From positions 1 to 64,000 of the forward strand of contig JADNRV010000143.1 in assembly GCA_015499995.1 (NCBI GenBank): a DNA stretch of 64,000 nucleotides, read 5' to 3'. A model generated the notes under the pieces. The model was not told where the DNA came from. It saw only the letters and a list, made by a program, of their open reading frames with translations, and made no database searches. Made by a program: the position numbers and the translations under genes. The DNA comes from Flammula alnicola. Taxonomy: Eukaryota; Basidiomycota; Agaricomycetes; Agaricales; Strophariaceae. Positions 1 through 64,000 of the stretch are shown in pieces (positions within the stretch are counted from its first letter, which is position 1; each line of letters begins with the position of its first letter).

Positions 1-213
1 TGGCGCATCCCCATAAACCTCCCAACATGGCCCATGCCGAACCTAGGTTCGCGCTCTTCACTGTGAAGAGAAAATATGTCAGCCATGTAAGTACGTTGAG
101 CGTGAAATGAAAGATACTCACAGTTGAACGTCGGCATTGAGTGGGTAGGCAACGGCTGGGGCAATAGCAGCGGCAGCGAGGACAAAAGAAACGGAAGTCT
201 TGATTTGAACCAT
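1..213 (-). CDS. Small secreted protein gene, second copy (3' part outside window)
   Basis: The 5' part of a gene whose full copy lies at 44134-44989. Exon 1 is 122-213 (ATG at 213) and exon 2 is 1-60, running off the window start; the intron 61-121 has GT and AG ends. Exon 1 encodes a signal peptide (MVQIKTSVSFVLAAAAIAPA, cleavage likely near VAYP). Exon 2 begins with an EEREPRFG-like stretch. The DNA is almost identical to the full copy, and the similarity continues upstream through the promoter. The function is unknown. The full copy encodes repeated peptides separated by Arg-Arg sites, so a secreted peptide precursor is likely. Whether this copy is complete cannot be told from the window. 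Confidence 0.75.
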
Positions 214-650
214 GATGACTGAGTGTTGTTAAAAATGAGGCTCTGCGATCAACGCGAGATTTGGTTTGTGAATTTGTAGGGGGAGACCAGCTGAAGGAAA
301 AGAGGAGCATCATGGTGGGTTTATATAGAGAAATCGTCTTCGGAATGACTTCAATAATCTATGGAAAGCACCAGTCAACTAGTCATAGTTGATAGAATGT
401 GTTTCTCACCGGCTACTAGTAGCGATGCGAAATGGTTTCAACTCTATAGTGAAAAACGCGATACACGTCCTACAGTCTGGAAGATCTCGTCTCCTCGCAG
501 CAGACAATTCAGAGTTGATTCAGAGCAGGTAGATCAGAGATGTGATGCTTGTTGTCATGGACCGGCAAGTGCAAGAATCGTGGGTGGCCTCAAAGCGCCT
601 CTGAATTCAGAGTGGTTTCCTATGCTATCCTATGGTAGTGATAGCATACG
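1..650. repeat. Copy A of a duplicated segment (secreted-protein 5' part plus promoter)
   Basis: This stretch matches 44770-45470 on the same strand with scattered substitutions and small indels. It includes the start of the secreted-protein gene and about 430 bp of upstream DNA. A TATA-like tatatag lies about 110 bp upstream of the ATG in both copies. In the other copy the match stops abruptly at 45473, where AT-hook gene sequence begins. Confidence 0.85.
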
Positions 651-1009
651 ATTGATTTGGATGAAAATAAATGCCCAACAACGGTGTAAAGCTTTCTATC
701 TTGCACAGCATGTTATCCGGATATCCGAATGGACGATGTTCAACTTCGTAGCACCCAGTGTCGCGTTGCTTGATTAAGAGGATTGCGAGGCTGAGTAAGG
801 ATGCGCATGAGAAGTGTGCACGTCCAGAGCAGTTGACATGATGGTCGTCCGGGTTGGAAGTGGGGAGCCATAATTTTCGTCCACTATTTTTATGTAATTG
901 GCCTCAGTCCAACTAAATAAAAGTTAAGAGCAACATATATATTATCGATGAGGTCTGCCATCTGAAGTCAGTAATCTCGTAAAAGAAACTCTCATCTAGC
1001 CAGAGCCGC

Positions 1010-1735
1010 AGAAAATATGTAACTATGTACATACAGAAAATTTCAATAGCACTCGAGTATACCACAAAGTAGATAAATCGCAACACATCCGCAACACAAG
1101 AAGTACAATATCACAGGAGGTTACCTCCAGATAGAAACAGTCATGATTAACAAATAGATAATACGAAGCCTGATGCGATCGCAGCGATGCTCGTGTCCAT
1201 TTGCAGAGCTTACCCGGACCTGGAGGCTGGAATGAGAAACGAACCCCACTACCTTACTCCAACATCACCACCAATCGATGGCAATTGACAAATATACAGA
1301 TAGATAGATTACTAGTAGTTACCCTAGGTACTTACCTATGGTAACCTACCATATGGCTAGACACAAAGGGGGAGTTTGCGCAATGAAAAAAAAAAAAAAA
1401 AAAAAATGCTAATCGGCAAGAAACCACCTCCACACAGAATCACAATTTATATCCTTCAATCTTAATCTTCGTTTCCAGACATCTTTTTCATGTTTTTGCT
1501 GCCCTTCGGTCGTCCTCTTGGCCTTTTCGCCTTCCTGGTGCGAGACGCTAGGGGCTAGGGGCAGTTCGTTTATTTTTGGTGTTCGTCGAGCTCGTCGGGG
1601 CGCTCCAGGATGGTCCTACCTGTGTCGACGGCGATGGCCTCTCGTTTCCACTTAGGCGACGCCGATTGAGGTACATAACGATAATGACGAGGAATAAGTT
1701 CAGATTAGTGGTATCAAAGTGGCATAGTGGCATAG
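1010..1735 (-). pseudogene. 3' fragment of the AT-hook/coiled-coil gene
   Basis: The reverse complement matches the last intron, last exon and 3' flank of the intact gene at 13190-13730. The AT-hook core (KRPRGRPKG-like) is encoded around 1505-1535. Because intron and 3' flank are copied, this is a DNA-level duplication, not a processed copy. The fragment ends at 1735, inside the last intron, and the upstream exons are absent. A run of about 22 A residues at 1385-1407 interrupts the former 3' flank. With no start codon and no coiled-coil part, it cannot encode the full protein. Confidence 0.75.
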
Positions 1736-2534
1736 GAAATGCTCAACATCAGCAGGCGACACTGACAGCTAAATGAAGTCAATGTTCCGTGATAAATTTG
1801 TTGTGGTTTGAACAAGCCCTTCGAAGAAAGTTGTCGTCCTGTTAACTTGTGTCAGCAGAGTGAGCAAGTCAGTATCGACTTGGGAGAGCTTTCTTATCTT
1901 ATCTTCCTCTTCCTTGTTCGGGCAGTTTGTCTGTTTCTACCAGGCGATTTTTCTTTTATCCAAGAGACACGTGGCGCTTCCACGACAGTCAAACTCAGAC
2001 TGAAAAGACCACGTAGGCCTTACTTGTCGGAAGTCCGACAACAACGCGTTCAGCGCTCGGCGCTCAGTACTCAGTACTCAACGCTCAACGTCCACGCAGC
2101 GTTGTGACATCGGTGGCTCCACAATCCGCAATAAAAATTGGCCTTTGAGGAGGTGCGTGGTCATTCGGCAGGACTTCCGTGACGTGTATTCCTTCCTGGC
2201 ATCGCGGCTGCGGCTGTCAATTGCCACAATAGTAAGTCCGCAGTATTCAAGAAAACATATGCGATACGCACAGAGCAGTCAGGAATTTGCACTGCGTACC
2301 GACTGAAGCTTGTCTCTCAGGCGGCCGATGACTCAAATCATCCGAACGAACATCGTCCGAGGCAGTGTTATGCGGGGTTTTCAGGTCCTTCCGACTCCTC
2401 CGGCGCTGATTATGAAAGCCAAAGCGATGTCGAGTCATTGACACAATTAGTTCGCTGGGATAAAAAGACCAGCACGTCACCTCTTCGACATCATCAAAAC
2501 CTCAGATTCACCTTCAACCAAGTCAACCTTTAAA
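1736..2534. other. Intergenic, no gene seen
   Basis: No credible exon chain on either strand. It contains short direct repeats (gcgctcggcgctcagtactc-like at about 2050-2090). The last 100 bp probably hold the promoter and 5' UTR of the Rossmann-fold gene at 2535. Confidence 0.5.
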
Positions 2535-3486
2535 ATGCCATTGAACGTCCTCGTCATCGGAGGTTCTCGTCATATTGGATACCATGCAGCCCTGAGGTTC
2601 TTGGGTACAGTTTCTATGTCTATCTTTCTTCTGCATGCAGATTTTTGACGCGTCGTTTGTTTACAGATGATGGAGCTACAGTGACCTTTCTTCTTAGATC
2701 GCCAGCCACCTTTGACAGTGACGAAGCGATCCAAAAGTACGCCAAATCAGATAAAGCGCGCTTAGTCCAGGGTGACGGCCTCGTCGTAGAAGATGTCCGC
2801 AACGTCTGGGCGAAAGCATCTCAGGAACAACCTGTAGATCTCCTCCTGTTCACCGTTGGATTCAGTACGTCTTTTAGTCCTGCGTCCTTGTTTTCGATCA
2901 TTGATTAATGCCTCATCGGTTAGATGGAAACCCTAAATTCCATCCCTTAAAAGGCTTCGTCATTTCGCCGAACAACCTCGTAACACAATGCCTCCTCAAT
3001 GTCCTTTGCGAGATGCCCAAAACTTCCCCTCTTCCCAAAGTCATCACCCTCTCCACGTCGGGCGTCTCCCGCTCCTCGCGCGCTAAAGTTCCTTTCCTCC
3101 TGAAACCGCTCTACGGATATCTTATCAGCCCTGCGCTGCAAGATAAGTTGGGCACGGAGCGCGTGATATACCACTGTGCGGGCTGGCCATGGAATCCTAG
3201 AGATGGGGAGCCGAGCGCCGAGATCATGGGTGCTGACTGGACGAAGCGCGAGGGCTTGCCAGTACCTGGTACTTTGAAGAACGCGATGGTCTTACGGCCG
3301 GCGTTGCTCAATGATGGAGAGTGTCGCGCAGACGCCAATGCGAAAGACACCGCTGTGTACAGGGCTGGTGAGGGTGAGGTTGGAGGGTGGTCAATATCAC
3401 GGAAAGACGTCGCTCATTTCATTTACGAGGCTGTCACTAAGAATTGGGAGGAATATGGAGGCAAGCAAGTTAGCGTCGCGTACTAG
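2535..3486 (+). CDS. NAD(P)-binding Rossmann-fold protein
   Basis: Three exons, 2535-2604, 2667-2864 and 2924-3486, join in frame to 276 aa. Introns of 62 and 59 nt start GTACAG and GTACGT and end in AG. The N-terminus carries a dinucleotide-binding loop (VLVIGGSRHIGYHAALRFL), followed by DDGATVTFLLRSP, as in atypical short-chain dehydrogenases and NmrA-like or epimerase-type proteins. No YxxxK catalytic pair stands out, so it may be a binding or regulatory member rather than a classical dehydrogenase. A cytosolic location is inferred, since there is no signal peptide or membrane segment. The substrate is unknown. The next gene, adenylosuccinate synthetase, converges tail to tail about 140 bp away. 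Confidence 0.85.
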
Positions 3487-3628
3487 ACGCTATTTTTATT
3501 TCCTTGTTCCTACACCCCCACTCCGTTTCCGTTCCGATGCACTGAGTCTATATCTTTTCCATATATCCTACGGACTTATTTAGACATGTAATATCGATAT
3601 AATTTACACCAGATAAATTATGACGGCT

Positions 3629-5248
<1,620 letters not shown>

Positions 5249-5681
5249 ACTTCTACTTCGCAGTTGCTTTGGCCCTTATCTCCAGGTAAGATCCTCTAAT
5301 CGTATGGTATAAAGCAGTGTTGGGGTATGAGCTGTGCGCCCAAGGTGCGAGAACGATATCTCCCGACGAAAAGTTTGAGAGAGAGTCATTTTATCTTTGG
5401 CTTCCGCCCGAAGGAAATTGATCGATCGGCCGCAGTTTGCCGATCTTCCGATTCGGCCTCCGATGATGAACTTAAAAGCCGTATCTTCCCTTGAAGCCTT
5501 CTGGTGAGCCTTCAAAGCTTCAAGTTGACCGTCTCTCCAGAAGCAATCTGTTTGATATTTAAGAAGTGTTCATTGCACGAGCTTGAGAATGGTCAAAAAT
5601 GTGGTCGCAGAATTAATTTGTCCAAATTTCCCAGTTTGACTGAAGTCCGGGGAAATCGGATCCTTCTGGATCCTTTCCTGA
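5249..5681. promoter_or_regulatory. Upstream region of adenylosuccinate synthetase, interrupted by the hAT insertion
   Basis: Before the hAT insertion this DNA would have been continuous with 10618-10706. The two together make about 520 bp between the divergent starts of adenylosuccinate synthetase and COX16. That suggests a formerly shared divergent promoter. No specific factor site was identified. Confidence 0.4.
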
Positions 5682-5842
5682 CTTCAACCCAGTGATGTGC
5701 CGGTTGACAAACCGTTAGACTCGAACCCAGTCTACTTGGGGAGAATATCTACGGCTCTGTGTAGATTAGTAAAAATTGATGACAAGTGTTTTTTCCCAAC
5801 TCGATTGAGACTGTGTGATCGCCGGATATTCTCCCAAGTAGA

Positions 5843-6511
5843 CTGGTACGGATTTACCGTAACCGAGTACATGAGTTTTTCAAACCCCGAACAACGACCG
5901 AAAGCGGAAATTCGAGCTTCACGTGCTCAAACGCGTCGGGCGCGTCATTGTTTGCTGTAATCTTATCAGCACCACTATGGCATTCTCGACGCCGTTCAAG
6001 AGGTCGCGCAACGACGAAAACGCGAATACACCTGCGCGTCAACGTCTCGAGACCCATTTCGTACCCCACTAGCACCGCGACAGCCGTCACAAGACAACTT
6101 TACCACACCTGTCACTCCGGGCTCTGCTTCTTTCTTCTTTATCGATGGTAACACGCCCGTTCCCAAGAGACGTCGTCCTGTGAAGGAGCTAGCACCAGGA
6201 GAGCACGAAAGGCTCATTCAGCGACGCCAGGAGAAGGAATGGCAACAGGCAGACAGGACTTGAGAGCAGGCAATCTCAATGGCTTACAAAATCCTGCTTT
6301 CACTGTGAATTGGGCTCATTATCTTGCAAAATCACTTAGAAATAACTTATTCATCATATTATAAGTGTTTCTACTGAGGGCCTAATGTATAATTCTCCAA
6401 ACAAAGGGAGTGCTGTCGAGGTGGGGGCTGCATATAGGGGGAATTTCCGCTTTCGGTCGTTAGTCGGGGTTTGAAAAACTCATGTACTCGGTTACGGTAA
6501 ATCCGTACCAG
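5843..6511. mobile_element. 669-bp inverted-repeat element nested in the hAT
   Basis: Terminal inverted repeats 5843-5913 and 6441-6511 are 71 bp each and match at 69 positions, starting CTGGTACGGATTTACCG. The interior has coding character on the plus strand: an ATG at 5979 opens MAFSTPFKRSRNDENANTPA. After a frame change near 6045, an unbroken stretch continues to a stop at about 6258, ending in a basic QRRQEKEWQQADRT. It looks like the N-terminal remnant of a transposase or similar protein, but the family was not recognised. No clear target duplication was found. The flanks CCAAG and CTTGG are themselves inverted, so the true ends may lie slightly outside. Confidence 0.75.
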
Positions 6512-6796
6512 ACGTCTTGGTAAAGATTCCTCCTGTAGGCAGTGCCGAAATGGGTTGGCACAGCCACAATCTTCCCAAGCGTCTGGGTCGAGACTAACAA
6601 ACCGTTGACGTGGTCGACAACGGTTAATGTTAGTTGATAACCGTTACAAATTGATGTGAACTTTAACCACGTCGCGCCAAATTAGGTATTTAGCTTGATT
6701 TAGAATCATCAGACCCTTAGCCGCTGTAGATAAATGTACTGAATGAATGAAATTGAGCATGCTATGTAGATCACGAATGAGTAATAAGGTATATAT

Positions 6797-9700
6797 TCAA
6801 CCTATAAGTATCTCTTGAGTCGAAGGGTCAAAATCAACTTCGGGATCGTCCTCGCCGTCGGCATCAAGGTCCAGTAAGTCGTATAAATCCAACTCTTCCT
6901 CGAACGACAGGTTTGCAAAATGCGCATATCGATTGGACCATACGTCGGATTTGAAATCAAATAATTGGGCAATCGTGAGTGATGCCCAATCATCGGAGAC
7001 GCGAACGGGTTCGTTATCTAGGTCGTCCTCTTCGACAAGTTGAGTGTGCTGAGATATAATGTCCGAAAACTCGCCTCGACTTGCAAGGGGGATCGGGGCG
7101 TGGGATTCGGAAGAGAATGTGGATGCGGATGGTGCGACCGAAGACAGAATTCCTAGGAAACTCGATCAGAAATCTTGGTTAATACCTGAAGAATTGCAAA
7201 GATAGTACCATCAATGATCTCCTCGATAGAGTTTGTTGGCGCGGAGGTAAGAGGGACTTGTTGTCTATTTGCCGCCCCATCTGCTGCAAACTGTCTCTTG
7301 AGACGTTTCTTTGTACCTTCCGCAATGTGTTCATCCCTGATGTGCATTTTTGTCTCGCTGAGGTCAACCAGGACCGAATTTCCGGTTCGGGTTCGGTGCT
7401 TCGTGAGGATGTTGCCGAAGATACTGAAAAGGCGTTCGCAAGATGCAGAGTTTGCTGAAACTGAAAGCAGACGCCGAGCAAAGATTATGAATGGAGAAGT
7501 ATCCTCCTCACGGCCCAGGATAGAAAATGATCCTAAGACTGAAAGAGGGTCTGGTTGCCGTTTCTATGAGTGAGAATGTCCGAGTCAGTATCCGATTCAT
7601 AAAGAGAAATAGAACTAACCTCTTGTGATGCAATATCGAGCTCATATTTTACCTGGCCCGCGATGTCGTTGAATAAGCCTGTGCCGCCTAAGAATTCATA
7701 CGCGTGCTGGATAAATATCGTCGGCGGTTCCTGCTTGTAAAACCGGCGGTAAAGTCGTGTGAGAAGGACGCGGATTTGTGACTGGTTAAAGCAAGGTAAT
7801 GGGGCAAATGGTAGAGTGCGGTAAAATGGATTGACAAGGACTGCCGCGACAAAAACCTCCTGATCTGACTTCGCCCAGCGTGCCTCGATACTGTTAATGA
7901 TTGCGTCGCGGCCCACAGTATCTTGACTCATCTTGACGTCAAGGTATTTCATCATGAGAAAGCCGAATGTGAGAAGAACTTGGTCGATGCGGCAAAAGGA
8001 TTCTTGGACGATATTGGCAGCGATCGCCAAAGGTTCTAGATAGCGCGTTATTCTGCCAGTATAAATTAGCATAATCTCATTAAAAAAGATCGAGACATAC
8101 AGGGCAATATTGTGCCAAAATACCTGGTTTTTGATGATCTCGACCATTTCCCGAGCCTTTCTTTTTGCCTTCGAGTCGCCCGAAATGAGGACGCGCTCGG
8201 ATTCAGGCTTAGAGATATCACTGTACATCAAGGCCTGCAATGAAGCATATAGTTGTAATAGACGCCGGAATGCTACATAGTGTGCTGTCCATCGTGTTAG
8301 AATCGCTCGCAGCACAGAAAGTGGTAGGTGTGCAAGAATCCGAGTTTTACTTCGGAGCCATGTTATTAACTCGCAAGCCATTTCTGCATATTGAAGCAGA
8401 GGAGATTTTGATCTGAAGAAATCACCAACGACGAGGTTTACCTAGATTCGACTTTAGTACACTATAATCTACGAATTGTGAAAGACATACCTGGTGTGCA
8501 TAGCAATCGAGGACAATGATGTGAGGGTATTTCAGGGCAAAGAGTCTTCGCGCTTTTCTCGATTCGCCGGATGCGTCTGTCACAAGCCCAACTACAAGGA
8601 CTTCCCACTCTTCACTGAGTTTTGCGTACACCTTCTCGATTTCCTCAAGAAGGTTCTCAGCAGTCTTGCGCTCCTTTGAGGCATCGTGGACTTCCACGGT
8701 GTGCACCTTAGATTCAATGAGATCAGCTCTGATCTAAGATCACATCAATGCGCCACACATACCTTTTTGTCAGCGGTGATCATGAAAGCGTTGAGATGAT
8801 GGTTATTCAGTCCCGTCCATCCGTCTCCTTGAATTGTAACCTCCTTTCCTTTCGTCTTCCTCTTCACTTCTGCTCGGAACTCGGCCACTACCTCGCGGAG
8901 AATGCGTTTGGTTAAGACCTTCCGCGTTACATTAGGAGCACCGGGCACAAACTCGTCACAAAATTTGTGCCATTCCGGATTTGAGACCCAAGATAATGGG
9001 AAACCAGCGGAAGCAGTGAGCCGCAGAATACGCCGTTCGAAATTCTTCTTGCGAGCAGAAGACCATTTAGGGACAACCATCTCTGGCGCTATTTGAGATT
9101 GGAAGTTAGAGCTGCGTCGTCGTACACCCTGACCCAGACCACTCGCCCGTGAAGTAGGACGTGTAGGGGGCTGACTTTGCATGGCAGATGCGGAATCTGA
9201 AGGGTGGAGACTATCACCAGATCCTGAGCCCTGGGAATTATAGAAAAAGGACGAAGTAGGTGGCGAGGCAGCACGAGAATGCGAAAATAAATTCGGAGGG
9301 TAGGGATGATAGCGCGCACTAGGAGACCCAATATTGGGCAATTCGACCTCCCGATTGTGAGGAGAGTTTAATGAAACAAATGCTGAATGTTGTGGGTTAG
9401 AAGGCCCTGCCAGTGGGACGGAAGCATAACTTGGCGCGTAGGTTCTCGCAGCCTGCGGAGACTTGTTCTGACTCGTGCTATACATATCCTTTTGCTGCTG
9501 GGCCTTTTGCCGAATGGCTGCTGATTGCAGATCGCATTGTAAAAGGTGATTGACGAGGCCAGTTGATTGGGAGCTTCGGACATGCCCCAAATCTGAGGCC
9601 CATACTAAAGAGAGTTGTATAAATTCAGTCGAAATCAAATATGTTGAATTTAAATAAGAGCGTACAATAATTTTGTAGCGTTTCATTTGATCGAACTTGG

Positions 9701-9900
9701 ACCATAGTGCCGCTAGCAACCGCTGCTTCGTCAAGCGCCTTAAGCTGGGCAAATGCGGCGTCAAAGCATAAACGGCAATAGACTTTTGTTTTACCCGTGG
9801 TTTTTGAGCCAAAATAGTGCGATTCATCTTGGCGAACTGGGTGATCATAGAAGTGCGCTCGAAGCCAAGAGCGCCTCCCTTTGCGGGTTGTTGAAGCCAT
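6797..9900 (-). CDS. hAT transposase, apparently intact, 925 aa
   Basis: Cut-and-paste transposase of the surrounding element. Seven exons in transcription order: 9666-9900, 8763-9604, 8491-8706, 8101-8441, 7620-8052, 7209-7563 and 6797-7152. All frames join and no internal stop is seen. Residues about 35-100 form a BED-type zinc finger (VYCRLC ... VNHLLQC) split by intron 1. A Pro/Ser-rich linker follows. The catalytic region shows IQGDGWTG and, around 420, DCYAHQVNLVVGDFF, which matches the conserved hAT 'CxxHxxNL' block. The dimerisation region has SVSANSASCERLFSIFGN followed by KHRTR, a hallmark of hAT C-termini. The tail is strongly acidic (VEEDDLDNEP ... LDADGEDDPE). The intron at 8053-8100 is short (48 nt) and open in frame, so retaining it would add 16 residues. 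Confidence 0.9.
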
Positions 9901-10706
9901 GACGTTTAAAGAGGAGCAGTTGAGACGTTGAGACTCGAGCCTACAGGAAAGATTGAATTTATAAATTTCTGACTCTTCCTATTAATAAATTGAATGTTGT
10001 ACGTCTGAGTAAAGTTTTCCTTCCTTAGATATTGGCATATGGCAACAAAGCAGATGACAAGCCAGCTGGTCACTAAATTTTCAACCTGTCAAATTGCGCA
10101 ACATGGTGTATGCAAGTATATATATCATTAGGATGACTGAGCACAAAGGAGTAGCCAAAAATGTGATATGCTTTCCTATTTATTTTGGACAAGGAGCCAA
10201 TATATTTAGCGCTGCTTGTGTCCTCCTCTCGGGCGCTAAAATAACTCACTCAAGTTGCGTGAAAAGGCAATGCCTTATCTCTACAGCTTATCGGACTGTT
10301 CATGTGTCCAAGACTCAAGTGATTGCATAAATTTTATATTTATTCACTGTAGGGCATGCAAGATACACTAAATAGCTTCCATCCTCGTCCAAAAGAGACA
10401 TTTCTTGACGCTGTGGAAGGTGCGCGGCCCGGTTGATGAGGAAATTCACACGGCTGCCCAGAACAATCGTGGGCGTCACGAATTAGCATGGCCGGTGGCC
10501 GATTGACCGTGTGACAGTTTATTGATGGACAACGGTTAATAACGGTTAACAACTTTAACCATGACTTAAACCATAACCAATAACTTTGGTTAACAACCGT
10601 CCAACACTGCTTCAACCGGAACAGTCACAAGGGCTCGCTTGCTGATAACCTGGATACTCTTTGGAATCACTGCGCCAGTCGCCAAGCTTCATCGTCAAGA
10701 GTTGCC

Positions 10707-11191
10707 ATGGCCGTCTTTGAATCGCGCCCCTCTCGCCAGAGCTACAGGCTCATGTCCATGAACCAGATTGTCAGGAAACACCCAGGTCTCTTCGGCGTTC
10801 CATTCGTTTTGATCATAGTAGCAGCGTCATTTGGCCTCACCACCTTCACTCAGACACGATATGATATGCATGATCGGAAAGTGAAGCATGTATGTCCCTC
10901 TTTTTCACCATCACACCTACGAAAGACATCTTATGCGCTGCAGGTGACGAAAGAGGAGGAGCTCAAACTGGATAAGAACAGGAAAAAGTTTGACATTCGG
11001 GAAGAATACTTCGTGCGTTGGACTATTCCTCGCTCGTTTATTCCATTCTGACACCCTTTTGTCGTCTCTATCAGAGGTTAAGCGCTGCAGCAGACGAACA
11101 TTGGGAACCAAAACGAATCGCACGCCCGAAAGGCGTCCCAGAATGGGGCGTGCCTCCCACAGAACCACCATCCAAAGACGGTTCAAGATGA
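10707..11191 (+). CDS. COX16: Cytochrome c oxidase assembly protein COX16
   Basis: Mitochondrial inner-membrane factor needed for cytochrome c oxidase assembly. Exons 10707-10889, 10944-11012 and 11075-11191 give 122 aa. After a short N-terminal extension, the family pattern appears: MNQIVRKHPGLFGVPFVLII, a single membrane span to about residue 48, FTQTRYDMHD, then EEYFRLSA and WEPKRIARPKGVPEWG at the C-terminus. All three features are typical of COX16. Translation could start at the first ATG or at an inner one (MSMNQIV), which would remove about 15 residues. The upstream neighbour is the right end of the hAT, only about 90 bp from the ATG, so the promoter may have been altered. Confidence 0.93.
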
Positions 11192-11386
11192 TCTCCTTTC
11201 TTGTACGCTGCACTTTGGTTGGACTCCACGCTATTCTACTGTACTCTGTATTCTAATTCAACTTCCACGAAGACACCATTTCGATGGAATCCCTGCTGCC
11301 TCGTACCCTTGGATACTTCAACACGACATTCATTCTCCACGGGCCATTAATTATCCTTTTGAATGCAGAGATGCCATGAATCAAGC

Positions 11387-11672
11387 TCATCCTAGGAGGA
11401 GATGCTCGAACTTTCGGCTCTCCTGGTTGGGACTTGACAGATACGGATCGCACGTGGAAGACTCACCGGCATTCCATCACCATCGTACCACCGACCCTCT
11501 TCATTTGCAAGCTGTGGAATCTTGTTTTTGATGTGTCCGTCGGGGTGCAGCTCGGGGCATGAACCTGGACCACGCATACCAGAGTTGAAAAAGTCAAGAA
11601 AAAGTTGATCGCAAATTTCTTCTTAGATTGCTTGCATCTATAACCACCGGGACCGGGGAATAGCCTGTTCAT
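11387..11672 (-). CDS. Small hypothetical protein, 53 aa
   Basis: Three exons, 11645-11672, 11467-11564 and 11387-11422, join in frame. The reading frame starts MNRLFPGPGG, then SCPEL, continues through KNKIPQLANEEGRWYDGDGM and ends EHLLLG. Introns are 80 and 44 nt with GT and AG ends. An alternative start lies in the middle (MRGPGSC at 11577) if the first intron is not used. No family was recognised, and there is no signal peptide or membrane segment. It converges with COX16, about 200 bp tail to tail. The gene model rests on splice signals and protein-like composition only. Confidence 0.45.
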
Positions 11673-12042
11673 CTAGTTATTGTCGTCATATTAAGAATTT
11701 TTGCAATCTTTGCGGCGAATAGGATGTAAGATTCTGAGTACAAATCACTCCAAGTTGTCTCCCTTCCTCTTGTAATCTCAGGCGCTAAAATTTGTTCAAA
11801 AATCGAATCCCCTGGTTTATTCCCTTTCTCTCTTTTCTAAGAGGTATCATATTTTAGTGAGCTTGAATGCAGTGAATACACCGGAGAGCCCAGTGCCGTA
11901 TATGGAAGGAGAACACTTTGAAAGGCAACAAGCGACAACAACTACCCTTCTGTCACCTCGGGGTGAAAAAATAAAAGTTTTTCAAAGACCCCAAGGACCT
12001 TCGATCGCAGGATAACATCCAAACTACCCTTGCGTGCCAAAA

Positions 12043-13459
12043 ATGTCGCAACATATTCAACATCACCATGCACAACAAACGCAATATGTGCACTACAATC
12101 CCAACCAACATCTCCAGCAGCAGGTTCCAGTCACCCATGTTGCTCCGAAGGACACGCAGCGTCAACCAGCGCTGCAGCAGCCGCAGCCCCAGCAACAACA
12201 AGTAGCGCAGCAGATACAGGGCACGTCGTCGCAGGCTAGTGGGTCTGCCTCTGCCCCCTTGATAGCGAAAGGAGATTGGACAAAAGACCTGGTTAATCTT
12301 GCGAAGACTGCCGAATTGAAGTATGTGTCCATTCATCCTCGTCGTCCGCATTTTTTTTTCTCGACCAAGGATCGGCGTCAGTGGGATACAGACTATTCCG
12401 AACAGCTGGACTTTATGCTTTTGCTTTCTCACATGGGGATCTGCTTTTTATTCCCCTATTTCTTCATCGAGAGGCACATCAGACACATTACATCTCCTTT
12501 ATCACAACCCCATTCTATTCGCATGCACTTGTATTGACAACCCTTTTTTTGACTAGGAAACATGCTCTGACGCTGCAGCTCCATACTGCCCATATCCTGT
12601 CAGCCCATGCCTCGCTCGAACAAAAAGGGAAGGCAATCCAGGATCTTCGTGAACAGAAAAACAAGTGCGTCCTCCCCGTAATCCATTTCCTCAGGCCGGC
12701 GTATTGACCAATCATTTTTAGGTTAGAAAGCGAGCGCACGCGACTGTTGAATTGCCTAAGAGAGGTCTGTCATCTTTCATCCTGTGAAAAAGCACTGGTT
12801 TTGACGTATTATGTTCCAAGGTCAACGAAGATCGTGACAAGGCAAGCCTTGAATCCCTTTAGACATCGCATCTCAGCACCAGAATCTAAAACGGCCTTCG
12901 AAAATATGTACAGGTCGACATAATGGAGTCGTCGCTGGAGAAAGAGTAACTTCTTTTTTTCCTATCATGCTATGTTGTCAGGATACTTACCCGTCTCTGA
13001 TAGGTGTCGAGAAGCGAGAAGCAAAATCACCCAGCTGACAGAAAACGATTATGCGGTCGCGAAAGCAGACGTCGACCGGCTCCGGCAGGAGCTCGGACAA
13101 CCGCCCCTACCCAGTCTGCAAAGTACGCTGGAGGAGAAAACATCACAGTGAGTACATAATCACCGCACTGACATCGGCCCACCTCCAGGACGTCGTATTG
13201 ATGATACCACTAATCTGAAAATTTCCTCGTCGTTGTCGTTAGGTATCTCAATGAACGTCGCCTCAACGGGAACGAGAGCCAATCGCCTTCGACACAGGCA
13301 GGGCCGTCGCGGAGCACCCCAGCGAGCACGACGAACGCCAATAATAAACGCAGTGCCCCTTCTAGTTCTTCGCACCAGGAAGGCGGCCAGGCGAAAAGGC
13401 CAAGAGGACGACCCAAGGGCAGCAAAAATAAGAACAAAGTGTCTGGAAACGACGATTAA
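12043..13459 (+). CDS. AT-hook protein with Gln-rich N-terminus and coiled coil, 280 aa
   Basis: Seven exons, 12043-12320, 12557-12664, 12722-12764, 12821-12841, 12914-12945, 13004-13147 and 13243-13459, join in frame. Residues 1-60 are rich in Gln and His. Residues about 95-210 form a probable coiled coil (LEQKGKAIQDLREQKNKLE, then CLREVNEDRDK). The Ser/Thr-rich tail ends in an AT-hook (KRPRGRPKGSKNK), which binds the minor groove of AT-rich DNA, so nuclear DNA binding is inferred. The fourth intron begins GCAAGC (a GC-AG intron); reading through it meets a stop. Two damaged copies lie at 1010-1735 and 45473-46830. No name can be assigned. A chromatin or transcription role is inferred from the AT-hook only. 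Confidence 0.8.
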
Positions 13460-14084
13460 GATTCAGGGAGATCGATTGAAACCGTGCGGGGGCCGTTTCT
13501 TGTGATTAGTATATTGGTATCGATCGGTGGTGATTTTGGAGCTGTGTTGTATCAGAGAGGGTACAGCAGTGGGTCGGATCTTCAGGTCCGATAAACTCTG
13601 CAGACGGACGGCAACATCGCTGCGATCGCATCAGGCTTCGGATTATCTATTCGTTAATCATGACTGTTTGTATCTGGAGGTAACCTCCTGTGATATTGTA
13701 GACCTTTTGTATGTACATACGTATTTGCTACGACTCTGATGGTTGTCAATGAGGGTTTGGTTTCTTTGACGAGATCACACGCTGACTTTAGATGGTAGAT
13801 CCTTCATGTCAGTGTCTGTCTGGCCTCTGGGACGAAGGTTGGGGAATGGCTGATCTGATCCATTCAAGGAGACGAAACTTCACGAAAGTGGTCAGAGAAC
13901 ATTATTTACGACGATTCAGAGTACAGAAAGGTGATTCACATATTTCAAGTTGCATCTGCATCCCGGTACGTCAGTTGACGGCGCAGGCGAAAGATGCAAA
14001 ACGGATTGTACGGTACCCATAGAGCCAGCGATCCATAAGCAGAACTTCGTCCTTTAAAGTCGTGCTGGTATTACAGCATATTAT
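13460..14084. other. 3' flank of the AT-hook gene, no further gene seen
   Basis: The part to about 13730 is the 3' UTR and flank, also present in the fragment at 1010-1735. An almost palindromic stretch GGAGGTAACCTCC lies at 13677-13689 and is conserved in the copy near 1117. No exon chain was found in the remainder. Confidence 0.5.
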
Positions 14085-15830
14085 GAGTGTATAATACATG
14101 TAGGGTAGTTAAATAAATCCAGGCAAATATAGAAGATACAAGTACATGGGAGGGCATACATTCGTTACAACGTGAATAGAATATTCGACCTCACAAGTTA
14201 AAACAGACAAATATGGAGCGAAAGCGAAAGAGCAAGAAAGACGGTGGATGGCTGGCAACTCACTCCCCTTGACAATGAGAGGGATCAGGAAGGTCCTCTT
14301 CGAAGACTAACATGTTTTCCTTTGTGCGGTGCCAAGGAGGAGGATCGAGGGGGGTATCATGCACAATGGCCCTATTCTCAGATGCAAGGTGGTCGATTTC
14401 GGGGCTGTAACGAGACCTTCGCAAACCCCAATATTGGAGAGGGGAGTCTTCAGAGTTTGTTGGAGTAGCCCGCGAGATTGTTCTTGGTGTATTTGACGAG
14501 TTAGTTCCTGCATGAATGCCATCATCTGCATCTGCATCTTCATCTTCGTCGTCTGAGAAACCTGGGATGCAGTCCAGGATTTTCCTGCTCAGCATGATGG
14601 ATGGCTGATATCATCGCGAGTGTTAAGTACATATTTCATGAGTCGTTAAGCGAGAAAACGTACCTGTTCATGTTCCTTCTCTACCTCCTTCAGCCGATTT
14701 CTCGTCACTCCGCCGTGGTTTAGATCAGCTGAGTCAGACACGAGAGGGGCGTCGTCTGCCGAGTCGGTCGCGACATATGCGTCCACGTCATCGTCCGGCT
14801 TTGTGGCATTAATATTCTTGTCCACAGCCAACTTCCTTTGCCCGACACGACGAAGCTTGGAGCGAGACGTATACTCTTCTAGAGGTCCGCTTTCCGGCAT
14901 TGCCTTACTTGGGTTTGTCGATGAGGTCCACTGAGGTGTCCTACAGAAACGAAATGCGTAAGATAACATTCATGGAATGGATTACCATCATATACCTCAA
15001 GGATGACCTCGGTCTCGATAGTCGGTGTTGGATGGTTAGAGAAAGGTGCGTCGGGGAGACTGTATTAGTAGTCGGAGCTCACCCTAGGTGAGACATGTCG
15101 CCTTTGTTTGTGGAGTGCGGTCTGTGTCTATCGCTAGGGAAGTGGCACCCTTTAGATAGCACAGACGCACAGAAAGTGATAGTTTAAGAAGAAGGGATTG
15201 AGTGATTCCTCAGGCCATTGCGTAGAAGAGTGTGTCATCATGACTTGGATCTCGCCATGGCCGTGATTGAAAGTCCTTTCCTGGTTCATGGGTACAACAC
15301 AGAACTCGAGATGTGATAGAAATGCATGGTTGTGACTGGATCTCCCCGAGGTCCTTAGCTTTCGCATTCTAGCTCTTGCATGGCTGCCAAAGGACCACTG
15401 AGCGTCTATGTTAATTTTCTATCCAAAAATTTAAATTTATATGAGCCACAGAAGTAGATTTGAACGGTGAATTAACTTACCAGGTTCATATATATATTTC
15501 CCAAACCTCAAGAACTGCATCAGGGCTTCGAGCAAGTTCGTCCGCTTCGCAACTTTCCGTTGGGCGATGGTCCGTTCCTGAAATGGAGGCTGTACATGGA
15601 TACGAACAGAGACAGATATATCGATAATATGGACTCCATGGCGGTAATTAATTTCAGAAGAGTGAAGAGTCGACCTTGTCTGGAGGAACGAGAGGTTGAC
15701 AAAAGTTGACAAGAGGAAGTTGTGCCGTCAAAGGATTGTCAAAGGACTGCCAAGCAGACAAAGCTTTGTTTGGTTTCAAACTCCCGAAACAAACAAAGAT
15801 GCAGCCCAGCACTTGAAGTCGCAAACAGTC
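14085..15830 (-). repeat. Segmental duplication, copy 1
   Basis: Matches 36030-38570 in opposite orientation, including the hypothetical gene, its 3' flank and about 700 bp of upstream DNA. Similarity is moderate (many substitutions, small indels). This copy lacks the two miniature elements that interrupt copy 2 at 36176-37160 and so preserves the empty target site near 15650. Confidence 0.85.
14260..15096 (-). CDS. Hypothetical acidic protein, 211 aa (paralogue of 37647-38415)
   Basis: Exons 15083-15096, 14664-14940 and 14260-14604 join in frame. The first exon is 14 nt (MSHLG). The protein contains a basic stretch (RSKLRRVGQRKL), an acidic middle (FSDDEDEDADADDG) and a conserved C-terminal part with SPLQYWGLRRSRYSPEIDHL and PPPWHRTKENMLVFEEDLPD. 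Both copies keep open frames and the same second intron, and differences between them often leave motifs unchanged, which suggests a real protein. No known domain was recognised and there is no signal peptide or membrane span. A nuclear or cytosolic location is a guess from composition. Confidence 0.65.
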
Positions 15831-15952
15831 CAACCTGAAGTGTATTAATTTCCTTTGTAACTCGTAAGTAAATAAATATTCTGACGAGAGCGATTCCCAG
15901 CGAGATCTAGAGTTAACCATTAATTGCGTACTTAAGATAATCAGTCACCATC

Positions 15953-18653
15953 TTATGTCGGAAAAGAGCCTAGAGTGAACAACGTCTGCTTCTGCTTCCC
16001 TTTCGATTTCTTCCCTTTACCACCTGCTGGAACGGCCTCGGCTTCGACAGTTTCTTCAGCGCGGGTAGAAGCTTGAGAGGAATCTCCACTTCCAGTGCCC
16101 GTCGAGCCTGCTCCCCACGCAGCGACCGCTGGTCCACCAGTGCTTCCCAAAATATGCTTCAAGGAGACATTCCCGCTGACCTGTGGCTTTGACCGTGCAG
16201 TTGATGATGTCGGAAGCTCTGGGAAAACCGAGGTAGAGAGCTTCGGCGGTACCTGCTTGGGAGCATTCTTTCGCGGAGTTGATGAAGACGAAGATGCGGC
16301 AATGGTCGCTTGCGTTCTCAATGTTGGAGGTGCTACTGAGCTGCTTGACCAGGGCGTGGAACGCTGACCTGCGCGAAGTGACTGCGCCGACTGCTGAGGT
16401 GCAGAAGATGCACCACCAGCTAGAGCAGGGAACCGCTCCTGAGCGGGCCGCGGAGGAGGGAAATGGCCCGCTGAGCTTGATGATGGAGCCGAAGAGGCAT
16501 TGGCGGCCTGTGCGACTCTGTCCCAGACCTGCCGAGATTGAGACGACCGTGTGGCTGTTGAATGTTTGGCGTTCAGAACACGGCCTGACGTGATTCCAGC
16601 GTATCCTGATCCAACTGAGGCTGGGACGAGGTCAGGGAACTGTCGGCGTTGCTATAAGAGGCACAGATGAGATGGATATACATGTAAAGGCGGCGAAGAG
16701 GGCATACCTCGATTGCGAAGCCTTTCCAAGAGGAAAGGAGATCTTGCTTCTTGTCCTCTTCATCTACTAGATCGATGAACGCATTGACGATGCTTGCAGT
16801 ATGCTCCAAGTTTCGATCCAAGACGTTCCATACGATTTGGATCAAATCACGAGCACTCGATTCTGAATGTCGATAACTACGCGTCGCAGCCTTAACTGCA
16901 GGAACAGCTGAGGCTGGATTGGGAGCAAGTGATTGAAGACGAGCAAGGAATGCAGCGTGCCTCCTAATGAGAAGGTCAATAAAAGGGAATCGCGTATAAA
17001 GCAAGAGATACAACGTACTCTGCTACAGCTGGATCCGCTTCAGCCGTCGGTTGCGGAGAAGGAGGACGAGTTAAGCGGCCACTATTAGCAGAAGACGCTG
17101 CCGGACCTGAAGTTTCCGTTGTCAGCGCACCTCCGAATCCTGCTCTCCTTCCACTGCCAGCCGGAGTTGGGCGCGAAGGGGTGGAAGTCGAAGCTTGCGC
17201 CTGCTGCTGCTGATGTTGCTGATGCGGTGGTGGCTCGCGGTCGCGATCTCTATCCCTGTCTCTGTCTCTGTCTCGCTCCCGTCCCCCGCGTCCATGCCGG
17301 CCATGCCCAACTTCTTCGAAAGCAAAGTTAGCTTGAATTCTTCTAGCATCCTTTTTATCTCTAGCACTCATATCTCCACCGTGCACTTCTACCATGTGCG
17401 CCTTGAGGTCGAGAGCAGTGTTGAAGACAACGAACTTGTTGGACAGGCATTCAGGCTGACTGCATGGGTGATGAGCATTGTTGAAATGCCGTTCCTAAAA
17501 CCGAGAAGACAGATCAATTCTCCAGCTACTCGTGTACATTCGGACGAGGCTCACGAGACTTTCATAATTCTGGAAACTGGACCCAGGAAATTTAACGAAG
17601 CATCGTACAACTTTTTGGAACCCGACTCACTATTGGTCTCTAACTTCGTTTCGCTTGCAGATGAAACACTCTTCGTGCTTTTCGCGCATGTGTGTGTATA
17701 ATTCGTCGTCGCTAAAGAAGCACTCGCGGCAGAATGCACAGAGGGGATGGATGCCGCCCTCAGGAGGTTCCTTCAGTGTTGCCTTGCTTCGCTGATTCAG
17801 CGACGGAAGATGAACGGCCAGGACAGCAGGCGGGTATAAGGTATGCTCATGGGAGAACACTTTCTTGTGTCGGATGCACAGGTCACTGTTTGAACGACGT
17901 GGAGGTTAGCTGTGTAGATAACGATGGAAACCTGGCCACTGAGTACACACCACATGAGTTTCCCGTGAGTGGCGCGTACGTGCAGCCGTAGATCACCCCA
18001 GCCGTTGCCAATGTAGTCGCATTCCGGGTCTGGGCAGTTGAATCGGAGGAGGATAAGGGTGTCTTCCATCATCTCTTGCGTCTCGAAGGATATTGACAAC
18101 TTGGCATCTTTGTATGGGATAGATTCTGGTGTATAAGAAGCATAAGGAGCGTTGGGGGACGTTGTAAATATTACATGAGTCTGCGGGTCCTATGAAGAAT
18201 CTCTGTTAGCAAGATCGCTCTAGTATTGCTGAAATCACCGGTCCCCACCTTGCAGAACGTGCAGTCCATCTTTTTATACAATGCCCTCAACCGTAACGCA
18301 CAGACATGGCAGGTCCTGTGGTTACACTCCGACACCGAATAATACTTCACGGGTTCAGCGCAGATCCAGCATATGGCGTCCGAGTCCCCAGCCTCTGAGA
18401 GGGCCACTGCGCTCATTTGATCGACAATCTTCGATGATTCATTGGCGCCATTCTTTGCCTCTTCGATAGCAGTCCCGAGCCCGGAAGCGTTCTCAGCATC
18501 CTTTGCTTTATCGTTATTTCCAGCAGAGCGCGCATTGCGATTCGGATTGGATCCTCGATTGCTGGTGTTTCCGCCACGACGCCTGTTTCCCCGTTTCCCG
18601 ACTCCGCGAGACGATTCCGAGGTTTGGTTTTGAGTGGCGACTTCGGTAGACAT
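15953..18653 (-). CDS. HEL2: RING/C2H2 E3 ubiquitin ligase, Hel2/ZNF598 family
   Basis: Senses collided ribosomes and ubiquitinates small-subunit proteins such as uS10/uS3, starting ribosome-associated quality control. Seven exons (18249-18653, 17951-18189, 17631-17885, 17555-17576, 17019-17494, 16708-16963, 15953-16651) give 783 aa. The RING is at residues 95-134 (CWIC ... CNHRTCHVC ... CTFC). Zinc-finger motifs follow: NCPDPECDYIGNGW with HVRATH, CDLC, CAFCRECFFSDDELYTHM, HEECFICKR, then AHMVEVHGG. DKKDARRIQANFAFEE is a family signature. Next come RD dipeptide repeats encoded by a CTCTGT microsatellite near 17245-17280 and a Ser/Pro-rich tail with FPALAGG and TPWSSSS. The fourth exon is only 22 nt. 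Confidence 0.95.
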
Positions 18654-19034
18654 GTTTTCGGAAGGATTCTAAGGTATAGATGATTTTGAGATCGTTTGAA
18701 TATGGGATCGTCCTGTATGAATTTGTAAGAGGTTTCAGCGGGATTTATTTTATCGCATCTCAAGGGAGTCAGCTGACCTCGGTCCCGCAGCTTCTCAACG
18801 GCATTCACAAGACGGCTTACACAGTACCAGTCATACTCGGACCAGCGATGTCGAGAGCCGTAAGGTTGAATTAGAGCAGAAATTTAGAACAAGAAAATAG
18901 AATATAACACAGGATTTTATTGTATGTAGATATTTCCAAATACTACACTAAACAGAAAATATCACAATAAACGTACTCTACACAACAACCCGACTCAAGA
19001 AAGAAAAAAGAAAAGGAAGGAAGAATCCTCGCCC

Positions 19035-22000
19035 TCATATCCTCCGATAGAATAGCAAATAAGCGCACCGCGAGTCATCTCGCTCATATGCTCCGAACAC
19101 GTCCTCGTGTCTGACGTCCGACACTAGTTCGTCGTCGATGCGGACCCAGCCTTCTCTGGGTTTGGAGCTCGGATTCACGTTAGGGTATCGGTTGGGATGG
19201 AGAACATCCAAGGTATAATGGCCACCTGAAGCAGAAAGCCCGTGGTGGTAAAGCGCTGTTGTCAAAAAAAAAAAGATAAGACAGAATTCGGATTAGTTTA
19301 GCAATAACTCGAAGTAGAATAAAGGACGAATAGTACTGACCACCAAAGAGTTTATAGCGCGTAGGCTGCGCCTTTTTGACAGCAGGAACCATAACATCTA
19401 CAGATGAGAGAAAACAAAATCAACATCGGCAATGCGTCCCTTAGAAGGGAAGGTGTCCGTCAAGACTTGCGTACCAGATCCAATCTCCAGCTCCGGCCCA
19501 AACCTAACCTGCTTGCCCACCTTCACAACACCGCCCACAGAGGTGTCGTAGCAGAACCGTTTGATATGCAGCACCAAAATAGGCGGCAGAACCTCAATGA
19601 GCACCTGCTGCTGAGCATCGACGGTGATGCCTGGCCTGGTGGGTTGCGTCACCTGCACAGGTTGTGGATGGGAGATGTACGACAGCGCCTCTTCGATAGT
19701 GTGTATTTGCTCTCGCTGCAAAACGTAAATGTCGATCAGAATTTTTTTAAATCATCGCCTTGGATTTACAAAGAGAGAATATCGAACGAACCTGGATGTC
19801 TAGCCTTAGCGAACGCCAATCCTCTACGATGACGGAGTCTTTTTGGTGAGGTGCCCGCAGGGTAGATCTAAATTTGCCGCCGAATATCCTCGTTATGGGA
19901 GACTCTGTGGCTTTTATCTATTCAATTCGATCCATCAGCACAAATCTAACACAAAAGGGAAAGAAAAAAAGAAAGAAAGAAAAAGCACGTACTGTGCGTG
20001 TGACGACCATCCTGTTCCGCTTGCCGACTTCCAGCCAGCCATCATCTTCAGGCGGCGCGGCCTCCTCCTTCTCTTCGACAGACGAAGCTCCAGCAACAGT
20101 AGATGACGGGCCCTTGCTCTGCTTGGGAGGATTGACAGTGTGCAGTATCGACAACAGTTCCTCCTCGAGAGTATCAAGGTAAAATCCGAAGAACTCCTCC
20201 GCGTCTTCCTGATGTCCGCCCTATTAAAATAAAAAGTACCGATAAGTAAAAATATAAAAGAAGGCGGAGCCACTTGCAAGCACACGTGAAGCGAAAGCAA
20301 GACATACCCGCATATTATCAAACCGTTTCTTCGCCTTCATCGCATCATAAACATACGTAGGCCAAAACGAATCACCATCCCAATCACCATCCTCCTCCTC
20401 CACATCATCCTTGATCTCTCTCTCCTTCCCCTTCCCTCTGCCCGACCCACCCCCATTAACCCCACTGCGATTGACCACCACCTCCAACTTCGCCTTCTCC
20501 TTCGCCTTGCTCTTCCTATCCTCCGCGAACTCCCTCAGGAACTCGACAGTAGCATCCACGAGCGGCGTCGCACTGGCCGCCGCTCTACTCGCCTCGTCCT
20601 TACCATTAACGACCGGGCCATTACCCACAACAGGCCCGACCAGGACCCTGCCCAGGTCCACGAACAGCCGGTGGAACGGCGGGCAATAAACCAGCACCTG
20701 CAGCACCGAGTTCGCGAAGCACATGTTGCCGCTATTCACCAGCCCCCGCGGGCGGATCTTCAGCGACGCGCCGCTCGTCGCGCCTGCAGCGGCAACCGCG
20801 GGCCCTGTCGTCAGCAGGGTGACGAGCTCGGACTTTTTGGAGGGTGAGACGGGCATGGCGGGGTTGCTGCTGGGCGCCGCTGCGGGTATTGAGAAACCGA
20901 CGACGGAGGATGTAGGGAGGGCGTTGCGTGAGGGGCCAGGAGAGGCCGACGAGGACGAGGACGCAGAGCGGAGCAACGACGCCCATGATTTTTTGGGTGC
21001 AGCTGGTGGTGGTACGGCGGGGGCAGGCTGAGGCGAGACGACAATAGGGTTCGCGAGGGTTTCAGATGTAGGCGTAGCTGCAGAGCTAGTGGTGGTGGCG
21101 GACGGTTCTTGTGTCTTTTCCTCTTCTGCAGGACCGGCAGCAGGTGCAGGTACAGATGCTGATTCGGCACTGGCCAAAATGGGGCTGGTGGTGCTGGTTT
21201 CGGCGGTAGCTGTTGCGACAGCTTCAGCCTCTGCAGCACGTATCGTAATTTCTTTCGCATCTTTTACAGGAGTACCGGAAACGGAAAGAGACGTAAGCGA
21301 GGAAGCAGGCGAGCCAGGAACCGCAGGCGTATCCGTAGACTCTGTAACAGAGGATGAAGGCACCGAAGAGTTGGTTTGAGATACCCAAGCAGCAACGGCA
21401 GCATCATCCGAGGATTGAAGCGCCGGCAAAGGAGAGAACTCCTTAACAGGTGACGAAGCTTCGTCAGCTGGGGTAGATTCCTCTTCCGCGAGAGGAAGCG
21501 GTTTAGTCGAAAGGGTCGGGGATACAGCAGGAGGAGAAGGTGGCGGAGTTTTAAGATCCAGAGCTTGCTGAACGACATCGGGTGGCGGACGAGCTCTAGG
21601 AGAGATGATGATACTAGGGGCGTGCGACGGATCTTGTGGTCGACGAGACCAGATTGCCCATTTCACTATTGGATTGGCAACGACCTTCCGTGAAGGTGAG
21701 GAAGAGCTCGGTGAAGATGGAGGAGAAACGGAGTCAGATGTTGAGATTGTTCCCATCTGCGAGTATGAAGAGGTCTGGGGTAGTGATGTGGGTTCTGGAG
21801 AGGAAGAAACGGCAGGTGGAGGCGTAGATGGAGATGGAGGAGGAAGTTCGATATTTTCGATTTCAAGGGGTATTTCTAGGGTTTCAACAGGTTCAACAGG
21901 GCTTAAAACGGGGCTAGGTGGAGTCGGAGTCCTCTGGACCGCTGGAGAAGGGGCCGGTGGAGGTTCGTGGAAGGGTTGGTGGACATTTTGAGGTGGGGGC

Positions 22001-22491
22001 ATAGAAAGCTGTTTTGGCAAAGGCGATATAGGTTGTTGTGTCTGCCAGGAGGGAGTAAAAACAGGAGCGGTAGGCGAAGGGTATGGATAAGATGTTGCAA
22101 ATGGTTGATTGTGTTTCGCTGACTGAGGAGAGTAAATATGCTGGGAACCATGCTGCGGGTGTGGGGGATGCACTCCGAGAGGACTGACGTGTGAGTGGGC
22201 ATATATTGGCTGTTGATGGGGCTGCTGGTAGTTGTGATAGTTGTGGGTCCCTCGAGAGCCATACGATCCGCCAACGTTACCCCCACGGTGGTTTCCTCTT
22301 GATGGTCCTTGTTGGTGGTATTGCGCTGGCTGGTGTGAATTCATGTGCGGGGGTGGGGGTCCTGGATATGGGTAGTAGGGTTGGCGAGGTCCTGGATTAT
22401 GAGCGCCGTAGACGTGGTGGGGAGGAGGAGACTGTTGGTAATAGGACGAAGGTCCGGGTCCTGGGTTAGGGTAAGCTGGATGGCTTGCCAT
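19035..22491 (-). CDS. UBP3: Ubiquitin carboxyl-terminal hydrolase, Ubp3/USP10 type
   Basis: Cysteine protease (C19) that removes ubiquitin. Yeast Ubp3 works with Bre5 on ribophagy, translation stress and trafficking substrates. Six exons (20308-22491, 19993-20220, 19792-19902, 19475-19715, 19341-19397, 19035-19255) give 1013 aa. Residues 1-580 are low-complexity (PYYPYPGPPPP-like N-terminus, then Ser/Pro/Thr). The Cys box GLVNSGNMCFANSVLQVL has its cysteine at residue 591. GGHQEDAEEFFGFYLDTLEE follows, then DDGWLEVGKRN, typical of the Ubp3 group. The His box is ALYHHGLSASGGHYTLDV, and the C-terminus is CAYLLFYRR. I chose ATG 22491 (MASHPAYP); an upstream in-frame ATG at 22650 would add 53 residues. 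It is adjacent to Hel2 on the same strand. Confidence 0.93.
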
Positions 22492-22649
22492 GGGAGCGCC
22501 AAGAATTCGATCCAACTCTTCAGTTAGCTTTCTGTTAAGAATCTCTGTCAGAAATAGCCGGTTAAAGTCACCAACCGCGGTGGAAAGAAAGTCAAGCAGA
22601 CACGAACTTGGTTGGATGCGTAATGACCTTTGAGTCACTGTCTCTCGCA

Positions 22650-24180
22650 ATATCTGACAAGTCCTGCTAGACTTTGCTTTGTAGTCGCTACTGGACTGTG
22701 GACGGCGAGAACAGCGGCGACGATGGTGGTGATCAGTAACAAAGGAGCAGCTGGCAAGATTTTTAGACGCCTCCCAACAAACGCAAACACGGGTTGACAG
22801 ATTTTAGTATCCTCTACAATAATTTGCTTTCGAATATAGCTCTGACTGGTGCATAGAATCGACTCAAAACATATGCATGTTCTGGACAACACTCTAGCTG
22901 CATATGTAGCGCTCGAATCAATTCAAAACATTTGCATGTTTACTCAGCTGTAAACTCAGATCGTGTGACGGACCCCTATCTCAGCACCACCACTCTCACC
23001 CGGGTGTCCAGGTTTCTCATCGTCCCATCTCTTTTCAGCGCGGACGGACTTCAATTTCTGACATTCGTTATTAAATGACATCTGCGCTCATTTCGCAAAG
23101 CCTTTTCGCCAACAATATGCTCGCCTTCATGAACAATGCACGTCGATCCTCTCTCTATCTACTAAAAATCATCTCTAAACGTTCTCAACAGGTATAAATA
23201 TCAGTGAAGGCATCTTCTGGAGATATGTGAGTTCTTCTCGGAGTCAATGAGCACCATCTTATTTTATTACTCCGTCGCTGAACCACTAATCCTTTAGAAG
23301 GCTTCGTGCACTAGACGCGGTTAATATTTTTGCTGCCGTTGTCAACAATCAGAACGCCATGAAATGCCTGGCAGGCTGGCACTCTTTGTCTATGGTAATT
23401 CTGGGATGTTTTATGGAAAGTGAACACATACTCGAGAGCTGCCCGAGGGTCGGCCTCTAGCGATTATAAATCCTCAGACTTTGAGGAGATAAGAAGCCAG
23501 AATCCATCATGTCATCCTGCGAACACTCGACATCTATCTGCGCATCGCATTCGGGGTAAGCCCCTCATAGCACCTTCTATCTCCTTTACCAATATCGGCA
23601 ACATCGATTCTGACGAAAGTATTATTGTCCTCTTGCTTGGCCGCCGCACAGCTGGTTGTACACTCTCGATCATCTCTGCTGGTTCTTTAGTACCGGCCCA
23701 ACCCTCGCAACTCCTTTTCTTCCATATGCAATTAGAAAAAAAGGACTTAAAATACGCCATCGGCTCGTGACATTCGGCCGTCTGGTAGCTTGTACTTGTC
23801 CGTGCGAGTTTCGCTATTACTTGGCTGTCCGTTCCCACCGTTTTCGACCACGATGGATGGACAGTGTTCCCTTCTCTTCGAATTCGCAGTCTGCATACAT
23901 ATCTCTATGTTTCTTCTGGATCCATAAATATCCCACGTCAATATGGAGTATCAGGTCGATAATCCAACGGTCTTAGAGTGTTTATAAACACAATAAACTA
24001 CCGACACCGTCGCCGGGCTATCAATTCGATCCTAGGCCTTCTCGCCACAGACATCAATGGCTCACTATTTAGCGTCGGGCTCGATGCTTCTCTCGCCTTT
24101 CTTCTCGTTGTTCCCATTTCAAACCCCTCTTCAGAATATTACCGCTCTTCCTCCGAATCAGAATAGACCGACCCCGGAAG
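22650..24180. other. Intergenic, no gene seen
   Basis: The part near 22650-22900 is probably the promoter of the Ubp3-like gene. The rest has only short open frames without recognisable motifs or consistent splice chains. It may include decayed pieces of the repeated small gene that follows. Confidence 0.4.
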
Positions 24181-24189
24181 ACTGGTCCA

Positions 24190-24575
24190 TCCAACCAAGT
24201 TAACGCAAGCGTCGGCGGGCAGCTTCAAGGGCAGACGAGGTGTCGATTGGGATCATTCGCATCAGGAGATCAACGTGAGCGTCCATAAAACAGTCGGGTA
24301 AGTAAAGTTCCTTCCTTTAGACTTGTTCTACTCTTTTCAACGTGAATGAACTATTTTTCACATGCATAGCTTTGAAATATACTGGTTCAAGGAGGGTACC
24401 TTCCACCGTATTGGGGACGGTGGATATCTCAATGTGCGTATTTCTCGTCGTTACACAGTCATGATGCTGAATCGATATTTTACGTGTAACAATGGGCGTA
24501 CAACGGTAACGTGAAAAGCACATCCATCTAATGGCGGAAAAGACCTTGTGTTTGGGCCTGTTTAAAGAATTAGTT
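24190..24575 (+). pseudogene. Decayed small basidiomycete gene, copy A (YWFKEGTF family)
   Basis: Pieces in several frames read SFKGRRGVDWDHSHQEINV, then after an intron (GTAAG near 24300, AG at 24369) FEIYWFKEGTFHRIGDGGYLN, then WAYNGNVKSTS near 24490 and NGGKDLVFGPV with a stop at about 24565. The last two pieces are in different frames, and no acceptor precedes WAYNG, so the copy is broken. The order of motifs matches a family of small basidiomycete proteins that I believe is catalogued as DUF7888, but this could not be checked. The function of the family is unknown to me. Confidence 0.55.
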
Positions 24576-25065
24576 GCGCCTCTAGGATCTTGTCTAAATT
24601 ACTGTTGTAACTCACGAATAATCATCCTCCCCGAGAAACCAATCTCAGAGAGTCTTTTTCATGGGCACAAACTCTCAACTGTTTGACATATCGCCACCGT
24701 CTCAAGATGGTAAGTACATCAATTCCGCTATACAAGACTTTCGGAATCCTTCTGCTTGAAAACTGCTCGACTCTCTGATTGCTCTCAGACACATCGGCTG
24801 GGATATCTTGCTCTATGTCTTCCGGACACATTAAGAAATGCCGAGGAGAACCATATCATATCGTTGATGAATCGGTAATGCGGTGACGGCCTGTACAGCG
24901 ATCTCCGTCGGTATCCAGGAGCGCTGATCAAGCGCTGAAGCGACCAGTCTTCCTCCTAATCTCTACCAAGCGCTCTGGGCTTTGTGATCGCTGGAGCTGC
25001 CATAGCGTTTCGGACTTCAAGCTAAGAACGCGATATCTCGGACAACAACCACCTCGGCCCGATAC

Positions 25066-25507
25066 TTGGATTCATCCTATGAACTGAGCGGCGAACGAGA
25101 GTATGAAGAGCTCAACGCTCATTTTTCGGCGGTCGCCATAAGGGTGGCCGTTCAAGGAATAAAGCTGATCGTCAACGCAATCAAGGACAAAATTAATAGA
25201 GACAAGAAAGTGTATCGTGCATGGTATCGTTGTGGCGCACATTCTGGTGATCTCATTGCGCTAGGCAGAAATACCTCCGTTTCAACTTCGTCGTCTGCCA
25301 TACGGGGCACCACACAGACTTTAAGAGAAGGAGGAGCAATCAGGTAAGCATCATCTTCGTGTGTTGGCAGTGTTATTCCAAACCCTCAATGGCTTCTATG
25401 CATAGCTTCGAGATCTACTGGTTCAAGGAAGGTACCTTCCACCGAACCGATCAGGCTTCAGGATTAAGTCTAATAGCGGTAAAGACGTCACGTTCGGGCC
25501 AGTGTAA
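25066..25507 (+). pseudogene. Decayed small basidiomycete gene, copy B (YWFKEGTF family)
   Basis: The first frame gives AIRVAVQGIKLIVNAIKDKI. A shifted frame near 25270-25330 gives RFNFVVCHTGHHTDFK. After an intron (GTAAGC at 25346, AG near 25402) comes FEIYWFKEGTFHR, and in yet another frame SNSGKDVTFGPV with a stop. This is the same gene type as copy A about 1 kb upstream, and it supplies the N-terminal part missing there. Frame changes before and after the intron make it non-functional. The two copies lie in tandem on the same strand. Confidence 0.55.
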
Positions 25508-25894
25508 AATAGAATGCCATAGACGATCACAAACTGCATGTGTGGCATTCATTGTCTATTCCGTAAGCGTATGAAAGCAATGTAGATCTGGGAGGTCCTC
25601 CATCACTGGCACTGGCAGGATGCGCACCCTCTTCAGGAGGTCTCTGATAACTGAGCGATGAATCGTAAATGGGTGCATGGAGTTCAAGAAACGAACGATG
25701 TCATACCTAAGAAGCAGCGTGGTGGCAGTAATAGTAGTGGGTCAAATCAATTGTTTCGCGCAAAGTGCCTAGCTAGATCAGTGACATTGAATCCGGATGA
25801 CTAAAGCCCACAGCCCAGATTAAATTTGCATCGAATATATTCTTCGAAAGAAAAGGCGACGTACTGGTCTAACAGCGATTGCGGGCCACTAGAA

Positions 25895-26050
25895 TTCTGC
25901 GTGCCATCTGCGTGCCATGCGTGCACCTGCGTGCATGCGTGGCACGCAGATGCACGCAGATGCACGCAGGTACGCCAGTTCGTGGATGCGTGGCACGCAG
26001 ATGCGCGTTGGATGCACGCAAGCACGCAGATGTCACACGATGTCACACCT
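25895..26050. repeat. Left subterminal TGCACGCAGATG repeat cluster of the MULE
   Basis: Repeated TGCGTGCC, TGCACGCAGA and GGCACGCAGATG words in both orientations. The same word recurs at the other end of the element, in the arrangement expected for transposase binding sites. Isolated copies also occur near 26750. Confidence 0.8.
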
Positions 26051-26591
26051 ATGGAAAGGTCCGACAAATCAACACGTATATCAGCCACCACAACAACTTA
26101 GAGTGCTTATACATAATTTTTCAGTTTAATGTATTATTAATACAATTTATTGTGCCTAATTTTGAAGAGGGAGGGCGCATGTTGCCGTTTTTGCGCGAGG
26201 TTTTGTGTGCCAGGTGCCGTGGGAATGTGTCTAGGTGTGTGGGAATGTGTCCGACTCGGTGCATTTCCGCAGAAATGACCAACTTCGTACAATAATTACA
26301 CTCTTGCACATCCACTAATAGTGCTGCAAATTAGATATATCATGTCTTAAGGGGTTATATAGCCCAGGAAAATTTTTAAAAATGAAATTCGTTGCTTGTG
26401 GACTCGAGTCACCTTGCGGCACACTTCTGAGTGACTTACAATGAATGTGCAAACGAGATACAAGCATACCAGCATGTTTATTCAAAAGGTAAAGACTTAC
26501 AGAAATTGCCTTTATGTATATATACTCTGTGGAATCAATGTGGAATATTGTGCGCATTGAAGAACATCATTCTGTGCAACGGCCCGGGTCA

Positions 26592-26655
26592 CCGGGGCCC
26601 GACATCGTGTTTTGCCACAAAATCACGTGTGGCAAAAGTGGATGTCGGGCCCCGG
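26592..26655. repeat. Perfectly positioned hairpin inside the MULE 5' region
   Basis: CCGGGGCCCGACAT at 26592 is repeated inverted at 26642-26655, and TTTTGCCAC near 26610 pairs with GTGGCAAAA near 26629. The fold has arms of about 25 bp with 2-3 mismatches and a short loop. It lies about 250 bp before the MULE gene start. Its role is unknown. Confidence 0.7.
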
Positions 26656-26901
26656 CATCACTCGGCATTGTACGACGGGGATGGAAAAAGACTGACACTT
26701 GTCACCATATGTCACGTATCTCGCAAGACTGCACGCTAAGGCGAAAATCGTGCACGCAGCTGCACGCAAGTATATTAGTTCTAATTAATAAATATTTCTC
26801 CGTCCCAGAGGATTAGGTTCCGTTTGGCAATATGATCGGTCAAGTGGGTGCTCTGTATTTGAAATTTTACGGCTTTCTTCACTCCTTCTATCCCTCTCAT
26901 C

Positions 26902-29900
26902 ATGGCGCTGGTATGTCTCTCCCTTAAATCACAGGTGGACTGTATTAATAGTATATTCTATCTAGGGATTCATTAAGCATGTCTACCGGTACTTTGTTCC
27001 TGATCCTGGCCCTATAATTAGCGCGCCTGAGAATTGCGTCCCACTATATGATCCTAATGGTTAGCGTTCAGCTGTCAATGGTTTTACGGTGTTGTAACAG
27101 TGTAATACTAGGGAGAATTGTTGGCTACATTCAGCAGGGAAGTCATGTCTCACAACAGACAGGAGCACCACCAGTCATTTGTGAGTGAACGGTCTCATAG
27201 TTTTATTGCCAAATTAATATCCTTTTCTTAACAGCGTCTAAACCTATGCCCACGGTCAATCCACCAGTCATTCCTGTGCCCATCATTCACACGCCTAATC
27301 CTCCTGTCACTCCGGCGCCTAATCTTCCTGTCGCTCCCACGCCTAATCCATCTATTGTTCCCACACCCCAGGCTCATCTGCCTGTTGTCCCAGTTCCCCG
27401 GAATGATTCACCAATGGAGTGGGACGGTTGGCCTGATGGACAGTTCGAGCGTGATTTCACCTTTCCAGAGGCCAAAGCAACTGCAAATTTGAAATGTCAT
27501 TGGGCTGTTCGCGTCAACGGAGGAGATCGCAAGGGTGACGAGCATGCTGAATCGTGGCAGAATGGGAAAAGGGTGACCCGACGCTGTCTCGGAATCCTCG
27601 AATGCGACAATCAGGACTGTGAAGTGTCTGTGCGACCACAGACATCACCTCAGGGCATTGACGCCCAGCTTCGAAAGCGATGCCAGTGCGGCGCACAACT
27701 ATATCACCGAAAATGCGATATTCGCGCACTTTTATGGACTTGGCAAGGAGGGATTCATTATGTCAACGAAGGACATCATGCTCACCGGCGACCTGCTCAC
27801 ATTCTCCACATCCTCCCAAATGAGAGGATCCGATTCGAAACCATTGTCAAGAACCACCCTCAAGTTGGCCCTTTAGGATTGATCGTTGGTGTTCCAGGCA
27901 TCGACGGACCAGGAGAATCCATCGCAGATATCTCAGATGTTTTTCTCAATGCCGACCGTGTCAGTAAAGAGCGACAGAAGCTGAAACATGGCGACCCAGG
28001 AGGCGACGATGTGCTTGCAGCATTTGCCAAGTTCGAACAAGATCATCTGGGTTTCGTTATTTACTCAATCATTGGGCAAGTAACAGTCGTTTGTGTTCAA
28101 TCTTCATTCATGCGGTCGCAGCTTGTCAAGGAACGACTACTCGATGGCCCAATAAATGGGATGGTAAACGATGGCGCGCACAAGTTTTGGAGGCAGCACA
28201 ACTGCATTCTCATGGTTACCTCGACATATTGTCCCTCTCTTTTCTGCTGGGTTCCCGGTGTCCTCTCTTATACAAATGGTTCGAGTGCACAGCACTTCAG
28301 GTACCATTTCCTAGCAGTCTTTCAAAGTATCGTACGCGAAGCAGAGGATAGATTTGTGGCTATTGCTGATCGGCTTTTCGCAGGAGTACGTATATCTTTC
28401 ATTTATTTTGTATGAAACATTAACATGGTTATTAGGTGATGGACTTCAGTGAGGCTGAACGTGAAGGATGGATTCTGGCATTTATCGACCTTTGGATTCT
28501 GCGTCGTGACAATCACCGCACTGAAGATGAACTACGGAAGGCAGCTGAATGCCTTCTGCGAGGCTGTCAAGAACATTTTCGAGCAGGAGTCACCCGTGTG
28601 AGTCGAATCAGTGGCGCCGTTAGTCCTGAGCTATCCGATGCTTTCATTCACCGCGCGCTCGCACTTCTCGACGCACCTAATACAGAGGAATTTCGGTCTC
28701 GAGCAGCTCTCATTGTTCGTGACTTTCCCAAGCTCAAATCATGGGTGGAATAGTGGACACGGCCTGCTCATGCTGCTATGCTTTTCGACTCGGAGCGCAA
28801 AATGGATATCGAGATATGGGATTCAATACCTGAGACAACAAATGCGGAAGAGTCAATGCATTGGAAGATTTATTGTGCAGTTGGGAAGAATCATTCGTTT
28901 ATGACAGGAATGCGAGCGCTATATGCCTTCTCACTTTATTATGAACGAAAATACACGGCTACTCAGAGTACGTGTTTCTAGTTATCTCTTTCTTTTGGAT
29001 ATTGAACCTGGTACTTTTTAGAAGGTGTGCCTATCGCGTATGGGCCGCATGAAGCTTGGAAGGCTATGGCGAACAATATAGGACGTACAAAACCTTCACG
29101 CGCTGGAGATACAGCACAGAAAAAGCGCAAACTCAATGATGGACGCCCACCTGACACAATTAAAGAGCTCCTCAAAGCACCGAAAAAACAGAAGGCGCCC
29201 TCCAAAACTACAAAGTCTACCGCTCCAAAGTCTACCGCCCCTACGGCACCTAAAAGTCCTTTTCCTGTCCTGGGTCCACAGAGTTATCGATGGGCAAAAA
29301 ACTCATGCTGGCTTGATACATCACTGGAGCTCCTGTATGCTTCTGTATCGAGGAAATTCAACGATTTCTCCTCAGTATGCGAGCTGCTTCCTAAGGAATC
29401 TGGGATTTTCTGTCTATATACTGCTTTGAAGGGTCGTCACAATTTGGATCCAAACCTTCAAGATCACGAAGCCGCCAAACTTCTTATGCGACAGCGCGAT
29501 GTATTGCGGCGGGAGTTGAGGCAGAGAAGGGCAATTGGTGGTCTAGATAAATTTGAATCGCTTTGGGTAAGCATCCATCGTTTTGTATTCTGATTATATT
29601 AACGTGCACGCTACTAGGTTTGGCTAGGAACAATTGTCCGCGGGCCCACTACACGAAAGAAACAGCTCACCTATTCCTGTGCATCTCTATATTTCCAGTT
29701 TCTTCTCGTTGATATCCACGAGTGTTCTGGCTCACCAGAAATTGGAGGCCGCCATCTGGAAATTACAGCCATCCCTCGTCACCAGACCTTCTTACAAGTC
29801 GGCGCCTCAGAATCTCAATATCAGAAATGTGGCGGGAACATTGCTCATTATTTTGAGGACTTCTTCTCGATAAACAAGGAACCTATTCCCCAACGTACTT

Positions 29901-32156
29901 GCTGGCGTGTCAGAGAAGGAGAAACTCTCTGCACCGGGAAGCGTGAGGACATCCAGGGCCTTGTGATATCAATTCCTGTTATCCTAACAGTCGAGGTTGC
30001 CAACAATGACGCCCCCGATACCGACGACTCTCTTGACAACTCCGATATCCAAAAATGGGACTTTCCTCCAACTCTGACACCCCTCACACAGACGGACGCC
30101 GAGGAGCATGGCATTATCTATGATCTCGTGGGATTTGCCTTGCTAACTTCCAACAGAACACATTTCATTGCCAGATATGCATCTGAAGATCACAGCACAA
30201 TATATACGTATGACGGGCGGGCACACGATGGATGTCCAGTTCAGGAGACCAATGCCAAACTCTCGACCCACATCTCAGGCAGGGATATCATTATTCCCAA
30301 AGGATCTTCCGTTTACCAGGCATTTTATTTCTTGCGAGGCGGTACGCAGGCGCAGGATATCTTTTTTGAGCGCCAAACCCAAGCCCTGCGTCAAAAGCAC
30401 CCGGTCACCCTCTCTGGATCAACACTGTCGAAGGCAATATCAATGATGTACCATGCTGCTGATCTTACGCGAATGGACAAGAAGGAACGTTACTGGATGA
30501 AGGATCCATATGCCAGACAGAAGATCAAATACATTTCAAACACCACCAAATCTACAGCAACGTATTCCAGGGACTCGCTGGAGTCTGAGGATCCTATTTC
30601 TCTCTCAGATTCGATGAGCGAAGTAGACAAAATGGTCGCACCTGCAAAGTCACAAGTGTTATCCGACACATCATCGTTACCTGATTCCCTCTTTTCTCTA
30701 AATTGCCGCTGGGAACAAACAGCGATGGAAATCTTCTTTACCCAGAAGGCGAAGTCAGAGAGGCTATACAATGCGATGAATGCAAGGACTGGTCGCATGT
30801 GGCTTGTCAGCGAGAGGGAAGGGCGAGCAACCTGGGTGAAAACGAACCTTTCGTGTGCGACTGCTGTGATTTGTCGAGTCATAAAGCCCTCGGACGTTCT
30901 TCAACACGCAAGTACGTATCTTATCGGCTAGCTGTTTATTGGTTTAGCTAACATTTAAGCACATAATAGAAAGATTGAAGGACGTACCATGGTGAATCGA
31001 CCGTTAAAAGACCGTCTCAGGTATGTCTCAGCCCCCAAAAATCCCATTCCTTATTAAATTCCATCTGCAGGCGAGGAACTGGAGCACTAGCTCGCCGTGG
31101 GGTCTTTTGGTACCCTGTTCGAATTATCCACGTAGAAGATGGCAGTAAATGGCGAGTGCGATGGTGGAGGGAATGCAATTTTGCCGAACCAGGAATCGAC
31201 CGCGGGTCTGTTACAACTGTCGGAGTTGACGATATCGTTGATTCTTTATGGCTTGACCGAACTGGTAGACGAAAGATAAGGGTGAGTCAATGCCGAGACT
31301 GAAACAACAAAGAATTGCAAACTTACAATATCTGGATTCTGAACTAGCTCGGACAATGGACGCACGCAATGGAGATACCTACGTCCGAGGATATTCTCTG
31401 TGACCCGTCTTTGATCCCATTCACCACTGATATCGACAATGCCCTCTTGCCCTCACTTGATATGCTGAAGAAGGTCCTGAAAAAACCCGAGAATTTGGAT
31501 AATCGCGATATCCCAGCCAAGGCATGGCTCGAAGACCAGAAAAAATCACTCACGGAAACAATTGTTCCATTTGTCGGTGGCTTGTCAATAGCCGAAAGGG
31601 CAAAAATTGCGAACTGGTTTGAGGTGCGGGTCTGCGAAGGAGATAAGAAACTGCGGCAATACTGGTTAGGATTCCTACCAATTGCTCATGCCCATACAAT
31701 CTTCCTTTCCAGCCGGATCAGGGACACGGTGAAGGATGCTGACGAACATGAATTGCTGGCTAGAGCGTGGAAAGCTCAATATGCCGGCGATGCAAAAGCG
31801 ACATTACTTGTCGATATCGACGTTGACAAGGAATGTCTGGAGAGCCTCAAGGAATTAATGTTTGAGAGATCATCAAAAGCCGGCATTGCTGGTAACTGTC
31901 AATGGGGATTAGATGCAGGCGACCACCAAGAGTGCTGGGATCCGTACCAAGGCATTCCCTCCTATTGGAACTATGGGGATCGAAGTGAGAGCGAAGGAGA
32001 ACTCGAGGTGAGACTTCAATTCTTAGACGGCCGTGAGAATTACTAATCGAACTATGACAGCGTGGACTGAACTTTGTGGAGTTAGACTGTTCTATCCACC
32101 CCACTCCCGAGTCAAACACCGCGGCCCCCCGAAAAGACCTCAGCCACATCCTATAA
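26902..32156 (+). pseudogene. MULE transposase gene: GCM finger, transposase, USPL1-like peptidase, PHD, Tudor/PWWP-like; two lesions
   Basis: Eleven exons: 26902-26910, 26966-27059, 27112-27180, 27235-28385, 28436-28967, 29022-29566, 29618-30911, 30970-31020, 31071-31281, 31348-32007 and 32061-32156 (about 1570 codons). Order of domains: a Pro-rich repeat (about 60-115); a GCM-type zinc finger (about 140-250, with TRRCLGILECDNQDC and KRCQCGAQLYH); a MULE core (about 320-615: MVNDGAHKFW, FCWVPGVLSYTNGS, then LFAGVMDFSEAEREGW across an intron); a basic segment KKRKLNDGR; a USPL1/C98-like peptidase with Cys714 (AKNSCWLDTSLEL), His about 982 (THFIARY) and Asp about 999 (YTYDGRAHDG); a PHD finger (about 1163-1216); a segment with FWYPVRII and WRVRWWREC; and a helical C-terminus. 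Codon 547 is TAG (28751-28753) where a Trp is expected. A missing base near 30711 shifts the frame inside the PHD. All other frames join. Confidence 0.8.
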
Positions 32157-32337
32157 CCAAGAAAAAAAAGCCGAAGAAGTCAACTAAGACTATTGCATGA
32201 GCTATAAGCAGTATGACTTTCCATGTACTACGTAAAAATACATAGAGGGTAATAAGATATCTGGCGTTCAAGAACATTTAAATGCTTGAACTCTGAACAT
32301 CATCCAAGTTTGTAATAATGGCTCGTCCTTGCCTCCG

Positions 32338-32545
32338 TTATGACTGCACGCAGCTGCACGCAGATCACTTGGGAGGCAAGGTACGATGTGCACGCAGCCG
32401 CATGCAAATCGTACTGCGTGCCATCCAAATGCACGCAGATGGTCTGTCTATGCACGCAGATGGCTATCTATGCACGCAGATGGTCAGTCTATGCACGCAG
32501 ATGGTCTATCTATGCACGCAGTGGCACGCAGATGGCACGCAGAAA
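32338..32545. repeat. Right subterminal repeat cluster of the MULE
   Basis: At least eight copies of a TGCACGCAGATGG-like word. Four of them (about 32430-32520) have regular spacing with TCTATGCACGCAGATGG units of roughly 26-30 bp. They mirror the left cluster and lie between the gene stop codon and the terminal repeat. Confidence 0.85.
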
Positions 32546-33172
32546 AACCTGTGCCCCAGTGATTGCTGTTGAAGAGCTGCTCTGATCTTTATCATCTCGT
32601 GACAGTGGAGGACTGCCGCCGCAGGGAGGTGAGTTACCTGACCGAGACGGTCCATCTTCGATTCTGTTATCCAACCAGTATCCCAAAAAGCCCGCGCCGA
32701 TACCCAGAGAAATCCCTGCCAAGGCCAATGCGACCGGCGGAGCGACCGCCGCCGTCGCACCGAATGACTGAAGCGCAGAAAAGACGCCTGAAGTTGAACC
32801 AGCATACACAGCGGACTGAACACTGGCGGCAATGGAGCCTATACGAATGTCAAGTTCATCTACAGAGATTCCTTCAGATTCATTAGAGTAACACGAACCT
32901 GCAAGGACTCCACCAGCTGTGAAGCCTAACTCGTTCACAATCACCCCAGCCAACGAAGGCAGAATGGCTGCAAGACCCGCTGCCGCAAACCCACTACCGA
33001 GGAGCGCAAAAATGTGTTGCTTGGCGAGGTCGCCGATCTGTTTGATGAGGTGTGCCGAGACGAGCACACCAGTCGGGAGTCGGTCACGAATGAGGGGCAT
33101 CAGGGCATCGACAAGGTCTTCGAGTCGTGGTCGACGACCGCTGCCAGAAGGTAAAATGCTGTTGTTGGACAT
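32510..33172 (-). CDS. IFI6/IFI27 (Ifi-6-16)-like membrane protein, 3' end replaced by MULE sequence
   Basis: Exons 32899-33172 and 32510-32838, with a 60-nt intron (GTTCG ... TATAG) that is also open in frame. The protein start is MSNNSILPSGSG. The hydrophobic Ala/Gly-rich core (FAAAGLAAILPSLAGVI, GFTAGGVLAGSIAASVQS, GSTSGVFSALQSFGA, then VALALAGISLGIGAGF) matches the Ifi-6-16 domain. In animals this domain occurs in small mitochondrial or nuclear-envelope proteins. Fungal members have unknown functions. From about 32570 the reading frame runs into the MULE terminal repeat and ends there at 32510 (tail FLRAICVPLRA), so the original C-terminus is lost and a transposon-derived tail of about 20 residues replaces it. 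An ATG further upstream (33268) is less likely. Confidence 0.75.
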   Translation of the reverse strand: MSNNSILPSGSGRRPRLEDLVDALMPLIRDRLPTGVLVSAHLIKQIGDLAKQHIFALLGSGFAAAGLAAILPSLAGVIVNELGFTAGGVLAGSCYSNESEGISVDELDIRIGSIAASVQSAVYAGSTSGVFSALQSFGATAAVAPPVALALAGISLGIGAGFLGYWLDNRIEDGPSRSGNSPPCGGSPPLSRDDKDQSSSSTAITGAQVFLRAICVPLRA

Positions 33173-33174
33173 TT

Positions 33175-34036
33175 TGTATTGGTAGTGCTGGTTGAAAGCA
33201 ATGGGTTTATGGAAAGGACGGATGTCAGACGGGTGAGTATTTATATATATATCGAAATAGGTGCCCAAAATGCTTCTCGCTGTAATAGAAGTTCCGTGGA
33301 GAATTTGTCGCCCCGAAAGAACACACTTATCGATATCACAAAAGTTAGATTCAACGCTTCTGATTTACGGAACGTTCACCAGACGCATAAGCAGCCGCAT
33401 CCACATCGCGCTGCACATTCATTTCCGCTTGCATTGTGACTACATAAGCCAGTCGTTGTGTATTTTAGTCCCTGTCCGTTTGCCTCCTACGCTCACAGAG
33501 GCCAACCGGAATTCAACTTTTCTCTGCTTTCCTCAGTCCGATCTTGAGATGATCGCGCACTTGCAGATTTGATTTCAACAAGGAGCACAGAAAGAAATCA
33601 TTTCTCCGCTGCATAAGGAATTCCAGGTGAAGCATACACACTGTTAACGTGTTCCACAATCTATTCGCCTCCCGTCTTACTTTCAATATTTGTCTTTCTT
33701 CAAGGAAGCGGGCATGTCGCTGCCTGATTGACATAGTACGTGAGCTGCGCACTGTAAATCGCGCACATATCTATCCGATCCTCAGCATAGCCTAATTTTC
33801 AAAGCCCAGAGAGACTTGTCTATATAAGATACACTTGAGCCTATGACTTGCAATAAGTGAAAGAAACCCAAAGAACGCTGGGGGGCTCCGCGATGGTAAA
33901 CCTACCTCTCGCGTCTGGCTCTAGCATGTTATGGATGGGGCCGCGGCATTCTCTGAGGCCCAGGTTATTGATTGGCAGAGGACATGCTGGCGCCGCCGCT
34001 AGCCACACAATTCACTTCAAAAAGGTAGGCCTATTT
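33175..34036. other. Intergenic, no gene seen
   Basis: Probable promoter of the IFI6-like gene followed by DNA without a recognisable exon chain. Short open frames exist, but none shows motifs. Confidence 0.45.
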
Positions 34037-34042
34037 GATGTC

Positions 34043-35765
34043 TATGGCTGTCCAAGTGGGTAATAAATCCCCCTACAATATAGTTGTGTGTGCGTAAATA
34101 TATTTTGTGTGCGCGGAAATAGTTAGTGTGCGCGAAAATATAGTTAGTGCGTGCGAAAATATAGTTAGTGTGCACGTAAATATATTTAATGTGCGCGAAA
34201 ATACTTACTGTGCGTGAAAAAAATAGTTAGTGTGCGCGAAAATATATTGCGTGCCCCGTAAACATTTTCATGCCCCGTGAATATTTTATAGCTACCCTAT
34301 AAATTCTTAGGTCACCCCCGGAGAAATACTCAGTGCGCGAAAATAATTTCAGAGCCCCGAAAAACCTTATTGACTCCTCAAAAACTTTGTTGGTGCGCAT
34401 ATTTATTACGGCTTCCCCGTGCATTTGTTGACATTCAGGAATGCCGGGATGCCGTGATTATGTAAATGATCTATTATTACCACCTTCGGCACAGGAAATG
34501 GGACAGCAGCCGAAACTGCAGTCGGAGTTTGAAATATATTGCACGTCTGATGTGGTTAGCGCTCACTAGAGCGCCAGTCTCGGTGAGTGTGATGACCGGT
34601 CACACAACTGCAAAGCCACATCAGACTGAAACATTTTGCTCCTGCAAAGCTAGTCCAGAATCGCTTCCGGTGTAAAGTTACAGCCTTCACACTGTTGCCT
34701 GTGACATAGGGCAGAGCACAGCCACTGATCAGGCGCCAAAATGACGGATGGGCAGCTCTTGGTATCTGCAGGGCACCTGTATGCCTCGCAATAAATACTC
34801 AGGTATACTTGGATCAAAATATAGTTTGATTTCTCTATCTACGATCACCCCCCATCTGAAAAATATCTTTAATCTAAGGCATTTTTATTCTTAATTTCGC
34901 ATTTTTCACTGAAAAAAAGCATTCAACATAGCCCAGTATGAGAATATTTCATACTTTCAGCAGTATAAATTTCATGAATTCCTTATAGACTAGATGATAG
35001 ACTATATTTTGTTGTTTCACAAGGTGCATAGGTGCCCTGTAGATACCAAGAGCCTCCCATCCGTCATTTTGGCGCCTGATCAGTGGCTGTGCTCTGCCCT
35101 ATGTCACAGGCAACAGTGTGAAGGCTGTAACTTTACACCGGAAGCGATTCTGGACTAGCTTTGCAGGAGCAAAATGTTTCAGTCTGATGTGGCTTTGCAG
35201 TTGTGTGACCGGTCATCACACTCACCGAGACTGGCGCTCTAGTGAGCGCTAACCACATCAGACGTGCAATATATTTCAAACTCCGACTGCAGTTTCGGCT
35301 GCTGTCCCATTTCCTGTGCCGAAGGTGGTAATAATAGATCATTTACATAATCACGGCATCCCGGCATTCCTGAATGTCAACAAATGCACGGGGAAGACGT
35401 AATAAATATGCGCACCAACAAAGTTTTTGAGGAGTCAATAAGGTTTTTCGGGGCTCTGAAATTATTTTCGCGCACTGAGTATTTCTCCGGGGGTGACCTA
35501 AGAATTTATAGGGTAGCTATAAAATATTCACGGGGCATGAAAATGTTTACGGGGCATGCAATATATTTTCGCGCACACTAACTATTTTTTTCGCGCACAG
35601 TAAGTATTTTCGCGCACATTAAATATATTTACGTGCACACTAACTATATTTTCGCACGCACTAACTATATTTTCGCGCACACTAACTATTTCCGCGCACA
35701 CAAAATATATTTACGCACACACAACTATATTGTAGGGGGATTTATTACCCACTTGGACAGCCATA
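34043..35765. mobile_element. 1.72-kb inverted-repeat (foldback) element with 6-bp target duplication
   Basis: Two arms of about 740 bp, 34043-34783 and 35026-35765, are nearly identical in inverted orientation, separated by a unique spacer of about 240 bp. The element starts TATGGCTGTCCAAGTGGG and ends with its complement. A perfect direct repeat GATGTC flanks it at 34037-34042 and 35766-35771. The outer parts of the arms (34075-34260 and mirror) contain a tandem word TAGTTAGTGTGCGCGAAAAT with variants. Mirror-image 69-aa open frames in the arms are a product of the symmetry and show no known motif. No transposase is encoded, so it is non-autonomous. The near identity of the arms points to a young insertion or arm homogenisation. 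Confidence 0.9.
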
Positions 35766-36175
35766 GATGTCAAAGGTCAAGTCAACATTCAAGATCAACA
35801 CGCAGGGAGGAGCAAAACAATGCCGACAAGCATATAGAAAAGCAGCACTGCCAATCAAACCCGCGACCCTGGAATCTCGACCCAGAGGTGGACAACACGT
35901 CCGGACACCCACCCCGCCTCATAAGTAAGCCTGTAAGTCGGATCACTTGCCAAGGTCTCCTGCATACCAGGGTGGTCACGAGCCTAGGCTAGCACTTGGC
36001 ATGGGATCCGATTCCGGGGATCGGGACATCGTCTTGTTTGTTTCGGGAGTTGAAACCACACAATCCTTTGCTACAACCCTTTAAAGTGTCAACATGTCAA
36101 CATTGTCAACCTTTGTCACCCTCTTGCAATTGTCCCTTTATTGCTAGACAAGATCGACTTTTCATTCTTCTCTTA

Positions 36176-37160
36176 CAGTCCTTTGCATAATTTTGTGAAA
36201 GTCGAAACGTTTTGAAATAATCACGTGCTGATGGTGCCTCAGCCAAATATGCCCGGCACCAGCCGGCACCGATCGGCGGTTATGTCACTTCCCATCTGCA
36301 ACCCTCTGTACTATAGCACTCCATCTACTCTGTCCATTGCCCGTTCTGCTACCTTACAAGCTCTAAGCCCTCGCTATAAAATGCATTTTGATTATTTTAT
36401 TAATTCTTAATATATGAAGCTATGCGCCAAGTTCCAACAGTCAAGATTTAACTATCAAGGACCACTTGATGGGTCGTTGGCACCTGAACTGCCCACTTTG
36501 TGTATGGTGCTGCTGTAAGGTAAAAGGTCGCAGAACAAAGGATTTCTTGGGGATTTTTAAATTTTCCCCTACATAGCGTCGCAGGCAAATACTATTATTA
36601 TACCGGTGGATCCTACAGTCTACTGAACAATACTGTACCATTTTAATTAGTTCGGCTGGGGGTGTGACCTGTGACCATGTGGACGAAATTTGTACATCGG
36701 CCAAGTTGACCTGTGACCTGAGACACATACCGAAAATTCGGCCAATATGCGGGGCGCTTGCGCCCCGCGGAGCGTTCCGGAGGTACCAACTGATCTGGAG
36801 CGCCGGCCAAAGTGTTTGTGACCTGGGACAACCGTCCGATTTCGGCCACATCCACAAGCCCTGTGACGCGTGACGGCCGAATTAATTAAAATGGTACAGT
36901 ATGATTCTAAATCCTCGATAACTGTCCATCCGCTTCAATAATTTAAACAACACACCCACTCCAGCCTAACCACACTCCAATTGCCAGCACAAGTTCGTAC
37001 AAATTCTCCAAAAGGCTTTAGCACACTGGCGAGCGCGCAAGGATTGCCCGTATCTGCCAAGTACCTGCCGATGCCTTGCCGATGGTGTTTGGCTGAGGCA
37101 CCATCAGCACGTGATCATTTCAAAAACGTTTCAACTTTCACAAAATTATGCAAAGGACTG
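36176..37160. mobile_element. 985-bp element with 70-bp terminal inverted repeats and TA target
   Basis: Terminal repeats of about 72 bp: the left starts CAGTCCTTTGCATAATTTTG at 36176 and the right is its near-exact complement ending at 37160. A TA dinucleotide flanks both sides (36174-36175 and 37161-37162). The duplicated segment at about 15650 has a single TA at the corresponding place, so the TA target duplication is confirmed by an empty paralogous site. A TA target suggests mobilisation by a Tc1/mariner-like or related transposase. No protein is encoded. A second element (36633-36899) is nested inside. Confidence 0.88.
36633..36899. mobile_element. 267-bp miniature element nested in the 985-bp element
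   Basis: Ends CTGTACCATTTTAATTAGTT and the inverted partner (one mismatch in 24 bp), flanked by TA at 36631-36632 and 36900-36901. The subterminal GTGACCTGTGACC and GTGACGCGTGACGG are also arranged as inverted repeats. It is the same family as 47125-47399. Confidence 0.85.
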
Positions 37161-37646
37161 TAAACTGGTTGCGGCAGTTGAATCCATGTTGTCGATATAT
37201 CTTTCGCTGTTAGTAGTCTCCATTTCGAGATTCAGGAACGGACCATCGTCCGACACTGGCAACACAGTTGACGAACTTGTTCGAAGCTCTGATCCAGATT
37301 CAGTTCTTCAAGTTGGGGGAGTATATCAAATGCATTTGGTAATTTAATCCGCTTTTCAAACTTTTTTTTGAGGCTCATATGAATTATTGAACTAGATCCT
37401 TACCAATGCCCTAGTTGCCAGGCGAGGGCCCAAAATGCGAAGGGTAAAGACGCGCAGAGATCCAGTCACAACCACGCTTTTCCATCACATCTCGAGTCCT
37501 TTGTTGTTGCCATGAACTAGGAGAGGGCTTTCAATGACAGCCATGGCGAGATCCAAGTCATGATGACACTGTTGCCTGCGGCACAATGGCCTGAAGGGGT
37601 CGCTCGATCCCTTGTTCTTAAACTATCACCCACAAATGAAGGCGTC

Positions 37647-38415
37647 ATGTCTCACCTAGGGCCTCTCATCGTGAGTCCTACCAACTACCAATAATACAAT
37701 CTCCCAGATGCACCTTTTCTCTAATCCTCCAACACCAATTAGGCCACCTCAGTCAACGCCCTCAATAGACCCAAGTAAACCAATGGCGGAAAGCCGACCC
37801 CAAGGAGGGTATACGGCTGGCTGCACACTTTGTCGTTTCCGGCGAAGGAAATCGCCTGCGGACGAGAATATTAATGCCACAAAACCAGACGCGGACGTGG
37901 AGGCATATGTCGCGACAGACTCGGAAGACGACACCACTCTCGTGTCTGGCTCAGCTGATCTAAACCACGGCGAAGTGGAGAGAAATTGGCTGAAGCAGAA
38001 AGAGAAAGAGCATGAACAGGTGCGTTTTCGCTAAATGACTCATGAAATATGTACTTGACGCTTGCGATAATATCAGCCACCCATCTTGCTGAGCAGGAAA
38101 ATCCTGGACTACATCCCAGGTTTCTCAGACGACGAAGATGAAGATGAAGATGATGGCATCCACACAGGAATTGGCTCGTCAAATACACCAAGAACAATCT
38201 CACGAGCTGCTTCAACAAACTCTGAAGACTCTCCTCTCCAATACTGGGGCTTGCGAAGGTCTCGTTACAGCCCCGAAATCGACCATCTTTCATCTGAGAA
38301 TAGGACCATTGTGCATGATACCCCCCTCGATCCTCCTCCTTGGCACCGCACAAAGGAAAACATGTTAGTCTTCGAAGAGGACCTTCCTGATCCCTCTCAT
38401 TGTCAAGGAGAGTGA
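37647..38415 (+). CDS. Hypothetical acidic protein, 224 aa (paralogue of 14260-15096)
   Basis: Exons 37647-37670, 37708-38019 and 38077-38415 join in frame. It shares MSHLG at the start, KNINATKPD-like (here ENINATKPDADVEAY), the acidic FSDDEDEDEDDG run and the conserved block SPLQYWGLRRSRYSPEIDHL up to DPSHCQGE. The first intron is shorter than in the paralogue and uses a different donor, 10 bases downstream of the paralogue's donor. No known domain. The transposable insertion 36176-37160 ends about 490 bp upstream of the start codon, so its promoter differs from that of the other copy. Confidence 0.65.
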
Positions 38416-38828
38416 GTTGCCAGCCATCCACCGTCTCTCTTGCACTTTTGCTTTCACTCCATTTTAACTTGTGAAGTCGAATATACCATTCTGTTGAACG
38501 ATTGTATGCCCTTGTATCTTGTATCTTTTCCTGGATTTTTCTAACAACCCTACATGTATTATATTTGCATAAATGCACTGTATCTATCACATCACGTTAT
38601 TATCATACACTCACCCATTCTTCTGTTGTAGTATCTCAGGTACAATAACAAAGCAAGTCGAATTCACCATTACTATTAGACATACAGACAGCCGAAAATC
38701 AGGAGTAGTATCCCTTTTACTAGGGACATGCAGGGGGTCAGCTAGTCTTCCAACAGACAGACACTCCAAACAACCCTCGATCAACTTGTTTGAATTTATA
38801 GAACGTAATCCAGGGAGCAAAGGCTATC

Positions 38829-40418
38829 TCATCCTCGGGCTTGGACGGGCGGAGGGCCATTTCCTCCACCGCGACCTCCTCCTCCTCCTCCACGACGAGG
38901 CCTGCCCCCTCGTCTGCCATATCCGCCCCATCCGCCAACATATCCACCCGGACCCAACAGTCCAACACCTCCAGGTTCGCCAAACGTAGCCACGTTCTTC
39001 TCCCTCTCCTCCTCCCTCCTATTCCGCCCAGCACCTCCCTGACCACCACCCCGTCGTCCGCGATTACTATTGCCCTGATATCCGCCCCCACTGCCCGACG
39101 CACCCGCAGGCGTCGCAGACGACGACGACAGCGAGTCGAAGAACGACTTTTGCGGGTTATACGCGGGCTGCTCCGCCTCTTTCTCCGCGGGCTTCTCGGC
39201 GTCGTCGCCGCCCGAGGTGGTCCCGTCCTCCGTGTTCTCCTTCGTGCCCGCGGGCGAGTGCGCTGCCTTGTCGAACTTGGCGTTGCTGCCCGCAAAGTCG
39301 AAGTCGGTCGTGGGGACTTTGAGCTGCTGCTCAGCCTCGCCGCGTCCACCGCGCTGCGGCCCACGTCGGCCGTGGCCGCCACGCCCTCCTCCGTGCGTGG
39401 GGTGGGTGGGCGCACCTCCGCCGCTTACGCGCAGGTCGCCTAGCGCACGCTCGACGGTTTCCAAGGAGGCCGCGGCGGTGTGCACGGGGTTCGGACGACG
39501 GTTGGTAGGCGCAGTCTGCGGTACGCCACGGTTGGGCTGCGCAGGAGTAGGCTGTATCGGAGCAGGCTGGGGCTGCTGTTGCGGCACTGGAGCAGGACCC
39601 GAAGGCTGCCCTTGTTGGACATAAGGTGGCGGAGGAGGAAGCGAGGAAGAAGGATTGGAATTGGTTCCGTTTGGAGGACCAGGAACGTAAGGAGCGTAGG
39701 AAGGTTGTTTGGGTGCTGGTGCTGGTGCAGCCTGTTCCCAACAGAGAGTAAAATTTTAGGGTTAGTTCAAAGATGCTCAAATTTTAGTGTAACAAAAGCG
39801 CGAAAGAGTCAGAAGGAAGGCAACGGAAACATCCACATGGGGGTTTTGCGCTCTCGGACATGTTTATGTATTTTTTACATCCGTAAATGGCTTCATCATG
39901 TCTTTCGGGTTCGAAGGGGACGGATTTATAAGGAGAACAAAGAGACGGAGGACGTACCCCGAGAACCGCAGGATCATCGTGAACATTGTGGGGTTGTGCT
40001 GCTGCTGGCTCGTCGACCGACAAATCTTTGACTTCTGAGGCTCGGAAGATGATGTAGGCATAGGGATCTTGCACGGGCGCAATGAACTGGTTTGGAGGCC
40101 TGTTGGGAATCATTCAGTCAACAAGTTTGTTGGATCCGAATACTGAGCGCCGAGTGGCGAAAGGCTTACCGCCGTGATTCAGTTCCCATAGAGTAGACTG
40201 AATATTACTCAGAAAAAGCGCATATCAAGTCATTGAAAGCCACTCACCATTAGAAAGCTGGATAGTTGAGGCTTGGGGATCGATGCCCGCCAAGATGCCT
40301 CTGTAACGAACATCCGAATGAGAGATAAGAGATATCGGTTTTCTAGAATTATGTCGTCAGAGCTGAGCTCGTAAAACGATGCGACGACGACGACGTACCC
40401 GATGAAACTAAGCGCCAT
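38829..40418 (-). CDS. SCD6: Scd6/LSM14-family RNA-binding protein
   Basis: Cytoplasmic mRNP protein of P-bodies that represses translation and promotes decapping. Exons in transcription order, 40399-40418, 40248-40342, 40170-40197, 39958-40099 and 38829-39731, give 395 aa. The N-terminal LSm domain is clear: MALSFIGKPISLISHSDVRY, RGILAGIDPQASTIQLSN, VYSMGTESRRPPN and YAYIIFRASEVKDLSV. A Pro/Gln-rich linker follows, then the FDF motif (DFDFAGSNAKFDK), QKSFFDSLSS, a TFG box (NVATFGEPGG) and an RGG/Gly-rich C-terminus. The first two exons are very short (20 and 95 nt), which hides the start from simple ORF finding. Confidence 0.95.
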
Positions 40419-40733
40419 TGCTGAGAACTGGTATTGAGGTAAAGAAACGTAGAGAGAGAAGCGAAGCGCGTGTTGACGTGTTTGTGCCCTGGGAAAAATT
40501 CAATCTCCGACAGTGTGCAAGCGTTGAACTGAACTGGAAGTTTGCTTGAACGAGTCCATCAGTCACCTCAACGACCAGACAACTAGAATCGATTGGCTAC
40601 TCTTCATGCTTAGGGGTAAATGAAAACGGGGAAAGTAATTCGAGAAGTAAGTAGTCTAAAGTCTAATAGTTACAATAAATTTAAAAACTTTTGTGTACAT
40701 ATGCATGGGCCTAAGATAAAGTATACGAGTTTG

Positions 40734-42535
40734 TCAACTCAAACTTGAAGGACGAGGATGCGCAAAAGTTACAGGGTAACGAATGTCCGCTTCATGTCCT
40801 CCATGAATGGTATTGATCTCCTCAGCGAAAGGTTGGTAGTATGCCTCCCGTAAATTCAGGATCAGTCGGGATCCCATGATGATCGGCACAAAGGTTGGAA
40901 AGACCCATGTCATTAGCTTCACAACGTACTGAAAAAGCGATAAACAATGAGTCAATGGCTATTTTAGAAAGTGCAATATTTGTGGGACTCAGGCGTACCG
41001 GAAGTCTCTTGAATGAGATTAGATTAAGAACGCATAGCATCAGGAAGCTATAAGTATTGGAGGTCAATACGCCGAGGCTTTGAGTAGAGGCTGGACGGTA
41101 CGCACATGAAGGGAAATGTGATACTATCCCGTAGAAGAATAAACACAAGGGACGACGAATTTCGACGCTCGTAACTCGGCAGGCTTCGAAGCACCTTCAT
41201 AGACCGGTAGTGCACGATCCCTAGAGCTATAGAGAGACACAGGACGAGGAGTTCGAAGAACAGTATCGGGATCCAAATAGTGTACATCCAATCTGGAAAC
41301 GAGGCGTCTGCACATAGGTGAACTCCGGGTGCGGGATCGAGCACAGCTGAGACGATGTCGTTCGACAAAGTTAGGACGTCAGAATTTGCTCTGATGAGTC
41401 AAGCTACTCACGTTGGTGTGCTCCATAAGCAGAATACATGATGGAAATAATTGCGCAGAGTTCTGATATATAGGCAGTGACGAGGACGGCAATAATCTTG
41501 CGGTTGTGCGTGTACATGCTCGATACGCGGTACATCATAATCCCTACAGGAGACGCCATTGAGCAGATGAGACGAACAGCATCCGCGTGCTTCACGTACC
41601 TTGCATGGAACACAGCACAAGGGCTACGAGGTAACCATTAAGAATATTCAAGAGTCTACCTAAAGAGGCCGTCCTGTTACTTCGAGTAAAAGGAATGATA
41701 TAGTATAATGTAGACATACAGCTGAAGGGCAAGTCGTTAGCCGGATGGTCTCATCAGAAACTCTAGTGACACACCTCTGTTGTTTGAAAGATGATTATAC
41801 AACCGCGTAGCGACAGATAATTAGGGGGTGATAACTAAAAAAGACAAGCAAAGGATGTAATCACCTTCTCGGTGTTCTGTATTATATGCCTTGCAAAAAC
41901 TGAAATGGGCATTACTTGACGTCAATGGACCGACAATACAATTACGCACCAAAGGCAGAATATCTGTTATCAACATTGACATAAATCCCGCATAATACCC
42001 GATGCTGAAAAAAAGTTGACTGACAGTTCTATCCCATCTCCCACGTATCGGTTCTGACAGAGTCCGATGATGAGAGTTGGATTACGCTCGTACGAGATCG
42101 GACAACTCACAATGAAATACAAAACCTGGACAACGCTCCATCTTGGCCGTTTCTGAGGAAGGGATAATGGTTAACACACAGGGGTACGATTACTTGAAAG
42201 ACCACGAGACTCGCCCAAACAAGTTCAATCTACGCAATATATCATCACATCAGCGAAAAGTTGAAATCGATAAAGTGTAACCGCCAACCTCTTCGTCAAG
42301 AGTCGTAACTAGATGACATCGATATCACATGAGCAGTCAGCCATAGCAGAAAGCCAAAAAGTGTACTGCTACCACGCACTATGGTCATAAATAACGCATG
42401 TCGCTGAAGAGACTGGAAGAGTGCATTGTAGAGCTATCAGTATTACGGTGGTGTATGACACAAGACAGTTGACTCACCAGCCATGAACGACAGAGCACGG
42501 TCAGCTAACCACCATTTCACTTGCTCTGCGGACAT
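40734..42535 (-). CDS. DUF6533-type multi-pass membrane protein, 337 aa
   Basis: Thirteen exons (42478-42535, 42380-42433, 42289-42308, 42215-42229, 42111-42152, 41950-42004, 41865-41899, 41773-41834, 41600-41655, 41412-41543, 41106-41346, 40999-41047, 40734-40928) join in frame. CVIYDHITTLDEEIELVW and KRPRWSVVQVLYFI form the conserved N-terminal block of the large Agaricomycete DUF6533 family. Several membrane spans follow (LLNILNGYLVALVLCSM, IIAVLVTAYISELCAIISI, IWIPILFFELLVLCLSIAL). The function is unknown; a receptor-like topology is often suggested but not shown. The intron after the 15-nt exon begins GCGAGT (GC-AG). The exon-8 to exon-9 junction (acceptor GGTAG) is the least certain. 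Confidence 0.82.
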
Positions 42536-44133
42536 TTGCTTCCGCCTCCACACAACACGATAGGACTTAGAAAAAGTTGGAACACTGGATTCTGGTTGCA
42601 GAACTTGCGCGCAGTTAAGATATCGATGTCAGCCTGAGGGTTAAAGTTGTTGACAAACACTGTCGAGGATAATGGAGGTGGACCAGTCTACATGTGTAGC
42701 GGGTGGGAAGGAGGATAAAGTGGTTGAGAGGGATTGGCCCGTTTTTTCGTGGACACACATTCCAAGTCGGCCCTGCAAGCTATCCGCGTGCAAATGACAA
42801 ACATTTCGCAAAGATCTGCTTTTGGTGGCGCAGATCTTGAACCTTGTCATATCGGTATGATCAACCTATCAGTGTACCGGCCCGGTTACTATCAGCGAAG
42901 CGAGTCCGAAGTTAAGCGCTCATAGGCGCCCACCCACCACCATTCCGAAACGCAAACACTATTTAAGAGACAGGTGAATCAGAAAACCAGGCGACATAGT
43001 CCCAGTGCATTTAATCGTGAAATTCATTATTAATTATAAAGACCTCAGAACAAAGTCAGATTACTTGGCATAGACTTATTGAGCGCTATCGACAACCCAC
43101 TGGTTACCCAGTTAGAAATGTTTTTCCGCGGCGACAGGGTTCCAACAAAAGGCACATAAGTATTTTGGTTTGTCAAGCTCGCCGTTTTATTTATTTTTCT
43201 CTCTTATTTGGCGTTGTGCATTCCACGATAACAGAAACGTCATATCACAGATGCTGTCTCCTAATCGCACACCGAGAAACGCATTGTGGATCACAGTTTG
43301 GTCTGAAGGGCTGTAGTCTTGTCGGGCATGAATCGAGGACTGGGAGGGCCAAGGCTCGCTATTCATTAAGCATTTACATCACGGATGTAATGGACTGCTA
43401 TGTCATTCAGGCACTCGTTCCTGTTTTTTAGGGTGAAATTAAATACCTTGACAACAGAGCTCAGGAGGCAAAAGTACGGGATTCTGATTCGTGAAAGTGA
43501 ATATTTGAATTGTGTGTACTGTACATAGTGTTGTAATAAACCCGCATGATCAATGCAGGAGACGAGACATAGGACTGAACTAGCAAGAATGTTCATTTAT
43601 ATTTCGGGAGCTGGCCTCCATCGATGCTGGATACTAATGGTACCGCTCTTCCATCTTCTAAGTATACAGTACTCCAGGCCAATTTGACCAAATTCGAGGG
43701 TAAGTTCTAAGGTGTGGAAAGCCTCGAAACTGAAAGAATGAAATATATGAAACCCCGTCTAAGTACCTACATACTAGAGTAAGTATGATGAAGAGAAACA
43801 CCACACATAGCAATGTACCTATCAGGCCTTCGGAGGAACTGGCCAGTTGTGAGTTATTTACTCAAATATATGTGCTGCGCCACTCCTCATGACAGATTTC
43901 TGTAGAGTGCAAACGTCATGCAGCGGCTTGCCGATTTTGTTACCCGTCAGGATCAGTGCTGAAATTGTGAAAGTAAGATCAATGTGGAGATATTCGACAG
44001 CCTGGCCGCTCAGCAAAACTTACTTATTACAAAGTATCCCAAAACTCTTAAGTTTTTGCCATTTCAGCTAATTGATACATTTTATTTAATGGTCGTCAAA
44101 AATCATGCCTCTTTTTACTCCACGAAAGGACGT
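42536..44133. other. Intergenic, no gene seen
   Basis: No exon chain found. Around 42890-42945 a short stretch resembles the conserved 5S rRNA core (GAGTCCGAAGTTAAGCG), but no complete 5S gene is present. Confidence 0.45.
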
Positions 44134-44989
44134 TTAATCCAAATCGTCGTAGAGCTCACGCTCGAGGAGGTCCTCATACTCGCGGGCAGCAGGAGCAGCG
44201 TCCGCATTGGCACTACGAGATGAAATTGAGATCCAAACATGTATACAAAAATTAAGATCAGCGAACATACCTAGCATCCTGGTTATGGTGGAGCTTCTTG
44301 TTGATCCAGTTCTTGACGTGGTTGAATCCAAGGAATGGTTCGCATTCCATGAGCTCAACCTCATCGTCAAATTCACGAGCCCTGACTCGGGACGGGCTAG
44401 GGAGGAGTCCGCTGAACCCAGGGAGCCTGGGTTCACGCTGGAAGAGCTCCTCGTCAAATTCGCGTGTGTCAGCACGGCGGTGGACTCGGGACGGGCTGTG
44501 GGCGAGTCCGCTGGTCGCAGGTTTCCTGGGTTCACGCTGGAAGAGCTCCTCGTCAAATTCACGTGCGTCAGCGCGGCGGTGGACTCGGGACGGGCTATGG
44601 GCGAGTCCGCTGGTCGCGGGCTTCCTGGGTTCACGCTGGAAGAGTTTCTCATGAAATTCGCGAGCGCTTGGTGGAGCATCAGCGGGTTGGCTGAGCAGCA
44701 ATATCAGCAAGTAAATACATCTTTCTGCTCAAGAAAACTCACGCAGCAGCAGCAGCACCTGCGCCGTGGTGGTGGTGGCGCATCCCCATAAACCTCCCAA
44801 CATGGCCCATGCCGAACCTGGGTTCGCGCTCTTCACTGTGAAGAGAAAATACATCAGCCATGTAAAGTACGTTGAGCGTGAAATGAAAGATACGCACAGC
44901 TGAACATCGGCATTGAGTGGGTAGGCAACGGCTGGGGCAATAGCAGCGGCAGCGAGGACAAAAGAAACGGAAGTCTTGATTTGAACCAT
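44134..44989 (-). CDS. Small secreted protein with Arg-Arg-bounded 33-residue repeats, 227 aa
   Basis: Exons 44898-44989, 44743-44835, 44271-44690 and 44134-44212 join in frame. A signal peptide (MVQIKTSVSFVLAAAAIAPA) is followed by a His/Ala-rich segment. Then come about three units with the pattern AREFDEELFQREPRKPATSG then LAHSPSRVHRR, and a diverged unit. The C-terminus is REYEDLLERELYDDLD. Each full unit ends in Arg-Arg, a Kex2-type site, so the precursor may be cut in the Golgi into repeated peptides, like known fungal Kex2-processed repeat proteins. No Cys-rich effector pattern is seen. The function is unknown. A second copy starts at position 213 of the window. Confidence 0.82.
44363..44690. 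repeat. 99-bp tandem coding repeat
   Basis: Units of 99 bp (33 codons), with two nearly identical central units at about 44464-44661 and diverged ones on each side. The reading frame is preserved, so changes in unit number keep the protein open. Confidence 0.85.
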
Positions 44990-45154
44990 GATGACTGAGT
45001 GTTTTTAAAAATGAGGTTCTGCGATCAACGCGAAATTTGGTTTGTGGGTTTGTAGGGGGGAGACCAGCTGAAGGAAAGGAGGAGCATCATGGTGGGTTTA
45101 TATAGAGAACTCGTCTCGGGTGACTTCAAATAACCTATGGAAAGCACTAGTTAA

Positions 45155-45285
45155 CTAGTCATAGTCAGTGACAGAATGTGTTTCTCACCAGCCACTAATA
45201 CCAGTGCGAAATGGTTTCAACTAGTCATAGTCATGACAGAGGGTGTATCTCACCGGCTACTAATACTGCGGAATGGTTTCAACTC
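45155..45285. repeat. Tandem duplication in the secreted-protein promoter
   Basis: A block of about 65 bp, starting AACTAGTCATAGTCA and ending AATGGTTTCAACT, occurs twice here but once in the copy at 365-445. It lies about 170-300 bp upstream of the gene start and could change the number of promoter elements. Confidence 0.7.
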
Positions 45286-45472
45286 TTAGTAAAGAACGCG
45301 ATACACCTCCTACAGTCTGGAAGATCTCTCCAATGATGTGTCGATACAATTCAGAGCAGGTAGATCAGAGATGTGATGCTTATTGTCATGGACCGGCAAG
45401 AGCAAGGATCGTGGGTGGTCTCAGAGCGCCTCTGAATTCGGAGTGGTTTCCTATGCTGTCCTATAGTAGTGA

Positions 45473-46830
45473 CGGTCGTCCGCTTGGCCTTTTCGCCTTC
45501 CTGGTGCGAGGCGCTAGGGGCAGTTCGTTTATTATTGGTGTTCGTCGAGCTCGTCAGGGTGCTCCAGGATGGTCCTACCTGTGTCAACGGCAATAACCTC
45601 TCGTTTTCGTTTAGGCGACACCGAATGAGGTCCTTAATGACAATGACGAGAAACAAGTTCAGATTAGTGGTATCATCAATATGACGTCCAGGAGACGGAC
45701 CGATGACAATGCGATGGTTATGTACTCACTGTGACGTTTTCCTCCGGCGCGCTTTGCAGGCTCGGTAAGGGCAGTTGCCCCAGCTCTTGCCGGAGCCGGT
45801 CAACCACGTATACTTTCGCGACTGCATAATCATTTTCTGGCAGCTGGGTGATTGTGGTTCTCGTTTCTCGACAAGTATCAGAGAGGGGTAAGTATCCTGA
45901 CGACAAAGTATGATAGGAAAAAAGAAGTTGCGCTTTCTCCAGCGACGACTCCATTATGTCGACCCGCATATATTTTCAAAGGCCGTGTTAGATTCTGGTG
46001 CTGGGATGCCGGATTCAAGGCTTCCCTTGTCGCGATCTTCGTTGACCTTGGAACATAATACATCAAGACCAGTGCTTTTCACAGGATGAAAGATGACAGA
46101 CCTCTCGCAGGCAATTCAATAGCTGGGTAGGCTTGCCTTCTAACCTAAAAATGTTTGATCAATACCCTGGCCTGGAGAAATGGATTACGAGGAGGACGTA
46201 CTTGTTTTTTTTTTGTTCACGAAGGTGCCTTCCCCTTTTGTTCCAGCGAGGCATGGGCTGACAGGATATGGGCAGTATGGAGCTGCGGCGTCAGTACGTG
46301 TTCCCTAGTCAAAAAAATGGGATTGTCAATATAACTACATGCGAATAGAACGGGGTTGCGGTAAAGCAGATGCAATGCGTCTGATATGTGCCTCTCTTGA
46401 ATGAAGAATTAGCGGTACAAAAAGCAGAGCCCTGTGTAAGAAAGCAAAAGCATAAACTCTAGCTGTATCTGGAGTAGTCTGCATCCCACTGACGCCGATC
46501 CTTGGTCGAGGAAAACAAATGCAGACGACGAAGATGGAGGAATGGACACATACTTCAATTCGGCAGTCTTCGCAATTGAAGATGAACCAAGTCTTTTGTC
46601 CAATATCCTTTCGCTATCAAGGGTACAGAGGTAGACCCACTAGCCTGTGAAGACGTTCCCTTTATCTTTGCGCTGCTTGTTGCTGCTGGAGCTGAGGTTG
46701 CTCCGCCTGCTGTGGCGCCGGTTGACGCTGGATGTCCTTCGGAGCAACATGGGTGACCGGAACCTGCTGCTGGAGACGTCGTTTGGACTGTAGTGCACAG
46801 ATTGCGTTTGTTGCAGCCTCCTTCCCATGC
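45473..46830 (-). pseudogene. Decayed copy of the AT-hook/coiled-coil gene
   Basis: Minus-strand pieces match exons and introns of the gene at 12043-13459: QQTQ near 46800, then GTSSQASGSTSVPLIAKG, IAKTAELKYVS, VDIMESSLEK, ENDYAVAKVYVVDRLRQELG and NNKRTAPSASHQEG. Frameshifts separate them. The 5' end (MSQHIQ part) is missing. The AT-hook and the former 3' flank are replaced from 45473 on by the secreted-protein promoter segment. The junction falls inside the AT-hook codons (GGTCGTCC). No product is expected. Confidence 0.8.
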
Positions 46831-46851
46831 CTTTCGAAGTTGAAGGAAATG

Positions 46852-46961
46852 GGATTTGTCTAGTCGGGGAAGGGGGATTTCGCAGATGGGAAACCATTTG
46901 TAATATTGATCCGATTCCTTGTTTCCCATCTGCGAAATCCGCCTCCCCGACTACACAAATT
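46852..46961. repeat. 110-bp palindromic element
   Basis: Arms of about 42 bp, with GATTTCGCAGATGGGAAAC in the left arm and its exact complement in the right, separated by about 26 bp. It sits where the 5' end of the decayed AT-hook copy should be, so it may mark the truncation point. Confidence 0.8.
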
Positions 46962-47124
46962 TGAGACAAATCGCTGTTCCTTCAACCTCAGAGCGACCTA
47001 AAGGTAGGGCACGGGAAGGAGGCTGATCCTTTATCGCCTCTATCAGCCTTATTGTATACAAATTGGCCGAAGATTTTTTTTCTGTCTTTATTCACCATTT
47101 ACTTTCGTTTAGACCTAGCCCTTA

Positions 47125-47399
47125 CTGTCCCATTTCGATCAATTCGGCAGTAACGCGTAACGGGCAGTCCCAAATCGCCGGAATGTAACGGATGTAACGG
47201 TCATTCTGGCCATGTGCCGAATCCATCTGAGCAATCGGGGGGGAAAAAAAGCCCAAAAAGGCTCAAAAATCGCAAAAAAAGTCCCCACCTGCCGAAAAAA
47301 AAATGGAGGTAACGGTCATTTCTGCAAGGTGCCGAAATCCAAATTTCGGCAGGTGTGTAACGCGTAACAAGGCCTGCCGAATTGATTGAAATGGGACAG
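47125..47399. mobile_element. 275-bp miniature element, same family as 36633-36899
   Basis: Ends CTGTCCCATTTCGATCAATT and the inverted partner (one mismatch in about 26 bp), flanked by TA at 47123-47124 and 47400-47401. The subterminal GTAACGCGTAAC near each end corresponds to the GTGACGCGTGAC of the other copy. It has no coding capacity. Confidence 0.85.
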
Positions 47400-47689
47400 T
47401 ATGTCTTTTTTCATTCGCCACACTGGCGAATGGCGAGACCTTTTGGAGATTCTGCCATCAACACTATCAGTGTGGACGCTGTTTATTAACCGCCCGTGAT
47501 TTTAGTTTGTGATTTATATGGGTTTCTTTCTGCTCGTACGTTCCGCAATACATTTCATCATCATCTTAAATGGCCCATGAGCTTGCTTTTTTTCAGGAAT
47601 CCAACATTTTTAATCAACTTTAAAGTTTAATTGCACCCTCTTCTCTTACAGAACAGGAGCTATTATTACAATCTATTGATGCGCCCGCT

Positions 47690-49090
47690 CTATTGATCCG
47701 TCCGCCAGGTGGCCTTTAATTTATTCAACACTTTCTTCTCCGCGCGAAAAGCGGCTAGTCGTATTCGATAGCTGAAGGTCGCGCATCGACAGTGGACGGC
47801 AGACGCAAATGCCACCGAGTCGCCCTCCGTCGCGTTTGCACTCGGAGCATCTGCATCCTTGTTCTCTTGATCGTTGGCGGAAAGCTTATCTTCTACAGCC
47901 AACTCACCCATCCTCGTCTTTCGTTTGGACAAGCCTTTCACCATATTCGCCGTCCACCACCTCCGTGACTTCATGCTATCCTGTGAGCTAAGTTCCGTGC
48001 CCCCGTCCACGTACAAAAAGCCTTTCCCGTCAACTATTGTCGAGCTCGAATTAGCTGCCTCCCATACCGTAGACAAATCCTGAGCCCAAGGGACGTTCTG
48101 CATGGAGGTCGGATGTAGAGCAATCCAATCCCTCTCCTCCTCACTTGCGGTCTCCGTATCCCCGTTCCTCATGAATGACGGAGCATAATACTTTGAAAGT
48201 CTAGAGGACGTGTCGTCGGTTATACGATCACAACGGTCGACGGAGGAAATCTCATCCCGGTGGATGTCAACGCGCCTGATGACCACGGGATCAGCTTCAG
48301 GGATGGCATAACTAGATGTCAAGGATTTCGACGTCGGCCGGTCGATGAAGATCTCCTTCTCCGCGATGCTTGTTAGGCTGCTGGGCCCGACGGTTGTAAC
48401 GTCGGAAGACCAAGTCGACGATCGTGCCCTCTGGGTCCTCATCGTCGTATCCGAGCAGAAGGACGCCTCCATCACACCGTTTACCGAATCCGACCCGAAG
48501 TGTGGCTGCTTTGGCGGGTGCGAGCATCTCTCCATCTCTCGTAGATATTGCTCACATAGCTGCTCAGCAGCAACGGAGGAGCCAGTACGAGGCGGTTGGA
48601 ATTCTCTGTCGACTTCCGCGTACGCCCTGATAGACTGCTGGAGAGGCGATTCAAAAGAGTCTTCCTGAGCAATGGGAGAGCAGGGGCAGATGGACGAGGC
48701 CCATGGGTCGACGTCATTGGTATTCGAGGAGGAAGAGAGCAGAAAGCTTGAGAGAACTGTCTCATCTGGTGCACACATCAAAGAGGGACGGACAACGCGT
48801 GATATCTCGTTTGGACGGCATTTAGACCGTTCATCGGAAAAGGACCTGGTGTCTTTGGACGCAGTGCCGGGATATGCAGAAGGGGATAATGATGCATTTT
48901 GCAAATTTGGCGAGAACGTGCGAGTTTTCCAGTCATATTCTGAGAACACCCCCTCCATCGCGGGAGTATGCTCCGGGTCATGGAGGAGTCGCTTGACTTT
49001 CTTTGCGGGAGATTGTCCATCAATTGAATTGGGGAGGAGTAGATCACTGAGATATTCGGGCGTATAGGAGTAAGAGGTGGAGTGTATCAT
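47690..49090 (-). CDS. Hypothetical protein, single exon, 466 aa
   Basis: A long open frame starting MIHSTSYSYTPEYLSDLLLP. It has a short basic motif (SPAKKVKRLLHDPEH), many Ser/Thr/Asp residues, a region EAADPVV-like (AIPEADPVVIRRVDIHRDE) and a basic C-terminal end (RAEKKVLNKLKATWR). The basic stretches could serve as nuclear localisation signals. No catalytic motif, signal peptide or membrane span is visible. Antisense frames here are shorter and of unlikely composition. No family was recognised. Length and codon regularity make it a probable real gene. Confidence 0.7.
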   Translation of the reverse strand: MIHSTSYSYTPEYLSDLLLPNSIDGQSPAKKVKRLLHDPEHTPAMEGVFSEYDWKTRTFSPNLQNASLSPSAYPGTASKDTRSFSDERSKCRPNEISRVVRPSLMCAPDETVLSSFLLSSSSNTNDVDPWASSICPCSPIAQEDSFESPLQQSIRAYAEVDREFQPPRTGSSVAAEQLCEQYLREMERCSHPPKQPHFGSDSVNGVMEASFCSDTTMRTQRARSSTWSSDVTTVGPSSLTSIAEKEIFIDRPTSKSLTSSYAIPEADPVVIRRVDIHRDEISSVDRCDRITDDTSSRLSKYYAPSFMRNGDTETASEEERDWIALHPTSMQNVPWAQDLSTVWEAANSSSTIVDGKGFLYVDGGTELSSQDSMKSRRWWTANMVKGLSKRKTRMGELAVEDKLSANDQENKDADAPSANATEGDSVAFASAVHCRCATFSYRIRLAAFRAEKKVLNKLKATWRTDQ

Positions 49091-50004
49091 CTATAACCAG
49101 CTATCTGGGGGAAGAATGAATGGGCTTCTGGGACTTGGATTGTAGGAGAAGGACGTACGTTCAAGTTGTTTGGGGTGCTATATCAACAGTGGTGGATACA
49201 GGTCAGGAGCAGAAAGGATTGAGGTAAAGAAATGAGAGGAGACTTACGTTCTTCAGAGAGAATGAAACCGCCCGGGTCGTCTCATGAGTTGGCCTGCAGC
49301 GAAATATGCTCCTGTAGTCTTCCCAACCACAAAACCATCCAGGACACCCGCAAAGATACAATAGTGTGGAAAGCACAACAAGGTCAGGGGAGAGTCAATA
49401 TATCTCAGAAGATGCGTCCAGATGAGAAACAAGAGGAGGCTGGTCAATTTCCATCACTTTGACTAGAACAGAGTATCTAGACGTCAACCCGGAGTTTTCC
49501 CTGCTGGGCACTTCAGCCAAAGTCATTCAAAGGGTTTCGAGCCTTGATCATTCAGAATTGCACAATGTGGTCGGCGGTAAATACCACCCATTACTACAGC
49601 AGGCCGAAGGTTCATCTATATGGTGGCGATGACCGTGATGGTGGTAGAGAAAGAGAGACGGGATTATGTAACACCTCTGAACGTTGCCTCTGTTTATTCG
49701 CATGGGTCCCAAAAGGGGTTGTTTGAACTAGGAAGGGGAGTTGAAGCCCAAGAACCGTTTCAAAATTATCCTTTCACTTAAAGAGATGTTCATTTGACCC
49801 ACAGGGTCGAAAAAACATATACATAACGTATGTACATATGGTACAGAAAAATACATATTATTTACGAATTCCATTATACTAGTATAGTATCTACCATTAT
49901 ACTGATATTAATGTACCAATAGAGTCCAAGCGCTACGAGCCCATTAGTGGAACGCTATAGATATTAGAGCATATGATACTAGAGCTGGAGAACAGTGATT
50001 ACGA
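49091..50004. other. Intergenic, no gene seen
   Basis: Probable promoter of the 466-aa gene near 49100-49300. AT-rich DNA at 49800-49990 has repeated TATAC/GTATA words. No exon chain was found. Confidence 0.45.
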
Positions 50005-50955
50005 TCAGGAAGAGAAAATGCGGAAAAAAGAGAATCGCCGATGGCCCCCTCGTACCCGAGTCGAATTGGGTGGGAAGAAAGAACTCCGCTTTCTGTCTTT
50101 TGTATTTGTGTCAGAGAACCATCGCTTCTTGTCGGTCTTCAGATCGTCAGCTGTAAGTGGCATGGATGGATCGGCAAATGATGAAGAGTAAGGCCGGTTC
50201 GGAAAGTCGAACGACTGGCTCTTCAGAGTTGGAGATGTAGATTCCTCCCAGTGATCCACCGAAAACATGGTAGATCCATCACATCCACCAATGTCGTTCC
50301 GGTCCTGATATCCATCTGTGCCGCTGAACAGCGTCACATCATACCCATTGATCATATACTCTTCTGCGTCCTCTTCCCCAGGAGTGACAGAGAACCGACT
50401 CGGAGTCGACCCAAAGTGTCGAACAAGATACGCTGCAAAGAGCCTCCGATTCGTTGCCGAAACCGCTTCCTCACCCGTCGCCCCCCGCGCAATCGTCGAT
50501 CGCCTAAGCATTCTTGCGCGTCGGTCTCTCGGCCTCCACACATACCTCTGCGGATTCCTGAAATACCACGCGTAATCATCCTCCTCCTCTGGTGGCTCCC
50601 ATTGCGCAGCCATGGTCGCATCCAAGAGTGCCCTGTTCTCCGCCATCTGCTTGATGGCCTTCCGGGTGTAATATTCGTCGCTCAGGGAGCGAGGCACGAT
50701 TCCCTCTTCGAATTCGTGCTCACTGTTCATGAGGTGCGTCTGGGCTCGTGTGCGGGAGCCAAAGTAGGATTCGAGGGGCCTGTGGGGGCGCATCGAGAAT
50801 TTAGAAGGAAAACTCGTGACGCGGCGTATGGAGGGCGTATGGGATGGAACGTCGGCGCTTGGCGTCGAGAGCGGAAACGTCGGTGAAGTGGAGGGCGTCA
50901 AGCAGTGCAATGGATGCACGAGTGGGCGATGTCGATTCATTATGTGCAATGGCAA
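50005..50955 (-). CDS. Hypothetical protein, single exon, 316 aa
   Basis: The open frame starts [20 protein letters not shown]; a later in-frame ATG (MNRHRP) is also possible. It contains [20 protein letters not shown], an acidic/aromatic segment [18 protein letters not shown], many Arg residues after it ([13 protein letters not shown]) and a basic C-terminus rich in Phe and Ser ([22 protein letters not shown]). No known domain, signal peptide or membrane span is seen. It resembles the neighbouring 466-aa gene only in being single-exon, serine-rich and on the same strand. Confidence 0.65.
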
Positions 50956-52108
50956 TTAGAAGAACGTCGAGTTCCTTGGATGTAGGATGGATGCTTGTAT
51001 ATGTGGAGGGATAGCGAATGAAGTATTATTGGAAGCGGGTATAAAACGTAGGAGAGATACAACGTCCCAGAAAAGGAGAAAATCAATGTCGTGAGTGCAA
51101 TACAGATCCCGGGATCAGACAGGACGCCTTAGCTGCGTCCTGAGGTTTGAGAAGACGTGTAAAGGAGGAAAGGAGGTCCAGGACAACCAGAGTTATATGG
51201 TGTCCAGCGGAGTCTAAGGGGTGTCCGTGCCGTCAGAGGTCCAGCAGCCCAAGATGAAACGAGGGGTAGACGTCGCCTTTATGCAATGGTAAATAGATCG
51301 GGTTTTATACCATCGGAGTGGCAGTTGACTTGTCAGCTTAGCAGCATGATCCCCGAAAGGGCAGGAACTGCGTCCTGCGTGGTACATATGGATCCGGAAG
51401 TCATGATCAGAGGAAGTCATAAGAAGTCCAGGGGGCGGGATCTTTGGAACAAAGAAAAAATATGAGATCACATCATCGATAACGATGATCAACATCCTTC
51501 GGGCACGGAGAATCGATCAAAGCCGTGAGTCAAAACGTCGGGATCCAGGACTCGGCATGCCGAGTCCATTTCAAACTAATCATTCGAAGGCGTAGAATGA
51601 AAGGATCCATTACCACTGACAAACCTGACAAGCCGCACACGGCCCATTTGTGATGTTAGAACTATGGGTCTCGAGGGGACGTAAATGGTTGACCAACGAC
51701 ATTGGAGTTTAGCAGTGCCACATGAGAGCGGCGATAATCCGAATTCAGGGCGGGGCAGGGCTCACAGCCTGACCCATGCGCAGTACTCGGCTTTCTTTTG
51801 GGTACGACTCCGAAGGTCATAATCTGAAATTTGAGAGGTGGTGACTCCCGACTCGCAGCCGGATCATAAATGATCTACACCTGTGCAAATGCGGAGCCCA
51901 CAACACAATGGAGAGTCTGAACAGCCACGCTCACGAAGCAAGACTTACTGGCGTGAGTGTGGGAAGGAAGTGTGCATCGCTATAGCCAGATGTCTGACGT
52001 TCCGAAGGCCTTGAACCTCCGATCCTAACACGTCAAAATAATTCATACACGTGATTGCATTGTCAAGGCTAAAGTTGTCCCGAGGTTCGTAGGACAAACC
52101 AACGAAAA
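50956..52108. other. Intergenic, no gene seen
   Basis: Upstream regions of the divergent genes at 50955 (minus) and 52109 (plus). No exon chain or RNA gene was recognised. Confidence 0.45.
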
Positions 52109-52565
52109 ATGTCCTTCCTGCAGGCCCTGCGCCGACGACCAGCAGCTGCATCAATACGCCTGCGAGGAATATGTAGAAGCTATGCGACTGACACCGCGGC
52201 GGAAAAGAAACCAAAGGCGTCGAAGGACGACAAGAAGTGTGAGTGCAGGTCTAACTGTGAAGCCTCCAACTTTCCTTTGCTCACCTTTCGATTCCTGTGT
52301 ACCTCTAGCGTCCGACGCTTCGCCACAGGCGGCTGCTCCACGTTCTTCATGTGCACCCGAGACCATCTTAACAGGCGTCAACTATCTCAAGGGGCAGGCA
52401 CCCGTCGCCGCGCTAGCAGATGATGCATACCCAGAATGGCTATGGAAAGTCCTGCAACCTAGGGTGTTCGAGGACGATGGACCTGGAGGAAAGAAAGAGA
52501 GAGTTGAGAGGAGGAAGATAAACCAGCAGGCAATCAAGGACCGGAATTTCATGCAGACTCAATGA
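52109..52565 (+). CDS. MRPL37: Mitochondrial large-subunit ribosomal protein mL54 (Mrpl37)
   Basis: Exons 52109-52238 and 52309-52565 give 128 aa. The N-terminus MSFLQALRRRPAAASIRLRG is a typical mitochondrial targeting sequence. The core ETILTGVNYLKGQAP and DDAYPEWLWKVLQP matches the mL54 family. A basic C-terminus follows (KKERVERRKINQQAIKDRN). The intron is 70 nt with GTGAGT and CTCTAG ends. The length is as expected. Confidence 0.9.
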
Positions 52566-52599
52566 TCTTCGGAGCAGGGATTGCGTTAGGTTGTAGGTG

Positions 52600-53447
52600 G
52601 GTCGATGTTCATGCCTTGATCCGGTTTCAATCTTGACGTGTTTTCCTTCTCGAGATTTAGTAAAAGTATAATTTTTGAGGCGCAAATTCTTTTTATCGGA
52701 TAAAGCCCTTTCAAAGCTTGAGAATCTGTGTCTTGCATCACGCGAACCATGGTGTCAACTTTGGCCTACGAAACCATGCAAGACTTCAGGATCTCTCTGG
52801 GAAGAAGTTATCAAGGTGCGTTGATATTTTGTCTTGCTCTGACTCTCGTCTCAACATGCCTTCATTCTATAGATTCAGCTGAAGTACAATTTCTTGGACA
52901 TCAATTCAGTCGCCTCTCCTACTAATTGCTGACTGCACCATCGTCGTTCCTCCCAGGAGTTTACCAATCAAAGACGCTCTTTTTTTTTTGACTTTCCAAC
53001 CGATCCTTCCGTTTGAGACTGGCCACGGTTTTTCTCAAAGTAGAACGTCTCTTTCGGTCGGGGGTTCGAATCTCGCCACCTGACCTGCACGGGCACCAAC
53101 TTAGGCCTGTCAAAGCTCCCTGCTATTTACTCTATGCTCTGAATTCCTCTAGGGTGGCCGGTCATGGTGAAAAACGTTGCCAAGCGTGCGGAGCCCGCCT
53201 GACCCATACTTCACGTATGTTTTGCATCACCTCCAGTGCCGGTCCGATACGGTAAGACGACGGTCTGGACTTCGACTATCGGAGAGTGATGTAATCGATA
53301 CATTGGACGCAGGTTAGTGTCCTCTTTCCCTCTTCTATTCAAACCAATTTTTTATCAATGTACCGGCCTTGACAGCAACTATTTCAACCCAATTTCATTA
53401 TCGGTCAGTTTGGGTAAGGTGAGTTATGATCGCTCCGAACTATAGGT
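52600..53447. other. Intergenic, no gene seen
   Basis: Region between mL54 and the transporter. A tRNA B-box-like GGGTTCGAATCTCG occurs at about 53062, but no cloverleaf forms around it. Several open frames lack motifs. Confidence 0.4.
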
Positions 53448-55757
53448 CTATGACTCCCTGTTTCTTCGCAAAGTGTAGTCTCGCGTCAAAGGATTTCCGG
53501 CACGCAATTTCTCTCCATTATAATAGATGCAGATGGGAAATGGAATGCCGAGGACGATAGCGCAACCAGCTAATAACTTTAGTATGGAGAAATGCATCAA
53601 AAATAGGATAAACGTATCGCATATTGGAACTTACTGAGTTACCGCCTCCCAGTCCGAGCTTGTCGAACATCCTCTGGCCGAATAGCGGGAAAGCGAATCC
53701 AAGCAGCGATCGGAAGGGCTATATAAACGAACACAGCAAGCACCCTATCGACACTCAGTTCGCAAGATCGAGTTACGGAAGCAGCAGCGGTAGCGCTAGC
53801 AGCATATGCAAACGAATCAACTAAATACAGTTGGAGTGGCAGGCTATATCAAGAATTATCAATCTGTGCTTTGAGACATGCTTTATTCGAATGCCCTGAG
53901 CTTACAACGTAGTCATCATTCCTGTCCATAAAATATTAGTCAATTGAACGGGTTCAATATCAGTAATATTCACGCACCGAAGCCGAAAATTCCTGAACCG
54001 ATGATGGGCATTATCCAGTGGAGTTTAGCTTGCGCGGACCACCCGTACCAGCTTAGAGACTATGAGAGAGTGTCGAGGATGCAAAAACGTGAGACATACA
54101 AGAGGCCGATAGGCACAAAGAGCGACCCAATGAAAAGCGCAGGAATACGCATCTCTGGTGTAGCGATACCCCCGTTTTTATCAGCAAGCTATGGATAATT
54201 CAGCACTACGTATAATTTGGGGAGTTTTGGTTACTTACATATTTGTAAATTTCATTTGCAAACTTGGCGCCGAATACGGTCGCCGCGAGCCTGAGGAAAC
54301 CAAAACCGAGTCCAAGATACGCAAGACCTCCAACACCGGCTCGGAATCCATAAGTGGTACTGAAGAATTCTAAAAGCAAAGTTAGACGGATGCGGAATAG
54401 AATTTGTTAAGTAAGACTCACTGGCAAAGGTGGAAAACATGAGGTAGTAAATGCCATACATGCTACGATAAGTCGGTCAGTTGAGGCCAAAGAGAAAGTA
54501 GGAAATATTTATTTACAAGGCCATGTACAAGCTGAGAATGAAGCAGATAAAGCTGCGGAAGAGTATCGTAAATGGTCGTGAAATGTTGACCCAGAGGACA
54601 AGGAGCTTGCTGCACTGTGCTCTTTCAGAAGATGAGGATGAGCCGCCGCGACTTTCTCCCGTGCATCAGCAAGTATAAACACTATCCGCAAAAAAAATTC
54701 AAAGAATAACTGACTTGCAATGACGATGAACACCCATTTGATTCCAACTGTCTGTGCAATAAACCCTCCAGCTACGGGACCTACTACGGGACCTAAAAAT
54801 AGACAGCTTCATAAGCGCCCGTCCAGAAGGTTCACATGGCAGTACATACCAATGAGGGACCCAAGACTAAAAAGCGCCGCAGCAGCAGCTCGGTCACACT
54901 CCCCAAATAAATCACCGACGGAAGCACCACCGCAGGCAATGGGTGCGCCTCCCGATAAGCCGGCTAGACAAAGAGTCATAATTTATGAACACCGTTATAA
55001 ATAAAGGAATTCCACATACAGAGAAAGCGGAAACCAATAAAAGAACCTTTCATCGGTGCAAAGGCGCAACCCAAGTTGAATGCTATGGTGAAGAGATTGC
55101 CGATATGAAGGACCTATGGCAGGCGTCAGCGGCGAGTTGGAATATATACTCGTACTTCAATACATGCGTACCCATGTCCGCCCGTACATCTCAGATAAAG
55201 GGGCGAGAATTAGTGGCTATAGATAATAACTAAACGGTAAGAAGACTGAAATATGGTAGTAAACTTACACCAATGGCAAAGGAGAGCAGGAATATGCTAA
55301 GCGTAAGGGCCACGACGGTAGTGTTGGTGATCTCGTATTTCGTAGCGATCTCCGGTATTCCAGGAGCCATCATCGAACTTGCAAGGGGCGAAACAAAAGT
55401 ATAGGCCGAAACCTGAAATAATTGTCAAAAGGTTACCACACGAAAGAAAGGGCTTGGACGTACGATGAAAATTGCTGTCCATTTCTTGCGACTCGGCCAA
55501 TTCCTAGCGTTGTCTGGATCGTCCTCCCAGTCGTCTCCAAGATTCTCCAAGGCCTCCTCGATTTTGTCTTCAAGAAAAGCCGATTCCCTATGGCCGGGAG
55601 AAATAGTTCGTTTGGGTGTTAATCCATTGTGTTGTTCGCTTGATACGACGGCAACTTCTGATTTTTCTTTGACTAGTACATCGGCCAGAGAGTAGTCGAT
55701 GGAATGAACAGATGATATGGGTGCACCATCAGCGGAGGGCCCTTCGTTGGAAGACAT
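53448..55757 (-). pseudogene. MFS multidrug/polyamine-type transporter, probably damaged
   Basis: A drug:H+ antiporter-type major facilitator. Exon 1 is 55464-55757 (start MSSNEGPSAD, with DPDNARNWPSRKKW, the family's cytosolic signature). It is followed by 55269-55412, 55172-55216, 55020-55113, 54850-54963 and 54715-54792. These encode VSAYTFVSPLASSMMAPGIP, LAPLSEMYGRTWV (motif A region) and GAPIACGGASVGDLFGE. After WVFIVIA the usual FLRETYAPVI loop is missing. Around 54610 the frame changes between AAAHPHLLKEHS and KLLVLWVNISRPF without a possible intron. C-terminal spans continue to a stop at 53448-53450 (end TLRRNRES). A frameshift plus a loop deletion make it a likely pseudogene; a sequencing error cannot be excluded. 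Confidence 0.7.
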
Positions 55758-58388
55758 ACCTTACGGGCAAAGAAAGGCAAAGTTGTTAAGGACCACCTGA
55801 ACATGAAGCAGAACGGTTGTTCAACTTATATAATAGAAAAGAGCCCCGGTGGGAGAGGGATTGCCTTTGCATGCAAATGCATAATGCAGTAGGGGAATTC
55901 TCAGTGTTGAAGACATCGGCCGACACCATCTCACGTCATACCATTTGGTCAGAACATTTGGTCGCCTACGGCCCGCATCAAAGTCTACAAAACATACATA
56001 GGCTTCGTAATGATTTGCCTTTGCAGTCTTCAAGCGTCTTGAAGTTCAGGGTTCTGTCCAAAAAAAGAAGTTAAAAGATCGATATTTCGGGGTAGGCTAG
56101 GTACTTACTAGGCTGTCGTCGTGAGTCGTCCGCTTCCATTTCCAGACCGTACATAACTGGTCGTCAACAATTTTTCCTGTTCAGTAATAAGTATCATACA
56201 TTGTATAATATGAGGGACGATTCTCCTGGTGTATTTGTGTATTTAAGTCCACAACTCCGCAAAAGATGCCATAAGATGCTCAGGAAGGGCCAATCGCTCT
56301 ATGGTCGTAACGTAGATACTTTACCTTGCAATCTTGGAACATGATATAACATCACTTCAAAATGTCGAATACCGGATGCTGTGACATATGGAGATGCTCA
56401 CGAATATGGATGACTGTTACACCGTCATTTGGGTCACGGGTTGATGGCAGCTGGATCAATTTCCTGATCTGGGGCTGATTGATTAGCATGTCAGGGCGTG
56501 GCAGTCAGGTTCAGCACAGCTGCGCGACGCCAGCTGCCCACCAGCTGTGGAGAATCTGGCCACAATGTTCCGTTTTGAGGTGTCCACTAGATGTAGCTAC
56601 CTTTTTGATATCTGAGTGAAATGGCATTCAAAAGTTTGAAAAAAAAAGTTCAACACTCATTAGAATTCTAAATGGTACCCTTTCCCACCACTGTTATTGC
56701 CGTCAGGAAGCTTTGTGGCTCGTCATTGGCAATGGGTCTGTGCGCATGCGTGAGTTGATTTCTCGCAAGTCCGTTCAAACTCAGACAAACTCCGCAAAAT
56801 GAATCCACTTCGCTTCCTTCGCTTCCTGCCCTTTCTCTCTTCAACTCCCTCCCAACTCTGTGTCATTGCTCTGCGCAATGCGCCCTCCCTCTTTTCTTAT
56901 AATATACTGACATTCTTCTATGTTGCAGCTACCACCATCCTTGTGTCCTTTCTGCCTGCGGGTCCCCTGGTACATCTCCCTTGTGACGCTCGGTACTTGG
57001 TGCTTACTTGGCTTGGGGCTCGGTTCTAGGTCCTCCTCCCTCAGGCTTGGGTCTCCTCTGTGCTTGGGTCCGTCTTAGCTTCTGGGAAGACCGTTCATCC
57101 TACTCATTTATGTTTCTACAGAAGTCTTTGTAGTTGATTGGGCTCACTGGTGGATGAGGAGGTTGGGGAGAGAAGGATTGGTACGGAACAAGCAGCATTT
57201 GGTGGTCATTGAGCCCCATATCATTTTCTATATACTTTGGTGCACCTGTTGTAGTAGTTTCAATGCAATACATGTTCTATTTATCCTAATTTCCGCTGTT
57301 TGAACATCTGAGAGGAAAGCAAACCAGAAAACCCAAAAAGGAAATAATGTCAAGTGCCCCCAGGAAATGCCGCAGCTGTGGACAGCTATCGAGAAAAGCT
57401 GTGGACAGGTAGACCTGGCGACAGCGTGACTTTAGAGAGAGTTCAACCTGTATTCAGGTCGCCTCCATGAGCGTGAGGCGTGAGCAAATCACGTCACGAC
57501 ATCACGGGGCTCAGGTCCAGTCCACATTTTGACATTTTCACGGTGTAGATGGATGGGAACCTGTCAGCCACGGGCCCGAAATTCCTTATTATACAGCACC
57601 GACGGCTATTTCGGAGCTAGGATCTTTACCAGGCTTTACCATGGCTCTGAGACTCTCTGAGGCCGGGCCCCGACCTCCGATATGCTTACGACCTTGAAAT
57701 GTCACCGACTGTGGGGAACCCATGCGGGGCAGAGGACGCTTATTGTGCTGGCACTTTGAAGGGAGCCGGGCCGGGCCACGCACTCCTACGTATAAAGCTC
57801 CCAGTTCAGAAGAAGCCTTTGTACAACTGGTGACTAGGAATATTGATATTGGCGCTTATTTGCTATCCCTCTGCCCTCAAAAATCGATTATCCCACGCGT
57901 GGACTCTACTATTGATGGATCCTGTTCTGAATTCACTTTCTTCCCCACCTTATCAAATCTCTTGCGCACAGAGGAATAGCCGCCGACAACCTCATTTTGA
58001 TTTTTTTTTACCTTTGGCGACTTTGCTTGCGATATAACGCTCGTCATCGAGGTTCACATTCACTCACGACATGTGCATCTTCGGAAAGTTCCCTGTACTC
58101 AACGTAAAAGCATCTATCCTGCCAGCGAGCAATACCGATCATTGGTTGGGGGTGGGTCACATGGGAAGTTTTGCTGTCTGTTAAGGTATTATGAAAAGCC
58201 AAAGCCCCTTGAACGGCGACGAGAAGTTCACGCCAGAACAGGCGATCTGCATGCAGGCCGCCATCCTGATAAGACTACTGATTGCTGTCCACATTTCAAC
58301 CCACGACGTTCAAGTATACCACCCTTGTCATTGATACCCACTTTGCTGTCTGAATTTTGTCGAGGAAGAAGAGAAGAGAAATACTAGG
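55758..58388. other. Long intergenic region, no gene seen
   Basis: About 2.6 kb without a credible exon chain. It contains the transporter promoter at the left end. Scattered open frames (for example at 56799 and 57722) have no motifs. Confidence 0.45.
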
Positions 58389-59601
58389 ATGCCAGCAGTC
58401 CCTGGAAAAGACGAATCAGCACCACATGTACCTCCCAACGCATTTCGGGTGCTTGTGACTGGATTTGGGGTGTGTACTCGTTCATTCACTTCAGATGTAC
58501 TGCAGTATCAGCACCATCCAGACAAGATCTCGGTGGTGATGATGAGATTCCGCTAACAGGTGTATTCTCTACCGTAGCCTTTCATGCGTTATGTCGAAAA
58601 CCCATCATGGCTCGCCGTGGAGCCGTTGCAAAACACGGTTCTGTACACCGATATCCACTCCGACAAGATTTTCCCGCAGTCCACGTCGTCCTCTTCAATT
58701 TCATCATCAGCATCATCCACCTCCACCACCTTGCACACTATCAATGGCGAACCGCGACCAATCCACATAACTATCCTAAAAATCCCCGTCGTCTACGAGG
58801 ATGTGCTGAATATCGTACCAGGCCTGCACCGGCGGCCGCCCGTCCTGCCGCCAGACGCCCCCGCCGAGTGCGCCCAGCCCCCGCAGAGCAGGTACGACTT
58901 CATATTCCACCTGGGCGTCGCTGGCCGCGGCCCGCTGCGCATGGAGCGCATCGGACACAAGCTGGGGTACCACATGAAGGACGCGAAGGGCAAGCTCGCG
59001 CCGATCGTGAGGGTGTCGTCGAAGGACTTCAGTCGACGAAGGGATGCCGTCAGTGGGGGTGTCAATGGTGGCGTTCAGGGGGGTGCCGGAGCGAGTACCA
59101 GCGCTGCGGAAAACATGGAGAGGGAGAGGTTGGGGATGGATATGGTCGAGGCGAGCGGAGACACAGTCGCCCGGCCCACAAGAGGGTTCGGAGTGGGTTA
59201 TGAGAACTTCCAGGAGGAGATCAATACCGACATCGATGTGACGAGGCTCGTTCATGACCTCAAACGCTCTGGAGTTGAGGTACGTATCCTATCTTGTTGA
59301 TTTTCATAAGGGAGACATCTGATCATGCCTGTCATCGTCGTAGCAAATATATACCTCCATGGACGCTGGCCATTACCTCTGCGATTTCATCTACTACTGC
59401 TCTCTCGCCGAGGTGAAGCGCTCTACGAAGCCGTACGAGAAACGGCGCAACACGCAGGTGCTATTCCTCCACTGTCCACCCGTCGAGCAACCACTCGGCA
59501 CGGAGGAGGTCACGGACGCGATCAAAAGAATTGTCGTTTGGGTATGTAGCGAGCAGCAGGTCGACGACGCAAAGGAAGAGGCGGTTGAAGTCAATGCGTA
59601 G
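58389..59601 (+). CDS. Pyroglutamyl-peptidase I-like protein (peptidase family C15)
   Basis: Removes N-terminal pyroglutamate from peptides; soluble and cytosolic. Exons 58389-58469, 58578-59279 and 59344-59601 give 346 aa, longer than bacterial enzymes because of inserts (a Ser run around residue 60 and a Gly/Ala-rich insert around 195-215). Motifs: LVTGFGPFMRYVENPSW at the start (with the Glu-Asn-Pro of the active region), FIFHLGVAGRGPLRMER, then SMDAGHYLCDFIYYCSL with the catalytic Cys at residue 274, and LFLHCPP with the catalytic His at 304. The usual Cys context, AGxFVCN, is here AGHYLCD. The C-terminus is acidic. Introns have GT and AG ends. Confidence 0.92.
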
Positions 59602-60694
59602 TCATTCCAGCAAGAATTCTGGATAATGGACGTCAGACTCAGTGTTTGATCTACACACAGGGGGTAAAGCCAGCTCCTGGGTAGTGGATATTTCTTGGTC
59701 GTTCTTTCTCTTGTCGGTGTGCTCTTCCTTCATCTACATACTTGAGTAGATTGTAATCTTGCAATGCATGTTTTGAACCAAGGCAATCCAGCTGTCCTTC
59801 TGGTAGTGCATTGCAATTGCCGTCTCAGCATCGCAATTCAAGTCGGGTTTGAACAGATGTATTAATTCGCCCTGCGTCGGTTCCTCCTTTTATGTGCCTG
59901 GTACGTCTTTCTTTGGTTAGTTCCAGGAGGCAAATCCTGGAGTTACGATAGTGTGGCGAATAAAAAAGCAAGGAACATCGACGAGCCGGAGCCGCTGCCG
60001 CTCATGCTCTCGATTTGCTTTGGCTGTCGTTCATGCCCATCTTCTACCATTAACGCCTCCTTCATCGTGTTTCAGATCAGCAAGCATCCCGAGAGCTTCC
60101 TCGACGTCAATCCATCGCCCTACCAACGTCTCAATGCATAACGCTAAGATCATCCGCTCGGACTCCTCGCCCAGCTCTGCCTGCGCCACTTGTATCCCCG
60201 ACCATGTCCACCTGCCGCTCTTCTTCTCCTAGAAAGAGCGAAAACAGAGGAGGCTGAAGTCCGATCACATGGAGCCCAAGAGATGTAAGCGTGGAATCCA
60301 ACACGAGAAAGAAAGGAGCGAACTACACCTTCCAGAACGTTTGCAAATCTGGAAGGCGAGGGTTGAATGTTGAACGTTGAATGAAAAAGGGTAGGGTATC
60401 GCCCAGGCTGAGGCAAAACTATGAAGCAGCTGGAGCTATCCGAGGATCGTAGATGGCATCGTAACGTTCCCTGGGTTATTCAGCTAGGTTCATATTGAAG
60501 GGTAGGGATCGTGAATTGCAGGTCGATGGAAGCAGATCCATGCAGGATTGATACCGCAAAACGACGAGTGGCGACGACGAGAGGAAAGTTTGGATTGCGC
60601 GTAAGAAAACGGGCTGCGATTCATATTATGAGAAAAAAACAGAACTGGATATCGACACATTCGATCAACATTCGATGCGATAATAACATGCATA
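59602..60694. other. Intergenic, no gene seen
   Basis: 3' flanks of two convergent genes. Short open frames around 59950-60420 lack motifs and splice support. Confidence 0.4.
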
Positions 60695-61258
60695 CTACCC
60701 ATCCACAGCATAGACCTTAATGATATCGCTCGTCTTGAGCCCCATCAAATCTGCCACAATCCTCTTTTGCTCATCGGTAGCGGTTTGAGTGGGGAGTCCG
60801 AGAATGACAACTGGGAATACTGGACGATCTGGAGAATCCACAGTCTCCACTGGGGTGCCCTGGAAAGGATACAGTAAAGGGAGATAAGAAGCCTGGGGAA
60901 AAAATGATCATGTACTCGAAATCCGAATTCAGACTTACCATTGACCGGTCGACGATGAGCCCATTTGTGTGATCGAAGAGTTTGTTGAATACTTTCTCGC
61001 TGAATTTTCTGCTGAAAGCTTTCTTTCCCTCGGGTTTAGGCAGTGGCTCGCCGATTTCGGTGAGGACATGGAAGAAATGTTGCCAGTTTTCGCCCCCTGG
61101 AAATGCCTCGTAAGGCTGGACTGGCCAGTGCGATGCAGGGGGGTAGACTAAAAGGGCGAGAGCCAGTCAGCATTTCATAGCAAAATAATAGAACAGCGAA
61201 CGGCGATACCATCTTGTGGGCAACCCCAGCCGGGATATTTTTGTTTAGCGAGAGACAT
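60695..61258 (-). CDS. Hypothetical protein, 140 aa
   Basis: Exons 61210-61258, 60939-61147 and 60695-60859 join in frame. The sequence starts MSLAKQKYPGWGCPQDG and contains PGGENWQHFFHVLTEIGEP, KAFSRKFSEKVFNKLFDHT and FPVVILGLPTQTATDEQKRI, ending SDIIKVYAVDG. The even composition, aromatic residues and clean introns (62 and 79 nt) indicate a folded, real protein. I do not recognise the family; no signal peptide or membrane span is seen. Confidence 0.72.
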
Positions 61259-61714
61259 CTCAGGAATTGAATGAGTTTGAGATGATTGAGGATTAAGTAG
61301 GTTGAAGTCTGGTGTTGGGACCCTTGTGGCAACATCACGGATTTATAAATGAAAGGCGAACAACTATATGGGATCTGACCTCAGTCAAGACAAAATTTCT
61401 CATTGCCCTTGAAGCAAAACCGCCGGCGGAGAATATGCTTGGCTGATGGAAAGCGCGTTCTAGGAGGTGCGAAAGTCTGCGCTGGAGCAGATTCAACACT
61501 ATTTTTTCATGCAAGAGAGATGAGAGTGATCGCCATAGCAGCAGTTAGGAATGACGCATCAAAAATTTCCAAATTCGCCCGCGCCTTATGGAAAACGTGC
61601 AGTATCAATTTGTACTCTAGATGCAAAGTTGACTCTACCCTTGTTCTGGCTTCAAAAACCCAAATCATTCTTCATTTGTTGGCGTTCTTCGTCTGTCATT
61701 TCTGCGTAGAGGGA
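61259..61714. other. Intergenic, no gene seen
   Basis: Promoter of the 140-aa gene on the left, then DNA without motifs up to the Gag fragment. Confidence 0.4.
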
Positions 61715-62395
61715 TCAAATTCTTGTTCCTCGCGATGGTAAGATCTTCGGCTTGTCTTTATCCAAGCAGTCTGTTGCAAAATGTCCTTTCTTCTGGCAGT
61801 GGTAGCATGTGACTTCATCATGGCGTCTGTTCCTGTCGATGTCCATAGTGTTTGGGTCTCTTTGTGGCATTGGCGCTTGTGCCGTGTTTCTTGGTGCGTT
61901 GTCTGTGTTTCCATGTGGCCTAATAGGGATCATCCTCCGCCTATCCGTTTCTTGTGATCCATTGGATCCTTGATTAAGCCGCTGTGCCTTTCTGAATTGC
62001 CTATCCAGTTCTGCAGCACGATTGATCCAGTTCTGGATGTTGATTGATCCGTCTGCATTGTCTGCTGGTGGCGGGAAAGTCAATTCTAGTCGGCTTCGTA
62101 GTCCCTTATTGAGGCCTCTCTTGAATTCTTGTAAGCCTGCAATTTCATTATATCCTGATTGTTGATAATGAACATTGAAGACTACAAGGTATTCTTGACA
62201 TGTCATGTTGCCCCGTTCCAGTAGTTTCATAGATTTGATTGCCTCTTCCTGAGTGCTGAGCGATCTGAATTGTCTGGTGAAATTGTCTGTAAATTCTTTC
62301 CAAGTGGTATAGAATTCAGAGGGGATAGTTGCTTGAGTTGTGTTATGTACTGCATTTGCAGTGGTAACAGTGTCGATTTCCCTCTGCCTGTCCAT
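61715..62395 (-). pseudogene. Gag fragment of a Ty3/Gypsy-type LTR retrotransposon
   Basis: The 226-aa frame contains the retrotransposon Gag core (EFYTTWKEFTDNFTRQFRSL, QEYLVVFNVHYQQSGYNEIA, EFKRGLNKGLRSRLELTFP) and one CCHC zinc knuckle (CYHCQKKGHFATDC) near the end. The ATG at 62395 may not be the original start, because upstream sequence is not Gag-like. After 61715 no protease or reverse transcriptase follows; a shifted frame gives a few more residues only. No LTRs were recognised. It is a dead fragment. Confidence 0.85.
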
Positions 62396-62433
62396 GATCC
62401 TTGACCGAACAGCATCAGACCAGATGGGATCAC

Positions 62434-64000
62434 CTTGGTAGACAGCTGGGGGTTCTGGTTACGAGTCCTATTTATAGGAGTCGTTCTTTTTACCCAACCC
62501 TCCGCAGAAAAAAGTGTTACGCTTGGAATACCGCAGGAACAACTTTCCTATTTTGGAATGATGGCATCACCGGCTGCCTTTGTTCCGATGCGTGTTGCTT
62601 TTCGGTGTTACATAATTCCCGACGGCAGCCAGGCAGCTCCGAGCGGAGTTTCAAATATGTGAACTTTCGGCTACACACCGTTGCCACCACCTCCTTATCG
62701 CCCACTTCCCACCTGCTAGTACTACCATCGCCATCCGTAGCTCCCCTCACGGCAAACCCACGGAGCCAACCCACGAAAACCCACGCCAGCGAGCCATGAG
62801 GCCTTGAGGGCTCGTCAGCACCGTTTTGCTTCATCAGCAAGCCGGCTACGGAACCCGATGACGCCAGCGAGGAAGGGCGCCAGGAGGAAGAGGGAGCTAA
62901 CAAATGGTGCCAGGTATGTGGTCACCACCCCCTACCCTGCTGCTAACCCCCGCCACCCTCATTTCCTGCAGATGCAGACACCGTGGGTACCAACCCGCCC
63001 CCACTGCAGCACGAACACCAGGGAAACGAAACCAAGTACGTGGCGAACCAGCCCGTATGACTCCATTAATGCCCCCACCCCCTCCTTTTTCATTTAGACA
63101 AGGGTCGAGGCCATCTTCTTGCCCATGGCCTCCCCCTCCTTTCCTTTGACCAAACAAAAGGCCATGCCATTGTAATCTCTGCCCAGTGGGTTCCGAACCA
63201 ACCTCCCACTTCACGGAGCAGCCACAGGACCGCACCCTGCATATGCAAACCCCGACATCGACCACAAACACAGGTGCCCCAGGAGCATCAGACAGGTGAG
63301 TATGCCCTCAACTCTATACTTTCACTCTGCACAACCCTGCTAACTACCCACGCTCCATTTTTTTGTGTAGGATGCGCCTGTGGCCGCCGCGCCCTCCCAC
63401 CTTCAAGGATACGAACGATCCTGGCACATGCAGTGACATGTGACCCACAGCGACCATGAACGATGCCAGCAATTGCGCTGCTGGAAGGATTTTGGGGAAC
63501 AAGGTATGTATTACCCACACCACACACCACACCTTTTCTCGAGTGGAACAGAGCTCAAGGTTGCAGCCTTGCCCTCCCCTTCCCTCGCTAATGTGAGTAC
63601 ACACAGCACCGACATTGAATACTGACCCCCCACAAACCTGCTTGCTGTGGAGCAGCCTTGAGCACCCACTCACGCCTATCATTTCCCTATCATTTTGACA
63701 CCGTGATCACTGCTTGTAGTATTTACTTTACATCTCAGATGTACTAGATATTTTTCAATATAATTATTTGACTATCTATAATATGTTTGAAGGTTATTCC
63801 TATAATTTAAATGAATTTCTACCAAGGCTTTCCTTCCGAATCCAGTATCGAGTTTGAACCATGAATTAGGGGAGTGCATGTGATATAATAAAAGGACTCG
63901 TAACGCCGGGCGCAGCCTCGGCCTGCACAACCAAGTTTGAATGAAGGGGTGGTGATCATAACCTGGACCTGGGGTTGAGTGATTTGTTGGAGGTGTCGGT
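62434..64000. other. No gene identified
   Basis: Several overlapping open frames with Pro/Thr-rich translations (for example 62904-63149) but no motif, consistent start or splice chain. AT-rich from about 63700. Confidence 0.4.

Follow-up and report, generated by a model that had tools for sequence, protein, structure and literature searches.

A decayed, probably Mutator-type transposon of Flammula alnicola with a single gene for a long transposase that carries a predicted isopeptidase

Introduction

Ulp1, OTU and VTD proteases occur in several transposon classes. In PMC6446971, OTU or SET is noted in other MULEs, and Rehavkus is described with a PHD finger in its transposase, a 9-bp duplication and a minisatellite near the 3′ terminal inverted repeat (TIR); the table of MULE groups, as available there, contains no basidiomycete group with the parts described below. 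According to PMC2836005, Mutator elements with Ulp1 are known, Ulp1 occurs together with PHD, and OTU is found in Ginger1; Ginger1-9_HM (Ulp1 and PHD) is aligned there with Mutator transposases, and a Trichomonas protein (XP_001314237.1) contains transposase_11 and a C19 peptidase. Helitron deubiquitinases are active on ubiquitin, and protection from degradation is proposed by the authors (PMC9741609). Fungal transposons with TET/JBP are treated in PMC12730594, a text search of which gave no mention of GCM, PHD, peptidase or Ulp1. Searching the published literature for USPL1 with a transposase returned one unrelated paper, most subscription papers being outside the scope of the search.

The element described here was found in Flammula alnicola (Agaricales, Strophariaceae), in a stretch of 64,000 nucleotides that is referred to as the window.

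Boundaries, target sites and copies

The preliminary description had placed a transposase gene at 26902–32156. This interval fits the gene, but the transposon is larger and extends over 25883–32556, the positions at which identity with a sister copy (C42; 99% in the main block) begins and ends. Its structural features are as follows.

25883–32556, plus strand: whole transposon, about 6.67 kb; C42 identity stops exactly at both ends
25873–25882, no strand: 5′ target-site duplication; 9/10 bases equal to 32557–32566
32557–32566, no strand: 3′ target-site duplication; 9/10 bases equal to 25873–25882
25883–25917, plus strand: 5′ TIR; inner 23 nt perfect
32522–32556, minus strand: 3′ TIR; pairs with the 5′ repeat
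25896–26036, no strand: 5′ subterminal repeats of GCACGC/GCGTGC, candidate sites for binding by the transposase
32344–32543, no strand: 3′ subterminal GCACGC repeats and a 21/41-bp minisatellite at 32429–32521

Positions 25895–25917 and 32522–32544 form an inverted repeat with 100% identity. Target-site duplications were read by eye at copies with the same or related ends. A 9-bp duplication, within the 8–10 bp of MULEs, was present in eight insertion sites, being perfect in three (C812, CATTTACAA; C823, CATTGTAAA; C523, GTTGTGCTC) and matching in 8/9 bases at C34, C42, C242 (C66 has the same flanks), C8 and one short copy on C523. Counts of the hexamer GCACGC/GCGTGC are 13 in 25883–26901, 2 in the gene and 11 in 32157–32556, compared with 16 in the remaining 57,326 bases of the window. 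This subterminal enrichment is common to both element families, and the repeats are likely to be sites at which the transposase binds. The minisatellite before the 3′ TIR is clear in the window copy and in C42, and the C523 copy has its larger array on the 5′ side.

The second family comprises three copies of 6830–6853 bp in the same genome, and its protein (P0004) is about 47% identical to the chain of the window. The C823 and C523 copies are 99.7% alike. Several gene-less short copies with the same ends measure about 1.1–1.7 kb, as judged by end-to-end distance. An Rfam search gave no match.

Gene structure and state of the window copy

The gene chain at 26902–32156 (plus strand) was rebuilt from 11 exons, which are separated by introns measuring 50 to about 67 bp. 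The single exon chain of about 1570 codons proposed earlier was thereby recovered, but it is broken: a TAG interrupts the frame at 28751, and the peptidase lies in a different frame from the PHD finger, a fitting intron having been sought at this point and none found. At the frame change, the C42 copy shows a one-base length difference; it is free of both lesions but carries others. The best matches of the conceptual chain are two F. alnicola models, P0001 and P0002, of which P0001 is the annotated model of the window copy itself and is distorted around the lesions of this copy. The window copy is dead, with a nonsense codon, a frame change and CpG decay.

26902–28385, plus strand: exons 1–4, with N terminus, Pro-rich repeat, GCM finger and first Asp; from the exon chain
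27420–27791, plus strand: GCM zinc finger (WDGWPDG to HAHRR)
28170–28172, plus strand: catalytic Asp 1 (codon 370); D in 42/42 relatives with a letter
28436–28967, plus strand: exon 5, with second Asp (28442), C-x2-H (28565–28576) and Glu (28850); from column conservation
28751–28753, plus strand: in-frame TAG of the window copy; absent from C42
29022–29566, plus strand: exon 6, with the end of the transposase core and the peptidase Cys box in a single open frame; Cys714 at 29306
29618–30911, plus strand: exon 7, with the remaining peptidase (His982 at 30161, Asp999 at 30212), a linker and the PHD finger in a shifted frame; from the exon chain and the fold of the relative P0039
30709–30867, plus strand: PHD finger; PF00628 E 0.0035 in the window chain
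30970–31281, plus strand: exons 8–9, small beta-barrel segment (RGTGALARRGVFWYPVRI..WRVRWWREC); from the P0039 model
31348–32156, plus strand: exons 10–11, conserved C-terminal domain (QWGLDAG), helical and of unknown type; from the exon chain and model

Homologous proteins numbered 38 at E <= 0.001, and 13 of them cover 90–99% of the 1560-residue conceptual chain; judged by these homologues, 13 of them near full length, the chain is far beyond chance. Exon 6 of the window copy has a single frame that is open from the end of the core (GVPIAYG..GRTKPSR..NDGRPPDT) through to the Cys box. In C34, C823 and C523, NDGRPPDT is likewise in frame with the Cys box, and the His box, the Asp box and the start of the PHD finger lie in one open frame of 424–426 codons in each of the three. 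Because relatives cover the chain as one model and exons join its parts, the possibility that the C-terminal half forms an adjacent gene of its own was rejected. Directly before NDGRPPDT, the C34, C823 and C523 copies vary in length; only C823 has GRTK and NDGRPPDT in one frame, and C34 and C523 have a frame change at an A-rich site at this position.

Transposase core and GCM finger

The placement of a GCM finger, a Mutator-type D-D-E core and a PHD finger in one transposase gene is supported by sequence. The GCM finger is matched by both sequence and fold, and is an N-terminal finger of the WRKY/GCM, FLYWCH or similar type found in MULEs. Core columns were scored in 46 relatives (42 mushroom and 4 distant proteins), each count covering the relatives that have a residue at that position. 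In P0004 numbering, D399 and D473 are each D in 42/42 and E609 is E in 38/39. Between the second D and E, as in MULEs, lie C-x2-H and Trp: C514 is kept in 36/39, H517 in 37/38 and W573 in 35/35 mushroom proteins, and all three in 4/4 distant relatives. The same pattern is given for Muta1 in PMC5225508. In the P0024 model (pLDDT 78.7), the first strand beyond the GCM part holds D308, a short strand precedes D382, and E518 is followed directly by a helix, an order that, in this model, is consistent with an RNase H fold. USPs filled the matches listed in the fold search, and the core was not covered among them.

Pfam MULE (PF10551) had no match in the window chain, relatives or consensus, and hhalign of the core with MULE frames from the F. 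alnicola genome gave a weak alignment (69 columns, probability 20.7%). A search with PF03615 gave no match in the F. alnicola genome and none in control genomes either, so that its result carries no weight. No KDZ family was found in the Pfam scans, and the target duplication, like the GCM finger, favours a MULE over a KDZ-type transposon.

Predicted peptidase

Cys714, His982 and Asp999 are encoded in the window copy exactly where the preliminary description had put them (codons at 29306, 30161 and 30212). Across relatives, the triad is kept as Cys in 35/36, His in 42/43 and Asp in 40/44, with one Ser at the Cys column and K (1), E (1) and N (2) at the Asp column; Cys and His are the two invariant columns reported in a 23-sequence comparison. 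This conservation rules out a chance set of Cys, His and Asp.

The model of P0039 matches USPs in the peptidase segment. Foldseek with this model placed USPL1 second and tied with USP7, and USPL1 was absent among the 50 VIA matches listed. Sequence profiles gave no significant peptidase match in the window chain, relatives or consensus; the best scores were E 0.066 for C98 (PF15499) and E 0.13 for UCH, each in one member of 23. PF15499 had no match for the consensus and none in the element's own genome, where split exons limit the search. When the consensus sequences of peptidase and barrel were compared with PDB by phmmer, only chance matches came back; the family profile scored no better than E 5.1 against a USP (USP54), and an NCBIfam search gave nothing useful. 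The absence of a significant C98/C19 match counts against the claimed isopeptidase but is outweighed by fold and triad conservation; prediction together with conservation shows a thiol isopeptidase of USP fold whose Cys-His-Asp triad is almost invariant. A Ulp1-type (C48) peptidase was rejected, there being no Ulp1 Pfam match and the fold matches being USPs.

The proposed USPL1-like identity stands as to fold and triad, but USPL1/C98 is not separable from other USPs in the model. The residue after the catalytic His is F in 30, Y in 7, W in 1 and I in 1 of 39; according to PMC8983731, USPL1 has Phe at this position and ubiquitin USPs have Tyr. The predicted enzyme may belong to USPL1/C98 or to another USP family, and may act on SUMO or on ubiquitin.

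PHD finger, barrel and selection

PF00628 matches 12/14 members (25.2 bits in P0004; cut-off 24), and two further A1 members are without a match. By profile, the finger reaches Bye1 at E 4.6e-10, and the cage Trp is kept in 29/31. The best solved relatives by profile include readers of active-chromatin marks and lie mostly in H3K4-methyl reader proteins, H3K4 methylation being an active mark. The barrel segment has four strands of high pLDDT in the P0039 model, and neither the profile search nor phmmer against PDB found a family match by sequence. The Tudor/PWWP-like identity given to it earlier is thus not supported beyond a modelled barrel.

C34 and C823 differ by 60 synonymous and 31 non-synonymous changes (pN/pS 0.15), of which the peptidase has 21 and 11 (0.15); C34 and C523 differ by 57 and 34 (0.17), with 20 and 12 (0.17) in the peptidase. 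The two comparisons amount to about one observation because C823 and C523 are nearly identical. The PHD finger has 1 synonymous and 1 non-synonymous change, too few to judge, and the barrel has 2 + 4 and 1 + 4 changes (pN/pS 0.58 and 1.15), few changes in which no constraint is seen. The peptidase appears to be kept under purifying selection with the rest of the protein.

CpG decay and spread

Between the window copy and C42 there are 34 substitutions; 32 are transitions, and 23 of these lie at CpG (expected share of C at CpG, 21.5%). The counterparts in the second family are 52/87, 50/84 and 14/19. This CpG-biased decay suggests that methylation probably reaches copies of the element. Copies would carry the methylated-CpG mark, and silencing would therefore be a real pressure that has not been fully escaped.

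Relatives were named from 25 species, in Agaricales and also in Boletales (Hygrophoropsis) and Gloeophyllales (Gloeophyllum). Four distant relatives (P0038, P0044, P0045 and P0046) keep GCM, D-D-E and Cys-His-Asp, with most of the mushroom C-terminus absent; the triad columns hold in 4/4 and the GCM Cys and His columns in the 3/3 that cover them. A search of viral contigs gave 41 pattern matches and no relative.

Discussion

We consider it probable that the locus is a decayed autonomous Mutator-type transposon, with a single gene for a long transposase with a predicted isopeptidase, that acted as follows. The GCM finger would bind the subterminal GCACGC repeats, and the D-D-E core would cut and paste the element. 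The PHD finger and C-terminal barrel would anchor the complex, at donor or target, to histone tails that bear methyl marks, and the isopeptidase would strip ubiquitin or SUMO from nearby proteins, likeliest the transposase itself and the chromatin or repair proteins at the site, which would keep the transposase from degradation or repression. Removal of a transposition-limiting modifier is likelier than a digestive or host role.

It is quite possible, if short of probable, that a ubiquitin-specific protease merely stabilises the transposase or its partners against the proteasome, with no chromatin role. USP7, USP1, USP46 and USP18 match the P0039 model as well as USPL1 does, and the protection proposed for the Helitron enzymes is a precedent; however, Phe outnumbers Tyr after the catalytic His (30 and 7 of 39), and a PHD finger lies in the same chain.

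It is rather doubtful that the PHD finger and barrel serve to steer integration to active chromatin, with the isopeptidase required at such sites alone, ubiquitinated H2B being one conceivable substrate. The relatives of the PHD finger and the presence of the USP22/Ubp8-type SAGA deubiquitinase among the fold matches would agree with such target choice, but the one insertion examined (n = 1) falls in the 3′ portion of an open reading frame.

The preliminary description had suggested a self-contained anti-silencing transposase, which would read a histone mark, remove SUMO and open silenced chromatin. We regard this as unlikely. The domain set, the prevalence of Phe after His, the second place of USPL1 in Foldseek and the methylation pressure indicated by CpG-biased transitions argue for it; against it, the PHD relatives are mostly in readers of an active mark, with the cage Trp widely kept, and the copies decay and are probably methylated.

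A broader proposal, which we hold to be improbable, is an ancient eukaryotic transposase lineage in which a USP-fold SUMO isopeptidase is an integral and selected part beside GCM, D-D-E and PHD, and in which one protein would find its element, remove SUMO repression on site and move the element; if it were true, the distant relatives without most of the C-terminus would imply that the transposase acquired its peptidase earlier than its PHD finger. It is very unlikely that the peptidase lacks catalytic activity or is carried along as a passenger. The missing profile match, the broken window copy and the few substitutions at the Cys and Asp columns would fit this, but the triad is among the best-kept residues, with Cys and His invariant in 23 sequences, and the segment appears to be under purifying selection.

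As a transposon with a predicted isopeptidase, the element would represent a protease of a further fold family, fused with a transposase and a histone reader and selected across a broad set of mushrooms. Short non-autonomous elements accompany it and would be usable as reporters. If SUMO removal proves true, the element would be the first mobile DNA known, within the literature searched, to encode a USPL1-like enzyme.

Comparison with known systems

The principle of a fused protease is already known; the domain set is unmatched in the literature searched and is new to us. USPL1 (C98) is alike in having the USP fold predicted for the element, a Cys-His-Asp triad, the Phe after His that most members of the family show, and a CWLD box, but USPL1 is a host SUMO protease without a transposase, and the zinc site of the element is C-H-C-C, not four Cys. 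With MULEs, the element shares the target-site duplication and D-D-E/C-x2-H/Trp, and it differs by the lack of a Pfam MULE match and by the predicted USP-fold peptidase, the PHD finger and the barrel. A PHD finger and 9-bp duplication agree with the description of Rehavkus, whereas Rehavkus comes from arthropods and annelids and no peptidase is mentioned for it in the available part of PMC6446971. The Trichomonas protein likewise combines a DDE transposase with a USP-type peptidase, but its transposase is of another family and the excerpted account mentions no GCM or PHD. The Helitron VTD/OTU deubiquitinases are transposon-encoded thiol isopeptidases too, of another fold family and in another transposon class (PMC9741609). 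Ulp1/OTU MULEs and Ginger1 resemble the element in having an added SUMO/ubiquitin protease, theirs being C48 Ulp1 or OTU and not of the USP fold.

Non-coding architecture of the element

Parts of the element occur in a different order in different element families. The non-coding segment at window 26276-26408 was compared among the window copy and loci L009, L010, L011 and L013. It lies 5′ of the gene in the window copy and on contig C849, and its counterpart on C34, C823 and C523, the contigs carrying the 6830-6853 bp copies of a second family, lies 3′ of the gene with its orientation unchanged.

Subterminal arrays change length rapidly: at window position 26727, the near-identical sister copy on C42 (L012) is 268 bp longer than the window copy, and the surplus consists of additional GCACGC-type tandem repeats. 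The same ends as those of the element are found in short non-autonomous copies of ~1.1-1.7 kb on contigs C66, C242, C812, C8 and C523 of the F. alnicola genome. On C8, 63.6-66.8 kb looks like a pair of copies in inverted order that have one outer duplication in common.

A 64-bp palindrome (window 26592-26655) lies within the transposon. When window 26575-26680 was used as a query against the same genome, 57 matches were obtained, part of them ~2.5 kb past PF10551 MULE loci (C40, C79, C239). The palindrome may be a hairpin element nested in the transposon, or else a feature that MULEs share.

At the 3′ end, the element overlaps the following feature, to which it provides the stop and final residues, and for which a Pfam search gave no match:

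32513-33364, minus strand, open reading frame of 284 amino acids

Distant relative P0046

P0046, a distant relative that keeps the Cys-His-Asp triad columns, has an N terminus matching ZF-HD_dimer. It also contains a CxxC...CxxC pair, which resembles the usual USP zinc ribbon.
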